The translations under genes and the position numbers were made by a program. Below are positions 1 through 64,000 of a stretch of 64,000 nt of DNA, piece after piece; position 1 is the first letter of the stretch; every line of letters starts with the position of its first letter. The stretch is from NCBI GenBank assembly GCA_016871895.1, contig VHBO01000001.1, positions 124,001-188,000 on the forward strand, read 5' to 3'. A model generated the notes under the pieces. That model was not told the DNA's origin. It made no database searches and saw nothing but the letters and a program-made list of their open reading frames with translations. The stretch is from Gemmatimonadota bacterium (GTDB lineage: Bacteria > Gemmatimonadota > Gemmatimonadetes > Gemmatimonadales > Gemmatimonadaceae).

Positions 1-171
1 GCGCGTCCGCGTGACCGCGGCCTGGCTGCGGACGGCGTTGCGTGCCTGCACCGCGGCCGGCGCGTTGCGCTGGGCGAGGCGCACGGCCTCGTCGAGCGTG
101 ATCGGGCGTGCTGGGTCCTGCGCGCCGAGGGCGATCGGGACCGCCGCCACCATCCACATCCACTGCCGCAT
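1..171 (-). CDS. TolC-type outer-membrane efflux protein, N-terminal fragment
   Basis: The reverse strand encodes 57 codons that run off the window edge. They begin with a hydrophobic signal peptide (MRQWMWMVAAVPIALGAQ) followed by ITLDEAVRLAQRNAP, the usual opening of outer-membrane efflux proteins, whose first helix carries the LxEAVxxAxxxNP pattern. Family knowledge: these trimeric channels carry drugs or metals across the outer membrane together with RND pumps and membrane-fusion proteins. The ATG overlaps the TGA of the upstream gene (ATGA), so it is the last visible member of a sigma/anti-sigma operon. A metal-efflux (CusC/CzcC/CnrC) role is inferred from context only. It was too short for the ORF track. 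Confidence 0.75.
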   Translation of the reverse strand, partial: MRQWMWMVAAVPIALGAQDPARPITLDEAVRLAQRNAPAAVQARNAVRSQAAVTRTR

Positions 172-545
172 CACTCGCGCTCCTGACGTCGTCCGGCCTC
201 GCGGTCGCGACGCCACTGTTCATACTTGGTCCGCTGCTCGGGGGTGAGCAGGCGGTCGAAGGCCTCACGCGCCTCGCGGCTGACAGAATCGATGCCGGGA
301 CGCACCGGGGCCATCAGGGAATCCATCCGGCGGTTGCGGGTGTCGAGGATCGAATCGAGTACGGCGCGCTGCGTCGAGTCGAAGGCCAGCGTCTCGGCGA
401 TCCGCCCCCGCATCGCGCGCGGGTCACGCATCTCGCGGGTCCAGCTGTCCCGGAGGACCCACCGGTCCACCGTCACGCCGATGGCCGCCCCGACGAGGAC
501 CGCCGTCAGATAGAACGCCGCCGCGAGGCTTTTGGTTCGGGTCAT
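171..545 (-). CDS. Membrane-anchored CnrX/CpxP-like periplasmic protein
   Basis: This 124-residue protein has one N-terminal membrane segment (about residues 7-25) and a charged, helical periplasmic part ending in LLTPEQRTKYEQW. That LTPEQR motif is typical of Spy/CpxP and the 'heavy-metal resistance' sensors such as CnrX. It sits between an anti-sigma-like gene and a TolC-like gene with ATGA overlaps on both sides, matching the logic of cnr/ncc metal-resistance loci. Oddly, it contains no histidine at all, whereas CnrX binds its metal largely through histidines. It may therefore sense something other than Ni/Co or act as a Spy-like chaperone. Function is inferred from topology and neighbours. 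Confidence 0.65.
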   Translation of the reverse strand: MTRTKSLAAAFYLTAVLVGAAIGVTVDRWVLRDSWTREMRDPRAMRGRIAETLAFDSTQRAVLDSILDTRNRRMDSLMAPVRPGIDSVSREAREAFDRLLTPEQRTKYEQWRRDREAGRRQERE

Positions 546-931
546 CGGCGGTCCTCCGGGGTCGTGGCAGGGCCGGCGCGCAGCGGGTCGGGACGCTCGC
601 CGTCGAAGAGCCCGCGGCGGGCGAAGACGGGGGCGTCATCGGCGCTGTCGAGGATCGTCTCGTAGGCCATCCGCGTCTCGAGCGCGCGGTGCCGGAGATA
701 GACGGATCCCGCGACGATCAGGGTGAGGCCGGCGGCGAGGAGTCCGATGCGGTAGATGCGCTCGGGGAGCACCCACCACGCGGCGCCGTCGCGTCCCTGC
801 CGGACCCGCGCGAGGATGCGGGTCTCGAGGCCGGCCCAGTAGGCCGGGTCGGTCGGCGGGGCGACGAGCGCGCGGAGGCGCGTCGTGAGCTCGTCGTCGC
901 GATGGAGGGTGGGACGGTCGTGGTCGGTCAT
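542..931 (-). CDS. Probable anti-sigma factor, single-pass membrane protein
   Basis: 129 residues starting at MTDHDRPTLH. The ORF track extends this frame upstream to 1252, but that part lies antisense or out of frame inside the sigma gene. The start at 931 overlaps the sigma stop (ATGA). A cytoplasmic N-terminal part (about 60 residues, with YWAGLETRIL) precedes one membrane helix (about residues 62-80) and a short periplasmic tail. This topology, and its position directly after an ECF sigma gene, are those of membrane anti-sigma factors. No HxxxCxxC zinc-anti-sigma motif is present. Its stop overlaps the next start (ATGA). Confidence 0.65.
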   Translation of the reverse strand: MTDHDRPTLHRDDELTTRLRALVAPPTDPAYWAGLETRILARVRQGRDGAAWWVLPERIYRIGLLAAGLTLIVAGSVYLRHRALETRMAYETILDSADDAPVFARRGLFDGERPDPLRAGPATTPEDRR

Positions 932-1521
932 CGGTCGCTCCGGAGGTCGTGCAGCAGGTCGCGCAGCTGGGCGCGCGCGTAATGGAGGTCGGATCGGGCG
1001 GTCCCCTCGGGGATGCCGAGCATCCCGCCGATCTCCGCGTGTTTGTAGCCTTCGACGTCGTGTAGGGTGATGACGGCGCGCTGGCGCGCCGGCAGGCTCG
1101 CGAGCGCCGCAGCGAGGCGGCGTTGCAGCTCGTCCGTGACTGCGGGGTCGCGGAAGGGGGAGGCGACGGTCTCGGGGAGATCGTCGGCGTCGCGGACCTT
1201 CCGACGCCGCGTGAGGTCGAGCGCGGCGTTCGCAACGATACGGTGCAGCCACGCGCCGAATGCCTGATCGGGGAGGAATCGGTCGAGCGCGCGGAAGGCG
1301 TGCAGGAAGGCATCCTGCACGGCGTCCTCCGCGTCCTCGTGGTTGAGCACAATCGCACGCGCCACGACGTACGCCCGCCGCTGATGCCGGCGCACGAGCT
1401 CGCCGAACGCGGGCTCGTCGCCGCGCTGGGCGGCGAGGATCAGCGCGCGTTCGTCGGCGGGCCGATCACTCACCACGGGGCGCGTGGAGGCGACGGTCCA
1501 GGGCAGAGCGACGGTATTCAC
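928..1521 (-). CDS. ECF-family RNA polymerase sigma factor
   Basis: 197 residues with both ECF domains. Sigma-2 (about residues 27-100) contains the DAEDAVQDAFLHAFRAL helix and AWLHRIVANAALDL. Sigma-4 (about 128-185) contains LPARQRAVITLHDVEGYKHAEIGGMLGIPEGT and a helix-turn-helix. Family role: directs RNA polymerase to stress or metal-responsive promoters and is held inactive by the adjacent anti-sigma factor. The start is GTG at 1521; an internal GTG at VVSDRP is an alternative. A TATGCT hexamer lies about 12 nt upstream of the GTG. It heads a four-gene chain with 4-nt overlaps, so the target very likely includes the efflux genes leaving the window. Confidence 0.93.
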   Translation of the reverse strand: MNTVALPWTVASTRPVVSDRPADERALILAAQRGDEPAFGELVRRHQRRAYVVARAIVLNHEDAEDAVQDAFLHAFRALDRFLPDQAFGAWLHRIVANAALDLTRRRKVRDADDLPETVASPFRDPAVTDELQRRLAAALASLPARQRAVITLHDVEGYKHAEIGGMLGIPEGTARSDLHYARAQLRDLLHDLRSDR

Positions 1522-1572
1522 GACGGGCCACCGAGCATATCTCCAGTACGTGGGCCGCCGGGGCGGCGTTGG

Positions 1573-1597
1573 GCCGGCCCTCCCCGTGGCGGCCGGC
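1573..1597 (-). terminator. GC-rich hairpin after the HD gene
   Basis: GCCGGCC and GGCCGGC arms separated by an 11-nt loop lie 3 nt after the HD-gene stop and before the sigma gene. There is no U-tract, so termination is only a possibility. Confidence 0.3.
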
Positions 1598-1599
1598 GG

Positions 1600-2193
1600 T
1601 CAGCTGCCGGCCAGCCCCAGCGCCGCCGCGTTCCCGCGGAGCGCCTCGATGACGAAGGCGATGTGGGCGTCGAGTTCGACGCCGAGGTCGGCCGCGCCGT
1701 TAATGACATCGTCGCGTGATACCCCGCGCGCGAATGCCTTGTCCTTCATCTTCTTCCGGACGGAGCTCGCCTCGAGGTCGAGGACGCTCCGCGACGGCCG
1801 CACGAGGGCCGCGGCCGTTATCAGTCCGCAGAGCTCGTCGACGGCGAAGAGGGTCTTCGCCATCCGGGTCGTCCGCGGCACGCCGGTGAAGAGGGCGTGG
1901 CCGAGGATCGCCTCGCAGAGGTCGTCGGGATAGCCGAGGGTGCGCAGGTGGCGCACCCCCTCGCTCGGGTGCTCCGCCTCAGCGGCCTGCGCGGCGTTCG
2001 GGAAGCGCTCGTAGTCGAAGTCGTGCAGGAGCCCCGCGAGGGCCCACCGGCTCTCGTCCTCCCCGAAGTGCCGGGCGTAGGCGCGCATCGCGGTCTCGAC
2101 GGCGCGCATATGGGTGCGGAGCGAGGCGCTGGTGGTCCACGACTCCATCAGGGCGACGGCGTCGGCGTAGGCGGGGAGGGCGGCGTCGGTCAT
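1600..2193 (-). CDS. HD-domain phosphohydrolase-like protein
   Basis: 197 residues of the small HDIG/HD family. Seen: the first His in SLRTHMRAVETAM (about residue 28), the HD pair in LAGLLHDFDYERFPN (about 57), and downstream GHALF and AVDELCGLI helices. Such proteins are metal-dependent phosphohydrolases; the substrate is unknown for this branch. The protein is soluble with no signal peptide. The ATG at 2193 is preceded by TATCTT at exactly 6 nt, with no room for a Shine-Dalgarno site, which suggests a leaderless mRNA. It is not obviously linked to the flanking metal ATPase or sigma operon. Confidence 0.85.
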   Translation of the reverse strand: MTDAALPAYADAVALMESWTTSASLRTHMRAVETAMRAYARHFGEDESRWALAGLLHDFDYERFPNAAQAAEAEHPSEGVRHLRTLGYPDDLCEAILGHALFTGVPRTTRMAKTLFAVDELCGLITAAALVRPSRSVLDLEASSVRKKMKDKAFARGVSRDDVINGAADLGVELDAHIAFVIEALRGNAAALGLAGS

Positions 2194-2199
2194 CGGGGA

Positions 2200-2205
2200 A
2201 AGATA
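2200..2205 (-). promoter_or_regulatory. -10-like TATCTT, leaderless start of HD gene
   Basis: TATCTT lies 6 nt before the ATG at 2193, so transcription would begin at or next to the A of ATG. No convincing -35 is visible. The same geometry recurs at five other genes in the window. Confidence 0.5.
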
Positions 2206-2217
2206 GTCCGAGCCGTG

Positions 2218-4215
2218 TCAGGGATTCGCTGGTGCCGCCGCTCGCAGGGCGTTCACGATCACCGCCACATCGATCCCCTCCTGCAGGAGCGCCCCCACCG
2301 TCGGCGGGATGAAGCCGAGCGCCGCGACGACCATCGCGGCGCCGGAGAGGATGAGCCCGGCGACGATGCTCTGCCGCGCGATCGCGACCACGCGTCGTCC
2401 GATGCGCACCGCCTCCTCGACGCGCGTCACATCATCGGCGAGGAGGACGACGCCCGCCGCCTCCGCCGAGATCCCGCCGCCGTGCGCGGCGAGCGCGACG
2501 CCGACCGTCGCCGCCGAGAGGGCGGGGGCGTCGTTGGTCCCGTCGCCTACCATCAGCACGCGGCGCCCCGATGCCTCGAGCGCGCGCACCGCCGCGACCT
2601 TCTCGTCCGGCAGCAGGTCGCCGCGGGCATCGGTGATCCCGAGGTGCGCGGCGATCGGCGCGACGTTCTCGGTGTGATCACCAGAGAGGAGGACCGTGCG
2701 GGCGAGCCCGAGGTCCCGGAGGCGCGCGAAGAAGGCGGGGAGGTCGGCGCGCATCCGGTCGCCGAAGGTGATGACGCCGGTGGCGGTCGCCGCGTCGTCG
2801 GTCCCATCGAGTGCGACGTACGCGCGGAGGCCGCCGTTCGTGGGGGCGACGTGCGCCGCGAGGACCGTGTGCACGCTCGGATGGAGGTCGGCGACGAGTG
2901 CGCGGTTCCCGACGCTCACGCGTCGCCCCTCGACGCGACCGGTGACGCCGCGGCCCGCGTGCTCGACGATGTCGGTCGCGGGCGGGATCGCGAGGCCGCG
3001 GTGCGTGGCCTCCTCGACGACGGAGCGGGCGAGGAGATGCCCGCTCCCCATCTCGATGGCGGCGGCCGCGCGGAGCAACGGCTCCGTCGCCGTGCCGTCG
3101 AGCGTCTCGACCGTCGTCACCTCCGGTCGACCGTGCGTGAGTGTCCCCGTCTTGTCGAACACCGCCGTGTCCACCCGCGCGAGGAGCTCGAGCGCGGTGC
3201 CGTTCCGGACGATGACCTGCCGGCGGGCCGCGCGATTGATCCCGCCGATCACCGCGACCGGGGTGGCGAGGAGGAGCGGGCAGGGGGTCGCCACCACGAG
3301 CACGGCGAGCACGCGCTGCGGATCCCCAGAGATCCCCCAGGCGATCGCGCACGCCACGAGGGTGACAGGAGTGAACCAGATCGCCCATCGATCGGCCATC
3401 CGCTGGATCGGGGACTTCTCGGCCTGCGCCGTGCGCACCAGTTCGACGATCCGCGCGTAGAGCGAGTCGCGCGCGGGGGCTGTGACGCGCAGCGTGAGCG
3501 GCGACGAGGTGTTCACGACGCCGGAGCGCACCGTCGCGCCGGGGCCGACGCGCTCCGGCAGCGGCTCGCCGGTGATGCGCGAGGTGTCGAGCGCGCTCGA
3601 ACCGGCCACGACCTCCGCATCGCAGGGGACCATCTCCCCGGGCCGTACGAGGATCCGGTCGCCGACCTGCACCTGCTCCGCCGCGACGTCCTCGATGTCG
3701 AATGTGTCGGCGTCCCCGTTCGGCGCGGCGGTCGCCGCCGCAGATGCGACCGCCGCCGCTCGCGCCTCGTCAGTGCCCACGCCACGCAGGCGATGCGCGA
3801 TGCGCGGCGCCGCCGCCTCGAGGTCACGCACCGCGTCGGAGGCCCGTCCCTCGGCGTAGCGCTCGAGAAGCTCGCCCCCCGTCTGCATCAAGACGATCAC
3901 CAGCCCGGCGACCGGCTCACGCAGGACGATTGCCGTGACGATCGCGAGCATCGCGACGACGTCCGCGGCGAACTCGCCGCGCAACATCCCGCGGATCGTA
4001 CGCCACGCAACGGGGGCGCCGAGGAGCACGAGGCCGGTGAGCAGCGTCGGCGCCGACCAGTGGGCGAGGGCGGGATGCAGCCGGAGCGCGAGCCCGCACA
4101 CGAGGACGGCCAGCGTCTGCAGCGGGGGCATCGCCGCCGCGAGCGGGAAACGCAGCGCCCTGCGCCCCGACGGGGACGCAGGGCGCTCGGCGGCCGGGGT
4201 GGCGGCCGCCGTCAT
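2218..4215 (-). CDS. P1B-type heavy-metal translocating P-type ATPase
   Basis: 665 residues. All P-type landmarks are present: TGEPLP actuator loop (about 217), membrane metal motif TPCPLLLATP (about 310), phosphorylation site DKTGTLTHGRP (about 353), and GDGTNDAPAL hinge. About eight membrane helices can be placed, ending in LLQEGIDVAVIVNAL. There is no N-terminal CxxC metal-binding domain. The nucleotide-domain HP dipeptide of typical P1B pumps reads GHLLA here. Together with TPC rather than CPC/SPC, this places it in a less characterised P1B subgroup, so metal specificity cannot be assigned. It follows a 54-residue membrane protein with only 1 nt between stop and start, an obvious co-translated pair. 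Confidence 0.93.
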   Translation of the reverse strand: MTAAATPAAERPASPSGRRALRFPLAAAMPPLQTLAVLVCGLALRLHPALAHWSAPTLLTGLVLLGAPVAWRTIRGMLRGEFAADVVAMLAIVTAIVLREPVAGLVIVLMQTGGELLERYAEGRASDAVRDLEAAAPRIAHRLRGVGTDEARAAAVASAAATAAPNGDADTFDIEDVAAEQVQVGDRILVRPGEMVPCDAEVVAGSSALDTSRITGEPLPERVGPGATVRSGVVNTSSPLTLRVTAPARDSLYARIVELVRTAQAEKSPIQRMADRWAIWFTPVTLVACAIAWGISGDPQRVLAVLVVATPCPLLLATPVAVIGGINRAARRQVIVRNGTALELLARVDTAVFDKTGTLTHGRPEVTTVETLDGTATEPLLRAAAAIEMGSGHLLARSVVEEATHRGLAIPPATDIVEHAGRGVTGRVEGRRVSVGNRALVADLHPSVHTVLAAHVAPTNGGLRAYVALDGTDDAATATGVITFGDRMRADLPAFFARLRDLGLARTVLLSGDHTENVAPIAAHLGITDARGDLLPDEKVAAVRALEASGRRVLMVGDGTNDAPALSAATVGVALAAHGGGISAEAAGVVLLADDVTRVEEAVRIGRRVVAIARQSIVAGLILSGAAMVVAALGFIPPTVGALLQEGIDVAVIVNALRAAAPANP

Positions 4216-4216
4216 C

Positions 4217-4381
4217 TCAGTGCGACTCGGTCGCCGCGTGGGCCCCTTCGTGCGCGTCGAATTTGTCGTTCGTGAGCTTCACGGTGACGAGGACGACGAC
4301 GGCGAGGGCGATGAGCCCAATGATGAGGCCCTTGAAGGCGGCCGCGGTGTCACGGCCGGACATCGGTGTGCCGGAGGTCAT
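4217..4381 (-). CDS. 54-residue single-pass membrane protein with His-bearing tail
   Basis: This gene is absent from the ORF track because of its length. It encodes MTSGTPMSGRDTAAAF, one long hydrophobic helix (about residues 18-35), then the acidic, His-containing tail DKFDAHEGAHAATESH. MSGRD at codon 7 is an alternative start. The stop is one nucleotide from the P1B ATPase start, so both should be translated from one message. The three histidines after the membrane helix could bind a metal, and a small regulatory or metal-delivering subunit of the pump is a reasonable inference. I do not recognise a named family. Confidence 0.7.
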   Translation of the reverse strand: MTSGTPMSGRDTAAAFKGLIIGLIALAVVVLVTVKLTNDKFDAHEGAHAATESH

Positions 4382-4406
4382 GGGGGGAGGATGAAGGGTG
4401 GAGGCT

Positions 4407-4434
4407 GAACGCTGGAAGCGGAACGCTGGAAGCT
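4407..4434. repeat. 14-nt tandem repeat, GAACGCTGGAAGC type
   Basis: Two adjacent copies of GAACGCTGGAAGC(G/T) lie directly after the cyclophilin stop codon. Related GCTGGAAGCTGG words occur on the other side of the same gene at about 4905-4982. Confidence 0.7.
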
Positions 4435-4892
4435 CAGGCGACGCGGACGGTCACCATATGGTCCTTGTCGGTCAGCTGGTTCATCACGTCGAGGCCGGTG
4501 GTGATCTGGCCGAAGACGGTGTGCACCCCGTTCAGGTGCCGAGTGTTCGGCTCGGAGAGGACCATGAAGAACTGCGAGCCACCGGTGTTCGGGCCGGCGT
4601 GCGCCATCGAGAGGGCGCCGACCTTGTGGGTCTGCGGGTTCCCCTTCGTCTCGCACGGAATCTTGTACCCCGGGCCGCCGGTGCCCGGCGGGCCCTTCGG
4701 CGTGCCGCCGATCTTCGCGTTCGGGCAGCCGCCCTGCACGACGAACTCGGGGATCACCCGATGGAAGCGGATCTGATCGTAGAAGCCCTCATTGGCGAGC
4801 TTCTCGAAGTTGGCGACCGTGCCGGGCGCGTCCTTCTCATACAGCTCGGCGGTGATGGTGCCCTTGTTGGTTTCGAAGGTGGCGGTCTTCAT
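4434..4892 (-). CDS. ppiB: Cyclophilin-type peptidyl-prolyl cis-trans isomerase
   Basis: 152 residues covering one complete cyclophilin domain and nothing else. Diagnostic active-site stretches are visible: [13 protein letters not shown] (catalytic Arg about residue 44), [13 protein letters not shown], and [12 protein letters not shown]. No signal peptide, so it is a cytoplasmic prolyl isomerase assisting protein folding, like E. coli PpiB. TAGCCT lies 9 nt upstream of the ATG. Both flanks carry short GCTGGAAGC-type repeats, which is unusual for this otherwise gene-dense strand. Confidence 0.95.
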
Positions 4893-4904
4893 CGATGCGG
4901 GAGG

Positions 4905-4985
4905 CTAGAGGCTGGAAGCTGGCAGAGGAGAGCTGGAGCGTGGTGCGGATGGAGACCTCGAGCGTCCAGCTTTCGGCCTCCAGTC
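4905..4985. repeat. Imperfect inverted repeat of GGAAGCTGG words
   Basis: Between the cyclophilin and TonB-like genes, GAGGCTGGAAGCTGG (from about 4908) is mirrored by CCAGCTTTCGGCCTC (from about 4966) with a spacer of around 45 nt containing further AGCTGGAG words. It belongs to the same word family as the 4407-4434 repeat and could fold into a long hairpin. Confidence 0.5.
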
Positions 4986-4997
4986 GTGCACTGGAAT

Positions 4998-5567
4998 CTA
5001 TCGCCTCGTCCGCGCCGGTGACGTGGCGCTGAACAGGTAGAATCGCGGCACCTTGCACCCGTTCCGGAGCGCGGGCTGGAAGGTCCACTTGGCGATTGCG
5101 GCCTTCGCACCGTTCGTGAACCAGACGTTCGATGACTCGAGCACCGTGAACGTCGTCATATCGGGCTTCCCGAGGGTGTCGACCATCACCTCGACGCGGA
5201 TCACGGCGCTCCCGTCGCGCCGGAGGACGTTCCTCGGGACGGGTCGGCGGATCGGCGGCGGCTCCATCGCGAGCGGTGTGGGGACCCGCTCGACGTCCAG
5301 CCGCGGGTCCGCGGCGGCATCCTCGCGTGCCGTCACGCAGGAGTCGACGGGCGGGGCGATCGGACGCGCGTTCACCGTGGCGGGGGTCGCCGTGGTCGAC
5401 GGGGCGCAGGCGGTCGCGAGGATGATCACACCCGCCAAGAGGGTGACCGCGCGACGCGATGCAGGCAGAGCGAGCGGGCGGAGCCGCGCAGGGGATCGCA
5501 CGCGCGTAGCGCCGGTACCGCGAGCGGCGGACGGGTGGATCGCGGGTGTCGAATCGTGGTGCCGCAT
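4998..5567 (-). CDS. TonB C-terminal-domain lipoprotein-like protein
   Basis: 189 residues. A basic leader is followed by a hydrophobic segment ending in ILATACAPS, a plausible lipobox with Cys near residue 54. A Thr/Ala/Pro-rich linker precedes a TonB-like C-terminal fold: VIRVEVMVDTLGKPD, a central TVLES segment and AIAKWTFQPALRNG, the classic 'W-x-F-x-P-A' ending. Family role: TonB C-terminal domains contact outer-membrane proteins. A lipid-anchored version without an N-terminal transmembrane anchor is unlikely to transduce ExbBD energy and may be an envelope-interaction module. It ends 105 nt before the cyclophilin and follows nth by 13 nt. Confidence 0.7.
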   Translation of the reverse strand: MRHHDSTPAIHPSAARGTGATRVRSPARLRPLALPASRRAVTLLAGVIILATACAPSTTATPATVNARPIAPPVDSCVTAREDAAADPRLDVERVPTPLAMEPPPIRRPVPRNVLRRDGSAVIRVEVMVDTLGKPDMTTFTVLESSNVWFTNGAKAAIAKWTFQPALRNGCKVPRFYLFSATSPARTRR

Positions 5568-5580
5568 CGTAGTCTCAGGG

Positions 5581-6291
5581 TTAGAGGGTCGCTGACGGAC
5601 AGATGTCGTTGAGGAGGCAGTCGCCGCAACGGGGTCGGCGCGCGTCGCAGACGCGACGCCCGTGCCAGATCAGCAGATGGGAGAGTTGCGCCCAGGTCTC
5701 GCGAGCGAAGAGCGGCATCAGCGCCCGCTCGATGCGCACGGCGTCGGTCTCGCGGGTGAGTCCGAAGCGAGCCGAGAGGCGTGCTACGTGCGTGTCGACG
5801 ACGACCCCTTCGTTCATCCCGAAGGCGTTTCCGAGGACCACATTCGCGGTCTTCCGGCCGATCCCCGGGAGGACGACCAGCGCGTCCATCTCCGCCGGGA
5901 CCTCGCCGCCGTGATCGGCGACGAGCGCGCGGGCGAGCCCCTGGATCGACTTCGCCTTGTTCCGATAGAACCCGGTGCTTCGGACCACCTCCTCGATGTC
6001 CTCGAGCAGCGCCTCGGCGAGCGCGGCCGGTGTCGGCCAGCGTCGGAAGAGCTCCGGGGTGACCAGGTTGACTCGCTTGTCGGTGCATTGCGCCGAGAGC
6101 ACCGTCGCGACGGCGAGTTCGAAGGCATTGCGGTGGTCGAGCTCGCAATGCGCGTTCGGATACGCGTCGGCGAGTCGGCGTTGGATCTCGGTGGCCAGAG
6201 CGAGCCGGGCCGCCGCGGAGCGCGGGCGCGGTGCGGCCTTTCGCGGCTCGGCGTGCGGCGTGGCCTGGCGCGGCCGGCGCGGCGCGGCCAT
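5581..6291 (-). CDS. nth: Endonuclease III (DNA glycosylase/AP lyase)
   Basis: 236 residues from MAAPRRPRQA; the track's longer 266-residue version would extend into polX. The chosen ATG overlaps the polX stop (ATGA). Seen: helix-hairpin-helix LVVLPGIGRKTANVVL with the catalytic Lys, catalytic Asp in VVVDTHVARLSARFGL, and a C-terminal [4Fe-4S] motif C-x6-C-x2-C-x5-C. Role: removes oxidised pyrimidines and nicks AP sites in base excision repair. An Arg/Pro/Ala-rich N-terminal extension of about 25 residues precedes the catalytic domain. It is paired with PolX, another base-excision-repair family. Confidence 0.96.
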   Translation of the reverse strand: MAAPRRPRQATPHAEPRKAAPRPRSAAARLALATEIQRRLADAYPNAHCELDHRNAFELAVATVLSAQCTDKRVNLVTPELFRRWPTPAALAEALLEDIEEVVRSTGFYRNKAKSIQGLARALVADHGGEVPAEMDALVVLPGIGRKTANVVLGNAFGMNEGVVVDTHVARLSARFGLTRETDAVRIERALMPLFARETWAQLSHLLIWHGRRVCDARRPRCGDCLLNDICPSATL

Positions 6292-8021
6292 CAGCTGGCG
6301 ACCCCGTTGCGTCGCGCCGCGACGAACGCCTGCAGCGCGGGGAGCTCGCGCGCATTGAGCACGTCGGTGGCGGCGAGCCACCCCTTCCGCGCCATCCCGA
6401 CGCCGAGCGTGATGTTCTCGAGCCCATCGACCGAGTGGGCGTCGGGGCCGATGGCGACGAGTGCGCCGTGCGCGCGTGCCGACCGACAGAGGCGCCAGTC
6501 GAGATCAAGGCGGTGCGGGTCGGCGTTGAGCTCGACGGCCACGCCGCGCGCGGCCGCGCGCGCGAACAGGGCGTCCATATCGATCGCGTACGGCTCCCGC
6601 GTGAGGAGGAGACGACCCGTCGGGTGCCCTAGGATCGTGACGTGCGGGTCGTCGAGCGCCTTGCAGACGCGGTCGGTCATCTGCGTGGCGTTCATCCCGA
6701 AGCGGGAATGCACCGAGGCGATCACATAGTCGCACTGGTCGAGCACCGCCTCCGGATAGTCCACTCGCCCGCAGGGGAGGATGTCGGCCTCGATCCCCTT
6801 CAGCACCGTGAAGTCGGCATAGGTCGCGTTGATCGCATCGATCTCATCGTGCTGCCGCGCGAGGGTCTCGACGGTCAGACCGCCCGAGTAGAACGCCGAC
6901 TGCGAATGGTCGGAGATGCCGAGGTAGCGCCAGCCGCGCGCGCGCGCCGCCGAGGCCAGCTCGGCGATCGTTGCTCCGCCGTCGGAGTACTGCGAATGGC
7001 AGTGCAGCGCGCCGCGGAGGTCGGTCTCGGTCACCAGCGCGGGGAGCGAGCCGTCGACGGCCGCTGCGGCCTCGCCGAGCCCCTCGCGCAGTTCCGGCGG
7101 GAGCCAGGGGACGCCGATCGCGGCGTAGAGCTGCGACTCATCGGTCAGCTCGAGCGCGCGGCCGTCGGGGCCGCGGAGATGCGCGGCCTCGAGCGCGAGG
7201 CCGCGATGCGCGGCGCGCGCCTCGAGTTCGGCCAGGTGCGCCTCGCTCCCGGTCGCACGCACCCACGCCACCACGAACGACTCCGGCGGCACGCAGTGCA
7301 GGATGAGCCGCAAGCCGTCATCGAAGCGGATCGAGACGCTACGCGTCCCACCGCCGACGGAGTCCCGGACGCCGGGGACGCGCGTAATCGCGGTCGCGAC
7401 GGATTCCGGCGCCCCGCTGCACGCGGCGACGAGCTCCACCTCGCGCACCGTCTCCGCGTGCCGCCGCACCGCGCCTGCGATCTCCGCGCGCACCACCTGC
7501 GGGAGCCGCCGCACGACACCGACGAGCCGCTCCGCCTCGGCGCGCCCGTGCGGGAGGAGCACCGGCGTCCCACTCTCCTTCAGCCAGGCGATCCCGCGCT
7601 GCACCTGCTCTGCGGTGCGCGCGCCGAAGCGCGGGAGCGCGGCGAGCCGACCGTCACGCGCGGCCTCCTCGAGCGCCTGCAGCGTGTCGATCCCCAGCCC
7701 CTCGTGGATGCGCCGGATGCGCGAGGGCCCGAGCCCCGGCACACGCAGCATCTCGAAGAGCCCCTCCGGCGTCGATTCGCGGAGGCGGTCGAGGAGGGTC
7801 GAGTCCCCCGTCGCGCCGAGATCCTCGAGGACCTCGAGCACCTCGGGGGCGAAGCGGCGCCGGTCACGGGCGAGGAGGTCGGCGAGCGGCCGGGCCTCGT
7901 CCGCGGCGAGGGCGCGCGCGGCGTCGGCGAACGGGGCCGGGACGGCGGGGTCCTCGCCCTGCAGCTCGAGGAGCGCGACGATCTCGTGCAGATGGTGGGC
8001 GGCGGCGCGCGAGTTGATCAC
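6291..8021 (-). CDS. polX: PolX-family protein with PHP domain, polymerase site degenerate
   Basis: 576 residues. Helix-hairpin-helix VPGLGPSRIRRIHEGLGI (about 94-111) is followed by a Pol-beta-like region and a complete PHP domain (about 333-576). PHP metal ligands all appear: HCHSQYSDG (340), SDHSQS (370), GIEAD (410), SVHSR (437), GHPTG (465) and PDAHS (526). The polymerase active site is altered: where family members have GSxRR...GDxD, this has GAVRRHAETVREVEL, and the third Asp (normally VDLR before VPPESF) is replaced in RLILHCVPPESF. Nucleotide transfer is therefore doubtful while PHP nuclease/phosphatase activity looks intact. GTG start with TATATT 7 nt upstream; ATGA overlap with nth. 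Confidence 0.92.
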   Translation of the reverse strand: MINSRAAAHHLHEIVALLELQGEDPAVPAPFADAARALAADEARPLADLLARDRRRFAPEVLEVLEDLGATGDSTLLDRLRESTPEGLFEMLRVPGLGPSRIRRIHEGLGIDTLQALEEAARDGRLAALPRFGARTAEQVQRGIAWLKESGTPVLLPHGRAEAERLVGVVRRLPQVVRAEIAGAVRRHAETVREVELVAACSGAPESVATAITRVPGVRDSVGGGTRSVSIRFDDGLRLILHCVPPESFVVAWVRATGSEAHLAELEARAAHRGLALEAAHLRGPDGRALELTDESQLYAAIGVPWLPPELREGLGEAAAAVDGSLPALVTETDLRGALHCHSQYSDGGATIAELASAARARGWRYLGISDHSQSAFYSGGLTVETLARQHDEIDAINATYADFTVLKGIEADILPCGRVDYPEAVLDQCDYVIASVHSRFGMNATQMTDRVCKALDDPHVTILGHPTGRLLLTREPYAIDMDALFARAAARGVAVELNADPHRLDLDWRLCRSARAHGALVAIGPDAHSVDGLENITLGVGMARKGWLAATDVLNARELPALQAFVAARRNGVAS

Positions 8022-8028
8022 AGCGGGG

Positions 8029-8034
8029 AATATA
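8029..8034 (-). promoter_or_regulatory. -10-like TATATT, leaderless start of polX
   Basis: TATATT lies 7 nt before the GTG start of polX, too close for an untranslated leader with a ribosome-binding site. Confidence 0.5.
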
Positions 8035-8067
8035 CCGGCGCTGCTCCAGCCGCTGGAGCAGCCGCGT

Positions 8068-8961
8068 TCACCCCGGGACGAGCGCCTCCGTCGCGTCGAG
8101 GAACGCCGAGACCGCCGCCTGCAACGCCACCGGCTGTTCCACGTACGGGACGTGCCCGCAGTCGTCGAGCCAGCAGTGCTCCGCGCCGAGCGCGTCGGCG
8201 ATCGCCGCGGCCGATTCGAGCGCGATCGGGTCCTGCCGCCCGTGCACCACGAGCGCCGGGACGCGTAGCGTCCGGAGCGCCGGCAACAGGTCGAAGTCGC
8301 CGAGGGACTCCCATGTGGATTGCTGGACGCGGCCGGTCACCCGGAAGGGCGTGAGGTCGCGCGCGCGGGCGGGATCGGCGAAGTAGCCGGCGACGCTGAG
8401 CTCGAAGGTCCGCTGACGGTAGGCCGCCGGATCGTGGTCCCGCAGTCCACTCGCCTCGAGCTTCGCGCGGAGCGCCTGCACCTCGGGGCCCGCCTGCCGT
8501 CGGGCGAACTCCGCCTCGAACCGCGTGCGGAAGGCGCGCGAGGCGGGCGCGGGGTCGAGCAGGACGAGCCGTGCGGGCATCGGCTCCGTACGCCCCGCCG
8601 CGGCCTCCACTGTGTAGAGGAGCGCGAGGAGCGCCCCCCACGAGTAGCCCACGAGCGTCAGCGGGCCGGGCGCGCACTCGGCGACCACCGCGCGCAGGTC
8701 GTCGACGTGGGTCTGCCAGGTGATCGGCGTCCGGTCGTCCGTCTTGGACCGACCGCCGCCGCGCTGATCGTAGAGGAGGCAGTCACGCGTCTCCGCGAGG
8801 AAGAGCAGCTGTGGGAGCAGGTACTCGTGATGCGCGCCCGGCCCTCCGTGCAGCACCACCATCGCGCTTTGTGGCGTGGCGGGGGCATAGCGGCACCAGG
8901 AGAGCGGAGTCGGGGTCGTCGTCGTGACGCCCTCGCGGGTCGGCGGCGGGATGGGAGGCAT
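8068..8961 (-). CDS. Alpha/beta hydrolase, proline-iminopeptidase-like
   Basis: 297 residues from MPPIPPPTRE; the ORF track begins 219 codons too early inside the HDAC gene. Seen: oxyanion motif HGGPGAHHEY (about 38), YDQRGGGRSK, nucleophile elbow GYSWGALL (about 105), acid in VHGRQDPI and base in CGHVPYVEQP. The HGGPG plus DQRGxG combination is that of the S33 proline iminopeptidase/epoxide-hydrolase-like clan. No signal peptide is present. The stop of the HDAC gene lies just 2 nt before this start, so they are co-transcribed. The exact substrate cannot be read from sequence. Confidence 0.9.
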   Translation of the reverse strand: MPPIPPPTREGVTTTTPTPLSWCRYAPATPQSAMVVLHGGPGAHHEYLLPQLLFLAETRDCLLYDQRGGGRSKTDDRTPITWQTHVDDLRAVVAECAPGPLTLVGYSWGALLALLYTVEAAAGRTEPMPARLVLLDPAPASRAFRTRFEAEFARRQAGPEVQALRAKLEASGLRDHDPAAYRQRTFELSVAGYFADPARARDLTPFRVTGRVQQSTWESLGDFDLLPALRTLRVPALVVHGRQDPIALESAAAIADALGAEHCWLDDCGHVPYVEQPVALQAAVSAFLDATEALVPG

Positions 8962-8963
8962 CG

Positions 8964-9866
8964 TTAGGTGAAGTCGCGCGCGAGTCGCGCGGTGTTCAGG
9001 TGGACTTGCACGGTGTCGCGGATGTCGCGGCCGTAGCCGCCGGCGATCGCGATGGTGACGGGGACGCCGACGGCGCGCGCGGCCTCGAGGACCATCGCGT
9101 CGCGCCGGAGCAACCCGTCGAAGGTGAGGCGGAGTCGGCCGAGCGAATCCCCCTCGTGTGGGTCGGCGCCGGCGAGGTAGAACACGAGGTCGGGGCGGGC
9201 GTCGGCGAGTACACGCGGCAGCGCCTCGGCGAGTCGCTCGAGGTAGACGGCATCGCCGGTGCCGTCCTCGAGCTCGATGTCCAGTGAGCCGGGCACCTTG
9301 CGGAAGGGATAATTCCGACCGCCGTGCATCGAGAAGGTGTAGGTGTCTGGATCGTCGGCGCAGAGGGCGTGCGTTCCATTCCCCTGATGGACGTCGAGGT
9401 CGATGACGGCGACCCGCCCGATGCGCCCCTCTGCACGGAGCGCGCGGAGCGCGATGACGACGTCGTTCAGGACGCAGAATCCCTCGCCGTGGGTCGCGAA
9501 GGCGTGGTGCGTGCCGCCAGCGAGGTTCATCGCGATGCCGTGATCGAGCGCGTGCCGTGCGGCCTCGAGGGTGCCCGCGCTCGCGCGGAGCGAGCGCTCG
9601 ACGAGCCCCGGGCTCCACGGGAACCCGAGCGTGCGCTGCTCGGCGGCGGGCATCGTCCCGGCGAGGAGCCGTTCCAGATAGGCCGGCTCGTGGGTCCGCG
9701 TGGCGTCGGGGAGGTCGAGGCGCGTGGGGTCGTGGAGTGTGGCGGGGGACGCGACCCCCGCCCCGAGCACCGCCTCGCGCAGGAGGGCGTACTTCGCGAT
9801 GGGGAATCGATGCCCCTCGGGCAGCGGGATCACATAGTGCGCGCTCGACCAGACGTGCAGGGGCAT
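8964..9866 (-). CDS. Histone-deacetylase-family amidohydrolase
   Basis: 300 residues of one HDAC/AcuC/acetylpolyamine-deacetylase domain. Catalytic features are seen: GGTHHAF with the His-His dyad, GFCVLND, Zn site VIDLDVHQGNGT (Asp and His ligands) and third ligand in AGADPHEGDSL. Bacterial homologues remove acetyl groups from polyamines, acetoin-related proteins or small amines; which applies here is unknown. Cytosolic. Sits between an M42 peptidase (16 nt upstream) and an alpha/beta hydrolase (2 nt downstream) in a tight leftward run of hydrolases. Confidence 0.93.
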   Translation of the reverse strand: MPLHVWSSAHYVIPLPEGHRFPIAKYALLREAVLGAGVASPATLHDPTRLDLPDATRTHEPAYLERLLAGTMPAAEQRTLGFPWSPGLVERSLRASAGTLEAARHALDHGIAMNLAGGTHHAFATHGEGFCVLNDVVIALRALRAEGRIGRVAVIDLDVHQGNGTHALCADDPDTYTFSMHGGRNYPFRKVPGSLDIELEDGTGDAVYLERLAEALPRVLADARPDLVFYLAGADPHEGDSLGRLRLTFDGLLRRDAMVLEAARAVGVPVTIAIAGGYGRDIRDTVQVHLNTARLARDFT

Positions 9867-9882
9867 CGCGTGGGGTGCGGGG

Positions 9883-10953
9883 TCAGCGCGCGGTGAAGTC
9901 TGTCCCAGCCGCCACGGCGCGGCAGGCCCCGGCGATCAGCGTCGCCGCGTGGTCGAGGTCGACGAGGCTCACCATCTCGTTCGGCGAGTGCATGTAGCGG
10001 TTCGGCACGGAGACGAGCGCCGTCGCCACACCGTGTCGTGCGAGGTGGATCGCGTCCGCGTCGGTGCTCGTGGCGCGTCCCTGCCCGTGGAGCGTGAACG
10101 GCACGCGGAGCGACTCCGCGGTGTCACGCAGGATCCGGAACGCCACCGGTGAGATCACCGAGCCACGCGTGAGCACCGGGCCGCTCCCGAGCGGGGAGTG
10201 GCCGAGTTCCTTCTTCTCGACGCCGGGGTGGTCGGTCGCGAAGGTGACATCGACGACGATCGCCATCGCCGGGTTCACGCGCTCCCCTGCGACGCGCGCG
10301 CCGCCCCCCATATACGCGATCTCCTCCTGCGTCGTGGCCACGGCGACCACGCGGGCCTCACCGGGGTCCGCCGCGTACCGCCGCAGCGCCTCGAGTACCA
10401 CGAAAGCGCCGATGCGGTCGTCGATCGACCGCGAGACGATGCGGTCATTGGGGAAGTCCACCGTGCGCTGGTCGATCACGCCGGCGTCGCCGATCGCCAG
10501 TCGTGCCTCCGCCTCCGCGCGCGTCGACGCCCCGATGTCGACCCAGAGGTCGGTCATCTTCGATGCCTTCTCGCGGTCGTCGGGCTTCATCAGGTGGATC
10601 GGCTTCTTGCCCACGGCGCCGATGACCTCACCCCCGCGCCCGAGGAAGCGGATGCGCTGCGCCACGAGGACCTGCGGGTCCCAGCCGCCGATCGGGCCGA
10701 TGTGCACGTAGCCCTCGTCATCGATGTACGTGACGATGACGCCGATCTCATCGATGTGGCCCGCGAGCATGATCGTCGGCGCGCCGCCGGGATTCACGAC
10801 GGCCATCGAGTTGCCGTGCACGTCCGCGGTGACCTCGGTGGCGAAGGTCGCCGCCTCGTCGCGCCAGACCTTGGCGGCGGCGGCTTCATAGCCCGACGGT
10901 CCGGGGGTGTCGAGGAGGCGCTTGAGGAAGGCGACGGCGGAGGGGGTGAGCAT
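9883..10953 (-). CDS. M42-family aminopeptidase (glutamyl aminopeptidase/endoglucanase-like)
   Basis: 356 residues from MLTPSAVAFL; the 411-residue track version is an upstream overextension. Dinuclear metal ligands appear in AGHIDEIG, SIDDRIGAF, TTQEEIAYMG, VVDVT and NRYMHSPNEMV, in the order expected for tetrahedral M42 (TET) aminopeptidases. Role: trims short peptides released by proteases in the cytosol. It starts 8 nt after the BtuF-like gene's stop and belongs to the same leftward transcription unit. Confidence 0.95.
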   Translation of the reverse strand: MLTPSAVAFLKRLLDTPGPSGYEAAAAKVWRDEAATFATEVTADVHGNSMAVVNPGGAPTIMLAGHIDEIGVIVTYIDDEGYVHIGPIGGWDPQVLVAQRIRFLGRGGEVIGAVGKKPIHLMKPDDREKASKMTDLWVDIGASTRAEAEARLAIGDAGVIDQRTVDFPNDRIVSRSIDDRIGAFVVLEALRRYAADPGEARVVAVATTQEEIAYMGGGARVAGERVNPAMAIVVDVTFATDHPGVEKKELGHSPLGSGPVLTRGSVISPVAFRILRDTAESLRVPFTLHGQGRATSTDADAIHLARHGVATALVSVPNRYMHSPNEMVSLVDLDHAATLIAGACRAVAAGTDFTAR

Positions 10954-10961
10954 CGGTCGGG

Positions 10962-11864
10962 TCAGGAAAGGAGGACGAGATGGTCGGTCGGGGGCGACGG
11001 GAGGAGCGTCGGGGCCACCGCGTGCGCGATGGCCTCGAGCCCGTCGATCAGGCGTGGGCCGGGGCGGCTGAGCAGGGCATTGGCATCGAGCGCGGCCCAC
11101 CGACGGTCGCGCGCCCACGCCCAGTCGGGGTGCGCGCGGAGCCGCTGCGCCTCTGCCACCGCCCGTGGCAGGTCATACCCGCACGGCGCGATGAGGATCA
11201 GCTCGGGGTTGGCCTGCTGGATCGTATCGAGGGTCACGGGCACGGAGTGGGCACCGGGCGTGGCGAGCACGTCGATCCCGCCGGCACGGCGCACCAGCTC
11301 CGGCGTCCAGTGGCCGGCGGCATAGAGGGGATCGCCCCACTCGATGGCGGCGACGCGCGGTCGCGGCGCGCGCGCGGCTTTGAGCGTCTCGTGGACCCGA
11401 TGCATCCGGGCCACCGCGGTCTCCCGCCAGCGGGCGGCCGCCTCGGGCCGGCCGAGCGCGTCTCCCACGCGCGCGAGGTCTGAGAGCACGCCATCGAGCG
11501 TGGTGGCATTCAGGGTCACGAGGCGAGGGATCGGGTCGCACCCCGCCGCGACGTGCCGTACATCCTCCTCCGAGACGGCACAGACATCGCACAGCGCCTG
11601 TGTGAGGATCACGTCGGGCCGCGCCGTGCGTAGCGCGGCCGCGTCGAGCGTGAAGAGCGGCATCCCCGCCGCGGCCACGCGGCGGACCTGGGCGTCCACT
11701 GTCGCCGCGTCGGCCGTCATGTCGATCGCCGTTCCCGTCATCCGTGGACACGAGCGCGCCGCGGCGGGGTGGTCGCACTCGTGCGTGACGCCGACCAGCG
11801 AGGCCAGTGCGCCGAGCACGTCGACCATCTCCGTGGCGGCGGGGAGGAGCGAGACGACGCGCAC
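10962..11864 (-). CDS. BtuF-like cobalamin/metal-chelate binding protein without signal peptide
   Basis: 300 residues with the fold of class III periplasmic binding proteins: MRVVSLLPAATEMVDVLG at the N-terminus, RPDVILTQALCDVC in the middle, and PELILIAPCGYDL in the C-terminal lobe. These motifs are those of cobalamin-binding proteins (COG0614). Unlike BtuF it begins directly with strand 1, with no signal peptide or lipobox, so it should be cytoplasmic; no ABC permease is adjacent. It might traffic cobalamin within the cell. Start is GTG at 11864. Flanked by an amidohydrolase and M42 peptidase within 9 nt on each side. Confidence 0.85.
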   Translation of the reverse strand: MRVVSLLPAATEMVDVLGALASLVGVTHECDHPAAARSCPRMTGTAIDMTADAATVDAQVRRVAAAGMPLFTLDAAALRTARPDVILTQALCDVCAVSEEDVRHVAAGCDPIPRLVTLNATTLDGVLSDLARVGDALGRPEAAARWRETAVARMHRVHETLKAARAPRPRVAAIEWGDPLYAAGHWTPELVRRAGGIDVLATPGAHSVPVTLDTIQQANPELILIAPCGYDLPRAVAEAQRLRAHPDWAWARDRRWAALDANALLSRPGPRLIDGLEAIAHAVAPTLLPSPPTDHLVLLS

Positions 11865-11872
11865 GGGGACGC

Positions 11873-13582
11873 TCAGCGCCGCTCGTACACCCGGGTGCCA
11901 CCCACCCAGGTCGAGAGGACCTGCGTCCGCGGCAGGAGCGCGTCGGGGACGCGCAGGATGTCCTGGTCGAGGATCACGAAGTCGGCGCGCTTCCCGACGG
12001 TGAGGGACCCGAGCTCCTGCTCCTGGAACGCCGCGAACGCGGGCCAGAGGGTCATCGATTTCAGCGCTTCGTCGCGCGTCATCCGCTGTTCCGGATACCA
12101 GCCGCCGGCGGGCCAGCCGCGCGCATCCTGTCGTGAGACGCTCGCCTTGAAGGAGATCAGCGGATTCACGTACTCGACCGGGAAGTCGGAGCCGTTCGGG
12201 ATGATGCTTCCCGCGTCGAGAAGCGATCGCCAGGCATACGCGCCGCGCAGGCGCGTGTCGCCGAGCCGCGTCCCCGCCCAGTACATATCGCTCGTCTGGT
12301 GCGACGCCTGCATACTCGGGATCACCCCGAGCGCCGTGAAGCGCGGGAGGTCATCGCTGTGGAGGATCTGCGCGTGCTCAACACGGAAGCGGTGATCCGC
12401 CGTCGGTCGCGCCGCGAGCGCCGCCGCATACGCGTCGAGCACGAGCCGGTTCCCGCGGTCGCCGATGGCGTGGGTGTTCACCTGGAAGCCAGCGCGCAGC
12501 GCGCGGTCCGCGACCTCACGGATGTGCGCCGGCGCCGAGACGAGGAGGCCGCTCGTGGCGGCATCGTCTGCGTACGGCTCCAGCAGTGCCGCCCCGCGTG
12601 ACCCGAGCGCGCCGTCCTGATAGAGCTTGAGTGACCGCACCCAGAGTGTGCCGTCGTACAGCCCGCTCTGCGGGCCGCGGCGGAACCAGGTCTCGAGCGT
12701 CGGGGCGTGGTCCGAGATCATCGCGTAGAGCCGGATGCGGAGCGCGCCCTCGCGGCCGAGCTCCTCATACAACTCGAGGGTCTGCGCGCTGGCGCCCGCG
12801 TCGTGGATTCCCGTGAGCCCCCACCGGTGCATCTCGGCGATCGCCGCCCGGATCGCCTCCTTCGACTGCGCGCGCGTGATCGCGGGGATCCCCTGCTCGA
12901 CGAGCCGCTGCGCGTTGTCGACGAAGACGCCGCCCGGGTTCCGCTGCGCATCGCGCACGATCTGGCCTCCGTCGGGGTCCGTCGAAGCGGCCGTCACGCC
13001 GGCGAGGCGCATCGCCATCGCGTTCGCGAGCCCCGCGTGCCCGTCCACCCGCTCGAGCCAGACGGGGTGGTCCGGCACCGCGCGCGAGAGCGCCTCGTGC
13101 GAGGGCCAGCGCGTATCGCCCCAGTCGTTCTGGTCCCACCCACGCCCGAGGATCCACTCCCCCTTCGGTGTGGTGCGCGCCCGCGCCACGACTCGCGCGA
13201 TGACCTCGTCGTACGACGTGGTGCCGACGAGGTTGACGTTCCGCAGCGCGAGCCCGAGGCCGAGGACGTGCCCGTGCGCATCGGTCATCCCCGGGATCAC
13301 GGTGCGGCCGCCGGCGTCGATCACCTGCGTCGATGGCCCCGTGAGCGCCTTCGCCCCGAGCGCCGACCCGACGAAGCGCACGCGTCCGTTCGAGACCGCG
13401 AGCGCCTCCGCGACCGGGACGGCGCCGTCCACCGTGTAGATGCGGGCATTCGTGACGACGAGCTCTGCCGCCGGTGTCTGCGCGTCGAGCGGGAGGCCGC
13501 CGACGGTGAGTGCGGCGGCGAGGGTGAGCGCGGTGCGGCGAGACGAGCGGAACACAACACGGTGAGTCGGGAGCGGCAGCAT
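11873..13582 (-). CDS. Exported amidohydrolase, YtcJ/AepA-like
   Basis: 569 residues. The N-terminus SSRRTALTLAAALTVGG resembles a Tat or Sec signal peptide ending near LDAQ. Then comes the amidohydrolase-3 fold: ARIYTVDG, metal ligands in GMTDAHGHVLGLG, a Lys/His region in LKLYQDGALGSRGA, NTHAIGDRGNRL, EHAQILHSDDL, and GSDFPVEYVNPL near the C-terminus. Such enzymes hydrolyse C-N bonds of amides or ureides; the substrate is unknown. It is the central member of a leftward exported-hydrolase cluster, 27 nt after the M61 peptidase. Confidence 0.92.
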   Translation of the reverse strand: MLPLPTHRVVFRSSRRTALTLAAALTVGGLPLDAQTPAAELVVTNARIYTVDGAVPVAEALAVSNGRVRFVGSALGAKALTGPSTQVIDAGGRTVIPGMTDAHGHVLGLGLALRNVNLVGTTSYDEVIARVVARARTTPKGEWILGRGWDQNDWGDTRWPSHEALSRAVPDHPVWLERVDGHAGLANAMAMRLAGVTAASTDPDGGQIVRDAQRNPGGVFVDNAQRLVEQGIPAITRAQSKEAIRAAIAEMHRWGLTGIHDAGASAQTLELYEELGREGALRIRLYAMISDHAPTLETWFRRGPQSGLYDGTLWVRSLKLYQDGALGSRGAALLEPYADDAATSGLLVSAPAHIREVADRALRAGFQVNTHAIGDRGNRLVLDAYAAALAARPTADHRFRVEHAQILHSDDLPRFTALGVIPSMQASHQTSDMYWAGTRLGDTRLRGAYAWRSLLDAGSIIPNGSDFPVEYVNPLISFKASVSRQDARGWPAGGWYPEQRMTRDEALKSMTLWPAFAAFQEQELGSLTVGKRADFVILDQDILRVPDALLPRTQVLSTWVGGTRVYERR

Positions 13583-13609
13583 CGATGGGGTCCTGTGGTG
13601 AGCGAGCGG

Positions 13610-15466
13610 TCAGCGAGCCTTGGCGTCGAGCCAGCTCGCACGGAAGGCGAGCTGCGCCGCGCTCGGCGTGCGCCCGGCGTCCTCGTAGGCGACGACTTCG
13701 ACGGCGGGGTGCGCGACCAGAGTGACCGGCGCACGACGTTCGCCGGCACGGCCGACCCAGGTGACGGTGACGCGGTCCCCCGGCGCGCGTGCAGCGAGCG
13801 CGGTGGTGACGTCGGCGGCGGTCGCGATGGCCTGCTCGCCGATGCGGAGGATCCGGTCCCCGGTAGCGATGCCCGCGTCGTAGAGCGGCGTCCCGATGAG
13901 CGCGGCGCCCACGGTCACGCCCCCGGTCTCGGCGGCGGTGAGCCGCCCCTCACCCATCCAGGCGCGTCCGGCGAACGCCGGCCGCACGAGGAATCCCGCC
14001 CGGTCGAGCAACGCAGGGTAGTCGGGGAGGGCTCCACCGAGGACATACTGCTCGACGAAGCCGCGCGCCGCGCTCGAGTCCATCGTGACCGTCGCGAGCG
14101 CGGACTCGAAGTCGGCGAGGGTGTACGGCCGCGCCGGGGCGAGGTCCGGCGTCTGGCCTTCGCCGTGCCGCGCCCAGAAGATCCGCATCAGGTCGTCGAG
14201 CGTCCGGGGCGACGGACGCCCGCGAAGCGTGAGGTCGAGCGCGAGGCCGAGCGCCTCTCCGTACGTGTAGTACGAGAGGAAGGTGTTCGCGCGGTTGTTC
14301 GGGTCGATCGCCGCTGCCGCATCGACGAACGGTGCCTCCTGGCTCATCGCCATCGCCCCGCCGAAGCGTCGGGCGGGCGTGGTCGTCAACGCGTTCACCG
14401 CGCCCGTGAGCCGGCGGGCGTACTCCCGCGGCGTGACGATTCCTGCGCGCGCGAGCACCAGCGTGCCGTAATAGTTCGTGAACCCCTCGGCGAGCCAGAG
14501 CTCCCCGCTCATATTCGCCTCGGTGAAATCGAACAGCTCGAGCGACCGGGGGCGCAACCGCTCGACGTTCCACGCGTGGAAGAACTCGTGCGAGAGCGTC
14601 CCGAGGAGCCCGAGCTGGGCCTGCGCGAGCGAGGCCGACGCCGTGAGCGACGTCGAGTTGCGATGCTCCATCCCGTCGCCGGCGCAGGTCGTCCGATAGC
14701 AGGCGATGAAGGTGTAGGTGCCGAAGTCGAAGCGGGGGAGTCCGCCAAAGACCGCTCCGGCCTCGGTCACCACGCGTTGCGCGAGCGCGGTGTACGCGGT
14801 CACCTGCTCCGCGGTCCCCTCGTGGTTCACCGCGAGCCGAATCGTCTGCGTGCGGCCCCCGCTCGCCACGGTCCAGGTGCGGACATCGAGTCGCCCGAGA
14901 TGCGTGGGGGAATCCATGAAGTACGCGAGGTTCGGGGCGCGGAACGTCTCGGGGTCCGCCGTCGGCTCGAGCTGCGTGGCGATCGACCAGGTCGGGTCGG
15001 GGCGCCGGAACGTCACCTCCACCGGGCGCGTCACGAGCGCTGGGGCCCACGCGAAGGTCGCGGGGATGTTCAGGTGCGCCCGCGTCTCATCGATCCCGGC
15101 ATACGTGCCGTCCGCCCGGTCGGCGAAGAGCGTGTAGGAGACGGTCACGGCGCCGCGATGCCCGGTGATGCTCCACTCGTGCGGGGAGCGCCGCGAGACG
15201 GCGAGCGGTGTCCCCTCGGGGGTCGTGGCGCGGACGGCGTAGACGTTCTTCGCGAACTCGTGCAGCGCGTAGCGTCCCGGCGAGCTTCGGGCCATCCGCA
15301 CGACGAACGGACCGGGCGCGACCTCGGCGAACCGCACCGTGACCTCGGCCTCGCGGTGGACGAGGTCGGGGAACCGGATCTCGTAGCGCACGGGCGTCGT
15401 CCCGTGCGCGAGCGCCGGGCCGGACGGAACGCCGATCAGGGCGAGCGCGAGCAGGAGATGACGCAT
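13610..15466 (-). CDS. Exported M61-family (glycyl) aminopeptidase with PDZ domain
   Basis: 618 residues. Signal peptide MRHLLLALALIGVPSGPALA, then the M61 N-terminal beta domain, a zinc site in LSHEFFHAWNVERLRP (HExxH) with the third ligand in LAEGFTNYYG, and a C-terminal PDZ domain (about 505-600) containing GAALIGTPLYDAGIATGDRIL. Family role: periplasmic metallo-aminopeptidase with preference for N-terminal Gly/Ala. Starts 3 nt after the small 163-residue gene and is followed closely by the amidohydrolase. Confidence 0.94.
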   Translation of the reverse strand: MRHLLLALALIGVPSGPALAHGTTPVRYEIRFPDLVHREAEVTVRFAEVAPGPFVVRMARSSPGRYALHEFAKNVYAVRATTPEGTPLAVSRRSPHEWSITGHRGAVTVSYTLFADRADGTYAGIDETRAHLNIPATFAWAPALVTRPVEVTFRRPDPTWSIATQLEPTADPETFRAPNLAYFMDSPTHLGRLDVRTWTVASGGRTQTIRLAVNHEGTAEQVTAYTALAQRVVTEAGAVFGGLPRFDFGTYTFIACYRTTCAGDGMEHRNSTSLTASASLAQAQLGLLGTLSHEFFHAWNVERLRPRSLELFDFTEANMSGELWLAEGFTNYYGTLVLARAGIVTPREYARRLTGAVNALTTTPARRFGGAMAMSQEAPFVDAAAAIDPNNRANTFLSYYTYGEALGLALDLTLRGRPSPRTLDDLMRIFWARHGEGQTPDLAPARPYTLADFESALATVTMDSSAARGFVEQYVLGGALPDYPALLDRAGFLVRPAFAGRAWMGEGRLTAAETGGVTVGAALIGTPLYDAGIATGDRILRIGEQAIATAADVTTALAARAPGDRVTVTWVGRAGERRAPVTLVAHPAVEVVAYEDAGRTPSAAQLAFRASWLDAKAR

Positions 15467-15469
15467 CGG

Positions 15470-15961
15470 TCAGCCCCGCCGGTCGGCGACGGAGCGGATC
15501 GCGCCGATGTTCACCGCGACGTCACCGAGTGCGACGTTCGCCGGGAGGACGGTGGTCGTCGCGAGTCCGAGGAAGCGTCCGGACTGCGCGAGCAGGTCGC
15601 TGAGCCGCTGGCCCGCCGCGAGCGCGACGGTCCCCTGCAACGTCTGCCCGCCGAGGAGCTTCACCTCCACCTGACGCGTGGTGCTCGCGCTGCCCGCCGT
15701 CGCGGTGATCGACATGTTTGCGTCGGGTGCGGAGGCGAGCGCGATCAGGTCGGTCTGGAGAACCAAGTGCGACTCGACGACGCCACTCTTCGGATCGCGC
15801 GCGTCCATCGCGTTCATCCACCCGCCCTTGCGGGAGGTGAGGAAGGCGACGAGCGGCATATCGTCGGCGATGACGATCGTGGCCTCGAGCGCCGTGCCAT
15901 CGCGCATCACGAGGTGGAGGCGCTTCTTCTCGGTTGCACGGAGCCGGGTGGTGGTCGACAT
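15470..15961 (-). CDS. Uncharacterised 163-residue protein with internal duplication
   Basis: No family recognised with certainty. The sequence contains two similar halves: residues about 13-75 (LHLVMRDGTALEATIVIAD, LVAFLTSRKGGWMNAMDA) and about 98-160 (VEVKLLGGQTLQGTVALAAG, LSDLLAQSGRFLGLATTT). Both read as a beta-strand pair, a 'DLL/AFL-x-S' helix and a closing strand, so the protein looks like a tandem repeat of a small beta-rich module. No signal peptide. Its stop is 3 nt from the M61 start, implying a shared transcript. Confidence 0.6.
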   Translation of the reverse strand: MSTTTRLRATEKKRLHLVMRDGTALEATIVIADDMPLVAFLTSRKGGWMNAMDARDPKSGVVESHLVLQTDLIALASAPDANMSITATAGSASTTRQVEVKLLGGQTLQGTVALAAGQRLSDLLAQSGRFLGLATTTVLPANVALGDVAVNIGAIRSVADRRG

Positions 15962-16019
15962 AGGCGGACAGGGCGGAGGGAATCGGGCGTCGTCAGGGAA
16001 ATCGATGGAGCAGGGTCCC

Positions 16020-16037
16020 GCCGGCGCAAGCGCCGGC
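16020..16037. terminator. GC hairpin downstream of the aminopeptidase P gene
   Basis: GCCGGCGC-AA-GCGCCGGC is a perfect inverted repeat about 37 nt beyond the aminopeptidase P stop, in the 112-nt gap before the 163-residue gene. No U-tract follows on either strand. Confidence 0.35.
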
Positions 16038-16073
16038 GTCGTCGGGCCCGGCGCCGCGGGGGGTACTCGGGTC

Positions 16074-17549
16074 TCAGGGAGCGGTCGGACGCCCAGTCTT
16101 GAGCCGGCGGTATCGCGCCGTCACCTCGGCGTCCGGCAGGGCCCGCGGCGTCGCGAGGACCCGCTCGATGGCGTCGATCTCCCGCGGGACCCCGGCCGTC
16201 GAGCGCACGATACCGGCGTCCGTCACGAGGTAGTCGTCCTCGATGCGCACGCCGATGTCGGCGTAGCGCGCCACCATCGGTCCGATGCGCGCGATCAGCT
16301 TCGCATTGCGTGCCGTCGAGGGGAGGATCGACGTCAGGTGCCGCCGGACGTAGAGGCCGGGCTCGAGCGTGAACGCGCTCCCGACCGCGATACGCCCTGT
16401 CACGGCGTACTGCTCAGGGTCGTGGACCATGAGCCCGATGCCGTGGCCGAGGCCGTGCATGTAGTAGAGCGAGAGCTGCGGGCACTCGCGCGGCTGCTCG
16501 GCGCTCCCGCAGTCATACGTCGCGGTCGGAGACTCGATCAAGCCGAGACGGGCGAGCCCCGCCGCGAGCACCGCCGAGGCGGAATCCGACATCGCGCGCG
16601 AGGGGCCGCCCACGCGCACTTGGCGTTCGGCGGCGAGCTGCGCCGCGAGGACGATCTCGTAGATCGCACGCTGCTCCGGGGAGAATCGTCCGCTCACCGG
16701 CACGGTCCGCGTCAGGTCCGCGGCGTAGCCGTCGAAGTAGGTGGCGAGGTCCATCACGATCAACTCGCCCGCCTGCGCGATGCGGTCGTCGCGGTTGTAG
16801 TGCAGCGTGGTCGCGTTCGGGCCCGACCCGACGATCGAGCCGTACGATGGCCCGTCGCCTCCTTCTCGCCGCCACGCGCCCTCGGCCACCGCCTGCAGGA
16901 CGTACTCCGGAACCCCGGGGGTGACGGACTCCCACGCGGCGAGATGTCCGCGCGCCGAGATCTCACCCGCGATCCGCAGTCGCTCGAGTTCCGCGGCGCT
17001 CTTCCGACCGCGGAGGCGGTCCACAGTGCGGCGCGCGTCCGTGACCTCGAGGCTCGGCGTGGCGGTGCGCAGCGCGTCGACGAACTGGTCGTGCCCGGAG
17101 CGCTCGGTCATCTGCCGGCCGACGTTCCCCGTGACCTGCAGCCGCGGCTGCCGCCGCAGGAGCGAATCGAGAACGGTCGCCAGGTTCGCCGCGTCGCGTC
17201 CCTCGAGTCCGAGCGCGGAAGCGACCCCTGCGACGCCGAGTCGTTCCCCCGTCCACACCTCCCGCGCGGGGTCTTTCCCCTGGACGAAGAGCATCGCCCG
17301 GCGCTCGCGGCCCTGCTTCACGAGGATGAGCGCCGCCCCGGGCTCATCGAAGCCGGTGAGATAGAAGAGGTAGGGATCCTGGTGGAACGGGATGAAATCG
17401 GGGACGGGCGCCGGAGCCCCAAGGGCGAGGAAGACGCCGTCGGGGAGCGCCTCCGCGAGCGCATCGCGTCGCGCCGCGAACTCCGCAGTCGGGATCTGTG
17501 CGGCGAGGGGGAGGGTGCACGTGGCGAGGAGGAGGCGGAGCGCGCGCAT
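16074..17549 (-). CDS. Exported Xaa-Pro aminopeptidase (aminopeptidase P family, M24)
   Basis: 491 residues from MRALRLLLATCTLPLAAQ, a Sec signal peptide; the 517-residue track version adds an unlikely leader. The N-terminal creatinase-like domain (PDGVFLALG, FYLTGFDEPGAALI) is followed by the pita-bread catalytic domain. Metal ligands: VMDLATYFDGYAADLTRTVPV, YYMHGLGHGIGLMVHD, FTLEPGLYV and GVRIEDDYLV. Role: releases N-terminal residues preceding Pro, here probably in the periplasm. It is the rightmost gene of the leftward cluster and diverges from the M14 carboxypeptidase across 166 nt. Confidence 0.95.
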   Translation of the reverse strand: MRALRLLLATCTLPLAAQIPTAEFAARRDALAEALPDGVFLALGAPAPVPDFIPFHQDPYLFYLTGFDEPGAALILVKQGRERRAMLFVQGKDPAREVWTGERLGVAGVASALGLEGRDAANLATVLDSLLRRQPRLQVTGNVGRQMTERSGHDQFVDALRTATPSLEVTDARRTVDRLRGRKSAAELERLRIAGEISARGHLAAWESVTPGVPEYVLQAVAEGAWRREGGDGPSYGSIVGSGPNATTLHYNRDDRIAQAGELIVMDLATYFDGYAADLTRTVPVSGRFSPEQRAIYEIVLAAQLAAERQVRVGGPSRAMSDSASAVLAAGLARLGLIESPTATYDCGSAEQPRECPQLSLYYMHGLGHGIGLMVHDPEQYAVTGRIAVGSAFTLEPGLYVRRHLTSILPSTARNAKLIARIGPMVARYADIGVRIEDDYLVTDAGIVRSTAGVPREIDAIERVLATPRALPDAEVTARYRRLKTGRPTAP

Positions 17550-17669
17550 CGGCGGGGCGGGGCTGAGGGAGAGTCCGGAAGATCGCTCCCCGGGCGGTCC
17601 GTCGCATCGCCCCGGCGTCGGCCCCACCGTCGGAGCGGCCCCACCCCAGCGACGGCCGGGTCGGGGGCG

Positions 17670-17675
17670 TAGAAT
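17670..17675 (+). promoter_or_regulatory. -10-like TAGAAT upstream of the M14 gene
   Basis: TAGAAT lies 40 nt before the ATG at 17716, predicting a leader of roughly 34 nt. No clear -35 element is visible. Confidence 0.35.
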
Positions 17676-17715
17676 TCACGCCGGAATCCACCCTCCTCCG
17701 TCACGGAGCCTCCCG

Positions 17716-20496
17716 ATGGTCCTGACCCCCCTCCGTCGCGCACTCGCGCTGGCCGCCCTCCTCGCCGCGCCGTCGCTCGCCCAGTCTCGCCTGACCTCGC
17801 CGCGCGAGTTCTTCGGGCACGAGATCGGCGCCGATTACGTGCTCCCCAATTACACGAAGTTCGTCGCCTACTGGCAGAAGCTCGCCACCGAGTCGGATCG
17901 GATGGACCTCGATACGATCGGGGTGACCGCCGAGGGGCGGCCGCAGTTGATGGCGATCGTATCGAGCCCGGAGAACCTGCGGAACCGCGAGCGCTACCGG
18001 CGCATCGCCGAGCAGCTCGCGCGGGCCGAGGGGATCACCGCGGCGCAGGCGCGCGAGCTCGCGCGCGAGGGCAAGGGGATCGTCTGGATCGACGGCGGTC
18101 TGCACGCCACTGAGGTGCTCGGCGCGCAGCAGCTCATCGAGAGCAACTGGCAACTTGTGTCCGGTGACGATCCCGAGACGCGCCGCTTCCGCGACGATCT
18201 GATCATCGTGATGGTGCACGCCAATCCGGACGGGATGGAGCTCGTCAGCGATTGGTATATGCGCGAGACCGACCCGCGGAAGCGCAACACCAACATCCCG
18301 CGGCTCTACCAGAAGTACATCGGGCACGACAACAACCGCGACTTCTACCTCGCGGCGCAACCCGAGTCCGAGAATATGAACCGTGTGCTCTACACGGAGT
18401 GGTATCCGCAGGTGATGTACAACCATCACCAGACCGGCCCTGCTGGGACGGTGATGTTCGCGCCGCCGTTCCGCGATCCGATGAACTACAACATCCACCC
18501 GCTGATCAAGACGGGGCTCGACGTCGTCGGCGGCGCGATGCACAACCGCTTCGTCGCCGAGGAGAAGGGGGGCGTCGTGATGCGCTCCGGTGCCGGCTAC
18601 TCCACCTGGTGGAACGGCGGGCTCCGCACCACGGTCTACTTCCACAACATGATCGGGCTCCTGACCGAGACCATCGGCAACCCGACCCCGATCGAGATCC
18701 CCTTCATCGCCAACCGGCAGCTCGCGAGCGCCGACCTCCCGCTCCCCGTGCGGCCCGGCGTCTGGAAGTTCCGCCAGTCGATCGACTACTCGGTGACGGC
18801 GAACCGCGCGGTGCTCGACGTGGTCTCGCGCAACCGTGAGCACTTCCTGTTCAACATCTGGAAGATGGGGAACGACCGCATCCTGCAGGGACAGCGGGAC
18901 AGCTGGACTATCTGGCCGCGCCGCATCGAGGCGGTGCAGGCGCAGATGGCGCGCGAGAACCGGCAGCGCGCCGGCCAGGCCGCGGCCGACGACCCGATGA
19001 CGTTCCTCGGCGGCGGCGCGGCCGCGGGCCAGTCCCGCTCCGGTGCGGCAGCGCAGTCGCTGATGGCGGTGCTGAACGATCCCGCGACCCGCGACCCGCG
19101 CGCCTATGTGCTCTCCGCCGACCAGCCCGACTTCCCGACGGCGGTGAAGCTCATCGTCGCGCTCCAGAAGAACGGCATCGACGTGCATCGCGCGACGGCG
19201 CCGCTGACGATCGGGCGGACCACGTATCCGGCGGGCTCGTATGTCGTGAAGACCGCGCAGGCCTTCGGGGCGCACGTACTTGATATGTTCGAGCCGCAGG
19301 ACCACCCGAATGACTTCCGCGTCCCGGGCGGTGCCCCCACCCCGCCGTATGACAACGCCGGGTGGACTCTCGCGCTCCAGATGGGGGTCCGCTTCGACCG
19401 CGTCTTCGAGGACGTGTCGGGGGCGCTCGAGAAGATCGGTCCGCTGCAGCGCGTGACGCCGCCGGCGGGTCGCGTGGCATCGGGCGGGACGTGGACGCTC
19501 TCGCCCGCGACGAACGACGCGTTCATCGTCGTGAACCGCCTCCTGAAGGCGGGTGCCACCGTGGCGCGCCGCGCCGACGGCACCTGGCTCATCGCCAACG
19601 GCGGCACGAGCCGTCCGATCGTCGAGCGCGCTGCGCGTGAGCTCGGCCTCTCGTTCGGCGCCGGCACGATGACCGGTGCGACCCCGGTGAAGGCGATGCG
19701 CATCGGGCTCTGGGACCGCTTCGGCGGCTCGATGCCGTCGGGGTGGACCCGCTGGCTCCTCGAGCAGTATGAGTTCCCCTTCGAGGTCGTCTATCCGCAG
19801 GACCTCGACGCCGGCGACCTCGACCGTCGCTTCGATGCGCTGATCTTCGTGGATGGGGCGATCCCGGCCAAGCGGACGGTTGGTGCCGCGCCGCGCGGGC
19901 TCGGCGCCTCCAACGGCAGCGCGCAGGCCGACGCCCTCCCGCCCGAGCTGCGGCGGATGCTGGGCAGTGTCTCCGAGGAGAAGACGATCCCTCAGCTCAA
20001 GGCGTTCGTCGAGCGTGGCGGGACGATCGTCACCATCGGCAGCTCGACCAACCTCGCCGAGCACTTCGGGCTCCCGCTCTCGAATCATCTTGTGGAGCGG
20101 ACGCCGGAGGGGGGCGAGCGCGAGCTCGGCAGCAGCAAGTTCTACGTGCCGGGATCGCTGCTCGAGGTCGCCGTCGACAGCACCGCCGCCGGTGCCGTCG
20201 GGATGGGTAGCCGCGCAGTCGTGATGTTCGACAATAGCCCCGTCTTCCGGCTCGCCCCGGACGCGGCGGCGCGCGGCGTGACACCGCTCCTCTGGTTCGA
20301 CTCCGCGTCGCCGCTCACGAGCGGGTGGGCGTGGGGCCAGAACTACCTGGAGGGCGGGGTCGCGGCGGCCGACGCCCGTGTCGGGAAGGGGCTGGTCCGG
20401 CTCATCGGGCCGGAGGCGCTCTTCCGGGCGCAGCCGCACGGGACCTTCAAGCTCGTCTTCAACGGTCTCATCGCACCGAGCCGGCCGACGATGTGA
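17716..20496 (+). CDS. Exported M14-family zinc carboxypeptidase
   Basis: 926 residues from MVLTPLRRALALAALLAAPSLAQ (signal peptide). The catalytic M14 domain occupies about residues 30-420: zinc ligands H-x-x-E in GGLHATEVLG, VMVHANPDGME, and HDNNRDFYL. A long C-terminal region follows, with a low-complexity GQAAADDPMTFLGGG linker and a glutamine-amidotransferase-like part (PVKAMRIGLWDRFGGSMPSG, GGTIVTIGSST). This layout is typical of the very large M14 proteins of protein-degrading environmental bacteria. The upstream 108 codons of the tracked ORF are not counted. Its stop overlaps the GTG of the next gene, so translation is probably coupled. Confidence 0.93.
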   Translation: MVLTPLRRALALAALLAAPSLAQSRLTSPREFFGHEIGADYVLPNYTKFVAYWQKLATESDRMDLDTIGVTAEGRPQLMAIVSSPENLRNRERYRRIAEQLARAEGITAAQARELAREGKGIVWIDGGLHATEVLGAQQLIESNWQLVSGDDPETRRFRDDLIIVMVHANPDGMELVSDWYMRETDPRKRNTNIPRLYQKYIGHDNNRDFYLAAQPESENMNRVLYTEWYPQVMYNHHQTGPAGTVMFAPPFRDPMNYNIHPLIKTGLDVVGGAMHNRFVAEEKGGVVMRSGAGYSTWWNGGLRTTVYFHNMIGLLTETIGNPTPIEIPFIANRQLASADLPLPVRPGVWKFRQSIDYSVTANRAVLDVVSRNREHFLFNIWKMGNDRILQGQRDSWTIWPRRIEAVQAQMARENRQRAGQAAADDPMTFLGGGAAAGQSRSGAAAQSLMAVLNDPATRDPRAYVLSADQPDFPTAVKLIVALQKNGIDVHRATAPLTIGRTTYPAGSYVVKTAQAFGAHVLDMFEPQDHPNDFRVPGGAPTPPYDNAGWTLALQMGVRFDRVFEDVSGALEKIGPLQRVTPPAGRVASGGTWTLSPATNDAFIVVNRLLKAGATVARRADGTWLIANGGTSRPIVERAARELGLSFGAGTMTGATPVKAMRIGLWDRFGGSMPSGWTRWLLEQYEFPFEVVYPQDLDAGDLDRRFDALIFVDGAIPAKRTVGAAPRGLGASNGSAQADALPPELRRMLGSVSEEKTIPQLKAFVERGGTIVTIGSSTNLAEHFGLPLSNHLVERTPEGGERELGSSKFYVPGSLLEVAVDSTAAGAVGMGSRAVVMFDNSPVFRLAPDAAARGVTPLLWFDSASPLTSGWAWGQNYLEGGVAAADARVGKGLVRLIGPEALFRAQPHGTFKLVFNGLIAPSRPTM

Positions 20497-20891
20497 TCGC
20501 GCTCGTCGTCGGGCTCCTCGGCATCGTCGGGGCGTACGCCGGGGTCCTCCTTGGCCTGACGTCGCCCCTCGCGCCGATGGCGATGGCGATCGGCAGCACG
20601 GCGGTGCTCGCGGGGATCGCACAGCTCGCGATCGTGCGTCGCGGCCGGGCGACCCCGCGCCTCGCTCGCACGGTGCGCTGGGTGTTCGGCGCGATGGGGT
20701 GCGGGTTCGTCGGCGTGCTCCTGATGCCGGCGCCCGTCGCCGGGGGGCCGTTGCTGTTCGGGTTGCCGCGCGCGACGGCGATCCTGTTGCTCGTCACGGG
20801 GGCGCTGCCGCTGCTCGCGTTGCCGGTCGCGTATGCTCGCGCCTTCGATGACGAGGTGATGCCCGCCCCGGAGCCGCGCGACGATGCGTGA
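20493..20891 (+). CDS. 132-residue four-helix membrane protein upstream of symporter
   Basis: The GTG at 20493 overlaps the M14 stop codon, giving MIALVVGLLGIVGAYAGVLL. Four hydrophobic helices can be placed (about 2-20, 26-45, 62-82, 88-112) with a basic loop VRRGRATPRLAR and an acidic C-terminus. It overlaps the sodium:solute symporter start by 8 nt. Small membrane proteins often precede SSS transporters (DUF485 or DUF3311 types), but those have two helices, so this is a different kind of partner. Function unknown; a transporter accessory role is inferred from coupling alone. Confidence 0.7.
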   Translation: MIALVVGLLGIVGAYAGVLLGLTSPLAPMAMAIGSTAVLAGIAQLAIVRRGRATPRLARTVRWVFGAMGCGFVGVLLMPAPVAGGPLLFGLPRATAILLLVTGALPLLALPVAYARAFDDEVMPAPEPRDDA

Positions 20892-22344
20892 GCTGGTCGG
20901 GCTCGCCTACTTCGCGATCTGCGCGGCGATCGCCGTCTGGGCGTCGCGTCGCACCCGCACCGCCGACGACTTCTTCGTCGCCGGACGCGGGGTGGGGCTC
21001 GTCCCCTTCGCGATCGCCGCGATGGCCTCCACGCTGAGCGGCTTCGCGTTCATCGGCGGGACGGGGCTCGTGTACAGCATCGGGATGACGGCGCTCTTCC
21101 TGATCCTCCCCGCCGGCGTCACGAACACCCTCGGTGCCTGGGTCCTCGGGAAGCGGATGCATCGGTTGGGGAGCGCGCGGCGGCTCCTCACCGTCCCCGA
21201 TGCGCTCGCGGCGCGCTATCGCTCGCCGGCCGCGCAGGGGCTCAGCGCGATCGCGATCCTCGCGGGGGTGATCGGCTATCTCGCGACGAATGCGCTCGCG
21301 CTGGGCGTCGTGATCGACGCGCTCTTCGGGACCGGGCTCGGGCCGGGGATCTGGATCGGGACCGCGGTCACACTGGCGTACTCGGTGAGTGGTGGGATCC
21401 TCGCCGGGATCTACACCGACGTCTTTCAGGGGCTCGTGATGGCGATCGCCTCGACGGCGGTCTTCTTCGTGGCGCTCGAGGCCGGCGGCGGGCTCCCGGC
21501 GATCACGCGGACCATCGAGGCCGCCGATCCCGCCCTGCTCGGGCCGTGGGGCGCGCGCGGCGCGATGACCGCACTTTCCTTTTTCTTCGTCTTCGCGGTG
21601 GGATCGCTCGGACAGCCGCAGATCGCGCACAAGTACTACATGCTCCGCGATCTGCCGCGTCTGAAGTGGTATCCCGCGCTGATGACCGTCGCGATGGTCC
21701 TCGCGCAGCTCCTGCTCTTCTCGGTGGGCGTCTCGGTGAAGGCACTCGTGCTGCGCGGGGAGATGCCGGCGCTCGCCTCCCCCGATGCGGCGACCCCGCA
21801 GTTCCTCCTGCGCTTCGTCCCGGTCGTCCTTTCGGCGCTCGTCTTCGCCGGTGTGGCCGCGGCGATCATGAGCACCGTGAACTCCTTCCTGAGCATCGGC
21901 GCGGCGGCACTCACGCACGACGTCCCACGCGCCCTTGGGCGCCAGCCGGTTCGTCAGCTACGCATCGGCCGGGTCTGGACCATCGTGATCGCCGTCCTCG
22001 CCGCACTGCTGGCCCAGCAGGCGGGACTGCTCGTCGCCTTCCTGGGGATCTTGGGCTACGGGCTCTTCGCCTCGACGCTCGTCCCCGCGCTCGCCATCGG
22101 GCTCAACTGGACCGGTGCTACGCGTGAGGGCGCCCTCGCGTCGATCGCGACAGGGCTCGTGATGACGGTGGGGCTCGAGTGGCTGGTCTGGTCCACGCGC
22201 CTCACCGTCCCGCAGGGGATCACCGTCACGGGGATCACCCTCGTGAGCTCACTGCTGGTCTTCTTGGGCGTCTCGTGGCTCACGCGTGCGCGCGCCGCCG
22301 AGCAACTCGATCCGGATGTGCGGGGGATCTTGGAGGATACCTGA
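20884..22344 (+). CDS. Sodium:solute symporter (SSS family)
   Basis: 486 residues with about 13 hydrophobic segments. Family landmarks: RTADDFFVAGRGVG after helix 1, FAIAAMASTLSGFAFIGGTG in helix 2 (Na+/substrate site region), YSVSGGILAGIYTDVFQGLVM in the middle, and AAIMSTVNSFLSIGAAALTHD with the conserved Ser/Asn. This class carries Na+ with sugars, amino acids, proline, acetate or other organic acids; substrate not assignable. Co-translated with the preceding four-helix protein and M14 peptidase, suggesting uptake of peptidase products. Convergent with the acyl-CoA dehydrogenase, only 5 nt apart. Confidence 0.94.
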   Translation: MRELVGLAYFAICAAIAVWASRRTRTADDFFVAGRGVGLVPFAIAAMASTLSGFAFIGGTGLVYSIGMTALFLILPAGVTNTLGAWVLGKRMHRLGSARRLLTVPDALAARYRSPAAQGLSAIAILAGVIGYLATNALALGVVIDALFGTGLGPGIWIGTAVTLAYSVSGGILAGIYTDVFQGLVMAIASTAVFFVALEAGGGLPAITRTIEAADPALLGPWGARGAMTALSFFFVFAVGSLGQPQIAHKYYMLRDLPRLKWYPALMTVAMVLAQLLLFSVGVSVKALVLRGEMPALASPDAATPQFLLRFVPVVLSALVFAGVAAAIMSTVNSFLSIGAAALTHDVPRALGRQPVRQLRIGRVWTIVIAVLAALLAQQAGLLVAFLGILGYGLFASTLVPALAIGLNWTGATREGALASIATGLVMTVGLEWLVWSTRLTVPQGITVTGITLVSSLLVFLGVSWLTRARAAEQLDPDVRGILEDT

Positions 22345-22349
22345 CCCCT

Positions 22350-23525
22350 CTATTTGAGTATCCCCTTCGCGATCGTCTGCAGCTGCATGTTGCTCGTTCC
22401 CTCGTAGATCGTGCCGATCTTCGCGTCGCGGTAGAACTTCTCCACCGGATAGTCGGTGGTGTATCCATAGCCGCCGAAGAGCTCGACCGCGAGCGAGGTG
22501 ACCCGCTCGCAGACCTGCGACGAGTAGAGCTTCGCCATCGCCCCCGCCTGCGCGATGTCGTGCCCCGCATCGCGGAGACGCGCCGCGTTGTAGACCATCA
22601 GGCGCGCCGCCTCGAGTTCCGTTGCGGCCTGCGCCACCTGGAACTGGATCCCCTGGAACTCGGCGAGCGCCTTGCCGAACTGCCGCCGCTCCTTGAGATG
22701 CGCGACCGCGGCGTCGAGGGCGCCCTGCGCGTTGCCGATCATCTGCGCGCCGATGCCGATCCGCCCTTCGTTGAGCGTCTCGATCGCGATCTTGTAGCCC
22801 TGTCCCACGGGGCCCAGGACGTCGGCGTCGGGGACGAAGACCTCGTCGAGGATCAGCTCCGTGGTGCTCGAGGCGCGGATGCCGAGCTTCGATTCCTTCT
22901 TGCCTACGGCGAAGCCCGCGGCCGACCGCTCGACCACGAAGGCGGTGATCCCCTTGTACCCCTTGGAGGGATCGACCGTCGCGAACACCACATACAACCC
23001 GGCCTCGGCGCCGTTCGTGATCCAGAGCTTCCGGCCGGTGAGCGACCAGCCGCCCTCCACCTTGGTGGCGCGGGTCTGCAGCGCGAATGCATCGGAGCCG
23101 CTGCCTGCCTCGGAGAGCGCGTACGCGCCCACCGTGTCGCGGCAGAGCCGCGGCATCCAGCGCGCCAGCTGCTCCGGCGTCCCGGCGCTGAGCAGCGGGT
23201 GCGCCACGAGGGTGTTCTGCACGTCGACCATGATGGCCGCCGCGGCGTCGACTTTGCTGATCTCCTCGACGGCCAGCGTCACCATCATCACCGACCCGGC
23301 GGCTCCGCCGTGCGCCTCGGGGGCTTGGATCCCCATCAGCCCCATCTCGAAGTAGCCGCTGATCAGGGCGGGGTCGAGCTTCCCTGCCTGCTCCATCGCC
23401 TGCACCCGTGGCGCGACCTCGCCGCGGGCGAACTCGGCGACGGCGTCGCGGAAGGCGAGCTCCTCCTCGGAGAGGATGGTGAGCGCAGGGCGGGCGAGAG
23501 CGGGGTCGATCGACGAGTCGGACAT
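22350..23525 (-). CDS. Acyl-CoA dehydrogenase
   Basis: 391 residues from MSDSSIDPAL; the 491-residue track version overextends into metH. Seen: N-terminal helical domain LTILSEEELAFRDAVAEFARG, FAD/substrate motif YALSEAGSGSDAF, WITNGAEAGLYVVFATVD, and C-terminal LFGGYGYTTDYPVEKFYRDAK with the GTIYEGTSNMQ segment carrying the catalytic Glu expected of short/medium-chain enzymes. Role: FAD-dependent alpha-beta desaturation of acyl-CoA in fatty-acid or branched-chain amino-acid breakdown. It starts 32 nt after metH, so it may be read through from the metF-metH transcript. Confidence 0.95.
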   Translation of the reverse strand: MSDSSIDPALARPALTILSEEELAFRDAVAEFARGEVAPRVQAMEQAGKLDPALISGYFEMGLMGIQAPEAHGGAAGSVMMVTLAVEEISKVDAAAAIMVDVQNTLVAHPLLSAGTPEQLARWMPRLCRDTVGAYALSEAGSGSDAFALQTRATKVEGGWSLTGRKLWITNGAEAGLYVVFATVDPSKGYKGITAFVVERSAAGFAVGKKESKLGIRASSTTELILDEVFVPDADVLGPVGQGYKIAIETLNEGRIGIGAQMIGNAQGALDAAVAHLKERRQFGKALAEFQGIQFQVAQAATELEAARLMVYNAARLRDAGHDIAQAGAMAKLYSSQVCERVTSLAVELFGGYGYTTDYPVEKFYRDAKIGTIYEGTSNMQLQTIAKGILK

Positions 23526-23557
23526 CGGACGCGCGGGTGGGGGGTGACCCCCGGAAT

Positions 23558-27261
<3,704 letters not shown>

Positions 27262-27265
<4 letters not shown>

Positions 27266-28176
27266 CGGGTGCCCTCCGCAGCCGTCGCGCTCGGCGTCGC
27301 GCCCGTCGCCGCGCGTCCCGGCCGCAGCCCGAGGATGTGGCAGAGCGCGTAGGTGAGGTCCGCGCGGTTCAGTGTGTAGAAGTGGAACTCCGTCACACCG
27401 GCCTGCGCGAGCTGCTGGCACTGCTCCGCCGCCACCGTCGCGGCCACGAGCTTCCGCGTCTCCGGGTCGCCGTCGAGACCGTCGAACATCCGCGCGAAGG
27501 CGGGCGGCACCGTCGCGCCCGTCGCGGCGGCGAACTTCACCATCTGCGTGAAGTTCGTCACCGGCATGATCCCCGGGACGATCGGCACCGTGATTCCCGC
27601 CTTCCGCGCGCGGTCCACGAAGCGGAGGTAGGTCCAGTTGTCGAAGAAGAACTGCGTGATCGCGCGCGTCGCGCCGGCGTCGATCTTCCGCTTGAGGTTG
27701 TCGAGATCCGCCTGCGGCGAGGCGGCTTCGGGATGCGTCTCCGGATACGCCGCAACGGTGAGCTCGAAGTCGTGCCGCTTCCGCAGACCGCTCACGAGGT
27801 CCGACGCGTAGGCGTAGCCGGTGGAGGAGGGCGCATACACCCCGCCGCCCGGGACGTCCCCGCGGAGCGCGACCAGGTGGCGTACCCCTGCCGCCCAGTA
27901 GTCATCGGCGACGGCGTCGATCTCCTCCCGTGAGGCCGCGACGCAGGTCAGGTGGGCGGCCGGCACGAGCCCCGTCTCGCCGAGGATGCGGCGGACGGTG
28001 TGATGTGTGCGTTCGCGCGTGGAGCCGCCGGCGCCGTACGTGACCGAGACGAAGCGCGGAGCGAGCGGGGCGAGGCGCGTGATCGCGCGCCAGAGGGTCT
28101 CCTCCATTTCCGCCGACTTCGGCGGAAAGAACTCGAACGAGACCTGGAACGGGACAGGAAGGGCGAGGGTGCTCAC
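27262..28176 (-). CDS. metF: Methylenetetrahydrofolate reductase
   Basis: 304 residues from a GTG at 28176 ([10 protein letters not shown]); the tracked 402-residue form would translate through the riboswitch and its promoter, so it is rejected. Seen: [18 protein letters not shown] at the N-terminus, [45 protein letters not shown] and [12 protein letters not shown], all standard MetF barrel signatures. Role: FAD-dependent reduction of methylene-THF to methyl-THF, the methyl donor for MetH, whose gene overlaps by 4 nt. The predicted SAM-II aptamer ends 49 nt upstream. Confidence 0.97.
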
Positions 28177-28197
28177 AGCAGGGTCCAGACGCACGAA

Positions 28198-28224
28198 GCC
28201 CGGTGCGTTCGAGGCGCACCGGGC
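28198..28224 (-). terminator. Perfect 10-bp hairpin between SAM-II aptamer and metF
   Basis: GCCCGGTGCG and CGCACCGGGC arms with a 7-nt loop form a perfect hairpin starting 1 nt after the aptamer and ending 21 nt before the metF GTG. Only two Us follow it. It may be the expression platform (terminator or translation-blocking element) of the riboswitch. Confidence 0.5.
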
Positions 28225-28225
28225 C

Positions 28226-28281
28226 GGCGCTTTAGCGGGATGTTTTACGTGGCCGCAAGTTGCCTCGAAATCGCCACGGGG
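28226..28281 (-). promoter_or_regulatory. SAM-II-type riboswitch aptamer in metF leader
   Basis: On the minus strand the leader contains a P1 stem CGTGGC/GCCACG enclosing GATTT, then CTTGCGG just before the 3' P1 strand, then TAAAACAT and CGCTAAAGCGCC. The order and wording (stem, GAUUU, UUGC, stem, AAACA, CGCUAAA) match the SAM-II (metA/SAM-alpha) consensus. A GGC in the loop can pair with GCC at the 3' end for the pseudoknot. SAM-II aptamers bind S-adenosylmethionine and switch off methionine genes; placement directly upstream of metF-metH agrees. A covariance-model search was not possible here. Confidence 0.82.
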
Positions 28282-28297
28282 ATCGGTTGTCGCATTC

Positions 28298-28326
28298 AAC
28301 CTATCATCCGGATGAACGGATGGCAA
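28298..28326 (-). promoter_or_regulatory. Promoter of the SAM-II/metF transcript
   Basis: On the minus strand TTGCCA (28321-28326) and TAGGTT (28298-28303) are separated by exactly 17 nt, a good sigma-70-type match. The predicted start would fall about 10 nt before the aptamer, leaving the riboswitch intact at the 5' end. Confidence 0.65.
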
Positions 28327-28492
28327 GCCGGATGGCGATGATGGGTGCGGTGGGAGGGTGCCGGTGCCGGCGGGCCCGGGGGACATCGTACCCGCGTCGC
28401 TTCCGCCCTGGACGTGCCTGCCCCGGTGGAGCTGTGGACGCCAACCGCCCGGACTATGACCGCACCCCATCCATCCACCCGGAGATCGTTCG
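28327..28492. other. Intergenic remainder between metF leader and peptide gene
   Basis: The full 28177-28492 gap holds the riboswitch, hairpin and promoter listed separately. In the remaining part I see only GC-rich sequence, a weak TATGAC at about 28455 that could serve the rightward peptide gene, and a GGAG ribosome-binding site about 9 nt before its ATG. Confidence 0.5.
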
Positions 28493-28747
28493 ATGTCTCA
28501 TCCCACCCCCGGACGCGCGCGTCGCGTCCTCCCGTTCGCGCTCCTCGCGCTCGCCGTCCTCAGCGACCCCGCCCTCGCGCAGACCGCGACGGAGGTCGTC
28601 GCGACCTGCATCGACAAGGCGGCCGATGCCTTCGTCGGATGCGTGATCGACGAGCCCTGGTACACGGAGTCGCTCTGCTACGCCAAGTACGCTGCGGACA
28701 GCATCCTGTGTGTCCCGTCGACGCTGCTGCGGCTCGTGAATCTGTGA
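28493..28747 (+). CDS. Small secreted peptide with four regularly spaced cysteines
   Basis: 84 residues, no recognised family. A basic start and hydrophobic helix (RVLPFALLALAVLSDPALA) end in a likely signal-peptidase site before QTATEV, leaving a mature peptide of about 54 residues. Cysteines fall at 39, 50, 62 and 73: C-x10-C-x11-C-x10-C, so all four could lie on one face of a helical hairpin, a twin Cx10C arrangement. The ribosome-binding site GGAG lies before the ATG. The TGA overlaps the GTG of an ABC ATPase gene (GTGA), so peptide and transporter are translated together. A secreted signalling, inhibitory or structural peptide is possible; unproven. Confidence 0.75.
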   Translation: MSHPTPGRARRVLPFALLALAVLSDPALAQTATEVVATCIDKAADAFVGCVIDEPWYTESLCYAKYAADSILCVPSTLLRLVNL

Positions 28748-29442
28748 GCGGGCGCCTCGTCATCGAGGCAGTCGTCGTCGAGGGGCGCGCAGGGCGCCTC
28801 CTCGACGGCGTCATCGTCTCCGCCGACCCGGGCGAAGTGCTGGGGATCGCGGGGCCGAACGGTGCCGGAAAATCCACGCTCGCGCGCCTCGTCCTCGGGG
28901 CCGCGGCCCCCACGGCGGGTCGCGTCCGCATCGATGGCCTCTCCCCCGCGACCTTCCGCGGGCGCCACGGCATCGGCTTCCTCGCCGAGGACGGCTCGTG
29001 GGCGTGGGAGCGGATCACCCCACGTGATCTCCTCCGGCTGGGTGGCGCCGACGAGGACCCCATCGAGGCCCATCCCCTCGCCGCGATCCTCCGCCTCGCG
29101 CCGCTGCTCGATCGGTCGATCGCCCATCTCTCCAAGGGAGAGTGGCGCGCCTGCCAAGCTGCCTTCGCGCTCCGATCGCGGCCGCGGCTCGCCGTCCTCG
29201 ACGAACCGGAATCAGGACTCGATCCCGCCGCGAACGAGCGGATGCGCGAGGCGGTGCGGTGGGCGGCGGCGGGCGGGACCACCTGCCTCGTCCTCTCGCA
29301 TCATCTCGAGTTGCTCTCTAGGACTGCGGATCGGATCCTCGTCCTCGCGCGTGGGCGCACGCAGGATCTCTTCGTGCCCGCCGAGCTCGGGGCGTTCGAG
29401 GTGCGCGCCCGGTACCTCGCGGCGACGGAGGAACGCCCGTGA
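28744..29442 (+). CDS. ABC transporter ATP-binding protein
   Basis: 232 residues from GTG at 28744; the tracked upstream 133 codons cover non-coding DNA and the peptide gene. Walker A GPNGAGKST, signature HLSKGEWRACQAAFAL (LSxGE instead of LSGGQ), Walker B LAVLDEPESGLDP and switch His in VLSHHLELL are all visible. The Q-loop position reads GFLAEDGSW, with Glu as in export-type ABC-2 ATPases. It overlaps the peptide gene upstream and the membrane protein downstream by 4 nt each, making a three-gene unit. Confidence 0.93.
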   Translation: MSGRLVIEAVVVEGRAGRLLDGVIVSADPGEVLGIAGPNGAGKSTLARLVLGAAAPTAGRVRIDGLSPATFRGRHGIGFLAEDGSWAWERITPRDLLRLGGADEDPIEAHPLAAILRLAPLLDRSIAHLSKGEWRACQAAFALRSRPRLAVLDEPESGLDPAANERMREAVRWAAAGGTTCLVLSHHLELLSRTADRILVLARGRTQDLFVPAELGAFEVRARYLAATEERP

Positions 29443-30194
29443 CGCTTGCATCCCTCCTCGACCGGTGCCGTGTCACCTGGCGACCCGCGCTCCTCGTATG
29501 CGCCGCCTCGCGTGCGTGGGGATGGACCGTGCTCGCGTGGGCGCTCGCGCTCCCGGTGGTCGCGCTGATGGCGCGGGCGCGCGCCGAGCTCGGGACCGCG
29601 GTCCTGATGTACGCGCCGCCGCTCGTCGCGCTCGGCGTCGTCGGGCGGGCGTTCGCGCTCGTGCGGCGCCCCGCCGTCTGGACGGCGGTCTTCGCCCGCG
29701 CCGGCGCGGGGCCGCGGGATCTCTGGCGGCTCGCCGGGCTCAGCGGCGCCCTCGCCCTCGCGGCGAGCTGGAGCGTGGCGGCTTTCGCGCTCGCGGGGCT
29801 CCGTTCGGCGGCGCCGCTGCCATCGACAGGACTCGTTTCACTCGGCCTCTTCACCCTGGCGTGGTCCGTCTGCTGCATCCTCGCCGTGATTGGCGCGGCG
29901 GCGGTCGCACGGCGTGCGGCCGCCGGCGTGGTGATGGGCTGGATGCTCCTCCCCGCCGGCTTCGAGGCGATTACGTCCCCGTTCGGTGTCCCGGAGATCG
30001 CCGCCCACGCGGTGAAGATCCTCGCGCCGCCGCTCGAGGCCGCGGTCCGGCTCCACGACCTCCTGCGCGGTCTGGTCCCGGCGGAGGTCGCGCCCTGGTT
30101 CGTCGCGCAGCTGATCGGGTTCCCGCTCGTGGTGCTCGCGCTCTTCGCGTGGCGCGCACGGCGGATCGCCGAACGACCTCAGGCCGTCGAGTGA
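29439..30194 (+). CDS. Membrane protein, probable ABC permease partner
   Basis: 251 residues starting at GTG overlapping the ATPase stop. Six hydrophobic helices can be placed (about residues 25-45, 50-72, 92-116, 127-158, 163-180 and 212-233). No strong family motif, but position and topology fit an ABC-2-like permease. Together with the ATPase and the Cys-rich peptide it could form a dedicated export or immunity system. Ends 31 nt before the convergent yggT-like gene. Confidence 0.65.
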   Translation: MTLASLLDRCRVTWRPALLVCAASRAWGWTVLAWALALPVVALMARARAELGTAVLMYAPPLVALGVVGRAFALVRRPAVWTAVFARAGAGPRDLWRLAGLSGALALAASWSVAAFALAGLRSAAPLPSTGLVSLGLFTLAWSVCCILAVIGAAAVARRAAAGVVMGWMLLPAGFEAITSPFGVPEIAAHAVKILAPPLEAAVRLHDLLRGLVPAEVAPWFVAQLIGFPLVVLALFAWRARRIAERPQAVE

Positions 30195-30225
30195 GGGGCG
30201 TTCCCTGCCGTGAACATCCCCAGGG

Positions 30226-30816
30226 TCAGAGGACCCCTCGCAGGAGCTGTTCCGCGATCGCGATCGCGAACCACGCGACCATCGGGGAGAGATCCACGGC
30301 GCCGAAGGCCGGTAGGCGGCGTCGGATGGGGCCGAGCATCCATTCGGTCATCCGCCACGCGAGACGCCCGACGGGGTGCCGTTCCCACCCGAACCAACTC
30401 CCGATGACGCGGACGAGGAGCGCGAGTCGGAGGAGCTCGAAGCTCCAGGTGACGATGAGGCGGAGGAATCCGTCGCCGACCCTCTGGCTCGCGAGATAGA
30501 GGTCGCCGAGGACCTGTCGGATGAGGTCGAGGAGGACGATCAGCGTCGCGCCGGCGAGGAGAAGGAAGAGGAGTCCCCACCACGGCGCTGTGTCCGCCCG
30601 CACGCCGAATCGCCCGAAGCGCCGCACGAGCGGATCGAGGAGCGGATCGGTGAGCCGTCTGACGGTTCGGCCGGCGGCGCTGAAGGGGGAGAGGCGCCGG
30701 GTGCGCACGGCCCAGGCCAGTGCGGCGACGGGGGCGGCGGCGACGAGGACGGCGAGCACCGCGAGGCGGAGCCAGATCCCGACGAAGGAGAGCGTGATGG
30801 AGGATTCCCCGAGCAT
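30226..30816 (-). CDS. YggT-family membrane protein
   Basis: 196 residues from the ATG (MLGESSITLSF); the track starts 10 codons earlier at a GTG (30846), which cannot be excluded. Two YggT repeats are visible, each with hydrophobic helices and the boundary motif: LTDPLLDPLVRRF (first) and MTEWMLGPIRRRLPAFGAVDLSPM (second). YggT proteins are small integral membrane proteins linked to osmotic shock tolerance in E. coli and to cell-division or photosystem assembly in other lineages; exact role unknown. Monocistronic, convergent with the ABC permease and divergent from the aminotransferase. Confidence 0.88.
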   Translation of the reverse strand: MLGESSITLSFVGIWLRLAVLAVLVAAAPVAALAWAVRTRRLSPFSAAGRTVRRLTDPLLDPLVRRFGRFGVRADTAPWWGLLFLLLAGATLIVLLDLIRQVLGDLYLASQRVGDGFLRLIVTWSFELLRLALLVRVIGSWFGWERHPVGRLAWRMTEWMLGPIRRRLPAFGAVDLSPMVAWFAIAIAEQLLRGVL

Positions 30817-30928
30817 CCCGGGAATCTGTGTGCGCGGCCCCGTCACGCGACACGGGGCGCTGGATGGCGGGGCCTCCCCTCCGGTGGTAGCGTAGGGCGG
30901 TCCGCCCCCTCGTCCGAGGATCCATCCG

Positions 30929-32233
30929 ATGTCCCAGACCTCCCGTCGTCACTTCCTCGCCGGCCTCGCCGGTGCCGGCGTCGCGCTCCCCGTCTTCAAC
31001 GAGCGCGCGATGTCGCGCCTCTTCGAGGCGAACGTCCTCGCCGGCGATCGTCCTGCCGATGCCCTCGCCGACGATGAGTCGTACTGGATGCAGATCCAGA
31101 AGGCCTTCGACGCCGACCGGACGATGATCAATCTCAACAACGGCGGGATCTCCCCGACGCCGAGCCACGTGCTCGAGCAGATGATCCGCGACCTCCGCTT
31201 CGTCAACGAGCTCCCGGTGGAGCACAACTGGCGTGTGCTCGAGCCGCGGATGGAGAGCACGCGGCGCGAGCTCGCCCGGGAGTTCGGGTGCGACCCGGAG
31301 GAGATGGCGGTCACGCGCAACGCGAGCGAGGGCCTCGAGATCATGATCCTCGGGCTCGACCTCAAGCGCGGCGACGAGGTCGTGATCACCAACCAGAATT
31401 ACGGTCGGATGATCAACACCTGGGAGCAGCGAGCGCGGCGCGAGGGGATCGTCGTGAAGCAGGTCTCCTTCCCGGTGCCGCTCACCGATCCCAAAGTCCT
31501 CCTTCGGAACCTCGAGGCGGCGATCACGCCGCGCACGAAGGTGATCGAGCTCCCGCATATCACGAACCTCACGGGGCAGATCCTCCCGATCCGTGAGATC
31601 CAGGCGCTCGCCCGGCCGCGTAACATCGAGGTCTTCGTCGACGGCGCCCACGCCTTCGCGCACTTCCCCTTCACGCGCGACCAGCTCGACTGCGACTACT
31701 ACGCGACCTCGCTCCACAAATGGATGCACGCTCCCATCGGTGCGGGGATGCTCTACGTCCGGCAGTCGAAGATCCCGGGGCTCTGGCCCCTGATGGCCTC
31801 GACCCCCACCGCCGACCGCGACCGCAACATCCGGAAGTACGAGGAGATCGGCACCCACCCGCAGGCGAACTTCAATGCGGTCTCCACCGCCATCACCTTC
31901 CACCGCGGCATCGGGATGGAGCGGAAGATTGCGCGCCTCCGCTACCTCCGGGACCGCTGGGCGCGGCAGCTCCTCGCGGTGAGCCCCCGCGTGAAGCTCC
32001 ACACAGCCCTCGGCGCCGACACGGGGGGCGCGATCGCGATGTTCGACGTCGACGGGATCGACCCCGGCGCGCTCGGCAACTGGCTCCTCGGGCAGCACCG
32101 CATCGTCTCCACGCCGATCACGCACCCGGAGTTCAAGGGGATCCGCGTCACGCCGAGCATCTACACCTCGGTCGACGAGATCGACACTTTCGTCGAAGCG
32201 GTCACCAAGGCCATCCGGCGGGGCATCGCGTGA
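30929..32233 (+). CDS. Tat-exported class V aminotransferase
   Basis: 434 residues. The N-terminus has a twin-arginine motif SRRHFLAGLAGAGVAL, so the PLP enzyme is predicted to be exported folded. The class V fold follows: INLNNGGISPTPSHV, RNASEGLEIMILGL, VDGAHAFAHFPF and the PLP lysine in ATSLHKWMHAPIGAGML. Closest in style to isopenicillin-N epimerase / cysteine-desulfurase-like aminotransferases; actual substrate unknown. A GAGGA ribosome-binding site precedes the ATG. Its TGA overlaps the GTG of the EVE gene. Confidence 0.93.
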   Translation: MSQTSRRHFLAGLAGAGVALPVFNERAMSRLFEANVLAGDRPADALADDESYWMQIQKAFDADRTMINLNNGGISPTPSHVLEQMIRDLRFVNELPVEHNWRVLEPRMESTRRELAREFGCDPEEMAVTRNASEGLEIMILGLDLKRGDEVVITNQNYGRMINTWEQRARREGIVVKQVSFPVPLTDPKVLLRNLEAAITPRTKVIELPHITNLTGQILPIREIQALARPRNIEVFVDGAHAFAHFPFTRDQLDCDYYATSLHKWMHAPIGAGMLYVRQSKIPGLWPLMASTPTADRDRNIRKYEEIGTHPQANFNAVSTAITFHRGIGMERKIARLRYLRDRWARQLLAVSPRVKLHTALGADTGGAIAMFDVDGIDPGALGNWLLGQHRIVSTPITHPEFKGIRVTPSIYTSVDEIDTFVEAVTKAIRRGIA

Positions 32234-32703
32234 ACCATTGGCTGGTGAAGTCGGAGCCCGACGTCTTCAGTTTCGCCGACCTGCTCAAGGCGCCGAAGAA
32301 GACGACCTGCTGGGACGGGGTGCGGAACTACCAGGCCCGGAACACACTCCGGGACCAGATGAAGAAGGGGGACCGCGTCTTCTACTACCACTCGAACGCC
32401 GAGCCCTCGGGGATCGCCGGGATCTGCGAGGTGGTGCGCGAGGGGTACCCGGACCACACCGCCATCGATTCGAAGGACCCGCACTTCGATCCCAAGTCCC
32501 GCGCCGACGCGCCCACCTGGTATATGGTCGATGTCCGCGCGGTCGCGGCCTTCCCCCGCCTTGTGACGCTCGCCGAGTTGAAGGGGGTGAAAGGGCTTGA
32601 GCAGATGGCCCTCGTACGGAAGGGGAGCCGCCTGAGCGTGCAGCCCGTCACGCGGAGGGAGTGGGAGATCGTCTGTCGGATCGCCGGGCACTCACCTGAC
32701 TGA
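32230..32703 (+). CDS. EVE-domain protein
   Basis: 157 residues from GTG at 32230, overlapping the aminotransferase stop; the longer tracked ORF runs antisense-like through that gene. Signature residues are seen: NHWLVKSEPDVFSFADL, WDGVRNYQARNTLRDQMKKGD, VFYYHSNAEPSGIAGI, APTWYMVDVR and MALVRKGSRLSVQPV. EVE domains bind modified bases such as 5-methylcytosine derivatives and resemble PUA/YTH folds. Here it is the complete short form (human THYN1-like), not a fused restriction protein. Confidence 0.94.
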   Translation: MNHWLVKSEPDVFSFADLLKAPKKTTCWDGVRNYQARNTLRDQMKKGDRVFYYHSNAEPSGIAGICEVVREGYPDHTAIDSKDPHFDPKSRADAPTWYMVDVRAVAAFPRLVTLAELKGVKGLEQMALVRKGSRLSVQPVTRREWEIVCRIAGHSPD

Positions 32704-32772
32704 CCGCCCCCGCCGCCGGCCGTAGCCTGCGGTCGGCACCGGATCGACCGGTGTCACGACCACGCGGAGGCG

Positions 32773-33000
32773 ATGATGGCGAGGGTGACGGAGACGGTGG
32801 GGAAGGCGGCGGCGCGCGCGATCGAGGAGGTGGAGACGCGCATCTTGGCGGGCGATGGCCGCCGGTCGGTGAAGGCAAAGGTCGGCCGCGCGAAGCACAC
32901 GGCTCGCAAGGCGGCGAAGGCGGCGGCGGTGGCCGGGGCGGTGACGGCGGCCGCGGTGGTGATCCGCGACCGCCGGAAGCTCAAGAAGATGGAGACGTGA
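32773..33000 (+). CDS. Small basic Ala/Lys-rich protein
   Basis: 75 residues, unrecognised. The centre SVKAKVGRAKHTARKAAKAA is lysine/alanine rich like histone-H1-type nucleoid proteins, followed by a hydrophobic stretch AVAGAVTAAAVVI and a basic tail. GGAGG lies just upstream of the ATG pair. Its last 20 nt overlap the 3' end of the convergent decarboxylase gene. It could be membrane associated or bind nucleic acid; I cannot decide from the sequence. Confidence 0.5.
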   Translation: MMARVTETVGKAAARAIEEVETRILAGDGRRSVKAKVGRAKHTARKAAKAAAVAGAVTAAAVVIRDRRKLKKMET

Positions 33001-34471
33001 GCGCGGCGCCGATCGTGCGCACGCCATCGATAAGCGCGTCGAAGTCGGCGGCAGTCGATCGGTGGTTGGTGATGGCGACGCGGATCGCGTAGCGCCCGTG
33101 GATCGTCGTGCCGCTCGGCACGGCGATTCCGCGCTCCTGCAACTGCAGCAAGATCTCCTGGTTCACCGCGTCCAACCGCTCGGCGGCGACCCCCGCTGGG
33201 GCATACCGGAAGTTCACGATGTTGAGTGGCGTCGGCGCGAGCGACTCGAGGTCGGGCGCCGCCTGCACCAGCGCGTCGAGGTACGCCGCCTGCCGCACGT
33301 TCCGTGCGATATGCGCGCCGAGCAGGTCGAGGCCCGACGCCTTGAGCATCATCCACACTTTGAGCGCCGAGAAGCGCCGGGTGAGCTCGATGCCGCGGCT
33401 CGCGAAGTAGATCGTCTCGCCGCCGGCCACGCCGCGGGACTCCCGCGCGAGGTACGCCGCCTGCATCGAGAAGGTGTCGACGAGATCGGCGTCCGCACGC
33501 GTCAACACCGCCGCCACGCCGAAGGGGAGGTAACCCCACTTATGCAGGTCGAACGCGATCGAGTCGGCGCGCGCCATCCCGCGCACGATCGGCGATGTCT
33601 CGGGGGAGAGCGCGGCCATCGCACCGAACGCGCCGTCCACGTGGAACCAACACCTCTCGCGTAGCGCTAGGTCGGCGAGTGCCTCGAGGTCGTCGGTCGC
33701 ACCGGTCTGCACCGTGCCGGCCGTGCCGATGATGCAGTACGGGTGATGCCCGGCCGCGCGATCCGCGGCGATCATCTGTGCCATCGCGTCCACATCGACC
33801 CGGAAGTCGTCGCCGACCGGTACCCGCCGGAACGCCTCGGTGCCGAGCCCGAGGAAGTCACACGCCTTCGCGAGCCACCCGTGGACCTCGGTCGAGGCGT
33901 AGAGAGTGAGTCGCGGTTCGCCGGCGCCGTGTCCCCCGGTGGTGCGCGCGTCGAACCCCGCGCGGCGCCGGCGCGCCACGGCGAGCCCGAGCACGTTCGC
34001 GAGGGTCCCGCCGCTCACGAGGATGCCGCCGGCCCCCGCGGGGAAGCCCATCGCCTCGGCGAGCCAGCGTACCACTACCTGCTCGACGTATTTCGGGGCC
34101 TGCTCGAACCCGCCGACGTTCGGATTCAGCACCGACGCCAGGAAGTCGGCCATCGCCGATTGCGGCGTGCCCGGTCCCATCACCCATCCCCAGGCACGTG
34201 GATGGATGTTGCCGTTGGGGTATGGGCGCACGAGATGCAGGAAATCCGCATACGACGACGCATCGCCCTGGGCGCTCCGCGGGAGAGGCTCGTGGAGGAT
34301 CCGGTCGCGTACCTCGATCGGCATCGGCTGCCAGGCGGGCCGCTCGCGTACGTCGCGGAGGAAGTCGATCGAGTCATCGACCATCCGATGGGCGAGGGCG
34401 CGGAAGGCCTCCCAGTCGGCGGGGTCGAGTGGGGGGAGGGTGTCGTCGGCGGGCCGGGGGGTGGCGGTCAT
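32981..34471 (-). CDS. PLP-dependent group II amino-acid decarboxylase
   Basis: 496 residues of one complete decarboxylase domain: VLNPNVGGFEQAPKYVE, GILVSGGTLANVLGLAVAR, TLYASTEVHGWLAKAC, IIGTAGTVQTGATDDLEAL, FHVDGAFGAMAAL and the PLP lysine in AFDLHKWGYLPFGV. Family includes aromatic-L-amino-acid, glutamate and cysteine-sulfinate decarboxylases; substrate cannot be fixed. Starts 22 nt after a TauE/SafE transporter gene in the same direction, so they probably form a two-gene unit. Confidence 0.93.
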   Translation of the reverse strand: MTATPRPADDTLPPLDPADWEAFRALAHRMVDDSIDFLRDVRERPAWQPMPIEVRDRILHEPLPRSAQGDASSYADFLHLVRPYPNGNIHPRAWGWVMGPGTPQSAMADFLASVLNPNVGGFEQAPKYVEQVVVRWLAEAMGFPAGAGGILVSGGTLANVLGLAVARRRRAGFDARTTGGHGAGEPRLTLYASTEVHGWLAKACDFLGLGTEAFRRVPVGDDFRVDVDAMAQMIAADRAAGHHPYCIIGTAGTVQTGATDDLEALADLALRERCWFHVDGAFGAMAALSPETSPIVRGMARADSIAFDLHKWGYLPFGVAAVLTRADADLVDTFSMQAAYLARESRGVAGGETIYFASRGIELTRRFSALKVWMMLKASGLDLLGAHIARNVRQAAYLDALVQAAPDLESLAPTPLNIVNFRYAPAGVAAERLDAVNQEILLQLQERGIAVPSGTTIHGRYAIRVAITNHRSTAADFDALIDGVRTIGAALTSPSS

Positions 34472-34493
34472 CCCAGGAGTCTTCGTGGTGTCA

Positions 34494-35336
34494 TCAGATG
34501 AGTCCGAACAGCATCGCGAGCCCGCTCCCGAGCCCGATGGTGGCGATCGCGCGCCGCACCCACACCTGTCCCACGCGCTGCGCGAGCAGCGAGCCGCCGA
34601 TGCCGCCGAGGGTGGCGCCGAGCGCCATCACGAGGGCGATCGGCCAGTTCACGAGCCCGCCAGCCACGAAGATCGCGACCGCGATGAGGTTGAAGAGGCC
34701 ACCGCCCCAGTTCTTGAGGCCGTTCATCTGGTGGATGTTCGTCAGCCCCATCAGGCCGAGGGCGGCGAGCATCAGGATGCCGGCCCCGGCCCCGAAGTAG
34801 CCGCCGTAGACGGCGACGAGGAACTGGTAGGCGAGGAAGGCGCGGGACGGCGGCCGCAGGGTGCCGTCGCCCCGGGTGATCTGCCGCGACGTCAGCCACT
34901 CGGCGGTCCGTGCCATCAACGGGTTCGCCGTGTCGTCCGGGGCGAGCTCCCGCATCCGTCGGAGGAGCGGGCCCTGGCCGATGAAGAGGAAGGTCGCCCC
35001 GAGGATGAGCCACGGGACGAGCTGTTCGAAGCGTTTCTCCGGGGTCACGACGAGGAGCGCGGCGCCCACCGCCCCGCCGACAATGGACGGGACGGCCCAG
35101 GCGCGGGCCCAGGCGCGGGCCCCGCCGAGCTCCCGGCGGTATCCCCACATCGAGGCCATCGTCCCCGGCCAGAGGGCGATGGTGGAGGTGGCGTTCGCGG
35201 TGATCGGCGGCACGCCGAGGGCGACCAGGGCGGGGAAGGTGATCAGGGTCCCACCCCCGGCCATCGCGTTCATCACGGCGCCCACGGCGGCAGCGAGCCC
35301 GACGAGGGCGAGGAGGAGGGGGGTCGGCGTCGGCAC
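34494..35336 (-). CDS. TauE/SafE-family membrane transporter
   Basis: 280 residues from a GTG (MPTPTPLLLALVG); the track starts 28 codons earlier in a region that overlaps the citrate synthase promoter. About eight hydrophobic helices in two repeats, with the TauE/SafE signatures VMNAMAGGGTLITFPALVALG in the first half and YGGYFGAGAGILMLAALGLMG in the second. Members export sulfite, sulfoacetate, taurine-derived or other small anions. Pairing with the decarboxylase suggests export or uptake linked to its product, which is speculation. Confidence 0.92.
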   Translation of the reverse strand: MPTPTPLLLALVGLAAAVGAVMNAMAGGGTLITFPALVALGVPPITANATSTIALWPGTMASMWGYRRELGGARAWARAWAVPSIVGGAVGAALLVVTPEKRFEQLVPWLILGATFLFIGQGPLLRRMRELAPDDTANPLMARTAEWLTSRQITRGDGTLRPPSRAFLAYQFLVAVYGGYFGAGAGILMLAALGLMGLTNIHQMNGLKNWGGGLFNLIAVAIFVAGGLVNWPIALVMALGATLGGIGGSLLAQRVGQVWVRRAIATIGLGSGLAMLFGLI

Positions 35337-35396
35337 GGGAGGTATCCGAACGATACGCGGCGACGGCGCCACCCGGCACTTCCGCGGCCCCGCGGG

Positions 35397-35402
35397 TATC
35401 TT
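35397..35402 (+). promoter_or_regulatory. -10-like TATCTT upstream of citrate synthase
   Basis: TATCTT followed by a T-run stands out in GC-rich sequence about 70-85 nt before the citrate synthase start. No obvious -35. Confidence 0.35.
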
Positions 35403-35486
35403 TTTGGCGTGTGCGCGCACATCGCGCGCACTCGTCCGGCGCGTGCGGCGCCGGCGCGTTCACCCCCCAGTATGGGATCCACGCAG

Positions 35487-36821
<1,335 letters not shown>

Positions 36822-36838
36822 CAGGTCTCAGGTGGAAG

Positions 36839-36866
36839 GTGTCAGGTGTCAGGTGTCAGGTGTCAG
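36839..36866. repeat. Four tandem copies of GGTGTCA
   Basis: Four perfect 7-nt copies lie directly after the citrate synthase stop, preceded by the related CAGGTCTCAGGTGGAAG. Further down, at about 36910-36940, CTGATCCCTGACCCCTCACTCCTGATCCCTG forms a second irregular repeat that runs into the end of mutY. Confidence 0.85.
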
Positions 36867-36868
36867 GG

Positions 36869-36899
36869 CGGGGGTGGGGCCGAGAGCCTCGCCCCCGCT
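36869..36899 (+). terminator. Hairpin downstream of citrate synthase
   Basis: GCGGGGG and CCCCCGC arms enclose an inner GGC-CGAGA-GCC stem-loop. It lies 47 nt after the stop codon. There is no U-run, so terminator function is likely but not certain. Confidence 0.45.
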
Positions 36900-36924
36900 C
36901 TGCATTGACCTGATCCCTGACCCC

Positions 36925-37695
36925 TCACTCCTGATCCCTGCTCTTACAGATCCCCCTCACCGGGCACCGCCCGCACTGCTTCACTCGCGCCGTGCAGATG
37001 AGCGCGCCCAGCTCCATTAGCGCCTGGTTATGCGTCCAGGCCGCCTTCCCGGTCCGCGGTAGCGCCGCCTCGGCGATCGCCCAGATCGCCTTCTGGTCGC
37101 GGGCGCGCTTGGGGTGGAGCTTCGGCGCGAAGACGCGTGTGAGCACCCGTGCAACGTTCGTGTCCACCAGCGCCGCGCGCCGCTCGAAGGCGAAGGTCGA
37201 GACCGCGCCCGCCGTATAGGGACCGATCCCGGGGAGCTTGCGGAGCTGCTCCGCCTCGGCGGGCAGCCCCTCACGCACGACTGCTCGCGAGAGCTTGTGC
37301 AGATTCCGCGCGCGGGCGTAATAGCCCAGCCCCTCCCACCGCGCGAGCACCTGTGACTCCCGCGCGCCGGCGAGTGCTTCGAGGGTGGGGAAGCGGGTCA
37401 GGAACCGATGGTAGAAGTCGATGACGCGGGAGACCTGCGTCTGCTGGAGCATCAGCTCGGAGACGAGGATCGCGTAGGGATCGCGCGTGCGACGCCACGG
37501 GAGGTCGCGCGCGTGGCGTCGGTACCAGGACCTCAGTCGCGTGCCGAAGGTGCGGAGGTCGTCGGTATCGAGGCGCGGGCCGGTGCGAGTGCTACGACGA
37601 GGGGCGCGTCGCACACCCTCCGGTGTAGCCCGTCCGGCACCTGCGGCGCCTGCGCTGCTGCGCCGCTTCTTCGAGCGACTCAGTGCGGCGCCCAC
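36925..37695 (-). CDS. mutY: MutY-type adenine DNA glycosylase lacking the C-terminal domain
   Basis: 256 residues. An Arg/Ala-rich N-terminal extension (about 45 residues) precedes a full catalytic domain: [19 protein letters not shown] with [17 protein letters not shown] helix-hairpin-helix, VDTNVARVL with the catalytic Asp, and the [4Fe-4S] motif C-x6-C-x2-C-x5-C ending at GICKSRDQE. Standard MutY continues for about 100 residues with a NUDIX-like domain that recognises 8-oxoG; it is missing here. The last codons are made of the CTGATCCCTG repeat, suggesting loss by rearrangement. GTG start overlapping the NiCoT-like gene by 16 nt. Confidence 0.9.
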
Positions 37696-38330
37696 GTCGG
37701 CGCCGCCGTGAACAGCCCGCCGTCGACGATGAGCTCGCGGGCGAGGAGGAGGCCGAAGACCACGCTCAGTGCGCCTGCCGCCAGACGGATCCCCGAACGC
37801 ATCCGTACGACCCGCTCCCCCGCGTAGATCGCGGGGGCGGCGAGCACAAGCGTCACGAGCATCATCCCGAGCACCGTGCCGAGGCCGAACACCAGCAGGT
37901 ACGTCGCGGCCGCGAGTGGGGTGCGGATCGTCGCGAGCACCAGGAGCGCCACCGCGGCGGAGCCGGCGAGTCCGTGCACGACCCCGATCCAGAAGGGGCG
38001 CGTCAGGGTGGGGCCCGGCGTCTCCTCGCGGGCGCGAAGGTTGGCGTAGCCGAGGGCGATAAGCATCAATGCCACGCCGAACTCGAGCCCGAGCCCCACA
38101 CGCGGCGGGATTACGATGCGGAAGGCGATGATCGCGCCGCCGAGCACGAGGAGCGTGAGGGTGTGCCCGAGCCCCCAGGCCGCGCCGACGCGCGCCGCGC
38201 GGAGGAGGGAGCGCTCCCGCGCGACGATCGTCGTCACCGCGACGACGTGGTCGGCATCGGTGGCGTGGCGGAGGCCCAGGAGGGCGCCAAGGAGGATGGC
38301 CGGGAGCGAACCGTCGACGGACAAGGTCAC
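37680..38330 (-). CDS. NiCoT/UreH-like nickel-cobalt transporter
   Basis: 216 residues from a GTG overlapping the VWA gene stop (GTGA); the tracked 59 upstream codons are rejected. About six hydrophobic helices and the family signature [16 protein letters not shown] in helix 1-2 (RHAxDADH) that coordinates Ni/Co in NiCoT permeases, plus [16 protein letters not shown]. Shorter than classic HoxN/NixA (8 helices), closer to UreH/NicO-like versions. Likely moves Ni or Co across the inner membrane; could supply cobalt for B12, though direction and metal are unknown. Confidence 0.8.
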
Positions 38331-39610
38331 CGAACCGTCGATGTCTTGCGCTTCAGGAAATCCATCAGGATGAACTGCCCCAGCGTCATCGTGTTCGTGA
38401 AGTACGCCCGCCCGCGCGTGATCCCGCACACCATCTTCACGAACTCCACCAGCGCCCGATCCCGCGCGAGCATGAAGGTGTTCACCGGGATGCCCGCCTT
38501 CCGGCACGCCGCCACCTCGGTGAGCGTCTCCTGCAGCACGAAGGGATCGAACCCATTCGGGTTCTTGTACACCTCGCCGTCGGGCATCGTGAGCGCCGAC
38601 GGCTTCCCATCGGTGATCATCACGATCTGGCGCATATCCTTCCGCTGCGCGCCGAGGAGGCGCCGCGCGAGCTTGAGCCCCGCCGCGGTGTTCGTGTGGT
38701 ACGGCCCCACCTGGGCCGTCGCGAGCGCGCCGATCGGGATCTCCTCCGCCCGGTCGTGGAAGAGCACCACGTGGATTGAGTCGCCGGGGAACTGCGTCCG
38801 GATCAGATGCGTCAGCGCGAGCGCGACCTTCTTCGCCGGCGTGAAGCGGTCCTCGCCGTAGAGGATCATCGAGTGCGAACAGTCGAGCATCAGCACCGTG
38901 GCACAGCTCGACCGATGGTCGGTCTGCCGCACCATCAGGTCGCCGTAGTCGAGGTCCATCGGCACCTCGAGCGAGCCGGTGCGCAGCATCGCGTTCCGGA
39001 GCGTCTCGTTCACATCGAGGTTGAGCGCGTCACCGAAGGCGTAGGGCCGGCTGCCGGCATCCGACTCGACCCCAGTGGCCAGCTGCGCCGTCTCGTGCGC
39101 GCCGGCGGTCGCGGCCCCGAGCCCGCCGAGGATCCCGCGGAGCGCCTTGTAGCCTAGGAAGTCGATCCCCTTGCCGGTGAGGTCGAAGCGTAGGTCCTGC
39201 GCCGCCGCCTGCGCGAGCCCGCCGGGACCGACCACCGGCTGATGCCCCGCCGGCGCCTGTGGCGGCGCACTCGCCTTGAGGAACCCCTCGGCCATCAGTC
39301 GCTGCACGATGTCATCGAGGAGCTTGGAGAGCTTCGCCTCGGAGAGCTCGTCGCCATCACCGCGGAGTGCCTCGAGCATCTCCGGCGTGAACTGGCCGCT
39401 CTGGATCAGCGCATCGAGGATCGCCTGCCGGAGCGCATCGAGGGAGCGGTCGCCCCCCTGATCCACGTTTCCCCACCCCCACGGATCGGCCTGCCCGCCC
39501 CCCGCGAACCCCGACTGCAGGAGGAAGTCCGCAAGGTTGTTGAGCAGCGACTGCAGGTCCACCGCGTCGGCGGACTCAGGGCTGAACTTCGTGTAGGTGT
39601 GGAATCGCAT
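38327..39610 (-). CDS. VWA-domain protein, partner of MoxR-type AAA ATPase
   Basis: 427 residues. The N-terminal half is helical with a Gly/Gln-rich patch ([20 protein letters not shown]). The von Willebrand A domain (about 235-415) has the metal-ion-dependent adhesion site DCSHSM, a Thr in [10 protein letters not shown] and [10 protein letters not shown]. This matches the VWA subunits working with ChlI/MoxR-like AAA proteins in metal insertion or complex remodelling. The AAA partner lies 1.27 kb upstream on the same strand, separated by an opposing MFS gene. GTGA overlap with the NiCoT-like gene downstream hints at a metal-related role. Confidence 0.88.
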
Positions 39611-39645
39611 GGTCTAGGGGGTGAACGCTTGAAATCAACCGGAGG

Positions 39646-39669
39646 GTCCCCCGGCTGTCACGGGGGGAC
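39646..39669 (+). promoter_or_regulatory. Hairpin sequestering the MFS ribosome-binding site
   Basis: GTCCCCC (39646-39652) pairs with GGGGGAC (39663-39669) across a 10-nt loop. The 3' arm is the purine-rich ribosome-binding site only 3 nt before the ATG at 39673, so folding would block initiation. Confidence 0.5.
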
Positions 39670-39672
39670 GGG

Positions 39673-40929
39673 ATGGGCGACTTTTCGACCATCGGTATGA
39701 CCACCGCCCCGTCCCGCTCCCGGAACCCCTTCCGGCTTCTCGTCCAGTATCGCGAGTTCCGGCTCTTCTGGGTCGGGCAGACGATCTCACTGATCGGCTC
39801 CTGGATGCAGCAGGTGGCGGTGGGGTGGACGGCGCTCGAGCTCTCCAACGACGCCTTCATCGTCGGGCTCGTCGCGGCGGCCGGGACCTTCCCGATCCTC
39901 CTCCTCTCGATCCCCGGAGGGATGGTCGCCGACCGGCACGAGAAGCTCCGCATCGTGCGCATCGCCCAGGCGCTGATGCTCGGGGAAGCCGCCGCGCTCT
40001 GGGCCTTCTCGGTCACGGGGCACCTCACGATCCCCTGGCTCTTCGCCCTCTCCCTCGTCGGCGGTGTGCTCGCGGCGTTCGAGATCCCGGCACGGCAATC
40101 GCTGATGGTCGAACTCGTTGGGAAGGAAGACCTCCCGCAGGCGATCGGCCTCAACTCCACCGGTTTCAACCTCGCCCGCGTGATGGGGCCGAGCGTGGCG
40201 GCGATCGTCGTCGCGCAGCTCGGCGTCTCCTGGACCTTCGGCCTCAACGCACTCAGCTACCTCGCCGTCCTGATTGCCCTCTGGATGATCCACCTCGCAC
40301 CGGCGCGCCGCGTGAGCCGGGCCATCCACGTCGGCACGGGCGGCTTCCGCGAGGCGTGGACCTACATCCGCACGCACGAGCCGCTTCCGGCGCTCCTCTG
40401 GCTGACGCTCTTCTTCTCGATCCTCGGTGTCCCCGTCCTCTCACTCCTCCCGGTAGTCGCGCGTGACGGCCTCGCGCTCGGCGCCGACGGCTACGGCGCC
40501 CTGATGGCGGCGTTCGGCGTCGGGGCCGTGGTCGGGGCGCTCGCCATCGCGGCCACGGGAGGTGGGCCGCGGCGTGGGCGCGTCTTCCGACTCGCCTCCT
40601 ATCTCCTCCCCGTCCTGCTCGTCGGGTTCGCCGTCGCGCGGGCGCCCTGGCTCGCCGGTACGCTCCTCTTCGGTGTCGGCCTCGCGATGATTCTCAACAA
40701 CGCGCTCGTGAACGCGCGTCTGCAGGAGCTCGTCCCCGACGCGGTGCGGGGACGGGTCCTTTCGGTCTACGTGATGGTCTACGTCGGGTCGTCGCCGATC
40801 GGCAGCGCCCTCGGCGGATGGGTCGCGCGCGCCGCCGGCGTCTCGTGGGCGATCGGCGGCGGCGGCGCGTTGATGCTACTCGTCGCTCTCTGGGCGTTCC
40901 GGCGACATCCCCTGCTTGCGACGCACTGA
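39673..40929 (+). CDS. MFS transporter, EntS-like
   Basis: 418 residues with about 12 helices. Seen: FRLFWVGQTISLIGSWMQQVAV in helix 1, the loop 2-3 motif GGMVADRHEKLRI, GLNSTGFNLARVMGPSVA in helix 5, and VPDAVRGRVLSVYVMVYVGSSPIG in helix 10-11, all typical of MFS_3/enterobactin-exporter-like proteins. Probably exports a small molecule. ATG at 39673 is preceded by GGGGGGACGGG; MTTAPSR at codon 9 is an alternative. It lies between, and opposite to, the VWA and AAA genes, and its last 54 nt overlap the 3' end of the AAA gene. Confidence 0.92.
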   Translation: MGDFSTIGMTTAPSRSRNPFRLLVQYREFRLFWVGQTISLIGSWMQQVAVGWTALELSNDAFIVGLVAAAGTFPILLLSIPGGMVADRHEKLRIVRIAQALMLGEAAALWAFSVTGHLTIPWLFALSLVGGVLAAFEIPARQSLMVELVGKEDLPQAIGLNSTGFNLARVMGPSVAAIVVAQLGVSWTFGLNALSYLAVLIALWMIHLAPARRVSRAIHVGTGGFREAWTYIRTHEPLPALLWLTLFFSILGVPVLSLLPVVARDGLALGADGYGALMAAFGVGAVVGALAIAATGGGPRRGRVFRLASYLLPVLLVGFAVARAPWLAGTLLFGVGLAMILNNALVNARLQELVPDAVRGRVLSVYVMVYVGSSPIGSALGGWVARAAGVSWAIGGGGALMLLVALWAFRRHPLLATH

Positions 40930-42339
40930 GCGCCCGTAGCGTCCCCCCTCCGAGCGCGTGAGTTTCCGCCGCGCCACGAGCGACTCGAGCAGGAGCTCGC
41001 ATCCCGCGAGGAGATCCCCATCCTCGGTGCCGCCGAGTCCGGCCGTGCGCACCTCGTCGAGTAGCCCAGGGACCGTCGCGAAGCCGGCAAGTGCCGTCGC
41101 CACACCGGCGTCGTCACTCACCTGTAGCGCCGAGCCTTCGTCGAACCAGATCACGACCTCCTCGGCCGCGACGGGGCCCACCCGCTCGCGGAGCGTGGCG
41201 TCGGCGGCGCGGCGGATGAGTTCGCGCGCGATCACCGCTCCGCCGATCAGCTCCCCCTCGTACTCGAGCTCGATCTTCCCGGTGATGGCGGGGAGCGCGG
41301 CGTAGAGGTCGGCGATGCGCGGCACCACCATCGGCTCGCCCAGCGTCACCGCGCGCCGCTCGGCGTTCGAGACGATGTTCTCGAGGAGGGTGATGGAGAG
41401 CCGCTGCGAGACGCCGGAACGCTGGTCGATCCGCTTCTCCTCGCGCGCTTCGAAGGCCACGCGCTCCGCGACCTCGGCGACGATCTCGGGGATTCGGACA
41501 GGACGCGCACCACGCGTGGTCCACGCCTCCTGCTGCGTGATTCGCTGCGCGAGGCCGACGCTCGTCGGGTAGTGCGTGATGATCTCGCTCCCGATGCGGT
41601 CCTTGAGCGGCGTGATGATCTTGCCGCGCGCGGTGTAGTCCTCGGGGTTCGCGGTGAAGGTCAGCACCACGTCGAGCGCGAGGCGGACAGGGTAGCCCTT
41701 GATCTGGACGTCGCCCTCCTGCATCACGTTGAAGAGCCCGACCTGTACCTTCCCCGCGAGATCGGGGAGCTCATTCAGCGCGAAGATCCCGCGGTTCGCG
41801 CGCGGGAGCATCCCATAGAGGATGCTGAGCTCGTCGGAGAGGAGATGGCCGCCCCGCGCCGCTTTGATCGGGTCGAGGTCGCCGATGAGGTCGGCGACGG
41901 TCACGTCCGGCGTCGCGAGCTTCTCGACGTACCGCTGCTCCGGCGCGAGCCACGCGATCGGCGTGTCGTCACCCGCCTCGGCGATCCGCTCACGGCCGAA
42001 CTTCGAGATCGGCGCGAAGGGGTCGTCGTTCGTTTCCGATCCGGCGATCACCGGGAGCGCCGGGTCGAGGAGGGTCGTCAGCGCGCGCAGCAGCCGCGAC
42101 TTCGCCTGTCCGCGGAGCCCGAGGAGGATGAAGTGGTGCCGCGAGAGGAGCGCGTTCACCACCTGCGGCATCACCGTGTCCTCGTAGCCGAGGACCCCCG
42201 GGAAGAGCGGGCCGCCCTGAGCGAGTCGCGCGAGGAGGTTCGCGCGGATCTCGTCCTTGACGGAGCGGCCGCGCGTGTCGGCGGCGCCGAAGGGGGAGGC
42301 CTTGAGGGCGCCGAGGGTGGTCGGGAGCGGAGCGGACAT
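40876..42339 (-). CDS. MoxR/ChlI-type AAA+ ATPase
   Basis: 487 residues from MSAPLPTTLG (AGGA ribosome-binding site); the longer track form is rejected. Walker A appears as LLGLRGQAKSRLLRAL, the GxxGxAKS variant of magnesium-chelatase-like ATPases; Walker B and sensor regions are ANRGIFALNELPDLAGK and VLTFTANPEDYTARGKI, and LKDRIGSEIITHYP is the pore-proximal arginine region. Family role: works with a VWA protein to remodel a target or insert a metal. The matching VWA gene lies downstream on the same strand beyond an antisense MFS gene. Confidence 0.92.
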   Translation of the reverse strand: MSAPLPTTLGALKASPFGAADTRGRSVKDEIRANLLARLAQGGPLFPGVLGYEDTVMPQVVNALLSRHHFILLGLRGQAKSRLLRALTTLLDPALPVIAGSETNDDPFAPISKFGRERIAEAGDDTPIAWLAPEQRYVEKLATPDVTVADLIGDLDPIKAARGGHLLSDELSILYGMLPRANRGIFALNELPDLAGKVQVGLFNVMQEGDVQIKGYPVRLALDVVLTFTANPEDYTARGKIITPLKDRIGSEIITHYPTSVGLAQRITQQEAWTTRGARPVRIPEIVAEVAERVAFEAREEKRIDQRSGVSQRLSITLLENIVSNAERRAVTLGEPMVVPRIADLYAALPAITGKIELEYEGELIGGAVIARELIRRAADATLRERVGPVAAEEVVIWFDEGSALQVSDDAGVATALAGFATVPGLLDEVRTAGLGGTEDGDLLAGCELLLESLVARRKLTRSEGGRYGRSVRRKQGMSPERPESDE

Positions 42340-42452
42340 GGTTCCTGTCTGAGAAAGAGTCTGGATGGGGTCAACGCTCGACGTTGCGGCGCGGTTCGCC
42401 GGGGCGACGCCTTGAATCGGCCGGAGGTGCGCGCCGGGGGCGCCACCGCGGT

Positions 42453-44561
42453 TCACGCCACGACGGCGATCTCCACCTGGTTGTCGTAGAACACGGGACC
42501 CTCACCCATATCCGTGAGACGCTGGCTGGTCGTCGCGTTGACGGTCCGGCCGTCGGGCGAGGCCTTCGCCCACCAGATCCCCGGGGCCCACGCCACCCCT
42601 TCGCGGATCCCCTCGCGCAGGCGGGCCGTCGCCTCGAAGCTCCCCCGATCGTTCGCCACCAGCACGCGGGCGCCGTCGCGGATGCCACGCCGCTCCGCGT
42701 CGGTCGGGTGCAGCGACACCTCCGGCTCGCGCGCCGCCCGCTGGAGCGAGGTGACGTTCACGAAGGTGGAGTTCATGAACTGGTGCGCCGGCGACGAGAT
42801 CAACGTGATCGGATACCGCGCTACCAGCGCGGGGTCGCGCTCCGGCGATTCATAGGGCGGCGTGTACGAAGGAAGCGGATCGAGCCCCAGCGTCGCCATT
42901 CGCTCCGAGACGAACTCGCACTTGCCACTCGGCGTGTGGAAGCCCCCTTCGGCGAAGGGGAGATACGGCGTCGGCAGGTTGAGTCGTACCCAGCCCCGCT
43001 CGCGCAGCGCCTCGAGGGTGACCGTCGCCATTCGCGGATCGCTCGTGTCGAGCGCCTGCTGGAGCATCGTCTCGTCGTCGTCACGGAGCGCGGGCTCGTC
43101 GAGCCCCATCGCCGCCGCGAGCCGACGGAAGATCTCCGTGTTCGGCCGCGCCTCGCCGATCGGCGCGATCGCGGGCGTGTTCAGCGTCACGTAGTGGTGG
43201 CCGTACGACCAATGCAGATCGAGGTGCTCGAGTTGCGTGGTCGCGGGGAGGATCCAGTCGGCGTGGTCGGCGGTGTCGGTGCGGAAGTGCTCGAGGACCA
43301 CCGTAAAGAGATCCTCGCGACGCATCCCCTCGACGACGCGCAGATGGTCGGGCGCGATGGCCGCGGGATTCGAGTTGTACACGATGAGTGCGCGCACCGG
43401 CGGCCCGCCGACACCGGCATCGGGCTGCGTGAGCGCGTCGCCGAGGCGCGACATATTGATCGTGCGCGTGCCGGCGGGGATCAGATCGGGACGCTGCACC
43501 GCGGCCTTGTTGAGCGCGAAGTTCCCGCTCGAGGAGAGCTGCACGCCGCCTCCCGCGCGCCGCCAATGCCCCGTGATCGCCGGGAGGCAGGCGATCGTGC
43601 GAACCGCCATCGCACCGCCGGCGTGTCGCTGCAGCCCGTAGTTGATCCGGATGAAGGCGGCGTGTGCGCGCCCGTACTGCTGTGCCAGGGCGACGATCCG
43701 TTCCGCAGGGATCCCCGTGATCGCGGCGACCCGCGCCGGCGGATACTCCGCCACGCGCGCACGCAGCGCGTCGGCGCCGAGAGTGTGGCGCGCGAGATAG
43801 TCGTCGTCCTGCAGCCCCTCGGCGACGAGCACGTGCATCAGCCCGAGCGCGAGCGCCGCATCGGTGCCCGGGCGGATACCGATCCACTCGTCGCACTGCT
43901 CGGCGGTGCGCGTGCGGATCGGGTCGATGCAGAGTACCGGCGCGCCCTTCGCCCGCGCCTCGAGCACCTTGGGCCAGAGATGCGGGTTCGAGGTGAGCGT
44001 GTTGGTGCCCCAGAGGATGATCAGATCGCTTTCCGGTACGCCTTCGATGTCGGTGCCGATGCTCGCACCGACTGTCATCCGCATTCCCATCATCCCGGCG
44101 GTCGCGCAGATGGTTCGGTCGAGGAGCGACGCGCCGATCGCGTGGAAGAAGCGGCGGTCCATCGACTCGCCCTGCAGGATCCCCATCGTCCCCGCGTACG
44201 AGTAGGGGAGGATCGCCTCTGGGCCGTCGGGCGAGTGGCGGATGGCGTTCAGGCGCGCTGCGATGTCGGTGAGTGCTTCATCCCACGAGGCCTCGACGAA
44301 CTCGCCTCGACCCTTCGGGCCGACGCGTCGCAGCGGACGGAGCACGCGCTCCGGATGATGCGTGCGCTCGGGATAGCGATTCACCTTCGTGCAGAGGAAC
44401 CCCTGCGTGACCGGATGTGCGGGGTCTCCCTGCACCCGTGTCACGCGATCCCCTTCGACGGTCACGAGCATCGCGCACGCGTCGGGGCAATCGTGTGGGC
44501 AGGCGCCGCGCACGACGCGGCGCGTCCCTTCGACCTCGATCGCCGTATCCGCGGGGCTCAT
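42453..44561 (-). CDS. Molybdopterin-dependent oxidoreductase (DMSO reductase family)
   Basis: 702 residues from MSPADTAIEV; 94 upstream track codons are non-coding. The N-terminal [4Fe-4S] motif ACPHDCPDACAM with GFLCTKVNRY opens the protein. The molybdopterin-binding body contains AILPYSYAGTMGILQGESMD, LIILWGTNTLTSNPH and ATTQLEHLDLHWSYGHHY; the last third is the dinucleotide-binding domain (ITLISSPAHQFMNSTF, VSLHPTDAERRGIRDGARV). A Cys in DRTICATAG is a candidate metal ligand. No Tat signal, so cytoplasmic. The electron partner and substrate are not encoded nearby. A 7+7 inverted repeat lies about 90 nt upstream. Confidence 0.93.
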   Translation of the reverse strand: MSPADTAIEVEGTRRVVRGACPHDCPDACAMLVTVEGDRVTRVQGDPAHPVTQGFLCTKVNRYPERTHHPERVLRPLRRVGPKGRGEFVEASWDEALTDIAARLNAIRHSPDGPEAILPYSYAGTMGILQGESMDRRFFHAIGASLLDRTICATAGMMGMRMTVGASIGTDIEGVPESDLIILWGTNTLTSNPHLWPKVLEARAKGAPVLCIDPIRTRTAEQCDEWIGIRPGTDAALALGLMHVLVAEGLQDDDYLARHTLGADALRARVAEYPPARVAAITGIPAERIVALAQQYGRAHAAFIRINYGLQRHAGGAMAVRTIACLPAITGHWRRAGGGVQLSSSGNFALNKAAVQRPDLIPAGTRTINMSRLGDALTQPDAGVGGPPVRALIVYNSNPAAIAPDHLRVVEGMRREDLFTVVLEHFRTDTADHADWILPATTQLEHLDLHWSYGHHYVTLNTPAIAPIGEARPNTEIFRRLAAAMGLDEPALRDDDETMLQQALDTSDPRMATVTLEALRERGWVRLNLPTPYLPFAEGGFHTPSGKCEFVSERMATLGLDPLPSYTPPYESPERDPALVARYPITLISSPAHQFMNSTFVNVTSLQRAAREPEVSLHPTDAERRGIRDGARVLVANDRGSFEATARLREGIREGVAWAPGIWWAKASPDGRTVNATTSQRLTDMGEGPVFYDNQVEIAVVA

Positions 44562-44767
44562 CCCTGAATCATCACCCGGGAGGGGGTGCGCGCCAACCCG
44601 CCGGAGGGAATCACGACTCTCCCTGTCGTATAAGTCCTTGTCTGGCAAATACTTGGACAGTGTGTCCAACTGTGCCGACCGGATGTGACCCTGGGGCGGG
44701 GGCGGTCGTCTGGACCGTGGATGCCCTTCAAACCCTTGTCGGGGAACGAGTTGGGTGTCCCGGCGGT
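44562..44767. other. Intergenic region between the divergent oxidoreductase and lipoprotein genes
   Basis: The 306-nt gap from 44562 to 44867 contains no gene I can support. It holds an inverted repeat at 44653, a second inverted repeat at 44757 and the lipoprotein promoter, listed separately. GTATAAG at about 44624 is the only other AT-rich word and may serve the leftward oxidoreductase gene. Confidence 0.5.
44653..44669. promoter_or_regulatory. Operator-like inverted repeat TTGGACA-N3-TGTCCAA
   Basis: Perfect 7-nt arms separated by GTG lie in the divergent region, about 92 nt before the oxidoreductase ATG. Size and symmetry fit a dimeric regulator site; the regulator is not in the window. 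Confidence 0.55.
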
Positions 44768-44797
44768 ATTGACGGCTCAACCCGGGACAAATAGGAT
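44757..44797 (+). promoter_or_regulatory. Promoter of small lipoprotein, overlapped by inverted repeat
   Basis: TTGACG (44769-44774), 17-nt spacer, TAGGAT (44792-44797): the best sigma-70-like match in the window. GTCCCGG (44757-44763) and CCGGGAC (44782-44788) form an inverted repeat surrounding the -35 and spacer, a position suited to repression. Confidence 0.7.
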
Positions 44798-44867
44798 TGA
44801 GGCCGTGCGCAAGACGCGAATACCTCGCGAGACGCCGCACCACACCACACCCCCGAGAGACCGCCCC

Positions 44868-45041
44868 ATGAAGAAGATCGCCCTCGTTGCCTCGCTGTTC
44901 GTCCTCGCCGCCTGCGGCGCCAAGACCGAGGAGGCCGCTCCGGCCGCCGACACCACGTCCGTCGCTCCGGCTGCCGCGACCGATTCGGCCGCTCCGGCTG
45001 ACTCGACCGCTGCCGCTCCGGCCGCCGACAGCGCCAAGTAA
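44868..45041 (+). CDS. Small Ala/Pro/Ser/Asp-rich lipoprotein
   Basis: 57 residues from MKKIALVASLF; the 118-residue track ORF wrongly includes the promoter and leader. Lipobox LAAC places the acylated Cys at about residue 17; the mature part (about 40 residues) is nearly all Ala, Pro, Ser, Thr and Asp in repeating AAPAAD/APADST blocks and is probably unstructured. A GAGAG ribosome-binding site precedes the ATG. It is a self-contained transcription unit with a consensus promoter and strong terminator, suggesting substantial expression. Function unknown; an envelope spacer is one possibility. Confidence 0.85.
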   Translation: MKKIALVASLFVLAACGAKTEEAAPAADTTSVAPAAATDSAAPADSTAAAPAADSAK

Positions 45042-45060
45042 GTCGCTGTTTCGTCGAACG

Positions 45061-45100
45061 AGAGGCGCGCGACCTCCGGGTCGCGCGCCTCTTTCGTTTT
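45061..45100 (+). terminator. Strong intrinsic terminator of lipoprotein gene
   Basis: A perfect 14-bp stem, AGAGGCGCGCGACC with GGTCGCGCGCCTCT and a TCCG tetraloop, is followed by TTCGTTTT. It starts 19 nt after the stop and is the clearest rho-independent terminator in the window. Confidence 0.92.
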
Positions 45101-45128
45101 CCCTGGTCTCCGTTGATTCCGGCGCGCC

Positions 45129-46073
45129 TTAGTGCAGCGCCTCGACGATCGCAGGGGTCTCGCCTGACTCACTGACGACCCGGACCGTGTCACCTGGCGG
45201 CACCTCCCGCCGCACCATCGCGATCGCGAGCGATCCCTCCGCCGTGCTGACGCTCGAGCGCACGTCCCCGACCTCTGTCCCTGCCGCATCGCGGACCACC
45301 GCGCCCACCGCGAGCGGCGAGGTCGCGCGCAGGCGCCGCAGCAGGCGATTCACATGGCCGCGGAAGTGGATGCGGGCCACGACCTCCTGCCCGGTGTAGC
45401 ACCCCTTCGCGAAGGCGAGCGCGCCGAGCGAGTCGAGCGCCGCTTCCTGTGCGATCGTCTCCTCGGTCATATCGATGCCCCATGTGGGCACGCCGGCCAG
45501 GATCCGCTCCGTCTCGAGCGCACCGGCCGCGGCGGTCGCCCACCCGGCAGCGGAGAGCGCCCCGATGAGCGACTCGATGGTCGTCGTCGGGCCGATGACC
45601 TCGAACCCCGGCGCCGCGCAGGCGGGGCTCCGCACGACGACGACCGGCGTGCCATCGACGGTGCCGTGCCGACCCGCCATCGGCGCGAGCGCCTCCAGTT
45701 CGTCCACGGCACAGGCGACCTGCGGTGCGAGGGCGGCCGCCGCCCCCGCGCCGTGGACACCGACCGCGAGCGAGGTCGAGGAGAGATCGGTCACGGTGGC
45801 GAGTCGCGGGTTCACATACTTCCGGAGCATCGCGAGGAGGCCGGGGAGCGCCGCGCCATCGGTGTCGAGAAGGAAACGGTCCTCGTCCCGCAGTACACGA
45901 AGGAGCGCGATGACGCGCCCCTTCGCGGTGAGCGCGGCGGCCCATTGGCCCGCCCCCTCGGCGAGCGTGCTCACGTCATTCGTCAGCAGGCCGTTGAGGA
46001 CGGCCGTCGCTTGCGGGCCCCGCACCTCGAGGCGCCCACGCGCCGGGCGCGGCGCGAGGAAGGACGCCGTCAC
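45129..46073 (-). CDS. ygfZ: YgfZ/GcvT-like folate-binding Fe-S maintenance protein
   Basis: 314 residues from a GTG overlapping the HAD gene stop (GTGA); the 897-residue track ORF is a read-through. GcvT-like fold with LNGLLTNDVSTLAEGAGQWA at the N-terminus and the YgfZ signature KGCYTGQEVVARIHFRG (conserved Cys) at about residue 225. Family role: tetrahydrofolate-dependent support of certain iron-sulfur enzymes. It ends a five-gene leftward chain starting with glcD, whose GlcF subunit carries Fe-S clusters, which may explain the grouping. Confidence 0.93.
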   Translation of the reverse strand: MTASFLAPRPARGRLEVRGPQATAVLNGLLTNDVSTLAEGAGQWAAALTAKGRVIALLRVLRDEDRFLLDTDGAALPGLLAMLRKYVNPRLATVTDLSSTSLAVGVHGAGAAAALAPQVACAVDELEALAPMAGRHGTVDGTPVVVVRSPACAAPGFEVIGPTTTIESLIGALSAAGWATAAAGALETERILAGVPTWGIDMTEETIAQEAALDSLGALAFAKGCYTGQEVVARIHFRGHVNRLLRRLRATSPLAVGAVVRDAAGTEVGDVRSSVSTAEGSLAIAMVRREVPPGDTVRVVSESGETPAIVEALH

Positions 46074-46753
46074 GGGCTCGCGGCGTCCGTCGCGAACGAG
46101 CGGAGCCGTTCCGGGGTGAGGTCGGCGATCGATTCGAGCCAGGCATCGGCTTCGAGCGCCTCGTGCGCCGGAATCGGGCCCACCCCGACGCACCGGAGGC
46201 CGGCGGTCCGCGCGCCGCGGATCCCGACGACGTGATCCTCCACGGCGATTCCCCGCAGCCGCTGGCCCGGGAAGAGCTGCCCGACGCGGTCCAGCGCCAC
46301 CTCCCAGGGGGCGTGAGCGGGCTTCCCCTGCGCCGCGTCCTCGAGGGCGATGACGGGCCGGAAGAGCGCCTCGAGGCCGGCGAGCGCGAGGAGGAACTCG
46401 ACCTCGCGCCGTGAGGCGCGCGTCACGATCGAGAGTCGGCAATGCGAGGTGAGGCGTTCCAGCGTCGCCTTCGCGGCGGGATGCACGAGGATGCCTTTCC
46501 CGATGCGGGCCGCGAAGGCGCGCTCGGCGCGCAGGCGACCGAGCTCCACCGCCGTCTCGTCCTCGACGGCGCCCAACACGCGGCGGGCACGGCGGACTGA
46601 TGCCTCCACCGGATGACCGCGCGCGGCGGCCGCGGCCTCGCCCGTGAGCGTCAGCCCTTCTCCCTCGAGCGCGCTGGCGAGCGCGGTCAGTCGCACCGCT
46701 TCGGTGTCGACGACCACCCCCTCGAGCTCCACGCAGACGACCGGGACGTCCAT
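46070..46753 (-). CDS. HAD-superfamily protein with altered catalytic aspartates
   Basis: 227 residues resembling phosphoglycolate-phosphatase/beta-phosphoglucomutase-like HADs. Motif I, normally DxDGxxxD, reads CVELEGVVVDTEA: both Asp positions are Glu. Motif II (IVTRASR), motif III Lys (QGKPAHAPWEVAL) and motif IV region (IAVEDHVVGIRGARTAG) are kept. The nucleophilic Asp is essential in known members, so activity is doubtful. Location directly after glycolate oxidase genes suggests descent from a phosphoglycolate phosphatase. Ends with a GTGA overlap with ygfZ. Confidence 0.85.
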   Translation of the reverse strand: MDVPVVCVELEGVVVDTEAVRLTALASALEGEGLTLTGEAAAAARGHPVEASVRRARRVLGAVEDETAVELGRLRAERAFAARIGKGILVHPAAKATLERLTSHCRLSIVTRASRREVEFLLALAGLEALFRPVIALEDAAQGKPAHAPWEVALDRVGQLFPGQRLRGIAVEDHVVGIRGARTAGLRCVGVGPIPAHEALEADAWLESIADLTPERLRSFATDAASP

Positions 46754-46762
46754 CCGCGAATC

Positions 46763-48055
46763 CTAATCGCGCCGGGTTCCCCGGGCGTAGTCGGCATCGA
46801 GCAGTTCCACCGGGTGGCGGGCCACCACCGGCGAGCCGGTCAGCGTGAGCCCGCCGCCGATCTGCATCAGGCAGCCGGGGTTTCCCGTGGCGACCACCTC
46901 TGCGCCGCTCTCGGCGATGCGTCGCAGTTTCGGCGCGAGCACCCGCTCCGCCACCTCGGGTTGCGTGAGGTTGAAGATCCCCGCGGAACCGCAGCACTGG
47001 TCCGCCTCCGCGAGCGGGACCGACCGGATCCCGCCCGCCGCCCGCAGCACGGCGAGTGGCGGATCGACGATGCGCTGTCCGTGCTGGAGGTGACAGGGCG
47101 CGTCGTAGGCGACGCGGCGTGGGGCGCCGATCGGCGCCGTGGGGGTCGGGCCGGCGGCGGCGAGGAGTGCCGAGACGTCGCGCACGGTCGCGGCGAAGGT
47201 CGCTGCGCGCGCGGCCCACGCGGGATCGTCGGCGAGGAGGTGCGCGTACTCCGTGAGCATCGCGCCGCAACCGGCGGAGTTGACCACCACCGACGCGGCC
47301 CCGCACGACTCGAAGGCGGTGATGTTCGTTCGGGCGAGTGCGCGCGCCGTCTCGAGGTCGCCGGCGTGCGCGTGCAGGGCGCCACAGCAGACCTGGCCCG
47401 GCGTCGACCGCATCCGATACCCGTTCACGGTGAGCGTCCGCTCCGTCGCGCGGTTCACCGGGTGGAAGAGCCCTTCCATCACGCAGCCGGTGAGCAGCGT
47501 CGCCTCGCCACGCTGGCCATCGCCCGTGGCGGCCCAATTCGCTGCGTCGGGCCGCGCGGTGGACGCGAGCATCGCGAAGGGCATCCCGAGCCGCGCGGGG
47601 AGCGCACGGGCGAGCCATCCGGCGACACCGCTCGCGCGGACGAGGCGTGCCGCCGCGAGGGCGGGGCGTAGCGCCCACTCGCGAGCGAAGACGCCCAGGA
47701 TCAACCGCGCTACGAGCGGGAGCGGCCGGTGTGTCGTGAGCGTCGCGCGCGTCGCCTCGAGCAGCCGACCGTAGGGCACGCCGCTCGGGCACGCGGTCTC
47801 GCACCCGCGGCAACCGAGGCACTGATCGAAGTGGCGTCCCACGTCGGGATCGTCGGGACGGACCGTGCCGTCGAGCAGCGTCTGCATCAACAGGAGCCGT
47901 CCGCGCGGCGAATCGTTCTCGTCGTCGAGCGCGAGATAGGTCGGGCAGGCGGGGAGGCAGAAGCCGCAGTGCACGCAGGCGTCGAGCCCCGCGCGCTCCT
48001 GCGCGAGCGGCGTCCCGGGGAGCGCGCAGGGGCGCGACACGGCGTCCGTGGTCAT
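46763..48055 (-). CDS. glcF: Glycolate oxidase iron-sulfur subunit
   Basis: 430 residues from MTTDAVSRPC, overlapping the glcE stop (ATGA). Two ferredoxin motifs: CVHCGFCLPACPTYL (about 27) and CLGCRGCETACPSGVPYG (about 78). Two CCG-type domains follow: GQVCCGALHAHAG with SAGCGAMLTEYAHLL, and APCHLQHGQRI with QCCGSAGIFNLTQPE, as in GlcF and heterodisulfide-reductase-like subunits. Role: passes electrons from glycolate oxidation by GlcD/E to the membrane quinone pool. Confidence 0.96.
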   Translation of the reverse strand: MTTDAVSRPCALPGTPLAQERAGLDACVHCGFCLPACPTYLALDDENDSPRGRLLLMQTLLDGTVRPDDPDVGRHFDQCLGCRGCETACPSGVPYGRLLEATRATLTTHRPLPLVARLILGVFAREWALRPALAAARLVRASGVAGWLARALPARLGMPFAMLASTARPDAANWAATGDGQRGEATLLTGCVMEGLFHPVNRATERTLTVNGYRMRSTPGQVCCGALHAHAGDLETARALARTNITAFESCGAASVVVNSAGCGAMLTEYAHLLADDPAWAARAATFAATVRDVSALLAAAGPTPTAPIGAPRRVAYDAPCHLQHGQRIVDPPLAVLRAAGGIRSVPLAEADQCCGSAGIFNLTQPEVAERVLAPKLRRIAESGAEVVATGNPGCLMQIGGGLTLTGSPVVARHPVELLDADYARGTRRD

Positions 48056-48963
48056 TCGGGATCCCCGAGCAGGCCGGGATTCAGGATCCCGGATGGGTCG
48101 AACTGTGCGCGCACCCGGCGGGCGAGCGGTGTCCACGGCCACGCGAGGGCAGGGGACGACGGCGCGTCGACGAGACGCACGCGATCCCAGATCTCGGTGG
48201 CGACCGGCGCCATCGTCCCGCACCCGCGGAGCGTCTCACGCGCACTCTCCACCGCGGCGCGATTCCCGCCGAGGCGCACGAGCCAGCCCTCGCCGTCGAG
48301 TCCCTTTGATGCGCCATCGGTGCGGTGCACCGCCAGCGGGAGATGTGGGCCCCGCGCGAACGCGTGCAGGCGCGCCGCGTCACCGTCGTTGATCCACCAC
48401 GATTCATCGACGGATGGTCGTGCCCGGAGGCGGAGATGCAGTGTCGTGAGGATCGCCAGTGTGCCCCAGCTCCCTGTGAAGAGACGCGTGAGGTCGAAGC
48501 CCGCGACGTTCTTCACGACCCGTCCACCCGGGGAGATCCGCTGCGCGCGCCCGTCGACCGCCTCGAGCCCGAGGACGAGTTGGCGCGGACGCCCGAGTCG
48601 CTCGGCGAATGGACCCGCTGTCGCGGTCGCGATCGTCGCGCCCACCGTGCCGGCATCGTCGCCCCAGGGGAGGAGGGGACACCACTGCCCGTTCGCCCCC
48701 GTGGCCTCGTCGAGTTCCGCGAGGGTCGTACCGGCGCCGCAGCTCAGCGTGAGGTCCCCCGGGGTGTAGTGCGAGATCCCGCGGAGCGCGGAGCATCGCA
48801 CCGTGATCGTCGCGCGCACCGGATGCCCCGCCGCGGGCCACTGCTCAGCCCCCGCGATGCGGAGCGGGCGTGTGGTCGCGACGGCGTCGCGCACGACGTC
48901 GACCATCGCGTCGACGCTCGTTGGCGTGACGGTGACCGAGGAGGTGGTCGGTGCGCCGGTCAC
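48052..48963 (-). CDS. glcE: Glycolate oxidase FAD-binding subunit
   Basis: 303 residues, GTG start. Shorter PCMH-type FAD-binding relative of GlcD: LRIAGAEQW, ISHYTPGDLTLSCGAGTTL, WCPLLPWGDDAGTVGATIATA, RISPGGRVVKNVAGFDLTRL and SWGTLAILTTLHLRLR. Ends with FDPSGILNPGLL like GlcE. Second flavoprotein subunit of the glycolate oxidase complex. Lies 28 nt after glcD and overlaps glcF by 4 nt. Confidence 0.95.
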   Translation of the reverse strand: MTGAPTTSSVTVTPTSVDAMVDVVRDAVATTRPLRIAGAEQWPAAGHPVRATITVRCSALRGISHYTPGDLTLSCGAGTTLAELDEATGANGQWCPLLPWGDDAGTVGATIATATAGPFAERLGRPRQLVLGLEAVDGRAQRISPGGRVVKNVAGFDLTRLFTGSWGTLAILTTLHLRLRARPSVDESWWINDGDAARLHAFARGPHLPLAVHRTDGASKGLDGEGWLVRLGGNRAAVESARETLRGCGTMAPVATEIWDRVRLVDAPSSPALAWPWTPLARRVRAQFDPSGILNPGLLGDPE

Positions 48964-48991
48964 GGGCGGCTCCCGGCGAGCTCGGCGCCGC

Positions 48992-50410
48992 TCACGCGAC
49001 CCCCCGTCGGCCTGCGGGCACCGCGTGCCATTCGCGACAGGCGTGGACGGGGACCGCCTTCCCGGGGTTCGCCCGCCGCCCCGGGTCGAAGACCTCGCGC
49101 AGGCGACACATCGCGTCGAGCGTCTCGGGGGTGAAGAGCGCGTCCATGTAGCCGAGCTTGTCGATGCCGACGCCGTGCTCCCCGGTGATCGAGCCGCCCG
49201 CCGCGATACAGGCGGTCATGATCTCGGACATCGCGGCGTGCACGCGCGCGGCTTCCGCCGGGTCGTCGGTGTCACACGGGATATTCGGGTGCAGGTTGCC
49301 GTCGCCGGCGTGGAAGACGTTGCAGACGCGGACGCCGTGGCGCACACCGATCCCTTCGATCGTACGCAGGAGTTCGGCGAGCCGGGTGCGCGGCACGACG
49401 GCGTCCTGCACCACGAGATGCGGGGCGATGCGCCCCATCGCGCCGAAGGCCTTCTTCCGCCCCTGCCAGAGGCGGGCGCGGTCGGCGGGGTCGTGAGCCA
49501 CACGCACCCCACGCGCCCCGGCGTCCCGCAGCAGCGCCGTTAGGTGTGTGACATCCGCCTCCACGCCATCGGCAGCGCCATCCACCTCGACCAGGAGCAC
49601 CGCCGCCGCATCTCGCGGATAGCCGGCGGCATAGACGCTCGACTCCACCGCGCCGATGGTCGCAGCATCCATCAGTTCGAGCGCGGCGGGGACGATTCCT
49701 GCCGCCACGACCTGTGAGGTCGCGTCCGCGGCGGTATCGACCGAGGTGAAGTCCGCGAGGAGGGTGACGATCCGCTCGGGGTCGGGGGTGAGGCGGACGG
49801 TGACGTCGACGACGACGCCGAAGCACCCTTCGCTCCCGACGAACGCCCCGAGGAGGTCGTAGCCGCCCTCGTCGCCGCGGTCGAGCGTGACGACCTCACC
49901 GTCGGGGAGCACGATCGTCGCCGCGACGACGTGGTCGAGCGTGACGCCGTACTTGAGGCAGTGCGGCCCGCCGGCGTTCTCGGCGATGTTGCCGCCGATG
50001 GTGCACGCCGCCTGCGAGGAGGGATCGGGGGCGTAGTGGAGGCCGTGCGGCGCGGCCGCGCGGGTGAGCGTCGCGTTCACGACGCCGGGCTCCACCGTCG
50101 CGGTGCGCGCCACGGGGTCGAGCGCGAGGATGCGGCGCATCCGGTGCAGGCCGACGAGGGTGATGCCGTCGGCGAGGGCGCCGCCGGAGAGTCCGGTGCC
50201 GGCGCCACGCGCCACGAATGGCGCATCGTGGGCGGCGAGCACCCGGATCACGCCGATCAGCTCGTCAGGCGTGGCGGGGAAGACCGCGAGCGATGGGAGG
50301 GCGCGGAGCCCGGGTAGCGCGTCCGAGCGGTAGACGTGCAGGGTCGCGGGACGCGCGAGCACCTGCGCGCCACCGACGACATCGGCGAGGGCCGCGGCGA
50401 GCGAGGACAC
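48992..50410 (-). CDS. glcD: Glycolate oxidase FAD-linked subunit
   Basis: 472 residues, GTG start at 50410. FAD-binding PCMH domain: FVARGAGTGLSGGALADGI, YAPDPSSQAACTIGGNIAENA, GAFVGSEGCFGVVVDVTVRL. C-terminal cap with VFHAGDGNLHPNI, GSITGEHGVGIDK and REVFDPGRRANPGKA. Role: oxidises glycolate (or lactate-type 2-hydroxyacids) to glyoxylate. TAGGTT stands exactly 6 nt before the GTG, so the glc operon may be transcribed leaderless. Order glcD-glcE-glcF-HAD-ygfZ. Confidence 0.96.
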   Translation of the reverse strand: MSSLAAALADVVGGAQVLARPATLHVYRSDALPGLRALPSLAVFPATPDELIGVIRVLAAHDAPFVARGAGTGLSGGALADGITLVGLHRMRRILALDPVARTATVEPGVVNATLTRAAAPHGLHYAPDPSSQAACTIGGNIAENAGGPHCLKYGVTLDHVVAATIVLPDGEVVTLDRGDEGGYDLLGAFVGSEGCFGVVVDVTVRLTPDPERIVTLLADFTSVDTAADATSQVVAAGIVPAALELMDAATIGAVESSVYAAGYPRDAAAVLLVEVDGAADGVEADVTHLTALLRDAGARGVRVAHDPADRARLWQGRKKAFGAMGRIAPHLVVQDAVVPRTRLAELLRTIEGIGVRHGVRVCNVFHAGDGNLHPNIPCDTDDPAEAARVHAAMSEIMTACIAAGGSITGEHGVGIDKLGYMDALFTPETLDAMCRLREVFDPGRRANPGKAVPVHACREWHAVPAGRRGVA

Positions 50411-50416
50411 GCCGGG

Positions 50417-50422
50417 AACCTA
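50417..50422 (-). promoter_or_regulatory. -10-like TAGGTT, leaderless start of glcD
   Basis: TAGGTT ends 6 nt before the GTG of glcD and directly follows a long hairpin on its upstream side. Confidence 0.5.
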
Positions 50423-50424
50423 GG

Positions 50425-50460
50425 CGAACGGGGCCCGGATTCGCATCCGGACCCCGTTCG
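50425..50460 (-). terminator. 16-bp hairpin after the RpoD-type sigma gene
   Basis: CGAACGGGGcCCGGAT pairs with ATCCGGaCCCCGTTCG around a TCGC loop with one mismatch. It lies about 50 nt beyond the sigma stop and 2 nt before the glcD -10, so it separates the two units. No U-tract. Confidence 0.65.
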
Positions 50461-50509
50461 TCGTCATGGCGCGAAGACCGGGCACGCCACGCTCAGTCGT
50501 GCGTGCGGG

Positions 50510-51403
50510 TCAGGTGACCGCCCAGAACCCCGCGAGCGACCGTCCCTCGGGGCAGGTGCGGAGCTTCTCGAACGCCCGCTCGCGGATCTGCCGGATCCGC
50601 TCGCGCGTCACGCCCATCAGCGCGCCGATGCGCTCAAGGGTCATCGCCTCGGCGCCCTCGTCGAGCCCGTAGTAGAGGTTGAGGATCTTCCGCTCGCGCG
50701 GCGTCAGGTACTGCCGGAAGACCTTGTCGATGCATTCCCGCATCAGGTTCACATCGGTCTTCTCCTCGATCTCCACGCCATCGGCGCCGGCGAAGCGCTC
50801 GCCGAGGGAGCTCGCCTCGCGGTCGGAGCGATCGACCGGGGCGTCGAGCGACACCTCCGTCGACGACATCTGCCGCGCCGCGCGCACCTGGTCCGGCGAC
50901 TCCTCGAGCATCCGACCCAGCTCCGAGTCGGTCGGGTCACGACGGAGCACCTGCGCGAGCACCATCTCGGCGCGCGAGAGGCGGATGAGCTGCGAATTCT
51001 GATTGAGTGGGATGCGGACCGAGCGCGTCTGCTCGGCGAGCGCCTTCAGCACCGCCTGACGCACCCACCACACGGCGTACGAGATGAATTTCACGCCCTG
51101 GTCGGGATCGAACTTCCGCACCGCCTTGAGCAGCCCCTCGTTGCCGATCGCGACGAGCTCCGAGAGGTCGAGGCCGTGCCCCTGGTACTTCTTCACGTAG
51201 CTGATCACGAACCGGAGGTTCGCGGTGACGAGGCGCTCGGCGGCCTCTTCGTCACCCTTCTGCGCGAGCCGCGCCAGGCGCCGCTCCTCGGCGGCATCGG
51301 TGATCAGCGGGAGCTTCTGGATGTCGAGCAGGTACTGGTCGAACGCGGAGGACGGCGCGGAACGGAAATACGTCCGGGACCTCGACTCGCTGGCGGGCTG
51401 CAT
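50510..51403 (-). CDS. RpoD/SigA-type sigma-70 factor (short form)
   Basis: 297 residues. Region 1.2 (FDQYLLDIQKLPLITDAAEE), 2.1-2.4 (VTANLRFVISYVKKYQGHGL, FDPDQGVKFISYAVWWVRQA, ALAEQTRSVRIPLNQ), 3.0-3.2 and 4.2 (MTLERIGALMGVTRERIRQI) are all present. It lacks the large N-terminal region 1.1 and non-conserved insert of E. coli RpoD, like the short primary sigmas of several non-proteobacterial phyla. It is a primary or RpoS-like group 2 sigma. Own promoter TTGACC-N18-TAGGGT with a stem-loop at the predicted mRNA 5' end. Confidence 0.95.
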   Translation of the reverse strand: MQPASESRSRTYFRSAPSSAFDQYLLDIQKLPLITDAAEERRLARLAQKGDEEAAERLVTANLRFVISYVKKYQGHGLDLSELVAIGNEGLLKAVRKFDPDQGVKFISYAVWWVRQAVLKALAEQTRSVRIPLNQNSQLIRLSRAEMVLAQVLRRDPTDSELGRMLEESPDQVRAARQMSSTEVSLDAPVDRSDREASSLGERFAGADGVEIEEKTDVNLMRECIDKVFRQYLTPRERKILNLYYGLDEGAEAMTLERIGALMGVTRERIRQIRERAFEKLRTCPEGRSLAGFWAVT

Positions 51404-51482
51404 ACCGACCCCAATGGACCGCGTGTAGGAGAATTCGGCGCCGGGAGGACGCCACTCGAACCGCTCTGCCGGGACGACGGAC

Positions 51483-51506
51483 CTGACAGGTCGGCCACCC
51501 TGTCAG
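51483..51506 (-). promoter_or_regulatory. Inverted repeat at the 5' end of the sigma transcript
   Basis: CTGACAGG and CCTGTCAG (8-nt arms, 8-nt spacer) begin 7 nt after the -10 box, so the RNA would start with a stem-loop, or the DNA site could bind a dimeric repressor at +1. Confidence 0.5.
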
Positions 51507-51513
51507 ACAACCC

Positions 51514-51543
51514 ACCCTACAAGCGTCCGGGGAAATCGGTCAA
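51514..51543 (-). promoter_or_regulatory. Promoter of the RpoD-type sigma gene
   Basis: TTGACC (51538-51543), 18-nt spacer, TAGGGT (51514-51519) on the minus strand. It predicts an untranslated leader of about 100 nt. Confidence 0.6.
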
Positions 51544-51588
51544 CACCCAAAAACCGTGCCAAACCGACAGCGTCGCGCCTCTAACGCG

Positions 51589-51615
51589 CCATCTCGTTGC
51601 TGTGCAACGAGATGG
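51589..51615 (-). terminator. Perfect 12-bp hairpin after aroB
   Basis: CCATCTCGTTGC-TGT-GCAACGAGATGG begins 7 nt after the aroB stop. Stem and loop are terminator-like; a U-tract is missing. Confidence 0.6.
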
Positions 51616-51621
51616 AATGCC

Positions 51622-52707
51622 TCACATTTCTGTGAGGGCTCGGAGGACGTCGGTGTCCGGGACGGGGATGACGAAGCCCGAGGCGGCGCCGGCCATCGCG
51701 CCGATCGTCTCCGGGAGCGCGTACCCGACCTGTCCGCCGGCGGCTTTCTTGTCCGCCCGGGTGGCCGCGACGATCGCGTCGGGTCGCAGCGTCGACGGCC
51801 CTCGCGTGGGGAGCCCGAGCGCGTCACACGCGGCGGCGATCCGGTCGGCGACACCGTCGCGTGTCACGCCGAGACGCTCGCCGAGCCGCGCCTCCGCGAC
51901 CATCCCGATGGCGACGGCGGCGCCGTGCGGGATCGTGTAGTCGCTGAGCCGCTCGAGCGCGTGGCCGATGGTGTGGCCGAAGTTCAGGACGCGGCGGCGT
52001 CCGCGGTCCTCGGGATCCTCCTCGACGATCGCGGCCTTGATCTCGACCGAGCGCGCGATGAGGGCGTCCGCGACGGCCGATGGGAAGGGCGTGCGATCGA
52101 GCGCCGCGGAGAGGTGCGTCGTGATCCACTCGACGTGCGCGGCGTCGGCGACGATGCCGTGCTTCAGCGCCTCGGCGGCGCCGTGGCGCCGATCGGCGGG
52201 CGGGAGCGTATCGAGCCAGCGCGGGTCGATGAGGACGAGCTCGGGGTGGTGCAGGGCGCCGACGAGATTCTTGCCGTGCGGGGTATCGACGCCGGTCTTC
52301 CCGCCAATCGCCGCGTCAACCATCGCCAGCAGTGACGTCGGGACCAGGACCGTGGGGACGCCGCGCGCGAAGGTCGCCGCGACGAAGCCCGCGAGGTCGG
52401 TCGTGACCCCACCGCCGACGGCGACGATCACCGTGTCGCGCCCGAGGCCGGCGGCGTGCAGCGTATCGGTGACGGCGGCCCAGGTGGCGCGGGTCTTCGT
52501 CGCCTCGCCCGAGGGGATCGGGCACCAGACCGTCTCGGGCGGGAGTCCCGCGCGGAGCGTCGGGCCGTGCAGCGCGTCGACGGTCGCGTCGATCACGACC
52601 GCGAGGCGGTGTCGGGGCCAGGCCGACGTGAGGCGCGAGCCGAGCGCGGGGCCGAGGCCCGGCGCGACCTCTAGCCGCGCGCCGTGGAGCGTGCGCGCGG
52701 TCGGCAT
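51622..52707 (-). CDS. aroB: 3-dehydroquinate synthase
   Basis: 361 residues. NAD/substrate motifs: PIPSGEATKTRATWAAVTD, VAVGGGVTTDLAGFVAATFA, VPTSLLAMVDAAIGGKTGVD, GKNLVGALHHPELVLID, zinc ligands in GAAEALKHGIV and NFGHTIGHALE, plus PHGAAVAIGM. Role: second step of the shikimate pathway, DAHP to 3-dehydroquinate. Starts 1 nt after the cobalamin adenosyltransferase stop, so the two are co-transcribed from the leaderless promoter at 53267. Confidence 0.98.
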   Translation of the reverse strand: MPTARTLHGARLEVAPGLGPALGSRLTSAWPRHRLAVVIDATVDALHGPTLRAGLPPETVWCPIPSGEATKTRATWAAVTDTLHAAGLGRDTVIVAVGGGVTTDLAGFVAATFARGVPTVLVPTSLLAMVDAAIGGKTGVDTPHGKNLVGALHHPELVLIDPRWLDTLPPADRRHGAAEALKHGIVADAAHVEWITTHLSAALDRTPFPSAVADALIARSVEIKAAIVEEDPEDRGRRRVLNFGHTIGHALERLSDYTIPHGAAVAIGMVAEARLGERLGVTRDGVADRIAAACDALGLPTRGPSTLRPDAIVAATRADKKAAGGQVGYALPETIGAMAGAASGFVIPVPDTDVLRALTEM

Positions 52708-52708
52708 C

Positions 52709-53260
52709 CTACCAGGTCACCTCGCCCGCACCGGCGCGACGGTTCGCGACGCGCGCGAGGACGAAGAGGAGGTCGGAGAGGCGGTTCAGGTAGACGACCA
52801 CGATCGGCGGCACCTCGGTCTCGTGCTGCAGGCGGATGACCGCGCGCTCGCTGCGACGGCAGACCGTGCGCGCCACGTGCAGGGCGGCGGCCTTCGGCGT
52901 CCCGCCGGGGAGGATGAACGCCTTCAGCGGCTCGAGTTCCTGCTCGCCGTCGTCGATCGCCTGCTCGAGCTGGGCGACGCGGGCGTCGGAGATGCGTGCC
53001 TTCTCGAGCTGCTCCCACATCTTCGCGGGGTCGGGGGTCGCGAGGAGCGCCCCGAGGGCGAAGAGGTCGCGCTGGACGGGGGCGAGCACCTCGTCGATGC
53101 GCGGCATCATCTCGATCGAGCGGGCGAGCCCGATCGTCGCGTTGAGTTCGTCGACCTCGCCGTACGCCTCGACGCGCGGATGGTCCTTCGCGACGCGGCC
53201 GCCGCCGAAGAGTCCCGTGTCGCCGTCGTCGCCGGTCTTCGTGTAGATCTTGAGCGTCAT
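52709..53260 (-). CDS. PduO-type cob(I)alamin adenosyltransferase
   Basis: 183 residues. N-terminal ATP-binding loop KIYTKTGDDGDTGLFGGGRV, VEAYGEVDELNATIGLAR, and C-terminal FILPGGTPKAAALHVARTVCRR with RAV and YLNRLSDLLFVLAR, all hallmark PduO motifs. Role: transfers adenosyl from ATP to cob(I)alamin, making coenzyme B12. Implies use of imported or salvaged B12 together with MetH. ATG preceded at 6 nt by TAGATT. First gene of a two-gene unit with aroB. Confidence 0.97.
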   Translation of the reverse strand: MTLKIYTKTGDDGDTGLFGGGRVAKDHPRVEAYGEVDELNATIGLARSIEMMPRIDEVLAPVQRDLFALGALLATPDPAKMWEQLEKARISDARVAQLEQAIDDGEQELEPLKAFILPGGTPKAAALHVARTVCRRSERAVIRLQHETEVPPIVVVYLNRLSDLLFVLARVANRRAGAGEVTW

Positions 53261-53266
53261 CCCCGC

Positions 53267-53272
53267 AATCTA
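53267..53272 (-). promoter_or_regulatory. -10-like TAGATT, leaderless start of PduO-aroB unit
   Basis: TAGATT is spaced 6 nt from the ATG at 53260, the same geometry as at four other starts in the window. Confidence 0.5.
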
Positions 53273-53417
53273 ACGGGCGGGGGGGTGGATGCCGGGCAGG
53301 AGGCTCACGGAGGCGGGCTCCTGCCGGTGCGGCGGCGAGATGGAGGTTTCCGGAAGGGCGCAATAGAAGGGGGAACCGCGGTTGCCCTCTATGGTCGTGA
53401 CGGGCGAGATTTGCCGT

Positions 53418-54440
53418 ATGCGTACGCACGAACCACGGGACATCACGATCATCGGCGGAGGCCCGGCAGGCCTCTTCGCACTCTTCTACGCGGGGATGCG
53501 TGGGGCCACCGCGCAGATCGTCGACGCGCTACCACAGGCCGGCGGCCAGCTCGCCGCGCTCTATCCCGAGAAGTTCATCTTCGACGTCGCTGGGTTCCCG
53601 CGGGTGCTCGCGAAGGACCTCGTCGCGAACCTCGTGGCGCAGGCCGGGCAGTTCGCGCAGCCGATCCACTGCGGGCAGCGCGTGGTCGCGCTGGAGGAGG
53701 CGGCCGACGGCGGCTTCGTCGTGGTGACCGAGACCGGCCACTTCCCGACGCGTGCGGTGATCATCGCCGCAGGGATCGGCGCCTTCGCGGCGCGCCGCCT
53801 CCCGCAGCCCTGTGCGGCGCCCTGGTACGGGCGCGGGATCGACGAGGCGGTGCTGGCGCCGACGCGCTACGCAGACCGGCACGTGGTGATCATCGGCGGC
53901 GGGGATTCCGCCTTCGACTGGGCGCATCAGCTGCAAGGGGTCGCGGCTTCGGTGACGCTCGTGCACCGTAGCGACCGGTTCCGCGCGCATCAGGCGACCG
54001 TCGATGCGGTCCTCGCGGCGGCGGCGGAAGGGCGCGCGGCGGTGCACACCTTCCACGAGCTCGCCGACGTGGTGGCCGAGGGCGACCGGATGGTCGCGCT
54101 CGAGTTGCGCGACCTCAAGACGAAGACGACGCGGCGCGTCCCCTGCGACTTCGTGCTCCCGATGCTCGGCTTCGTGAGCGATATGGGGCCGATGGCGACG
54201 TGGGGGCTCCGGCTCGAGCAGGACGAGCTCGCCGTCGACCAGACGATGGGGACGGGGCGTGCGGGGGTCTGGGCCTGCGGCGATGTCACCACGTACCCGG
54301 GGAAGCTCAAACTCATCGCGACGGGGTTCGCCGAGGCGAGCATGGCGGTAAACCAGGCGGTGCACTGGATGCACCCGGAGAAGAAGCTGAGCCCCGGGCA
54401 CTCGTCGAACCTCGCGATCTTCGGGCAGAAGGACGACTGA
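53418..54440 (+). CDS. Ferredoxin/flavodoxin-NADP+ reductase, thioredoxin-reductase-like
   Basis: 340 residues from MRTHEPRDITI (track start 12 codons earlier). FAD motif IIGGGPAGLFALFYAG, GGQLAALYPEKFIFDVAGFP, NAD(P) motif VVIIGGGDSAFDWA and C-terminal WACGDVTTYPGKLKLIATGFAEA. There is no CxxC redox pair, so it is not a thioredoxin reductase but the homodimeric YumC-type FNR. Role: shuttles electrons between NADPH and ferredoxin/flavodoxin. TATGGT lies about 20 nt upstream of the ATG. The next gene, tamA, begins 1 nt after its stop. Confidence 0.94.
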   Translation: MRTHEPRDITIIGGGPAGLFALFYAGMRGATAQIVDALPQAGGQLAALYPEKFIFDVAGFPRVLAKDLVANLVAQAGQFAQPIHCGQRVVALEEAADGGFVVVTETGHFPTRAVIIAAGIGAFAARRLPQPCAAPWYGRGIDEAVLAPTRYADRHVVIIGGGDSAFDWAHQLQGVAASVTLVHRSDRFRAHQATVDAVLAAAAEGRAAVHTFHELADVVAEGDRMVALELRDLKTKTTRRVPCDFVLPMLGFVSDMGPMATWGLRLEQDELAVDQTMGTGRAGVWACGDVTTYPGKLKLIATGFAEASMAVNQAVHWMHPEKKLSPGHSSNLAIFGQKDD

Positions 54441-54441
54441 C

Positions 54442-56700
54442 GTGCGGAGCCGCGTCGGCCGCCGCGTCGCGACCCTGGCCCTCTGCGTCGCGTCCGCGGC
54501 CGGGGCGCAGGAGACGCGGTGCGAGCGCGGCGACGTGGAGGTGCGCGCGCTGAGCTTCAGCGGGAACGCGGCCTTCAGCGATGCGGAGCTCGCGGCGGGG
54601 ATCGTGACGACGCCGTCGTCGTGGGCGCGCCGGACCTTCCGCGTGGTGGGGCTCAAGCACTGTCTCGATGCGGACGAGTTCCCGCTCGACCTGTTGCGCC
54701 TCACGGTCTGGTATCGCAACCACGGGTTCGTCGACGCGACGGTCGACACCGTGGTGACGCACCCAGAGCCGGGCGTCGTGCAGGTGCGCTTCCAGATCGT
54801 CGAGGGGGAGCCGGTCCTCGTCGACACCGTGCAGGTCGACGGCCTCGACGGCGTGCCGGAGGCGGCGCAGATCCGGGATGGGCTCCCGGCGCGCGTCGGC
54901 GGCCGCTTCGACCGTTACGCCAACCGGGCGACCCGCGACTCCATCACGCGGCGCCTGCGGAACTCGGGCTACCCCGAGGCGGAGACCTTTCTCGGCTACG
55001 ATACCCGCACGTTGGAGCGGCGCGCGACGGTGCGCTTCACCGTCGTCCCCGGCCCCCGGCGGCGCATCGGCGCGCTGCGCATCGCGCGAACGGGGAGCGG
55101 CGGGGGCGCCCCCGAGGTCCCGGCGGCCGCGGTCCGCCGCCTCTCCGGGCTCACGACGGGGGATCTCTATCGCGAACGCCTGCTCGAGCGCGCCAAGCGG
55201 ACGCTCTACCAGAGCGAAGCCTTCGCGCAGGTGGAGGTCCAGCCGGGCGAGGCGGGGGCGGATTCGCTCCTGCCGATCGACATCGCGCTCACCGAGGGGT
55301 TCCTCCGCTCGGCGCGCTTCGGCGGCGGGTGGGGAACGCTCGACTGCTTCCGCACCACCGGCGAGCTCACCGACTACAACCTGTTCCGGTCGGCGACGCG
55401 CCTCGAGCTCCGCGGCCGCGTCTCGAAGATTGGCGTCGGCGCGCCGCTCGACGGCGCCGAGTCGCTCTGCAGCGGGATCGCGCGGAGCGACCCGTACAGC
55501 GACGTCCTGAACTACTACGTGAGCGCCACGGTGAGCCAGCCGTCGGTGCTGCGCACGAGCTTCATCCCGACGCTCTCGCTGTACTCGGAGCGTCGGTCGG
55601 AGTTCCAAGCGTTTCTCCGCACCGCGCCGATCGGTGCGAGCCTCGCGCTGGCGCGCGCGCTTCCGCGCCGGACCCACAGCCTCGGGTACAGCATCGAGCT
55701 CGGGCGCACCGAGGCGCAGCCGGCGCTCTTCTGCGCGGTCTTCAACGCCTGCGTCGCCGATGACCGCGAGGCGCTGCAGCGGCTCCAGCGCCTCGCGGTG
55801 TTCAGCGCCGCCACCAGCTACGAGCGCACCGATGACCCGGCCGATCCCACCCGCGGCCTCGTAGGACGTCTCGAGGCGCGGCACGCGTCGAAGGCGACCG
55901 GCTCGGACCTCGCCCTCCAATTCACGCGGCTCTCCCTCGACGGCTCCACCTACGTGCGGGTGGCCGAGGAGGCGGTGCTCGCGCTGCGCGTGCGCCTCGG
56001 CGGGGTGCTGGGCCCGACGCTCTCGTTCGATGAGACCGAGCGCTTCGTCCCGGCGCAGGAGCGGCTCTTCGCCGGCGGGCCGACCACCGTCCGCGGCTTC
56101 CGGCAGAACGAACTCGGCCCCGCGGTCTACATCCCCGAGGCGTTCGACACGCTCACCACGGCGGGGGCGCGCACCAGTACCTTCGCCGTCGGGGACACCG
56201 TCTTCTTCCAGGCCGCCGACTCGACGCCGCGCCGCGCCGTGCCGACTGGCGGGAACATGATGGTCGTCGGGAACCTCGAGCTCCGCCTGCAGAGTCCCTT
56301 TTTCCCCGAGCTCCTGCGGTGGACCCTTTTCGCCGACGCGGGGCGCGTCTGGAACCGCGGCGCCGGGGTGGAGCGGCTGCGGTTCTCTGCGTTGCGCGTG
56401 ACGCCGGGCCTCGGCGTGCGGATCCGCACCCCGATCGGGTATCTGCGCGCTGACCTCGCGTACAACCCGTACGATCCCGTCGAGGGCGCGGCGTACTTCG
56501 ACGCGCCGCTCACCGAGGGCGGGGCCCTCTTCTGCGTGAGCCCCGGCAACACGCTCGCGGTGACCAAGCGCGATGTGGGGGGCGGCCGCGTGGTCGTCGA
56601 GCAGGCGACCGGGGTGTGCCCCGTGTCGTTGCGCCCGCCGCGCGCGGCGCGCATCCTCCGGCGCTTCACGCCGACCTTCGCCATCGGGCAGGCGTTCTGA
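54442..56700 (+). CDS. tamA: TamA/BamA-type outer-membrane assembly protein
   Basis: 752 residues, GTG start. Signal peptide RVATLALCVASAAGAQ, then POTRA-like repeats (VRALSFSGNAAFSDAELAAG, VDTVQVDGLDGVPEAAQIRD, RIGALRIARTGSG) up to about residue 290 and a 16-strand barrel region with the Omp85 motifs FAGGPTTVRGFRQNELGP and PTGGNMMVVGNLELRLQSPF, ending in a terminal aromatic (IGQAF). Role: inserts or helps fold outer-membrane proteins with TamB. Its TGA overlaps the tamB ATG. Confidence 0.93.
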   Translation: MRSRVGRRVATLALCVASAAGAQETRCERGDVEVRALSFSGNAAFSDAELAAGIVTTPSSWARRTFRVVGLKHCLDADEFPLDLLRLTVWYRNHGFVDATVDTVVTHPEPGVVQVRFQIVEGEPVLVDTVQVDGLDGVPEAAQIRDGLPARVGGRFDRYANRATRDSITRRLRNSGYPEAETFLGYDTRTLERRATVRFTVVPGPRRRIGALRIARTGSGGGAPEVPAAAVRRLSGLTTGDLYRERLLERAKRTLYQSEAFAQVEVQPGEAGADSLLPIDIALTEGFLRSARFGGGWGTLDCFRTTGELTDYNLFRSATRLELRGRVSKIGVGAPLDGAESLCSGIARSDPYSDVLNYYVSATVSQPSVLRTSFIPTLSLYSERRSEFQAFLRTAPIGASLALARALPRRTHSLGYSIELGRTEAQPALFCAVFNACVADDREALQRLQRLAVFSAATSYERTDDPADPTRGLVGRLEARHASKATGSDLALQFTRLSLDGSTYVRVAEEAVLALRVRLGGVLGPTLSFDETERFVPAQERLFAGGPTTVRGFRQNELGPAVYIPEAFDTLTTAGARTSTFAVGDTVFFQAADSTPRRAVPTGGNMMVVGNLELRLQSPFFPELLRWTLFADAGRVWNRGAGVERLRFSALRVTPGLGVRIRTPIGYLRADLAYNPYDPVEGAAYFDAPLTEGGALFCVSPGNTLAVTKRDVGGGRVVVEQATGVCPVSLRPPRAARILRRFTPTFAIGQAF

Positions 56701-59700
56701 TGGACCGTCGTCGCCTCGCCGTCCTCCTCATCAGCGCCCTCCTGATGCTCGGCATCAGCGCGGGCGTCGTCGGTGGGTTCGCGGCGGCGACCCAGAGCGC
56801 TGGCGGGCGCGAATGGATCCGCGCGCTCGTCGAGCGACAGCTCGCGCGCGCGGTCCGCGGCCGCGTGCACCTCGGCACGTTGCGCGGCTCGTTCATCGCC
56901 GACCTCACCCTCGACTCGCTCGAGCTGCGCGGGCCGGACGACGCGCTCCTCCTCGCCTCGGGGCCGCTCGCGGTGACCTTCGACCCGCGCGACCTGATGG
57001 ACGGCCGGATCGTGATCCGCACCGCGGATGTCGTGCGGCCGCAGGTCCACCTCCGGCAGGGGCCCGATGGCCGTTGGAACGTGTCGGAGATCTTCCCGCC
57101 GGCGCCGGGTCCGAAGCGCGCCCGGAGTCGCACCGCCTTCGGCAGCATCTTCCTCCTTGAGCAGGTGGCGGTCCGCGACGGGGTCGTCGACGTCACGATG
57201 CCGTGGAGCCCCCCCGACTCGTTGCGCGGCGCCCGCCGCGACAGCGCCATCGCGGTGGGGCTCGCCGATCCCGCGCCCGAGACGCGGCGCACGACGGGCG
57301 GCCTTGCCCGCACCTGGCGCTGGACGGGGATGCAGCTCGACCTGCCGCGCCTGCGGCTCGCGCACCCCGATTCGGCGGGGTTCCTCGTCGACGTCGCCCA
57401 CGCGGCGATGGTCGAGAACGATCCGCCCTTCACGCTCCGCGACCTCACGGGACAGCTCCGCGTCCTCGGCGACTCGCTCTTCCTCGACTTCCCGACGATG
57501 CGCCTCGCGCAATCGGTCGGTCGGGCCGGCGGTCGAATCTGGTGGGGCGGCGATCAGCCTGCCCGCATCCGAATCCGAGTTGATGGCGATTCGATTGCCC
57601 TCGCGGACCTCGCGTGGATCTCGCCGTCGCTCCCGGAGCAGGGTGGGGGATCGATGGTCCTCGACATCCGAGACGTCCCGACGATTCGCGGCGGGCTCCA
57701 GTTCGCGCTCTCCGACCTCGACGTGCGCACCTTCCGGTCGCGACTCCTCGGCCAGATGACGTTCGTCGTCGGCGGCCCCGTCGTCGTGATGCGCGACGTC
57801 GACGTGCAAGCGGCGCCGGTTGATGTCGCGCTCCTCGAGCGCGTCGGCGGGCCGCTCCCCTATCCGTTCGCCGGGGCGCTCACTGGTCGTCTCCGCGGCC
57901 CCGGCGGTCCGCTCAACCGGTTCCGGGTCGCCGACGCGGCGCTCGTCTATCGTGACGCCAACGTCCCTGGCGCGCGCACCCGGGCGAGCGGGCAGGGCAC
58001 TCTCGATCTTCTCGTGCCGGCGGTGACCGCCTTCGATGCGTTCCAGCTACGACTCGACACGCTCGACCTCCGCATCTTGCAGGCCGCCAATCCGGCGATG
58101 CCCGCGCTCCGCGGGGTGCTCGCGGGGACGGTGCGGCTCGACGGGCCGTGGAACGACGTGCGCTTCCGCGACCTCGACCTCACGCATCGCGACAGCGCCT
58201 TCGCGCCCTCGCAGTTCCGCGGGTCGGGGCGTGTCACGATCGGCGATGTCATCCGCTACGACCTCGATCTCCTCGCGTTGCCGTTGGCGATGAGCACGAT
58301 GGCGCAGTCCTTCCCCGCGATCCCGCTGCGCGGGGACCACGCGGGGCCGATCCGCGTGCGTGGGACGACCGATTCCCTCACCCTCGTCGCCGACCTCTCG
58401 GGCGCGCACGGGCGCGTCGAGGTCGACCTTGAGCTCGACAGCGAGGCGCCGGGGTATCGCGTCGCCGGCCGCGCCGCCGTCGCGGGGTTCGACCCGCGCG
58501 GGGCGCTCGGGGATTCGACGCTCCCGCGTGGTGACCTGAACGCCCGCGTCGAGGCGGCGGTCACCGGTGACTCGCTCGCGAGCCTCGAGGGGGCGCTCGG
58601 CCTCTTCGTCGATCGCTCCACCGTCGAAGGGGTCCGCGTCTTCGACGGCGTGGGTCGGCTCCGGTTCGCCGATGGCCGCGCGCACGTCGACTCGCTCCAT
58701 CTCGAGACCACGGCCGTCGAGCTCAACGGCGTGGGCGCGCTCGGGCTCCATCCGGGGCGCCGCGAGACGCTCGCGCTCCGTGCCCGCGTCGATTCGCTCG
58801 GCGGCGTCCGACGGCTCCTCGGCCTCGGCATCGCCGACACGCTCGCGGGCAGCCTTCGGATCGACGGCACGGCGGCCGGCTGGGTGCGCGACTTCGCGTT
58901 CGATGGGCGGCTCGACGGGACGGGCCTGCTGCTCGGTGGCAATGACGCGCGGGCGGTTGACGGGACCGTCGCGCTCGCGGGGCTCCCCGCGGCTCCACGC
59001 GGCGTCCTCTCCTTCGGCGCCGACACCGTGCGCGCCGCGGGCTTCGGCTTCACGCGCGCCTTCGCGCGCGCCGCCATCACCGACGGCGCACGCGGGGCCG
59101 TCGAACTCCAACTCACCGGCGCGAGTGGCACGCTCGCCCGCGCCCGCGCTCGGTACGTCCTTGGGGCGGACACGACCACCCTCCTCGTCGATTCCCTCGT
59201 GATCGCGACCGGACTCCAGCGGTGGGCGCTCGCCGCCCCTGGGCGCTTCACGCGCCACGTGGGGGGCTTCGCCAGTGATGTGTTCGAGCTGCGCGGCGCG
59301 ACCAGGGCAGCGATCCGGGTGAGCGGGGCGGTGCCGCGGGACGGCGCGGCGGATCTCGTGCTCCGCGCCGTCGCGCTCCCTGTCGCCGACGTCGCGGAGC
59401 TGCTGCAGGTGACGGGGACGCAGACGGGACGTATCGACCTCGACGCGCGTGTCACGGGGACACGACTCCGGCCGCGGCTCGAGGGTCGGGCGACGCTGAC
59501 GGAGGCGCTCGTGAAGGGGGTGCGCGTCGACTCCCTGACCGTCGCGGCACTCGCGGAGGTCGATGCCGTGCGCGTCACCGCAACCCTCGGGGGTACGCGC
59601 ACGCCGGTGCTCGCCGTCGACGGGCGGCTCCCGATGGTGGTGACGCTCGCGGGAGATGGCCTCCGGCCCGCGGTGGACGCCCCGCTCCAGGTGACGGTCC

Positions 59701-61223
59701 GCTCGGACAGCGTGAGCCTGCGGCTCTTCGACCGCTACACCGCCGCCTCTGCCGGCGACGCCGGGAACTTCGCGCTCAACCTCGATGTTGGCGGGACGTG
59801 GTCGAAACCGCGCGTGAACGGCGGGCTCGTCATCCGTGGCGGCAACCTCCAGATCGCGCCGCTCGGTGACGTGCGGTGGCGTGACCTGAACGCCGACATC
59901 GGGCTCGTCGGGGACAGCATCGCGATCCGACGGTTCGCGGCGACCTCGCGCGCGGAGAATCGCACCGGGCGCGCCGCCATCGCGGGCTGGGTCTCGCTCG
60001 CCGACCGCGCGAACCCCCGCTTCGACGTCGCCGTGCGCGCCAACGCCTTCCACGTTTACAACGTCCGTGATGTGGCCGACATCGACCTCTCGGACAGCCT
60101 GCGAATCGCGGGCTCGCTGAAGGCCGCCGCGCTTAGCGGCGCCCTCACCGCCGACCGCGCGATCATCAGCATCCCCGAGGTCGCCACCAAGAGCGTGATC
60201 TCACTTGAGGAATTCGACCGGTTCGGGATTGTCGACACGGCGGCGCTCGTCGCGCAGCGGCTCCTCCCCGGTTCCTCGTCGCAGTTCGTCGACAACCTGA
60301 CGGTGCGCAACGTCCCCGTCCGGATGGGACGAGACGTCTGGCTTCGCTCCGAGGAAGCCAACGTGAATCTCGGTGGCGCCGTGTCGATCACCCGCAGCCG
60401 GCAGGGGCGGGGACGCGACGCGGCGGCGCAGCTCGCGCTCACCGGGACGCTGCAGACCGTGCGCGGCACGTATCGCCTGAACCTCGGCCCCGTGCAGCGC
60501 ACCTTCGAGGTGGAGCGCGGTGAGATCTCGTTCTTCGGCGAGCCCGACCTCAATCCGACCATCGACATCGCCGCGCTCCACACGGTGCGCCAGTACAGCA
60601 AGCAGGGGGCGCAGCCCGATGTCCGGGTGCGCGTGAACATCGGCGGGACGCTGCTCGCGCCGAGCGCGACGCTCTCCACCCCCGACTCGGCGCGCGTCAA
60701 GAACGCGGACCTGATCAGCTATCTCGTTACCGGCGGTCCGAGCTTCGAGATCGCCGCGCAGAGCTCGGACTACTATGCCTCAACCGCGGCGCGGGTGCTC
60801 CTCTCATCGCTCGGCAGCTGGGCGGGGGGGAAGGCGGCGGGGGGGCTCTGCGACGACGCTGTCCTCTCCACCTCAGGCGCCGACCAGTCGCAGCGCGGGC
60901 TCGCGAACCTGGGCTCCAGCATCCTCGAAGGGGTCCGCTTCAACTGCGCCAAGCAGGTGGGGGCCAAGGCCTTCGTGCGCCTCGATGCCGGCCTCTGTCA
61001 GGTGAGCCAGTTCGTCTCCGGGAGCGGCGGGGGGTCGGCGTCGGCCCTCGCGAATTCCATCGGCGTGAAGCTTGATTACCTGATGCGGCCGACGCTGACG
61101 GTCTCGGCGGGTGTGGAGCCCCCGACCAGCGCCGTCCTCTGCTCGCAGAACGTGAACGCGCGCGGTTTCGTCCCGACGCCGCAGCAGTTCGGGTTCGATC
61201 TCTTTCGTGCCTGGCGGTTCTGA
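56700..61223 (+). CDS. tamB: TamB-like translocation/assembly module (AsmA-like)
   Basis: 1507 residues from MDRRRLAVLLISALL, a signal-anchor helix. The protein is a very long beta-helical/taco-type repeat (many D-S/L-x-L-x strands), with the N-terminal TamB-like LGTLRGSFIADLTLDSLELRG and DLMDGRIVIRTADVVRPQV. The C-terminal DUF490-type domain has LTGTLQTVRGTYRLNLGPVQ, FEVERGEISFFGEPDLNPTI and DLISYLVTGGPSFEI. Bridges inner membrane to TamA for protein (and possibly phospholipid) transport. ATG overlaps tamA stop. Confidence 0.93.
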   Translation: MDRRRLAVLLISALLMLGISAGVVGGFAAATQSAGGREWIRALVERQLARAVRGRVHLGTLRGSFIADLTLDSLELRGPDDALLLASGPLAVTFDPRDLMDGRIVIRTADVVRPQVHLRQGPDGRWNVSEIFPPAPGPKRARSRTAFGSIFLLEQVAVRDGVVDVTMPWSPPDSLRGARRDSAIAVGLADPAPETRRTTGGLARTWRWTGMQLDLPRLRLAHPDSAGFLVDVAHAAMVENDPPFTLRDLTGQLRVLGDSLFLDFPTMRLAQSVGRAGGRIWWGGDQPARIRIRVDGDSIALADLAWISPSLPEQGGGSMVLDIRDVPTIRGGLQFALSDLDVRTFRSRLLGQMTFVVGGPVVVMRDVDVQAAPVDVALLERVGGPLPYPFAGALTGRLRGPGGPLNRFRVADAALVYRDANVPGARTRASGQGTLDLLVPAVTAFDAFQLRLDTLDLRILQAANPAMPALRGVLAGTVRLDGPWNDVRFRDLDLTHRDSAFAPSQFRGSGRVTIGDVIRYDLDLLALPLAMSTMAQSFPAIPLRGDHAGPIRVRGTTDSLTLVADLSGAHGRVEVDLELDSEAPGYRVAGRAAVAGFDPRGALGDSTLPRGDLNARVEAAVTGDSLASLEGALGLFVDRSTVEGVRVFDGVGRLRFADGRAHVDSLHLETTAVELNGVGALGLHPGRRETLALRARVDSLGGVRRLLGLGIADTLAGSLRIDGTAAGWVRDFAFDGRLDGTGLLLGGNDARAVDGTVALAGLPAAPRGVLSFGADTVRAAGFGFTRAFARAAITDGARGAVELQLTGASGTLARARARYVLGADTTTLLVDSLVIATGLQRWALAAPGRFTRHVGGFASDVFELRGATRAAIRVSGAVPRDGAADLVLRAVALPVADVAELLQVTGTQTGRIDLDARVTGTRLRPRLEGRATLTEALVKGVRVDSLTVAALAEVDAVRVTATLGGTRTPVLAVDGRLPMVVTLAGDGLRPAVDAPLQVTVRSDSVSLRLFDRYTAASAGDAGNFALNLDVGGTWSKPRVNGGLVIRGGNLQIAPLGDVRWRDLNADIGLVGDSIAIRRFAATSRAENRTGRAAIAGWVSLADRANPRFDVAVRANAFHVYNVRDVADIDLSDSLRIAGSLKAAALSGALTADRAIISIPEVATKSVISLEEFDRFGIVDTAALVAQRLLPGSSSQFVDNLTVRNVPVRMGRDVWLRSEEANVNLGGAVSITRSRQGRGRDAAAQLALTGTLQTVRGTYRLNLGPVQRTFEVERGEISFFGEPDLNPTIDIAALHTVRQYSKQGAQPDVRVRVNIGGTLLAPSATLSTPDSARVKNADLISYLVTGGPSFEIAAQSSDYYASTAARVLLSSLGSWAGGKAAGGLCDDAVLSTSGADQSQRGLANLGSSILEGVRFNCAKQVGAKAFVRLDAGLCQVSQFVSGSGGGSASALANSIGVKLDYLMRPTLTVSAGVEPPTSAVLCSQNVNARGFVPTPQQFGFDLFRAWRF

Positions 61224-61226
61224 TCC

Positions 61227-61322
61227 GTGGCCCCTTCGACGCACCTCCTGATCGTCGACGACGAAGTCTCCGGCACCGCCTGTGAGGCGTCGGCGGCGTC
61301 GGCGCCGCCCGAGTGGACGTGA
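61227..61322 (+). pseudogene. Possible response-regulator N-terminal remnant
   Basis: A 31-codon frame after tamB starts at GTG and reads MAPSTHLLIVDDEVSG before a low-complexity tail. LLIVDDE is the first strand and acidic pair of CheY-like receiver domains. It is far too short to be functional and overlaps the P1-peptidase start; chance cannot be excluded. Confidence 0.2.
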
Positions 61323-62275
61323 CCCGCTCGCTCACGCGCTTCGGCCTCGCGGTCGGGCACGCCACCGACTCGGCGGGCGGGACGGGATGCACCGTGGTGC
61401 GGGGTGTCGACGCACCGTTCCGCGGCGCCTGCGCCGTCATCGGGCGGGCGACGGGATCCCGGGAGCTGGCGCTCCTCGAACCGGGACATCTCGTGGAGCG
61501 CGTCGATGCGGTCCTCCTTGCCGGCGGTTCCGCGTACGGGCTCGACGCCGCGGCCGGCGTGATGCGGTGGATGGAGGAGCGGGGCCGCGGCTTCCCGGTA
61601 GGACCCGGCGTGGTGCCGATCGTCCCCGCCGCGGTGCTCTTCGACCTCGCGCCCTGTGGTCGGTTCGACGCCCGTCCGACGCCGGCGATGGCCTATGCGG
61701 CCTGCGAGTCGGCCACCGTCGACGGCATCGCGGAAGGCGCGGTCGGCGCCGGCGCCGGCCTCACGGTCGGGAAATGCCTCGGCCCTACGGGCGCGATGAA
61801 GGGCGGCCTCGGCGTGGCCGTCGCTGAGGGGACGGGGTGCGCCGCGGCCGCGATCGTCGCGGTGAATGCGTTCGGCGATGTCCGCGACGCCGCCGGCCGC
61901 ATCATCGCCGGTGCGCGTGGACCGGACGGGGGCTTCATCGACACCGCGGCGCGTCTCGCGCGTGAGGGGATGCCGCCTCCCTTCGCCGCTGCGGCCCCGA
62001 ACACCACGCTCGCCGTCGTCGCCGTGGACGTCGCGCTCTCACGGACTGCGCTGCAGGGGGTCGCCCGTGCCGCGACCGCGGCGTATCACCGCCGGATCAC
62101 CCCGGCTGGTTCCCGCGTTGACGGCGACATCGTCTTCGCGCTCGCGCCGATGGCGGGTCCCGACGCCGATGCGGGACAGGCGGAGATGCTCGCCGTCGAG
62201 GCGTTGGAGTCGGCGATCGAGCGGGCAGTGCGTCTCGCCCGTGGGCGCGACGGCGTGCCGGGGCTCGCCGACTAG
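61313..62275 (+). CDS. P1 (DmpA/BapA-like) family peptidase
   Basis: 320 residues, GTG start. Ntn-hydrolase fold of the DmpA family: GLAVGHATDSAGGTGCTVV, VDAVLLAGGSAYGLDAAAGV, VPIVPAAVLFDL, GAVGAGAGLTVGKCLG and AAAPNTTLAVVAVDVALSR, where the Asn-Thr-Thr segment carries the self-cleaving nucleophile region. Members are aminopeptidases acting on beta-amino or D-amino peptides. No signal peptide. 3' end overlaps the convergent DUF6941-like gene by 4 nt. Confidence 0.92.
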   Translation: MDVTRSLTRFGLAVGHATDSAGGTGCTVVRGVDAPFRGACAVIGRATGSRELALLEPGHLVERVDAVLLAGGSAYGLDAAAGVMRWMEERGRGFPVGPGVVPIVPAAVLFDLAPCGRFDARPTPAMAYAACESATVDGIAEGAVGAGAGLTVGKCLGPTGAMKGGLGVAVAEGTGCAAAAIVAVNAFGDVRDAAGRIIAGARGPDGGFIDTAARLAREGMPPPFAAAAPNTTLAVVAVDVALSRTALQGVARAATAAYHRRITPAGSRVDGDIVFALAPMAGPDADAGQAEMLAVEALESAIERAVRLARGRDGVPGLAD

Positions 62276-62697
62276 GAGACGAGCCCGCCCATCGGCGGGA
62301 GCGTCGGCGCACCGGCGCGCACGTGCAACGGCAGTTCGGCGTGCAGGTTCCCGTCGAGCACGACATTCAGGCGATGCGTGCCGGCGTCGCGGACCGGGAG
62401 GTCGATCGCGGCGATCACCGGCACGTCGAGTTCGACCGCGCCCGGCGGTGGCGGCCCGACCTCCAGCTCCCCCGTCGACGACCAGAGTTCCTCGCCGTCG
62501 GGCCCCACCCACGCGAAGCCGAGCGTGTGCCGGCCGGCGTCGTCGGCGTGGGCCTTGAGTCGCACCACGAGCGTCGCGCGCGGGTGGACGGCCGGGAGGG
62601 AGGCGACCTGCAGGGCGTCGAAGACCCCGAGGACATTGAGCTTCCCTTCCTGCGAGAGGTTCGCGGCGTCCGCGAAGAGGGCGAAGGAGACGTGCAT
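62272..62697 (-). CDS. DUF6941-like small protein
   Basis: 141 residues, all-beta in appearance. MHVSFALFADAANLSQEGKL with NVLGVFDAL is the recognisable N-terminus of the DUF6941 group (family named from memory, not searched); then RATLVVRLKAHADDAGRHTL, FAWVGPDGEELW and PVRDAGTHRLNVVLDG. Function unknown; these are single-domain cytosolic proteins. TATCTT stands 6 nt before the ATG. Divergent from the EamA gene with only 45 nt between start codons. Confidence 0.7.
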   Translation of the reverse strand: MHVSFALFADAANLSQEGKLNVLGVFDALQVASLPAVHPRATLVVRLKAHADDAGRHTLGFAWVGPDGEELWSSTGELEVGPPPPGAVELDVPVIAAIDLPVRDAGTHRLNVVLDGNLHAELPLHVRAGAPTLPPMGGLVS

Positions 62698-62703
62698 CGC
62701 TCA

Positions 62704-62736
62704 AAGATAGGGGGCGTCCGTCGGCGTCGTTAGAAT
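62704..62736. promoter_or_regulatory. Back-to-back leaderless promoters
   Basis: TATCTT (62704-62709, minus) lies 6 nt before the DUF6941-like ATG and TAGAAT (62731-62736, plus) lies 6 nt before the EamA ATG. Both -10 boxes fit in the 45-nt gap. Confidence 0.55.
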
Positions 62737-62742
62737 TCAGGG

Positions 62743-63639
62743 ATGTCCACCACCACGCCCGCCGCGCCGCCGCGCGCGACCCACCGTGCCACCGAGGCGG
62801 GCCTCGTGGCGATGGCGGTGATCTGGGGCGTGAACTTCTCGGTGGTGAAGTACGGGACGCAGGTGATGGCGCCGCTCGCCTTCAACGTCCTCCGGATGGG
62901 GCTCGGCTGTGTGGTGCTCATCGCGCTCGCGCAGTGGCGCGCCGGCCCGCGCCCCTCGGTCCGCGATCGTTGGCGGTTGATGGGGCTCGGCGTCCTCGGG
63001 CACTGCATCTATCAGGTGCTCTTCATCACGGGGCTCGCGCGCACGCGGGCCGGCACCGCCGCCCTCGTCGTCGCCGCGAGCCCCGCGGCCGTGGCGATTG
63101 TCGCCCGCGCCTTCGGCCACGAGCGCCTCACCTCCCGTGCGGTGCTTGGGATCGTGGCGTCGATCGCCGGCGTCGGCCTCGTCCTCGGCGGGAGCCTGCA
63201 GGTCGACGGGACGAGCCATCTTGTCGGCGACCTCCTCATCCTCGGCGCCGTCTGCTGCTGGGCGTTGTACACGAGCGGGTTGATGCCGCTCACCAAGCGG
63301 GTGGAGTCGGTGCAGGTGGCAGCGTGGACCCTCGTCGGCGGGGTGGTACCCCTCGCCCTCCTCGCGCTCCCCTCGCTCTGGGCGACCGACTGGGCCGCGG
63401 TGAGCTGGCTCACCTGGGGGGCCGTGGTCTACGCCGGCGTCCTCGCGATGGTCATCGCGTATCTCTTCTGGTATCGCGGTGTCCACGAGATCGGGCCGAC
63501 GCGGACCGCGATGTACGCCAACCTGCAGCCGATCGTCGCGGTATTCGTCGCGTGGGTCGCGCTCGGCGAGATCCCGACCGTCGCCCAGGGCCTCGGCGCC
63601 GCGACCGTCATCGGCGGCCTCTACCTCTCGCGCACGTGA
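62743..63639 (+). CDS. EamA/DMT-family transporter
   Basis: 298 residues with ten hydrophobic helices in two EamA repeats: AVIWGVNFSVVKYGTQVMAP in helix 1, FITGLARTRAGTAALVVAAS in repeat 1 and FWYRGVHEIGPTRTAMYANL with VALGEIPTVAQGLGAATVIG in repeat 2. Exports metabolites or amino acids in most studied members; substrate unknown. TGA overlaps the GTG of a HAD gene, implying co-translation. Confidence 0.93.
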   Translation: MSTTTPAAPPRATHRATEAGLVAMAVIWGVNFSVVKYGTQVMAPLAFNVLRMGLGCVVLIALAQWRAGPRPSVRDRWRLMGLGVLGHCIYQVLFITGLARTRAGTAALVVAASPAAVAIVARAFGHERLTSRAVLGIVASIAGVGLVLGGSLQVDGTSHLVGDLLILGAVCCWALYTSGLMPLTKRVESVQVAAWTLVGGVVPLALLALPSLWATDWAAVSWLTWGAVVYAGVLAMVIAYLFWYRGVHEIGPTRTAMYANLQPIVAVFVAWVALGEIPTVAQGLGAATVIGGLYLSRT

Positions 63640-64000
63640 CGACGGTCGTCCTCTTCGACATCGACGGGACGCTCCTCTTGAGCGACGGCGCGGGGCGCAC
63701 GGCGATGGAGGCGGCGCTGCACGCCGTCTTCGGCACGCGCGGGCCCGCCGGCTACCGCTATGACGGGAAGACCGACCCCCTGATCGTGCGCGAGTCGATG
63801 CGGCACGCGGGGCTCGACGACGCGACGATCGAGGCAGGGATGGCCGAGGTGATCGCGCGCTACCTCGAGGGGCTCTCGGTGGCGCTCCAGGACCCGGCGC
63901 GCCTGGCTCGCACGCTCCCCGGCGTCCCGGCGCTGGTCGAGGCGGTGCACGCGGCCGACGACCTGATGCTCGGGCTCCTCACCGGGAACGTCGTCGAAGG
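63636..64000 (+). CDS. HAD-superfamily phosphatase (phosphoglycolate-phosphatase-like), partial
   Basis: The GTG at 63636 overlaps the EamA stop. 121 codons reach the window end. Motif I VVLFDIDGTLLLSDGAG is intact, cap-domain helices follow, and motif II is visible as LGLLTGNV. Unlike the HAD protein at 46070, catalytic Asp residues are present, so this could be the functional phosphoglycolate or related phosphatase. Truncated by the window edge. Confidence 0.9.
   Translation, partial: MTTVVLFDIDGTLLLSDGAGRTAMEAALHAVFGTRGPAGYRYDGKTDPLIVRESMRHAGLDDATIEAGMAEVIARYLEGLSVALQDPARLARTLPGVPALVEAVHAADDLMLGLLTGNVVE

Follow-up and report, generated by a model that had tools for sequence, protein, structure and literature searches.

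How is the metF-metH operon controlled in this member of the Gemmatimonadota, and does the metF leader carry a SAM-II riboswitch far from the setting in which that RNA is usually found, as a preliminary description of the locus proposed? The window is the whole 64,000-nucleotide stretch of DNA that was analysed; coordinates below are counted from its first letter, and all window features discussed lie on the minus strand, where the order is promoter, aptamer, strong hairpin, weak ribosome site GGA, metF and metH. The gene identities in the earlier proposal are confirmed with Pfam and NCBIfam: metF (27262-28176, GTG start at 28176, 304 amino acids) encodes MTHFR (PF02219, 3.5e-94; TIGR00676, PRK09432) and metH (23558-27265) is full-length (PRK09490, 2123 bits; TIGR02082), and we infer that metH starts at ATG 27265, overlapping the metF stop by ATGA. 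The promoter is also as proposed, with a -35 element TTGCCA (28326-28321) and a -10 element TAGGTT (28303-28298) separated by 17 nucleotides (28298-28326 overall), a layout common to the metF leaders of genus relatives even where the flanking sequence is not conserved.

Between this promoter and metF, at 28287-28212, cmscan places the SAM-II family of Rfam (RF00521) with 41.3 bits (gathering score, 36); the alignment spans the full model (positions 1-79), and the E-values are 6.7e-6 in the window search and 5.5e-8 in the genome search. SAM-II is the only Rfam family that reaches its cut-off within the window, and the metF leader copy is the only one found in the whole genome by a genome-wide RF00521 search. 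SAM-V, the other model that the preliminary description singled out, has no match at the Rfam cut-off anywhere in the window, and we rule out SAM-V or another RNA class since RF00521 alone reaches that cut-off there. A chance match or a mis-binned contig can likewise be ruled out because SAM-II is kept in 15 of 17 genomes of the genus, including all 11 of good quality.

The elements listed in the preliminary description (P1, GATTT, TTGC, P1', AAACA and CGCTAAA) are all found, and the alignment places the core letters GATTT, TTGC, AAACA and GCTAAA in the aptamer (28212-28287). The P1 hairpin (28248-28278), formed by CGTGGC at 28278-28273 and GCCACG at 28253-28248, encloses L1, and the P2 pseudoknot (28226-28264) joins GGC at 28264-28262 to GCC at 28228-28226 and TTGC at 28258-28255 to GC(U)AA at 28236-28232. 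The 6 base pairs of P1 are paired in 41 of 41 aptamers from relatives, and this helix is so nearly invariant within the phylum that it yields no covariation evidence. The expectation of covariation among relatives is thus borne out by P2 and not by P1: the outer P2 pairs are 91% kept, two of them having changed on both sides from GC to CG, and the inner four P2 pairs are invariant. With the covariance model matching and the pairs of both P1 and P2 kept in relatives, the identification survives, and by every feature that can be tested from sequence the aptamer is a SAM-II. It is in itself an ordinary one; what is new is its host range, its regulon and the probable double control described below. 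That this SAM-II riboswitch acts on metF-metH we hold to be very probable.

The host does belong to a phylum different from the familiar one, as had been suspected, since the closest named relatives of its MetF are from Gemmatimonadota, with up to 94% identity, to a metagenome-assembled genome (MAG) of that phylum; the genus also includes a MAG that carries the label Gemmatimonas phototrophica. A SAM-II match is present in 262 of 395 sampled Gemmatimonadota genomes (221 over the curated cut-off) and in none of 14 control genomes, with scores of up to 61 bits within the phylum, and genomes that have SAM-II often have 2-3 copies. SAM-II is a phylum-wide regulator in Gemmatimonadota, so that the description of this copy as lying outside its usual home holds against the literature but not within the phylum, where it is no outlier. 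The prior picture of SAM-II as mainly controlling alphaproteobacterial met genes agrees with Leyn 2014 (PMC4239095), and SAM-II has also been reported in other proteobacteria and in Bacteroidetes (Corbino 2005, PMC1273637; Barrick & Breaker 2007, PMC2258182). Our literature search found no paper linking SAM-II with Gemmatimonadota or Gemmatimonadetes, although the phylum may already be listed in census tables or among the sequences of Rfam's full alignment.

The genes downstream of SAM-II in the phylum widen its regulon, as the preliminary description had anticipated. For 115 aptamers, a sample that favours high-scoring matches and the window's genus so that the shares are not frequencies, the downstream gene is metH in 58, metF in 20, metX in 11, panB in 6, a metB/Y/Z-type gene in 6, thrC in 5 and hom in 3, with a TonB-dependent receptor, an aminotransferase and others as single cases. 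The second SAM-II copy in the genus precedes metX. The published alphaproteobacterial targets, as given in PMC4239095, are metY (the core target), metA, metX, hom, metC and metW; set against these, metF-metH and panB look like additions to the known targets of SAM-II. We found no paper linking SAM-II with panB in our literature search. With a model built in this analysis, SAM-II is detected at 21 of 21 named Gemmatimonadota metF loci (69-83 bits), whereas the 59 other metF loci, almost all of them alphaproteobacterial, gave no match; Rfam, run on 11 of these 59, likewise found no SAM-II. The closest MetF proteins from outside Gemmatimonadota are alphaproteobacterial, and as SAM-II is missing from every one of their loci in this set, nothing points to a transfer of the riboswitch together with metF from Alphaproteobacteria.

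Several of the other targets are worth recording. SAM-II lies directly before panB (ketopantoate hydroxymethyltransferase, TIGR00222) at six loci (L002, L010, L022, L025, L029 and L135) in several genera belonging to two families; both PanB and MetF use up 5,10-methylene-THF. One of these loci, L002, has two divergent aptamers about 240 bases apart (1509-1556 on the minus strand and 1793-1838 on the plus strand), one preceding panB and the other preceding a gene for an ATP-grasp-like protein. Genes that by eye read as thrC-like (threonine synthase) follow SAM-II at L133, L134, L157, L165 and L170, with an apparent homoserine kinase gene (thrB), also read by eye, next at L134; such an arrangement would place the threonine branch under SAM control. 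At L187, SAM-II is followed by genes assigned by eye to a TonB-receptor-like protein and then an amino-acid-permease-like protein, a possible operon for methionine or cobalamin uptake. We also note same-strand pairs of SAM-II about 4.8 kb apart at L150 (2009 and 6774), where both copies precede metH-like reading frames, and at L160 (2009 and 6851).

The riboswitch appears to be only half of the control of metF-metH, because the same promoter contains a candidate operator of the SahR type; to that extent the earlier reading, which named SAM-II as the control, was correct but incomplete. The operator is a dyad (28305-28322, CATCCGTTCATCCGGATG) with arms CATCCG and CGGATG on either side of TTCATC, placed inside the metF promoter between the -35 and -10 elements and nearly unchanged in its letters among relatives in the genus, where the surrounding sequence has diverged. 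Exactly one further perfect dyad occurs in the genome, CATCCGGATATACGGATG (L194:1501-1518), where it overlaps the start of a gene (L194:565-1503, minus strand) for a 312-residue ArsR-HTH/methyltransferase protein resembling SahR (HTH_5, 3.3e-11; Methyltransf_11, 2e-24), and ahcY directly follows that gene. This arrangement of dyad, sahR-like gene and ahcY is kept in all five genus loci checked. A SahR homologue is present in 12 of 12 genomes from five genera, with the operator core upstream of it exact in 11 and carrying one mismatch in the 12th, and the position of the dyad at the start of the sahR-like gene, conserved in five genera, suggests autoregulation. Most alphaproteobacterial metF loci have a SahR homologue, with 33-40% identity, some 1 kb ahead of metF, as would be expected from the SahR core regulon of sahR, ahcY, metH, metF and metK described in PMC4239095.

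The simplest reading is that a SahR-type repressor acts on the metF promoter through the dyad. The dyad might instead be a symmetric feature of the promoter, or the site of another regulator. However, the 16-bp core of the dyad (ATCCG-N6-CGGAT) is confined to metF leaders, being found in 20 of 20 of them and absent from all 95 SAM-II leaders of other genes in the phylum, and its sole other exact copy in the genome occupies a place typical of an autorepression site. We consider both of these alternatives, taken together, unlikely, and a SahR-type second layer on metF-metH quite probable. Since exact copies of the dyad occur in this genome at metF and at sahR-ahcY only, metF-metH is probably under both SahR-type control, responding to SAH, and SAM-II control, responding to SAM.

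How might the aptamer act on expression? Directly abutting it is a terminator-like hairpin predicted by RNAfold (28198-28224), GCCCGGTGCG (CCTCGAA) CGCACCGGGC, followed by TTCGTGCGTC. A GC-rich hairpin comes directly after nearly all Gemmatimonadota SAM-II aptamers, in many cases with a clear T tract, whereas the T tract after the window hairpin is poor, with 3 T in 9 bases as against 4-7 in most sister metF leaders; termination in the window may accordingly be weak or factor-dependent. The segment GCCTCGAA (28208-28215), which takes in the whole hairpin loop, is exactly complementary over 8 bp to TTCGAGGC of L1 (28269-28262), a pairing that we propose as the antiterminator. In RNAfold the leader is bistable: P1 plus the terminator (-50.7 kcal/mol) and the L1 antiterminator (-49.6 kcal/mol) are nearly isoenergetic, in minimum-energy folds that leave out the pseudoknot. 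Transcripts of 80-96 nucleotides are predicted to fold as antiterminator and longer ones as terminator, and in six relatives the antiterminator is the lowest-energy fold of the leader. Two nearly isoenergetic folds of this kind fit a transcriptional OFF switch.

When the sequence downstream of each aptamer was compared with its own L1 and with the L1 of other aptamers, in groups whose members share ancestry, L1 complementarity gave permutation p values of 0.0002 (metF class), 0.001 (metX) and <=0.0001 (all non-metH classes). The same test gave no support in the metH class (p = 0.76), and we reject on that ground an L1 antiterminator as a general rule for SAM-II. In the metF leaders, covariation of neither terminator nor antiterminator exceeds that of shuffles, because the sequences are too alike. 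By inspection, one L1 position is changed from C to G in the sister genus, with the matching G to C change at L142 and L147. On these fold, permutation and covariation results we rate switching OFF by transcription termination as likely and lean only slightly towards L1 being the antiterminator strand. We note that in the metX copies of the genus (L127-L132) the left arm of the terminator, CGCGGC, is complementary to GCCGCG of L1 and the T tracts are good, so that the idea of L1 as antiterminator could be tested more cleanly on these copies than on metF.

Two other readings of the riboswitch must be weighed. The SAM-bound RNA could hinder access of the ribosome to metF, the hairpin being only a spacer or stability element; this would suit the poor T tract of the window hairpin and the GC-rich character of Gemmatimonadota leaders, and translational SAM-II riboswitches are known from a Sargasso metagenome and from S. 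meliloti metA (PMC9373788). Nevertheless, the GGA at 28186-28184 that is the likely ribosome site falls within neither the P2 strand nor the hairpin, conservation of the hairpin extends over two genera, and sister leaders (L131, L182 and L174) have clear terminators with T tracts at the equivalent place, which makes a translational switch rather unlikely here. Decay of the aptamer to the point where SAM binding is lost, leaving metF-metH in the genus to the SahR-like repressor alone, might be suspected from the modest 41.3 bits and from an unusual C after GATTT in L1. We think this highly improbable, given that the core GATTT, TTGC, AAACA and GCTAAA is invariant in the metF leaders of the genus while the flanks diverge and that P2 pairing is kept.

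We favour transcription termination by a SAM-responsive aptamer. When SAM is plentiful, its binding would lock P1 and the P2 pseudoknot and use up L1, so that the hairpin right after the aptamer could form and RNA polymerase would stop before metF. In the absence of SAM, the hairpin's loop and right arm would instead be paired with L1, together with the 5' strand of P1, and transcription would proceed. Independently, the SahR-like ArsR/methyltransferase repressor encoded with ahcY would occupy the dyad inside the promoter and come off as SAH rises. The operon would then be on when SAH is high and SAM low, and 5-methyl-THF and methionine would be made. That in Gemmatimonadaceae SAM-II switches metF-metH off at high SAM, with independent repression by a SahR-like protein, we consider probable.

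Much of this has precedent in known systems. The aptamer resembles the SAM-II (SAM_alpha) of Corbino 2005 (PMC1273637) in matching the same covariance model above cut-off, in its P1, L1 and P2 pseudoknot, and in having a promoter just upstream, a terminator-like hairpin downstream and a methionine gene as target; it differs in its Gemmatimonadota host, in targeting metF-metH instead of metA, metX or metY, in the candidate operator in the same promoter and in the complementarity of L1 to the hairpin loop. Transcription-terminating SAM-II is precedented in PMC1273637 and by S. meliloti metZ, for which PMC9373788 gives a predicted terminator. That leader, like ours, has a hairpin after the SAM-II, a Rho-independent-type terminator there and a terminator-like one here, and its OFF logic is the one proposed here, but gene and phylum differ. 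As in the proteobacterial SahR regulon of PMC4239095, an ArsR-type regulator is linked to ahcY and metF-metH and to a palindromic site, the published SahR palindrome being 20 bp long; unlike that regulon, metF here additionally carries SAM-II, and the regulator, 33-40% identical to the homologues found before metF in Alphaproteobacteria, sits with ahcY instead of metF. The one precedent for double SAM_alpha/SahR control, hom-metXC of Oceanicaulis alexandrii (PMC4239095), is from a single genome and concerns other genes and another phylum, whereas in the present case riboswitch and candidate operator form a fixed pair across two genera.

As far as the literature was searched, a phylum-wide presence of SAM-II in Gemmatimonadota, its metF-metH and panB targets and its fixed pairing with a probable SahR-type operator are new. 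A regulon earlier centred on metY, metA and metX gains metF, metH, panB, thrC(-thrB) and what may be an uptake operon. In a 2013 survey the limited distribution of SAM-alpha was read as pointing to a recent origin (PMC3766115); its presence in two thirds of the sampled Gemmatimonadota genomes argues against recent emergence, and that view needs revising. The fuller proposal, to which we give even weight for and against, is that in two genera of Gemmatimonadaceae a single promoter-leader computes SAH over SAM, with L1 as antiterminator, and that SAM-II is an old, phylum-wide element and no recent proteobacterial invention. The metF leader would then be a natural pair of SAH and SAM sensors on one promoter, which makes the long-assumed control by 'methylation ratio' directly testable.
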